NCBI GenBank assembly: GCA_031285945.1
Contig: JAITVF010000088.1
Location: 1 to 13,664 of the forward strand
Source of the DNA: Oscillospiraceae bacterium
Lineage (GTDB): Bacteria > Bacillota > Clostridia > Oscillospirales > Ruminococcaceae
Direction of reading: 5' to 3'
DNA: 13,664 nucleotides
Part shown: in pieces, positions 1 through 13,664 of the stretch
Numbering within the stretch: position 1 is the first letter of the stretch
Layout of the letters: each line of letters begins with the position of its first letter
The notes under the pieces: generated by a model
What the model saw: only the letters and a program-made list of their open reading frames with translations
Databases searched by the model: none
Told to the model about the DNA's origin: nothing
Position numbers and translations under genes: made by a program

Positions 1-2708
<2,708 letters not shown>

Positions 2709-2761
2709 CCGCATGAACGCCGACAGTTCGGCAGATAGATGTTAAGAAAGTAGGGTTTTGA

Positions 2762-5700
2762 TTGGAGTTTAACGTATTTGAATCCATGAAAATAGGACTC
2801 GCTTCGCCCGACGCCATTCGCGAATGGTCCTACGGCGAGGTGAAAAAGCCCGAAACCATAAACTATCGCACCCTTAAGCCGGAGCGGGACGGACTCTTCT
2901 GCGAGCGGATATTCGGGCCGCAAAAGGATTGGGAATGCTACTGCGGGCGCTACAAGCGGATACGCTACAAGGGCAAGGTGTGCGAGCGCTGCGGCGTTGA
3001 GGTCACCCGCTCCAAGGTAAGGCGGGAGCGTATGGGCCACATCGAGCTGGCCGCCCCCGTAAGCCATATCTGGTATTTTAAGGGCACCTCGTCAAGGATG
3101 GGGCTTCTCCTCAACATGAGCCCCAGGCTCCTCGAAAAGGTTCTTTATTTCGCGGCCTATATAGTGATAGACCCGGGCCGGACCAACCTTAAAAAATACA
3201 CCCTTCTTACCGAAAAGGAATACCGTGAGCTCAAGGAGGCCTACGAAGACGATTTCGAGGCCGGAATGGGCGCCGAGGCCGTCAAAAAGCTTCTCGAGCA
3301 GATAGATATCGATCAGCTTTCCGTCGAGCTCAAGGAAGAGCTCAAGACCGCCACCGGCCAGAAAAAGGCCAAGACGCTAAAAAGGCTGGAGATCGTAGAG
3401 GCCTTCAGAACCTCCGGCAACAAGCCCCAGTGGATGATAATGGACGTGGTGCCGGTCATACCGCCCGATATCCGCCCCATGGTCCAGCTTGACGGCGGCC
3501 GTTTCGCGACCTCCGACCTCAACGACCTTTACCGCCGGGTTATAAACCGCAACAACCGCCTCAACAAGCTTCTCGACCTGGGCGCGCCCGATATAATCGT
3601 CCGCAACGAGAAGAGGATGCTCCAGGAGGCGGTGGACGCCCTTATCGACAACGGCCGCCGGGGACGCCCCGTGACGGGGCCCAACAACAGGCCCCTCAAG
3701 AGCCTTTCCGATATGCTCAAGGGCAAGCAGGGCCGCTTTCGCCAGAACCTTTTGGGCAAGCGGGTCGACTATTCCGGCCGTTCGGTTATCGTCGTGGGTC
3801 CCGAGCTTAAAATGTACCAGTGCGGTCTCCCCAAGGAGATGGCTATCGAGCTATTTAAGCCATTTGTCATGAAGCGGCTGGTCGACAATAAGGACGCCCA
3901 GAACGCCAAGCAGGCCAGAAAAATGGTGGAGCGGGCAACCTCAAAGGAGGTATGGGACGCACTCGAGGTGGTCATCAAGGATCACCCGGTGCTGTTAAAC
4001 CGCGCGCCCACTCTTCACCGTCTGGGAATCCAGGCCTTTGAGCCGGTTTTGGTAGAGGGCCGCGCCCTCAAGCTCCATCCCTTAGTCTGCACAGCCTACA
4101 ACGCCGACTTTGACGGCGACCAGATGGCCGTTCACGTTCCTCTTTCGGCCGAGGCCCAGAGCGAGGCGAGATTCCTCATGCTGGCCGCCAACAACCTGCT
4201 CAAGCCCTCCGACGGGCGGCCGGTTGCGGTTCCCACCCAGGACATGGTTCTCGGCTCCTACTACCTCACAAAGGTGGTGGATGACGAAAAGGGCGCGGGC
4301 AAAGCCTTCCGCGGGCCCAACGAGGCCGTTATGGCCTACCAGACCGGGGTCATAGCCCTTCACGCGCCCATCCGCGTCCGGATGACCAGAGAGAGCCATG
4401 AGATGTCGGCTCAGAAGCTTGTAGATACCACAGTAGGCCGCATCCTATTTAACGAGCCAATTCCCCAGGATCTCGGCTTCGTGGACCGGCAGAACCCCGA
4501 GACAATGTTCGATATGGAGATTTCATTCCATGTCCGCAAAAAGGAGCTCGGAAAAATCATTGACCGTTGCATCGCCCGCCACGGCACCGCCAGAACCGCC
4601 GAGGTGCTCGACCGGGTAAAGTCGCTTGGATTTACCTACTCCACCCGCAGCGCTATTACCGTTTCTATCTCCGACGCGGTTATTCCCAGCGAGAAAAAGG
4701 TCTTTATCGAGGAAGCCGAGCATCAGATCGATGAGATTCAGCGCCGCTACGACAGAGGCCTTATCTCCGACGAGGTCCGCTATGAGCGGGTCATAAAGAC
4801 TTGGAACGATACGACCGCAAAGGTAAAGGACGCCCTTCAGGACAGCTTCGGCCCCGAGAACCCCATCTTTATGATGGCTGACTCGGGCGCCCGCGGGTCG
4901 ATGGATCAGATTCGCCAGCTGGCCGGAATGCGCGGGCTCATAGCCAACACGTCGGGCCGGGCGATCGAGATACCCATTCGCTCAAATTACCGCGAGGGCC
5001 TAAACATCCTCGAATACTTCAACAGCTCCCGGGGCGCGAGGAAGGGACTCGCCGACACGGCCCTTAGAACCGCCGACTCTGGCTACCTCACCCGCCGCCT
5101 GGTAGACGTTTCGCAGGAGGTTATAATCCGCGAGGAGGACTGCGGAACCTCCGAGGGAGTAACCGTTTTGGAAATTATGGATTCGGGGCGGGTAATCGAG
5201 GAATTTACCGAGCGCCTCCAGGGCAGGTTCGCCGTGGAGGATGTAGTCGACCCCAAAACAGGCGAGATCATAGTAACAAAAGACCGCATGATGACCGAGC
5301 AGGACGCTCAGCGCGTCGCCGACGCGGGCTACACCACCCTTAAAATTCGCTCAATCCTCAACTGCCGGTCAGAAAACGGCGTTTGCTCCCATTGCTACGG
5401 CGCAAACCTCGCCAACGGCCAGCCCATCGCCATCGGCGAGGCTGTCGGCGTAATCGCGGCCCAGTCTATAGGCGAGCCGGGAACCCAGCTAACCATGAGA
5501 ACCTTTCACACCGGCGGCATAGCGTCGGCCTCAGATATCACGCAGGGCCTTCCGCGCGTTGAGGAGCTCTTTGAGGCGAGAAAGCCCAAGAACGCGGCCA
5601 TAATCGCCCACATAGGCGGTGTGATAAGCCAGGAGAAGGATCCCAAGGGGAACGATTTTGTAGTGGTTACCAACAACGAAACCGGCGAGCGGTTCGAAAA

Positions 5701-6397
5701 GCAGGTCGTTTACGGCTCTACCCTAAAGGTATCTGAGGGGGACGTGGTGGTAAAGGGCCAGCAGCTCACCGACGGTTCGGTCGAGCCCGCAGAATATCTC
5801 CAGGTAAACGGGGAGCTGGCCGTTCAGGACTACCTCATCCAGGAGGTTCAGCGCGTTTACCGTACGCAGGGCGTTGATATCAACGACAAGCACATCGAGG
5901 TTATAGTTCGCCAGATGATGCGCAAGGTAAGGGTGGAGGATCAAGGCGACACAACCCTTATAAGCGGCGGAGTGGTCTCCAAGCTGGAGCTGGCCGAGGC
6001 CAACGCCCACATCGGGGAGCTCAACGCGGCCGACGGCGGAGAGCGGAGGGGAGCGGTTTCCATTCCCCTTATCCTGGGAATCACCAAGGCGTCCCTCGCG
6101 ACCGAAAGCTTTATGAGCGCGGCCGCCTTCCAGGAGACCACGCGCGTTCTCACCGAGGCCGCCATTCAGGGCAAGGTAGACCCGCTTGTGGGCCTTAAGG
6201 AAAACGTCATCATCGGCAAGCTTATCCCCGCCGGTACAGGCACTGTCGTATACTCCAAATACAAGCGTGAAAAGCGCGATATACCAATGCCCGGCGTCTT
6301 TGCCCAGGCTATGGAGGAGGCGGATATTGTCGCCTCGGCGGCCCCTCCGGGAAGCAGCTCCTTCGTGAGCGGCGCCTTTCGGAATCTTGCGGAGTAG
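2762..6397 (+). CDS. rpoC: DNA-directed RNA polymerase subunit beta'
   Basis: Catalytic beta' subunit of RNA polymerase, 1,211 residues, close to the 1,199 of B. subtilis. The start is TTG at 2762: the codon just before it is a stop (TGA 2759-2761), an SD-like AGTAGGG lies 6 nt upstream, and the N-terminus aligns with other Firmicutes ([11 protein letters not shown] against FEYMNIGLASP). Visible motifs: first zinc site Cys59, Cys61, Cys74, Cys77; the Mg-binding NADFDGDQ loop at residues 447-454 with the three catalytic Asp (449, 451, 453); second zinc site Cys794, Cys868, Cys875, Cys878; and the trigger-loop region with [16 protein letters not shown]. It follows rpoB directly and shares its operon. 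No intrinsic terminator is visible after the stop, so read-through into the str genes is possible. No damage or missing catalytic residue is seen. Confidence 0.99.
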
Positions 6398-6439
6398 AGG
6401 GTTAACGGCCCCAAATTTGCCATTTTTTTAAATATTGCG

Positions 6440-6468
6440 TTGACTAAAGGCCATAGGCGTGATAAAAT
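6440..6468 (+). promoter_or_regulatory. Predicted sigma-A promoter for the str operon
   Basis: TTGACT (6440-6445), a 17-nt spacer and TAAAAT (6463-6468), with TGA just before the -10, making an extended -10 element. The stretch upstream of the -35 (about 6413-6437) is A/T-rich like an UP element. Predicted transcription start is near 6475, leaving a leader of about 88 nt before rpsL. A small hairpin in that leader (GCGCG 6516-6520, loop GTCT, CGCGC 6525-6529) could have a regulatory role, but this is not shown. The motif match is strong; activity is inferred. Confidence 0.82.
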
Positions 6469-6562
6469 CATTGATTGGGTGTGGATTTTACCCGCTCGCT
6501 TTATCAAGGTTGACGGCGCGGTCTCGCGCTGATCGATAATTATATTAAGAAGGAGGTGCCAT

Positions 6563-6985
6563 ATGCCGACCTTTAACCAGCTTGTTCGCAAGGGCAGGGA
6601 AGTGGAAGAGAGAAAATCGACCTCCCCGGCGCTGCTCAAGGGGCTCAACTCCAAGAAGCGCATCGCCACCGACCACGATTCCCCCCAGAAGCGCGGGGTC
6701 TGCACGGCGATTCGTACCGCAACCCCCAAAAAGCCCAACTCAGCTCTGCGTAAAATCGCCCGTGTCAAGCTCTCAAACCAGATCGAGGTTACCGCCTATA
6801 TTCCGGGAGAGGGCCACAACCTGCAAGAGCACAGCGTGGTGCTTATCCGCGGCGGACGCGTAAAGGATCTGCCCGGCTGCCGCTACCACATTGTTCGCGG
6901 CACACTGGACGCTCAGGGCGTCGCCAACCGCAGGCAGGCCCGATCCAAGTACGGCACAAAGCGGCCCAAGGGCGCAAAAAAGTAA
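6563..6985 (+). CDS. rpsL: 30S ribosomal protein S12
   Basis: Small-subunit protein at the decoding centre, controlling codon-anticodon fidelity. It has 140 residues, with the Firmicute-type insertion near residues 18-40 that E. coli S12 lacks. Conserved blocks are [41 protein letters not shown] and QARSKYG. The residues matching E. coli Lys43 and Lys88 are both Lys (56 and 101), the streptomycin-sensitive state, and the Asp that carries the beta-methylthio group in many bacteria is present (102). After KDLPG there is Cys106 where E. coli has Val. The start is ATG with a strong SD (AAGGAGGTG, 6550-6558) four nt upstream. It is the first gene of the str group, downstream of a strong promoter. 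The L7Ae-like gene found between rpoC and rpsL in B. subtilis is absent here. Confidence 0.98.
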
Positions 6986-7125
6986 GCGGCCGTTAGAACA
7001 ACGGCTCAAACCGCAAACTCAAAGCGAATAACCGCCGGGAACGGTGGCTGACATAGATACATGCAGCCTCTTACCTGGCAAGCGGGAGTTTTACACTTTC
7101 GAGTACCGATGAATTCATTCCTGTG
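6986..7125 (+). other. Structured rpsL-rpsG intercistronic region
   Basis: A 155-nt gap separates S12 and S7, long for neighbouring ribosomal protein genes; this entry covers it up to the rpsG SD. Directly after the rpsL stop is a composite hairpin: GCGG (6986-6989) with CCGC (7011-7014) outside, and CCGTT (6990-6994) with AACGG (7000-7004) inside, with a one-sided 6-nt bulge. Further on, two overlapping stems compete: CCGCC (7032-7036) with GGTGG (7043-7047), and GGCTG (7046-7050) with CAGCC (7064-7068). There is no T-run, so these are not terminators. In E. coli, S7 represses its operon by binding the S12-S7 intercistronic RNA; whether this region does the same is inference. No convincing promoter or ORF is seen. 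Confidence 0.45.
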
Positions 7126-7133
7126 AAGGAGGG
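7126..7133 (+). promoter_or_regulatory. Ribosome binding site deciding the rpsG start
   Basis: AAGGAGGG lies 7 nt before the GTG at 7141. An in-frame GTG at 7123 overlaps this SD sequence and has no SD of its own, so the downstream GTG is the start. Confidence 0.85.
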
Positions 7134-7140
7134 AAGCGAA

Positions 7141-7611
7141 GTGCCAAGAAGAGGTAATGTCGCAAAGCGCGATGTTTTACCCGATCCGCTGTACCAGTCA
7201 AAGCATGTCACACGCCTTATAAATTCCATTATGCTCGACGGCAAAAAGGGCGTGTCGCAAAAGATTGTTTACGGCGCGTTTGATATCGTAAAGGAAAAAA
7301 CAGGGAAGGATCCCCTGGAAGCCTTTGAGCAGGCCATGGAAAATATCATGCCTGTCCTTGAGGTAAAGGCCCGCCGCGTCGGCGGAGCCACCTACCAGGT
7401 GCCCATCGAGGTCCGGCCCGACAGGCGGCAGGCCTTGGGCCTGCGCTGGCTTACCAGCTACGCGAGGGCAAGGAACGAAAAAACAATGCGGGAGCGTCTG
7501 GCCGGCGAGATCATGGCCGCCCTCAACGGAGAGGGCAACGCCTGCAAGCGCCGCGACGACACCCACAAGATGGCCGAAGCCAACCGTGCTTTCGCCCATT
7601 ACAGATGGTAA
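7141..7611 (+). CDS. rpsG: 30S ribosomal protein S7
   Basis: Primary assembly protein of the 30S head; it binds the 3' major domain of 16S rRNA near the E and P sites. It has 156 residues, the usual bacterial length. It begins [18 protein letters not shown], matching the family, and shows the [17 protein letters not shown] block at about residues 80-96 and the C-terminal [13 protein letters not shown]. The start is GTG at 7141; the longer reading from 7123 would add six residues made from SD sequence. It sits between rpsL (155-nt gap) and fusA (91-nt gap), with no terminator on either side, so it is probably co-transcribed with both. The stop TAA is followed in frame by TAG after one codon's distance or less of noncoding sequence. 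Identification is certain. Confidence 0.98.
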
Positions 7612-7630
7612 GTAGTTTATAGCCCGGGGC

Positions 7631-7671
7631 CTGTAGCCATTAGCTTAAGGTCTACGGACTGCCGGCTACAG
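7631..7671 (+). repeat. Nested hairpin in the rpsG-fusA gap
   Basis: CTGTAGCC (7631-7638) is a perfect 8-bp inverted repeat with GGCTACAG (7664-7671). Between the arms is a smaller hairpin, GGTC-TACG-GACT (7649-7660), whose TACG loop closed by C-G belongs to the very stable UNCG tetraloop class in RNA. The words TCTACGGACT and GCTACAGACT also form a short imperfect direct repeat. There is no T-run, so it is not a terminator. It could be an RNA-processing site or a translation-control structure before fusA, or a remnant of a small repeat. The pairing is seen directly; function is unknown. Confidence 0.6.
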
Positions 7672-7702
7672 ACTAAAAACTAAATGCTACCAGGAGTTCA
7701 AC

Positions 7703-9787
<2,085 letters not shown>

Positions 9788-9795
9788 AGCATATA

Positions 9796-9840
9796 CCCGC
9801 GCATCTTACCCAAAAACTGGTGGCGGGATGCGGCGCAGGG
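9796..9840 (+). repeat. Imperfect inverted repeat in the fusA-tuf gap
   Basis: CCCGCGC (9796-9802) can pair with GCGCaGGG (9833-9840, one A bulged) and, alternatively, CGCATC (9800-9805) with GATGCG (9827-9832). It lies just behind the fusA stop and upstream of the tuf promoter. There is no T-run, so it is not a canonical terminator; it might be a 3'-end protective structure for the fusA message. Function is not shown. Confidence 0.4.
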
Positions 9841-9859
9841 GAAAAACCGACGATTTCAC

Positions 9860-9888
9860 TTGCTTTTTTTAGTTGTACTTGCTACAAT
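9860..9888 (+). promoter_or_regulatory. Predicted promoter for tuf
   Basis: TTGCTT (9860-9865), a 17-nt spacer and TACAAT (9883-9888), with TGC just before the -10 (extended -10). The weak -35 is compensated by the good extended -10 and a T-rich spacer. The predicted start near 9895 leaves a purine-rich leader of about 53 nt. This would let EF-Tu, needed in excess over EF-G, be transcribed on its own as well as from the str promoter. Confidence 0.7.
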
Positions 9889-9947
9889 AGCATAGTAAAC
9901 ACAAGGGCGAAAAAAGAAAAATCCTTTTAAAGGGAGGAACAATTATA

Positions 9948-11147
9948 ATGGCCAAGCAAAAATTTGAGCGCAATAAACCCCACGTAAACATCGGAACCAT
10001 CGGCCACGTCGACCATGGTAAGACCACGCTGACGGCCGCCATCACTAAGACCCTCGGCATGAAGGGCAGCGCGGAGTTTGTTGCGTACGATATGATCGAC
10101 AAGGCTCCCGAGGAGCGCGAGCGCGGCATTACCATCAACACCTCTCACGTTGAGTACGAGACCGAGAACCGCCACTACGCCCACGTTGACTGCCCCGGAC
10201 ACGCCGACTATGTCAAGAACATGATCACCGGCGCCGCTCAGATGGACGGAGCCATTCTGGTTGTTTCCGCTGCTGACGGCCCTATGCCCCAGACCCGCGA
10301 GCACATCCTTCTTTCCCGTCAGGTGGGCGTGCCTTATATAGTGGTTTTCATGAACAAGGCCGATCAGGTCGACGATCCCGAGCTTATAGAGCTTGTCGAG
10401 ATGGAAATCCGCGAGCTCCTTTCTGAGTATGAGTTCCCCGGCGACGATACCCCGATTGTTATAGGCAGCGCCCTCAAGGCCCTTGAGTCGGACGAAGGAG
10501 TGGACGCTCCCGAGTTTGAGGCTATTCTCAAGCTGATGGACGCCGTCGACTCTTATATTCCTACCCCCGAGCGCAAATCCGACCTGCCTTTTCTTATGCC
10601 TGTCGAGGACGTTTTCACCATCACAGGCCGCGGCACCGTGGCCACCGGCAGAGTCGAGCGCGGCCGTATTACCACCGGTGAGGAAGTTGAGCTGCTGGGC
10701 ATGACCGAGGAGCGCCGCAAGACAGTTGTAACCGGCGTTGAAATGTTCCGCAAGATTCTCGACTACGCAGAGGCCGGCGATAACATCGGCGCTCTTCTTC
10801 GTGGCGTACAGCGCACCGAGATTCAGCGCGGCCAGGTTCTCGCAAAGCCCGGCTCCATTCATCCCCTCGTAGACTTCCGCGGCCAGGTTTACGTTCTTAA
10901 GCAGTCGGAGGGCGGCCGTCACACCCCCTTCTTTAACAATTACAGACCTCAGTTTTACTTCCGCACCACCGACGTGACCGGCGTAATTACCTTGCCCGAG
11001 GGCGTTGAGATGTGCATGCCCGGCGACAACGTCGAGATGGACGTTAAGCTCATCACCCCCATCGCCATTGAGGAAGGACTCCGCTTTGCTATCCGCGAGG
11101 GCGGCCGTACCGTCGGCTCCGGCGTCGTTATCAAGACTACTAAATAA
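9948..11147 (+). CDS. tuf: Elongation factor Tu
   Basis: GTPase that carries aminoacyl-tRNA to the ribosomal A site. It has 399 residues, the normal length. GTPase motifs: GHVDHGKT at 19-26, RGITI at 59-63, DCPGH at 81-85 with the catalytic His85, NKAD at 136-139 and GSALKALE near 172-179. The beta-barrel domains II and III follow, with the [18 protein letters not shown] block at about 218-235 and the C-terminal [12 protein letters not shown]. The start is ATG at 9948 with SD AGGGAGG (9931-9937). The stop TAA (11145-11147) is followed by a second in-frame TAA, and then by a strong intrinsic terminator. Only one tuf copy is in the window; a second copy elsewhere cannot be excluded. Identification is certain. 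Confidence 0.99.
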
Positions 11148-11163
11148 TAATCAGACTTTCATT

Positions 11164-11197
11164 AAAAAACCTCTCACCGCAAGGTGAGAGGTTTTTT
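11164..11197 (+). terminator. Intrinsic terminator behind tuf
   Basis: Left arm AAAAAACCTCTCACC (11164-11178), loop GCAA (a GNRA tetraloop, 11179-11182), right arm GGTGAGAGGTTTTTT (11183-11197). The nine GC-rich pairs and the six-T run make a textbook Rho-independent terminator. The six As opposite mean it could also work on the minus strand. It closes the str operon and separates it from the sporulation genes. Confidence 0.95.
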
Positions 11198-11200
11198 GCC

Positions 11201-11271
11201 TGTCCAATGCCATTTTATCGGGCCTGGCCCTGATTTTGCGACAAAAACGCCTTGCTCCTTTCTCCTATAAT
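11201..11271 (+). promoter_or_regulatory. Possible Spo0A-controlled promoter of the spoIIGA-sigE operon
   Basis: A perfect -10 hexamer TATAAT (11266-11271) has no -35 at the usual distance. Upstream are two one-mismatch copies of the Spo0A box TGTCGAA: TGTCCAA on the + strand (11201-11207) and TGTCGCA on the - strand (11237-11243), the latter about 35-41 nt before the predicted start near 11278. In B. subtilis the spoIIG promoter also lacks a properly spaced -35 and is switched on by phosphorylated Spo0A bound near and upstream of that position. The hexamers are seen; their use is inferred, and one-mismatch 7-mers are common enough that chance is possible. GGGCCTGGCCC (11220-11230) is a short palindrome of unknown meaning in between. 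Confidence 0.38.
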
Positions 11272-11297
11272 GGAAGAACACGGCGCAAGGGGATGTC

Positions 11298-11454
11298 ATA
11301 CCACTTCGCAATCAAAATCATTTCAGCCTTGCGGTCTTTTTTCCGTCCTGCTGCGTTGTCCTCCTCAGTGGGCGTCAGCCCACCGTCGTCGCCTGTCTTG
11401 CAGGGCGAAAAAATCCTCGCAAGTCTTGAAACGATTTTAATCGCAGAGTAGTAT
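11298..11454. repeat. 157-nt palindromic element, MITE-like or intergenic repeat
   Basis: The sequence folds back on one axis over its whole length. The outer arms 11298-11325 and 11427-11454 align without gaps, with 5 mismatches and one G-T pair in 28. CTTGCG (11328-11333) pairs with CGCAAG (11418-11423). The run of six T (11337-11342) pairs with six A (11408-11413), and the GTCCTGC segment ending at 11351 pairs with GCAGGGC from 11400. At the tip, GTGGGC (11368-11373) and GCCCAC (11378-11383) close a GTCA loop. Frames on both strands stay open across it but resemble no known protein. Long single-axis palindromes of this size are typical of ERIC-like intergenic repeats and of miniature transposable elements moved by a transposase elsewhere. 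No clear target-site duplication is seen. It lies between the tuf terminator and spoIIGA and would be in the leader of a transcript starting near 11278. Palindrome certain, class inferred. Confidence 0.7.
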
Positions 11455-11481
11455 CAGTTGCGTAGGCGGGGAGGCTAAGGG

Positions 11482-12366
11482 GTGGATACTGTGGTCTATG
11501 TCGACGTTCTGCTCCTCCTCAACTATGTGGTGACGGTTCTGCTGCTAGAGGCCTCCGCCAGGCTTCTCGGCTGCTCGCCGCGGCGGATTAGGCTTGTCTT
11601 TGCGTCGCTGCTGGGTGCGTTTTCATCTCTGGTAATCTTTTTGCCTCAAGGCGGTTTTTTCTCAACCATACTGACCAAGGCGGCGATATCGGCGGCAATC
11701 GTACTCGTCTCCTTTGCGGGCAGGGGAATTGCGTTTACCCTTAAGGCGTGGGGGATGTTCTTTGCGGTAAGCTTTTTCTTCGCCGGGGTAATGCTGGGTA
11801 TCTGGATGATCTTTTCGCCGGGGGGAATGCTTTACCATAACGGCGTAGTATATTATCACCTCAACCCTATGACACTTCTTGCCTGCACGGTTGCGGCCTA
11901 TATTCTGTTGAGCCTATTCAGGAGATTTTCCCGGGGGAGCAGGGTTCCGGGAATGTGCTGCGACGCTACGCTATTCCTGGGCGAGAAAAAGGTTACGCTC
12001 AAAGCCCTTATAGACTCGGGCAACAGCTTGTATGAGCCTTTCAGCGGAACGCCGGTCATAGTAGCTAATCTGGAATCCGTCCGCCCAATCTTGCCGGGGC
12101 CTCTTTTTCGGGCGCTTGAAAAGGGCGACTGGGAAGAGGCCGCGAAAAAAGCGGGTACGCGTGTGCGGCTTATCCCCTATAAGGCGGTGGGAGGCGAGGG
12201 AGCGCTGCCGTCCATACGGCTGGATTGTCTTGAGACGGAGCGCGATGGAGCAAAACGCAGGGTGGAGCGGGTGTATCTTGCGGTATCGGGCAGGGATATA
12301 GGCACGGAGGGCTGCGAAGTCATACTCAGCCCCGATCTCGCGGGAAGACCTGTCAGAGTGGAATGA
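11482..12366 (+). CDS. spoIIGA: Sporulation sigma-E factor-processing peptidase SpoIIGA
   Basis: Membrane aspartic protease in the sporulation septum that removes the pro-sequence of sigma-E in the mother cell when SpoIIR signals from the forespore. It has 294 residues, near the usual 300. Five hydrophobic segments are visible at about 5-25, 36-54, 60-80, 87-111 and 125-146. The cytoplasmic protease half follows, with the DSGN motif at residues 178-181 (Asp178 catalytic) and the family's LIPYKAVGG block near 230-238. The start is GTG at 11482 with SD GGGGAGG (11468-11474) 7 nt upstream; another in-frame GTG nine nt later (11491) is a possible alternative. The stop overlaps an in-frame ATG of the sigE frame (ATGA, 12363-12366). 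It sits upstream of its substrate gene, the usual spoIIG arrangement. Confidence 0.93.
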
Positions 12367-12446
12367 TAGCGGCGTTTATACTGCTGTACGGCAGAAGAGC
12401 GGCGATCGCGGTCATATTAATGAGCAGTATAAGAATGCTCAGAAGC

Positions 12447-12452
12447 GGAGGG
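12447..12452 (+). promoter_or_regulatory. Ribosome binding site deciding the sigE start
   Basis: GGAGGG, followed by TG, lies 9 nt before ATG 12462. It favours that start over the upstream ATGs at 12363 and 12420, which lack a comparable SD. Confidence 0.65.
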
Positions 12453-12461
12453 TGCGGACAG

Positions 12462-13178
12462 ATGATGCAGGTCCTTTGGGTGTGGGTGTGTGAGCAGTGG
12501 CTTAAGTTCTATTACCGGTTCGCGAGGACAAAGATCTACTACATTAACGGGCCTGATACCCTTCCGCCGCCACTGACAAGGGAGGAGGAAGAGAGCGTAT
12601 TCGCGAGGCTTTCAGAGGAAACTGAAAGCGCCAGGCAGGAGCTTATAACTCACAACCTGCGCCTGGTGGTATACATAGCCCGTAAGTTTGAGTCCTCCGG
12701 AATAGGGGTGGAGGATCTCATATCGATAGGCACCATAGGGCTCATAAAGGCCGTAAACACCTTTTGCCCCGAGCGGGGGATAAAGCTTGCCACCTACGCC
12801 TCGCGCTGCATAGAGAACGAGATTCTTATGCATATGCGAAAATGTCAGGGACACAAGCAGGAGATTTCTATTGACGAGCCCCTCAACATTGACTGGGACG
12901 GTAATGAGCTGCTGCTGTCAGATATTCTGGGAACCGATTCAGACGCTATTAACAGGCCTATAGAGCAGGCAATAGAGCGTACCATCCTGCTCGAAACGGT
13001 AGAGCGCCTGGGTGAGCGGGAGCGCAGGATCATGCAGCTTCGATTCGGCCTTCAGGACGGCTCGGAGAGAACCCAAAAGGAGGTGGCCGAGATAATAGGC
13101 ATCTCCCAATCCTACATATCCCGCCTCGAAAAGCGAATTGTAAAGCGGCTCAAAAAAGAGCTTGAAAGAATATCGTGA
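12462..13178 (+). CDS. sigE: RNA polymerase sporulation sigma factor, pro-sigma-E
   Basis: Early mother-cell sigma factor of sporulation, made as an inactive membrane-bound precursor. From ATG 12462 it has 238 residues, against 239 in B. subtilis. Residues 1-26 are a hydrophobic, basic pro-sequence ([20 protein letters not shown] and on), and the KIYYING site at 24-30 lines up with the B. subtilis VYYIGG processing site. Sigma region 2 spans about 61-130, with [31 protein letters not shown] and [15 protein letters not shown], almost identical to known sigma-[18 protein letters not shown] follows at 138-154, and region 4 with its helix-turn-helix ([22 protein letters not shown]) spans about 170-236. 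The frame stays open back to ATG 12363, which overlaps the spoIIGA stop and would give 271 residues. I prefer 12462 because of the SD and the family length. Unlike many relatives, no sigG follows. Confidence 0.95.
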
Positions 13179-13192
13179 TTCTGCGCGGCAGG

Positions 13193-13241
13193 GCAAACGC
13201 CGTTATTCCCCAGCCAAAAGCGAGGGAATAACGGCGTTTGC
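13193..13241 (+). terminator. Perfect 18-bp inverted repeat behind sigE, probable terminator
   Basis: GCAAACGCCGTTATTCCC (13193-13210) and its exact reverse complement (13224-13241) flank a 13-nt loop, starting 15 nt after the sigE stop. The T-tract is poor: the stem is followed by ATTGGCTTTTGGG. The position between sigE and a new promoter supports a terminator, but a protein-binding dyad or small repeat is also possible. Confidence 0.55.
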
Positions 13242-13288
13242 ATTGGCTTTTGGGCATATATAACGCTTTTCAAATTTTTTTATTGTTC

Positions 13289-13317
13289 TTGCAATCGCGC
13301 CGTGTATTTGATATTAT
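13289..13317 (+). promoter_or_regulatory. Predicted promoter for the MATE gene
   Basis: TTGCAA (13289-13294), a 17-nt spacer and TATTAT (13312-13317), with TGA just before the -10 (extended -10). An A/T-rich stretch (about 13271-13288) precedes the -35. The predicted start is near 13324. An 8-bp palindrome TTCGCGAA (13327-13334) lies right at the expected start and might be an operator, though this is weak. Confidence 0.7.
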
Positions 13318-13360
13318 AAGGTGATGTTCGCGAAGGAAGGATTTAAGGGAGTTTTTATTT

Positions 13361-13664
13361 TTGTTTGACAACTTAAGGAATGACAGGGAGCTCTGGCGGC
13401 AATTCATCAATATATCCCTGCCTATTGCCGGACAGAATCTGATTCTTTTTGCCGTATCTATGGCCGATACCGTTATGGTGGGCAGGCTCGGCGAGGTTCA
13501 GCTTTCGGCGGTTCAGCTGGCCAATCAGCCGGGATTTTTCCTCAACATGATCATGTTTGGGGTCAGCGGAGGCGCCAACGTGATGATCGCCCAGTATTGG
13601 GGCAAGAGGGACGTTGAAAGCATTCGCCGCGTTATGGCCATAATGTATCGCATTGTCGCGGCGG
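13361..13664 (+). CDS. MATE-family efflux transporter (3' partial)
   Basis: Membrane exporter of the MATE (multidrug and toxic compound extrusion) family, using Na+ or H+ gradients to expel cationic compounds. The first 101 codons are visible; the frame runs off the right edge. The start is TTG 13361, with AAGGGAG (13345-13351) 9 nt upstream; no better start is seen in frame. The text matches the MATE N-terminus: an LPIAGQNLILF helix (about residues 22-32), then SMADTVMVGRLGEVQLSAVQLANQ (about 35-58), the first-helix-pair signature, then FGVSGGANVMIAQYWGKRD (about 69-87). A full protein would have about 450 residues and 12 helices. It has its own promoter and is probably not part of the sporulation operon. 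The family is confident; substrate cannot be told. Confidence 0.9.
   Translation, partial: MFDNLRNDRELWRQFINISLPIAGQNLILFAVSMADTVMVGRLGEVQLSAVQLANQPGFFLNMIMFGVSGGANVMIAQYWGKRDVESIRRVMAIMYRIVAA

Follow-up and report, generated by a model that had tools for sequence, protein, structure and literature searches.

Bacterial MITEs are usually viewed as deletion derivatives of insertion sequences (IS) without a selected interior. For the IS5 family, the published accounts give IS427-group elements as 832-865 bp long with mostly 2-bp duplications (PMC3281130), and name a three-nucleotide insertion site as a common feature of the IS1031 group (PMC2516522). The intergenic repeats RU-1 and RU-2 are given as 127 bp and 168 bp (PMC2759123). 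Here we analysed a window of 13,664 nucleotides (the whole stretch of Oscillospiraceae DNA under study, to which all plain coordinates refer) that carries a palindrome at 11298-11454. We consider it quite probable that this palindrome is a non-autonomous MITE-like transposable element, that it would be mobilised in trans by an IS5-type transposase, and that the fold of its core has been under selection in the wider family.

Folded as RNA, 11298-11454 reaches -55.7 kcal/mol against a shuffle mean of -33.04 (sd 3.3; z -6.87), a value equalled or bettered in none of 200 shuffles, which bears out the sequence-only reading of a 157-nt palindrome on a single axis. That reading also had the ATAC/GTAT ends and the GTCA-capped GC stem right, and its boundaries agree with the longer copies found by blastn in the same genome, which start at 11298 and stop at 11454; a few copies extend 2-3 bases further. 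On the strength of the fold and of 37 own-genome matches with these ends, the whole element is placed at 11298-11454, on neither strand in particular. Sequence and flank comparison give it target duplications TCA (T-N-A), likewise unstranded, at 11296-11298 on the left and 11454-11456 on the right, and once the outer A and T are assigned to the duplicated TCA the element proper is 11299-11453. The left terminal inverted repeat, TACCACTTCGCAATCAAAATCA (11299-11320, plus strand), exceeds the 3-mismatch limit of our arm pattern and was recognised in the arm-end comparison; the right one (11432-11453, minus strand) was found with the pattern itself (11433-11454, one mismatch).

The stretch had been taken as noncoding, which is likely right, as no frame stays open across five full-length copies. 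Among the 30 frames of these copies, two contain no stop; one belongs to the window copy and the other, on a different strand, to L005. The longest frame in the element has 52 codons, and there is no transposase gene inside. A peptide-coding core, first suggested by a three-base period, was rejected because none of the frames is kept open in five sister copies; the period arises because the core carries one Watson-Crick pair every third base.

Mobility is best seen in the window's own assembly (1,556,874 bases in 224 contigs, 76.61% complete). The BLASTN count proposed earlier gave the 37 matches mentioned above, 13 of them covering more than half of the element, so this is not a single-copy sequence, and the 22-base arm pattern occurs 75 times with up to 3 mismatches (backward control, 0). 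Assemblies break at the element, with four core copies running into contig ends, and the true copy number is therefore probably higher. In 93 of 95 arm ends the second base outward from the A of ATACTA is a T; the base between the two varies, and there is little conservation beyond this T-N-A position. The two T-N-A sides are identical in 20 of 38 paired elements of this genome (permutation mean 11.05, p 0.0009) and not identical in 18, where three of the 38 pairs are doubtful (the 203-nt pair of L019, the second pair of L062, and L110); identical sides were found in 20 of 26 ATACTA-type pairs from other genomes (permutation mean 8.55; 0 of 10,000 permutations as high). The target duplication, read from the flanks of inserted copies, is thus a 3-bp T-N-A, and in the window it is TCA on both sides. 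Many copies, inverted ends, target duplications and absence from the other spoIIGA loci tested together uphold the proposal of a MITE or mobile repeat. A comparison with 72,556 plasmid records gave no match that would indicate plasmid spread.

The ATACTA ends of this genome also frame other interiors, of about 99-111 nt with a GC hairpin, of 125 nt with the core partly lost, of 61-69 nt and of 32-34 nt. Since the same ends surround several interiors, it is the ends and not the interior that define the mobile family. One second interior of about 103 nt holds a perfect GC hairpin (GCTTCCCCCGCC...GGCGGGGGAAGC) and is found, for example, at L058:1420-1522, L071:1419-1522 and L003:350-452; in L062 an element of this type is nested inside a remnant of the other type. 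Two further sites, L048:795-828 and L064:1131-1164, are 34-bp perfect palindromes made up entirely of the two ends, in which changes in one half are compensated in the other, as with CCACG/CGTGG in L064.

A different picture emerges from the middle of the element. A search of 61 genomes matched the window's own genome and four relatives (G001, G009, G010, G044), and these four match only in the middle part, their arms differing in sequence and still pairing. A degenerate core pattern, which fixed most letters of the first ladder strand described below and left its positions S1 and S2 free, found at least 119 stretches in GTDB species genomes and one viral contig. Among the 80 matches listed, nearly all are from Oscillospiraceae, Ruminococcus, Oscillibacter or Clostridia, and one is from Alistipes. 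The latter copy (L194:6225-6256) has TAGACC ends and lies on a 1.49-Mb contig titled Alistipes (Bacteroidota); it may reflect transfer, a mislabelled bin or a misassembly. The viral copy (L246:6786-6817), of the CTAG type, is in the IMG/VR contig IMGVR_UViG_3300035326_000454. Covariance model R1 at E 1e-4 detected the core in 40 of the 246 genomes taken from the class and in 14 of the 299 sampled across the phylum, both totals including the window's own genome; most genomes were without it by this model (206 of 246 and 285 of 299).

Grouping the 102 full-length elements on their first 24 bases gives 31 clusters, which by eye make about ten distinct end types, several clusters being one end type in another register. 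Their end-to-end length is mostly 156-161 nt across end types (exceptions 33, 64, 145 and 223), with 163-165 nt in Oscillibacter sp. 1-3 (G061), so lengths are alike although the arm sequences are unrelated. Target flanks follow the end type: T-N-A for ATACTA ends and CTAG for the TAGTGC type, where the CTAGTG rows were picked with a pattern already requiring CTAG with one mismatch. Around TAGAGC/TATAGC ends, read by eye, a pyrimidine precedes TA in 26 of 26 cases and a purine follows it in 24 of 26. Copy number can be high, as in Oscillibacter sp. 1-3, with 294 arm matches (control 3), or some 150 copies by halving. Core pairs stand side by side on opposite strands in three genomes (G121, G092, G327), where L302-L305 (G121, G092) and the G327 matches are elements some 250 nt long that combine TACCATCACTTGACAA-type ends with two cores on opposite strands. 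An apical module is thus common to elements with unrelated arms and different target flanks.

This module consists of an outer stem, a loop CAAGGC/AACGC, a ladder or plain helix, a loop GCAG/CAAG and a GC hairpin. The ladder is a series of isolated Watson-Crick pairs separated by tandem G-A mismatches (5'-GA/3'-AG steps), and its purine-rich strand, the minus strand of the window, reads GCAAGGC-S1-GA-S2-GAC, then the hairpin, then RAGGA-S3-GA-S4-AACGC. In 105 rows, which represent 60 distinct cores with related copies included and were chosen with one further regex that the window copy itself fails, S1:S4 is Watson-Crick in 101 (G-C 59, A-T 23, C-G 15, T-A 4; the rest A-C 3 and G-T 1) and S2:S3 in 102 (G-C 57, C-G 44, A-T 1; the rest G-T 3). 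The alignment A1 (40 of 41 references, L241 left out, a diversity subset of the 102 full-length elements with six degenerate ones excluded) has 89.4% of its cells paired and a covariation of 0.464, compared with 0.165 when shuffled and at most 0.118 when slid. Twelve of its pairs changed on both sides, a number unremarkable by itself (59 of 500 shuffles reach 12), and RNAalifold puts the ladder pairs in place unaided. By pair counts, by the A1 score and by RNAalifold, the core therefore carries covariation beyond palindromy.

Cores outside this set extend the picture. In Oscillibacter sp. 1-3 and in G239 Watson-Crick steps replace the G-A steps while the flanking loops are kept, and seven other-family cores outside A1, their letters read by eye, retain both ladder pairs; in this comparison G144 (L306-L310) was not clearly readable and L313 was left unscored. 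L318-L319 have a plain helix in place of the ladder, and L312 and L321 show no core by eye. No Rfam family passed the gathering threshold, or E<=1 at the core: there was no match in the window and none at E<=0.5 in eleven loci, and at E<=1 six loci gave four weak microRNA matches, all in L031 and away from the core. No paper on this core family was found among open-licence PMC papers at the level of titles and abstracts.

In the window the core lies on the minus strand, where R1 matches 11326-11424 with 80.8 bits, the tenth best of 16 matches in the genome. Its first ladder strand is 11384-11401, read from the sequence, followed by the apical GC hairpin GTGGGCTGACGCCCAC at 11368-11383, taken from the RNA fold, and by the second ladder strand TGAGGAGGACAACGCAGC at 11350-11367, assigned from family-wide pairing counts and covariation. 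The copy has 6 private substitutions relative to eight sister copies, the other four full-length copies having 5-7, and overall it is no more decayed than they are. Three of the six fall in the first ladder strand, and one of these breaks S1:S4 by making it A-C.

Mismatches in the paired arms differ between the strands. Within 1-14 nt of the core the purine strand has 126 G-T against 22 A-C mismatches, and by cluster 21 of 24 show a G-T excess, one an A-C excess and two a tie (binomial 1.1e-5). The outer arms (28-54 nt) show 190 against 61, with 19 clusters for G-T, four for A-C and one tie (binomial 0.0026), while the zone of 15-27 nt is opposite in sign (26 against 52; 5 clusters against 10). 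Eight elements were excluded from these counts, leaving 24 of the 31 clusters, which are not fully independent of each other. Because a double-stranded palindrome has no preferred strand, the G-T excess points to folding of one strand, and it seems that selection acts on the fold of one strand, whether in RNA or in single-stranded DNA; for the G-T part, mutation biased towards one strand is a possible alternative.

These data also bear on the simplest competing explanation, that of an ordinary IS-derived foldback MITE in which the cores resemble each other by descent or transfer, the arms are kept paired by arm correction and no fold is selected. Palindromes can be homogenised by template switching, which could account for the pairing, and within the genome the arms do change in step (CCGGG/CCCGG in L019, and the L064 change given above). 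However, single paired positions covary between conserved G-A mismatches, and correction of whole tracts would remove those mismatches, so the covariation is hard to explain without selection on the fold. The exchange of G-A ladders for Watson-Crick helices with unchanged loops in Oscillibacter sp. 1-3 and G239, and the asymmetry of mismatches between the strands, speak in the same direction, and we regard an unselected foldback as improbable.

If a selected core within a MITE-like element is accepted, it would be natural to ask whom the core serves. By a simple ORF heuristic, 77 core copies lie between tandem genes in 35 cases, convergent genes in 18 and divergent genes in 12; three are possibly inside a gene, nine are without a gene on each side, and four overlap a long ORF. 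The purine strand runs with the tandem genes in 14 of the 35 cases and against them in 21, and the lack of a clear orientation bias argues against a cis-regulatory role. In one complete genome (G183) the 11 core matches are mixed across the replication strands by eye, assuming the origin at base 1. Since most copies lie between genes and have no evident orientation preference, the likeliest beneficiary of the module is the element that carries it, and our best guess is that the module acts on that element's own spread or stability and not on a neighbouring gene. An RNA or single-stranded form might bind a host or element factor, or might limit harm. A bolder extension, which we put forward as speculative and rather unlikely, is that the core forms a selfish module of folded RNA or single-stranded DNA with a SINE-like logic, repeatedly packaged between different IS-type ends across Clostridia and promoting the spread of its carriers, perhaps by binding a host ribonucleoprotein or ribosome-associated factor near nascent transposase.

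The window copy has landed in a sporulation operon leader. It lies 3' of a tuf-like ORF (9948-11147) and 5' of spoIIGA (11482-12366, plus strand; PF03419, E 1.4e-60), beyond which is a sigma-70-type gene (12363-13178; PF04542 and PF04545 profile matches). Comparison of spoIIG leaders places the native -10 box TATAAT at 11266-11271 (plus strand), and the sequence offers GGGGAGG at 11468-11474 (plus strand) as the likely spoIIGA ribosome-binding site. The insertion point falls between the two, a position that supports the long hairpin proposed for the spoIIGA leader. Upstream of the native promoter, TGCGACAAA at 11237-11245 (plus strand) resembles a Spo0A box, and similar motifs occur in same-genus leaders. 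Five of these leaders (L076-L080) have GCGACAA or CCGACA together with TATAAT, and in none of the five does a palindrome of this kind follow the TATAAT. One of them, L077 (G009), has a palindrome relic ending in TTGATTGACTATA on the 5' side of the spoIIG promoter, perhaps another insertion near spoIIG, where model R1 gives no match. Twelve spoIIGA loci were examined out of 27 genomes with a spoIIGA match; R1 finds the core at one, the window's own, and not at the other 11. The choice posed earlier between a mobile repeat and a conserved structured RNA divides by level: the family speaks for both, and at this site nothing shows conservation of the element.

Two effects on the operon may be considered. 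As a portable promoter, the right end of the element would provide TTGAAA-17-TAGTAT (11426-11454, plus strand), directed towards spoIIGA, and thus Spo0A-independent transcription. The motif was found once against 0.2 (sd 0.5) expected, and some IS5-family elements are described with outward promoters (PMC3281130). The match is weak, at 9 of 12 consensus positions, and its -10 overlaps the inverted repeat, which mobility would conserve anyway, leaving a promoter role very improbable. Still harder to credit is that the spoIIG operon has here taken over the element as its leader RNA or attenuator. The site between -10 box and ribosome-binding site and the strong fold of the transcribed strand can be cited in favour; the element is missing at the other 11 spoIIGA loci tested, the selected strand of the motif is antisense at spoIIGA, and three private changes in the core strand, with the broken S1:S4 pair, leave co-option unsupported. 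At this site, the window copy is probably neutral or a mild modifier of the spoIIGA leader.

To return to the MITE-like reading, such an element would depend for its mobility on a transposase supplied in trans, which is likely to be an IS5-family enzyme. A partner was identified in Oscillibacter sp. 1-3, where an 851-bp element runs from TAGG to CCTA with ends TTAGGTCTTGTTTGAAAAATA and TTAGGGCATGTTTGAAAAATA. Two overlapping frames in it encode a transposase, whose second part reaches 141.3 bits against NF033580 (IS5 family, with a cut-off of 110). In that genome the ends of the MITE, TAGGCC[T/A]TGTTTGAAAAA, match those of this 851-bp element. A search with its protein matched three of 19 genomes (G000, G061, G062), all carriers, and of five IS-sized arm-pair intervals checked by ORF list, four were without a transposase by eye and the fifth (L341) is the IS5 partner. 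In the window's genome the IS5 copy survives as a remnant whose end is of the TAAGCC type and not ATACTA, and no partner with the window's ATACTA ends was found in that 76.61%-complete genome. From these sequence comparisons, an IS5-type transposase is likely for the window's element too. An IS630 partner was rejected: PF13358 (DDE_3) matches 4 of the 10 carriers and none of the 8 non-carriers (a non-carrier having no R1 match at E 1e-4 under strict filters), but the numbers are small and no DDE_3 match has element ends on both sides. High copy number, an imperfect hairpin and selection of the fold on one strand might suggest a REP- or IS200-type hairpin, which a Y1 (HUH) transposase would move in single-stranded form. 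This is scarcely believable given the target duplications; nor is there a link to Y1 (PF01797), found in 5 of the 10 carriers and in 4 of the 8 non-carriers, and element ends do not bracket any of the Y1 loci fetched.

What matters here is that elements with unrelated ends carry the same folded module, which compensatory changes preserve and in which one strand seems to be under selection, and that a cultured gut bacterium, Oscillibacter sp. 1-3, carries about 150 copies. If confirmed, this would add to the Clostridia a family of structured nucleic acids that is not yet listed, and MITEs would have a passenger that is itself under selection.

Set beside known systems, the element resembles each in part. 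IStrons also join a mobile element to a folded RNA, as described in PMC4227781; the present element has no internal transposase gene, and Rfam shows neither a group I intron nor any other family at its core. The palindromic candidate structured RNAs from human microbiomes are likewise palindromic and intergenic, and our core may or may not be among their 250 palindromic candidates (PMC8040213). REP sequences and REPINs with RAYT share the high copy number and the conserved stem mismatches, whereas our element is about 157-165 nt long against 20-40 for REP (as given in PMC3733652), makes target duplications and has no linked Y1 partner. ERIC/IRU, RUP and BOX are mobile intergenic palindromes of 100-170 bp as well, but they belong to another lineage, our element has a covarying core, and it shows no similarity to E. 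coli records; the earlier description as ERIC-like fails here, with no match in 20,395 of them in distant mode. The IS5-mobilised MITEs (IS427/IS1031 groups) are also short, with no gene of their own, inverted ends and 2-3 bp duplications, and in Oscillibacter sp. 1-3 the ends match an 851-bp IS5 element. They differ in that no partner was found in the window's genome and that there is here no obvious IS deletion derivative, the MITE of Oscillibacter sp. 1-3 sharing only its ends with the IS, and in that a covarying core is common here to elements with unrelated ends.
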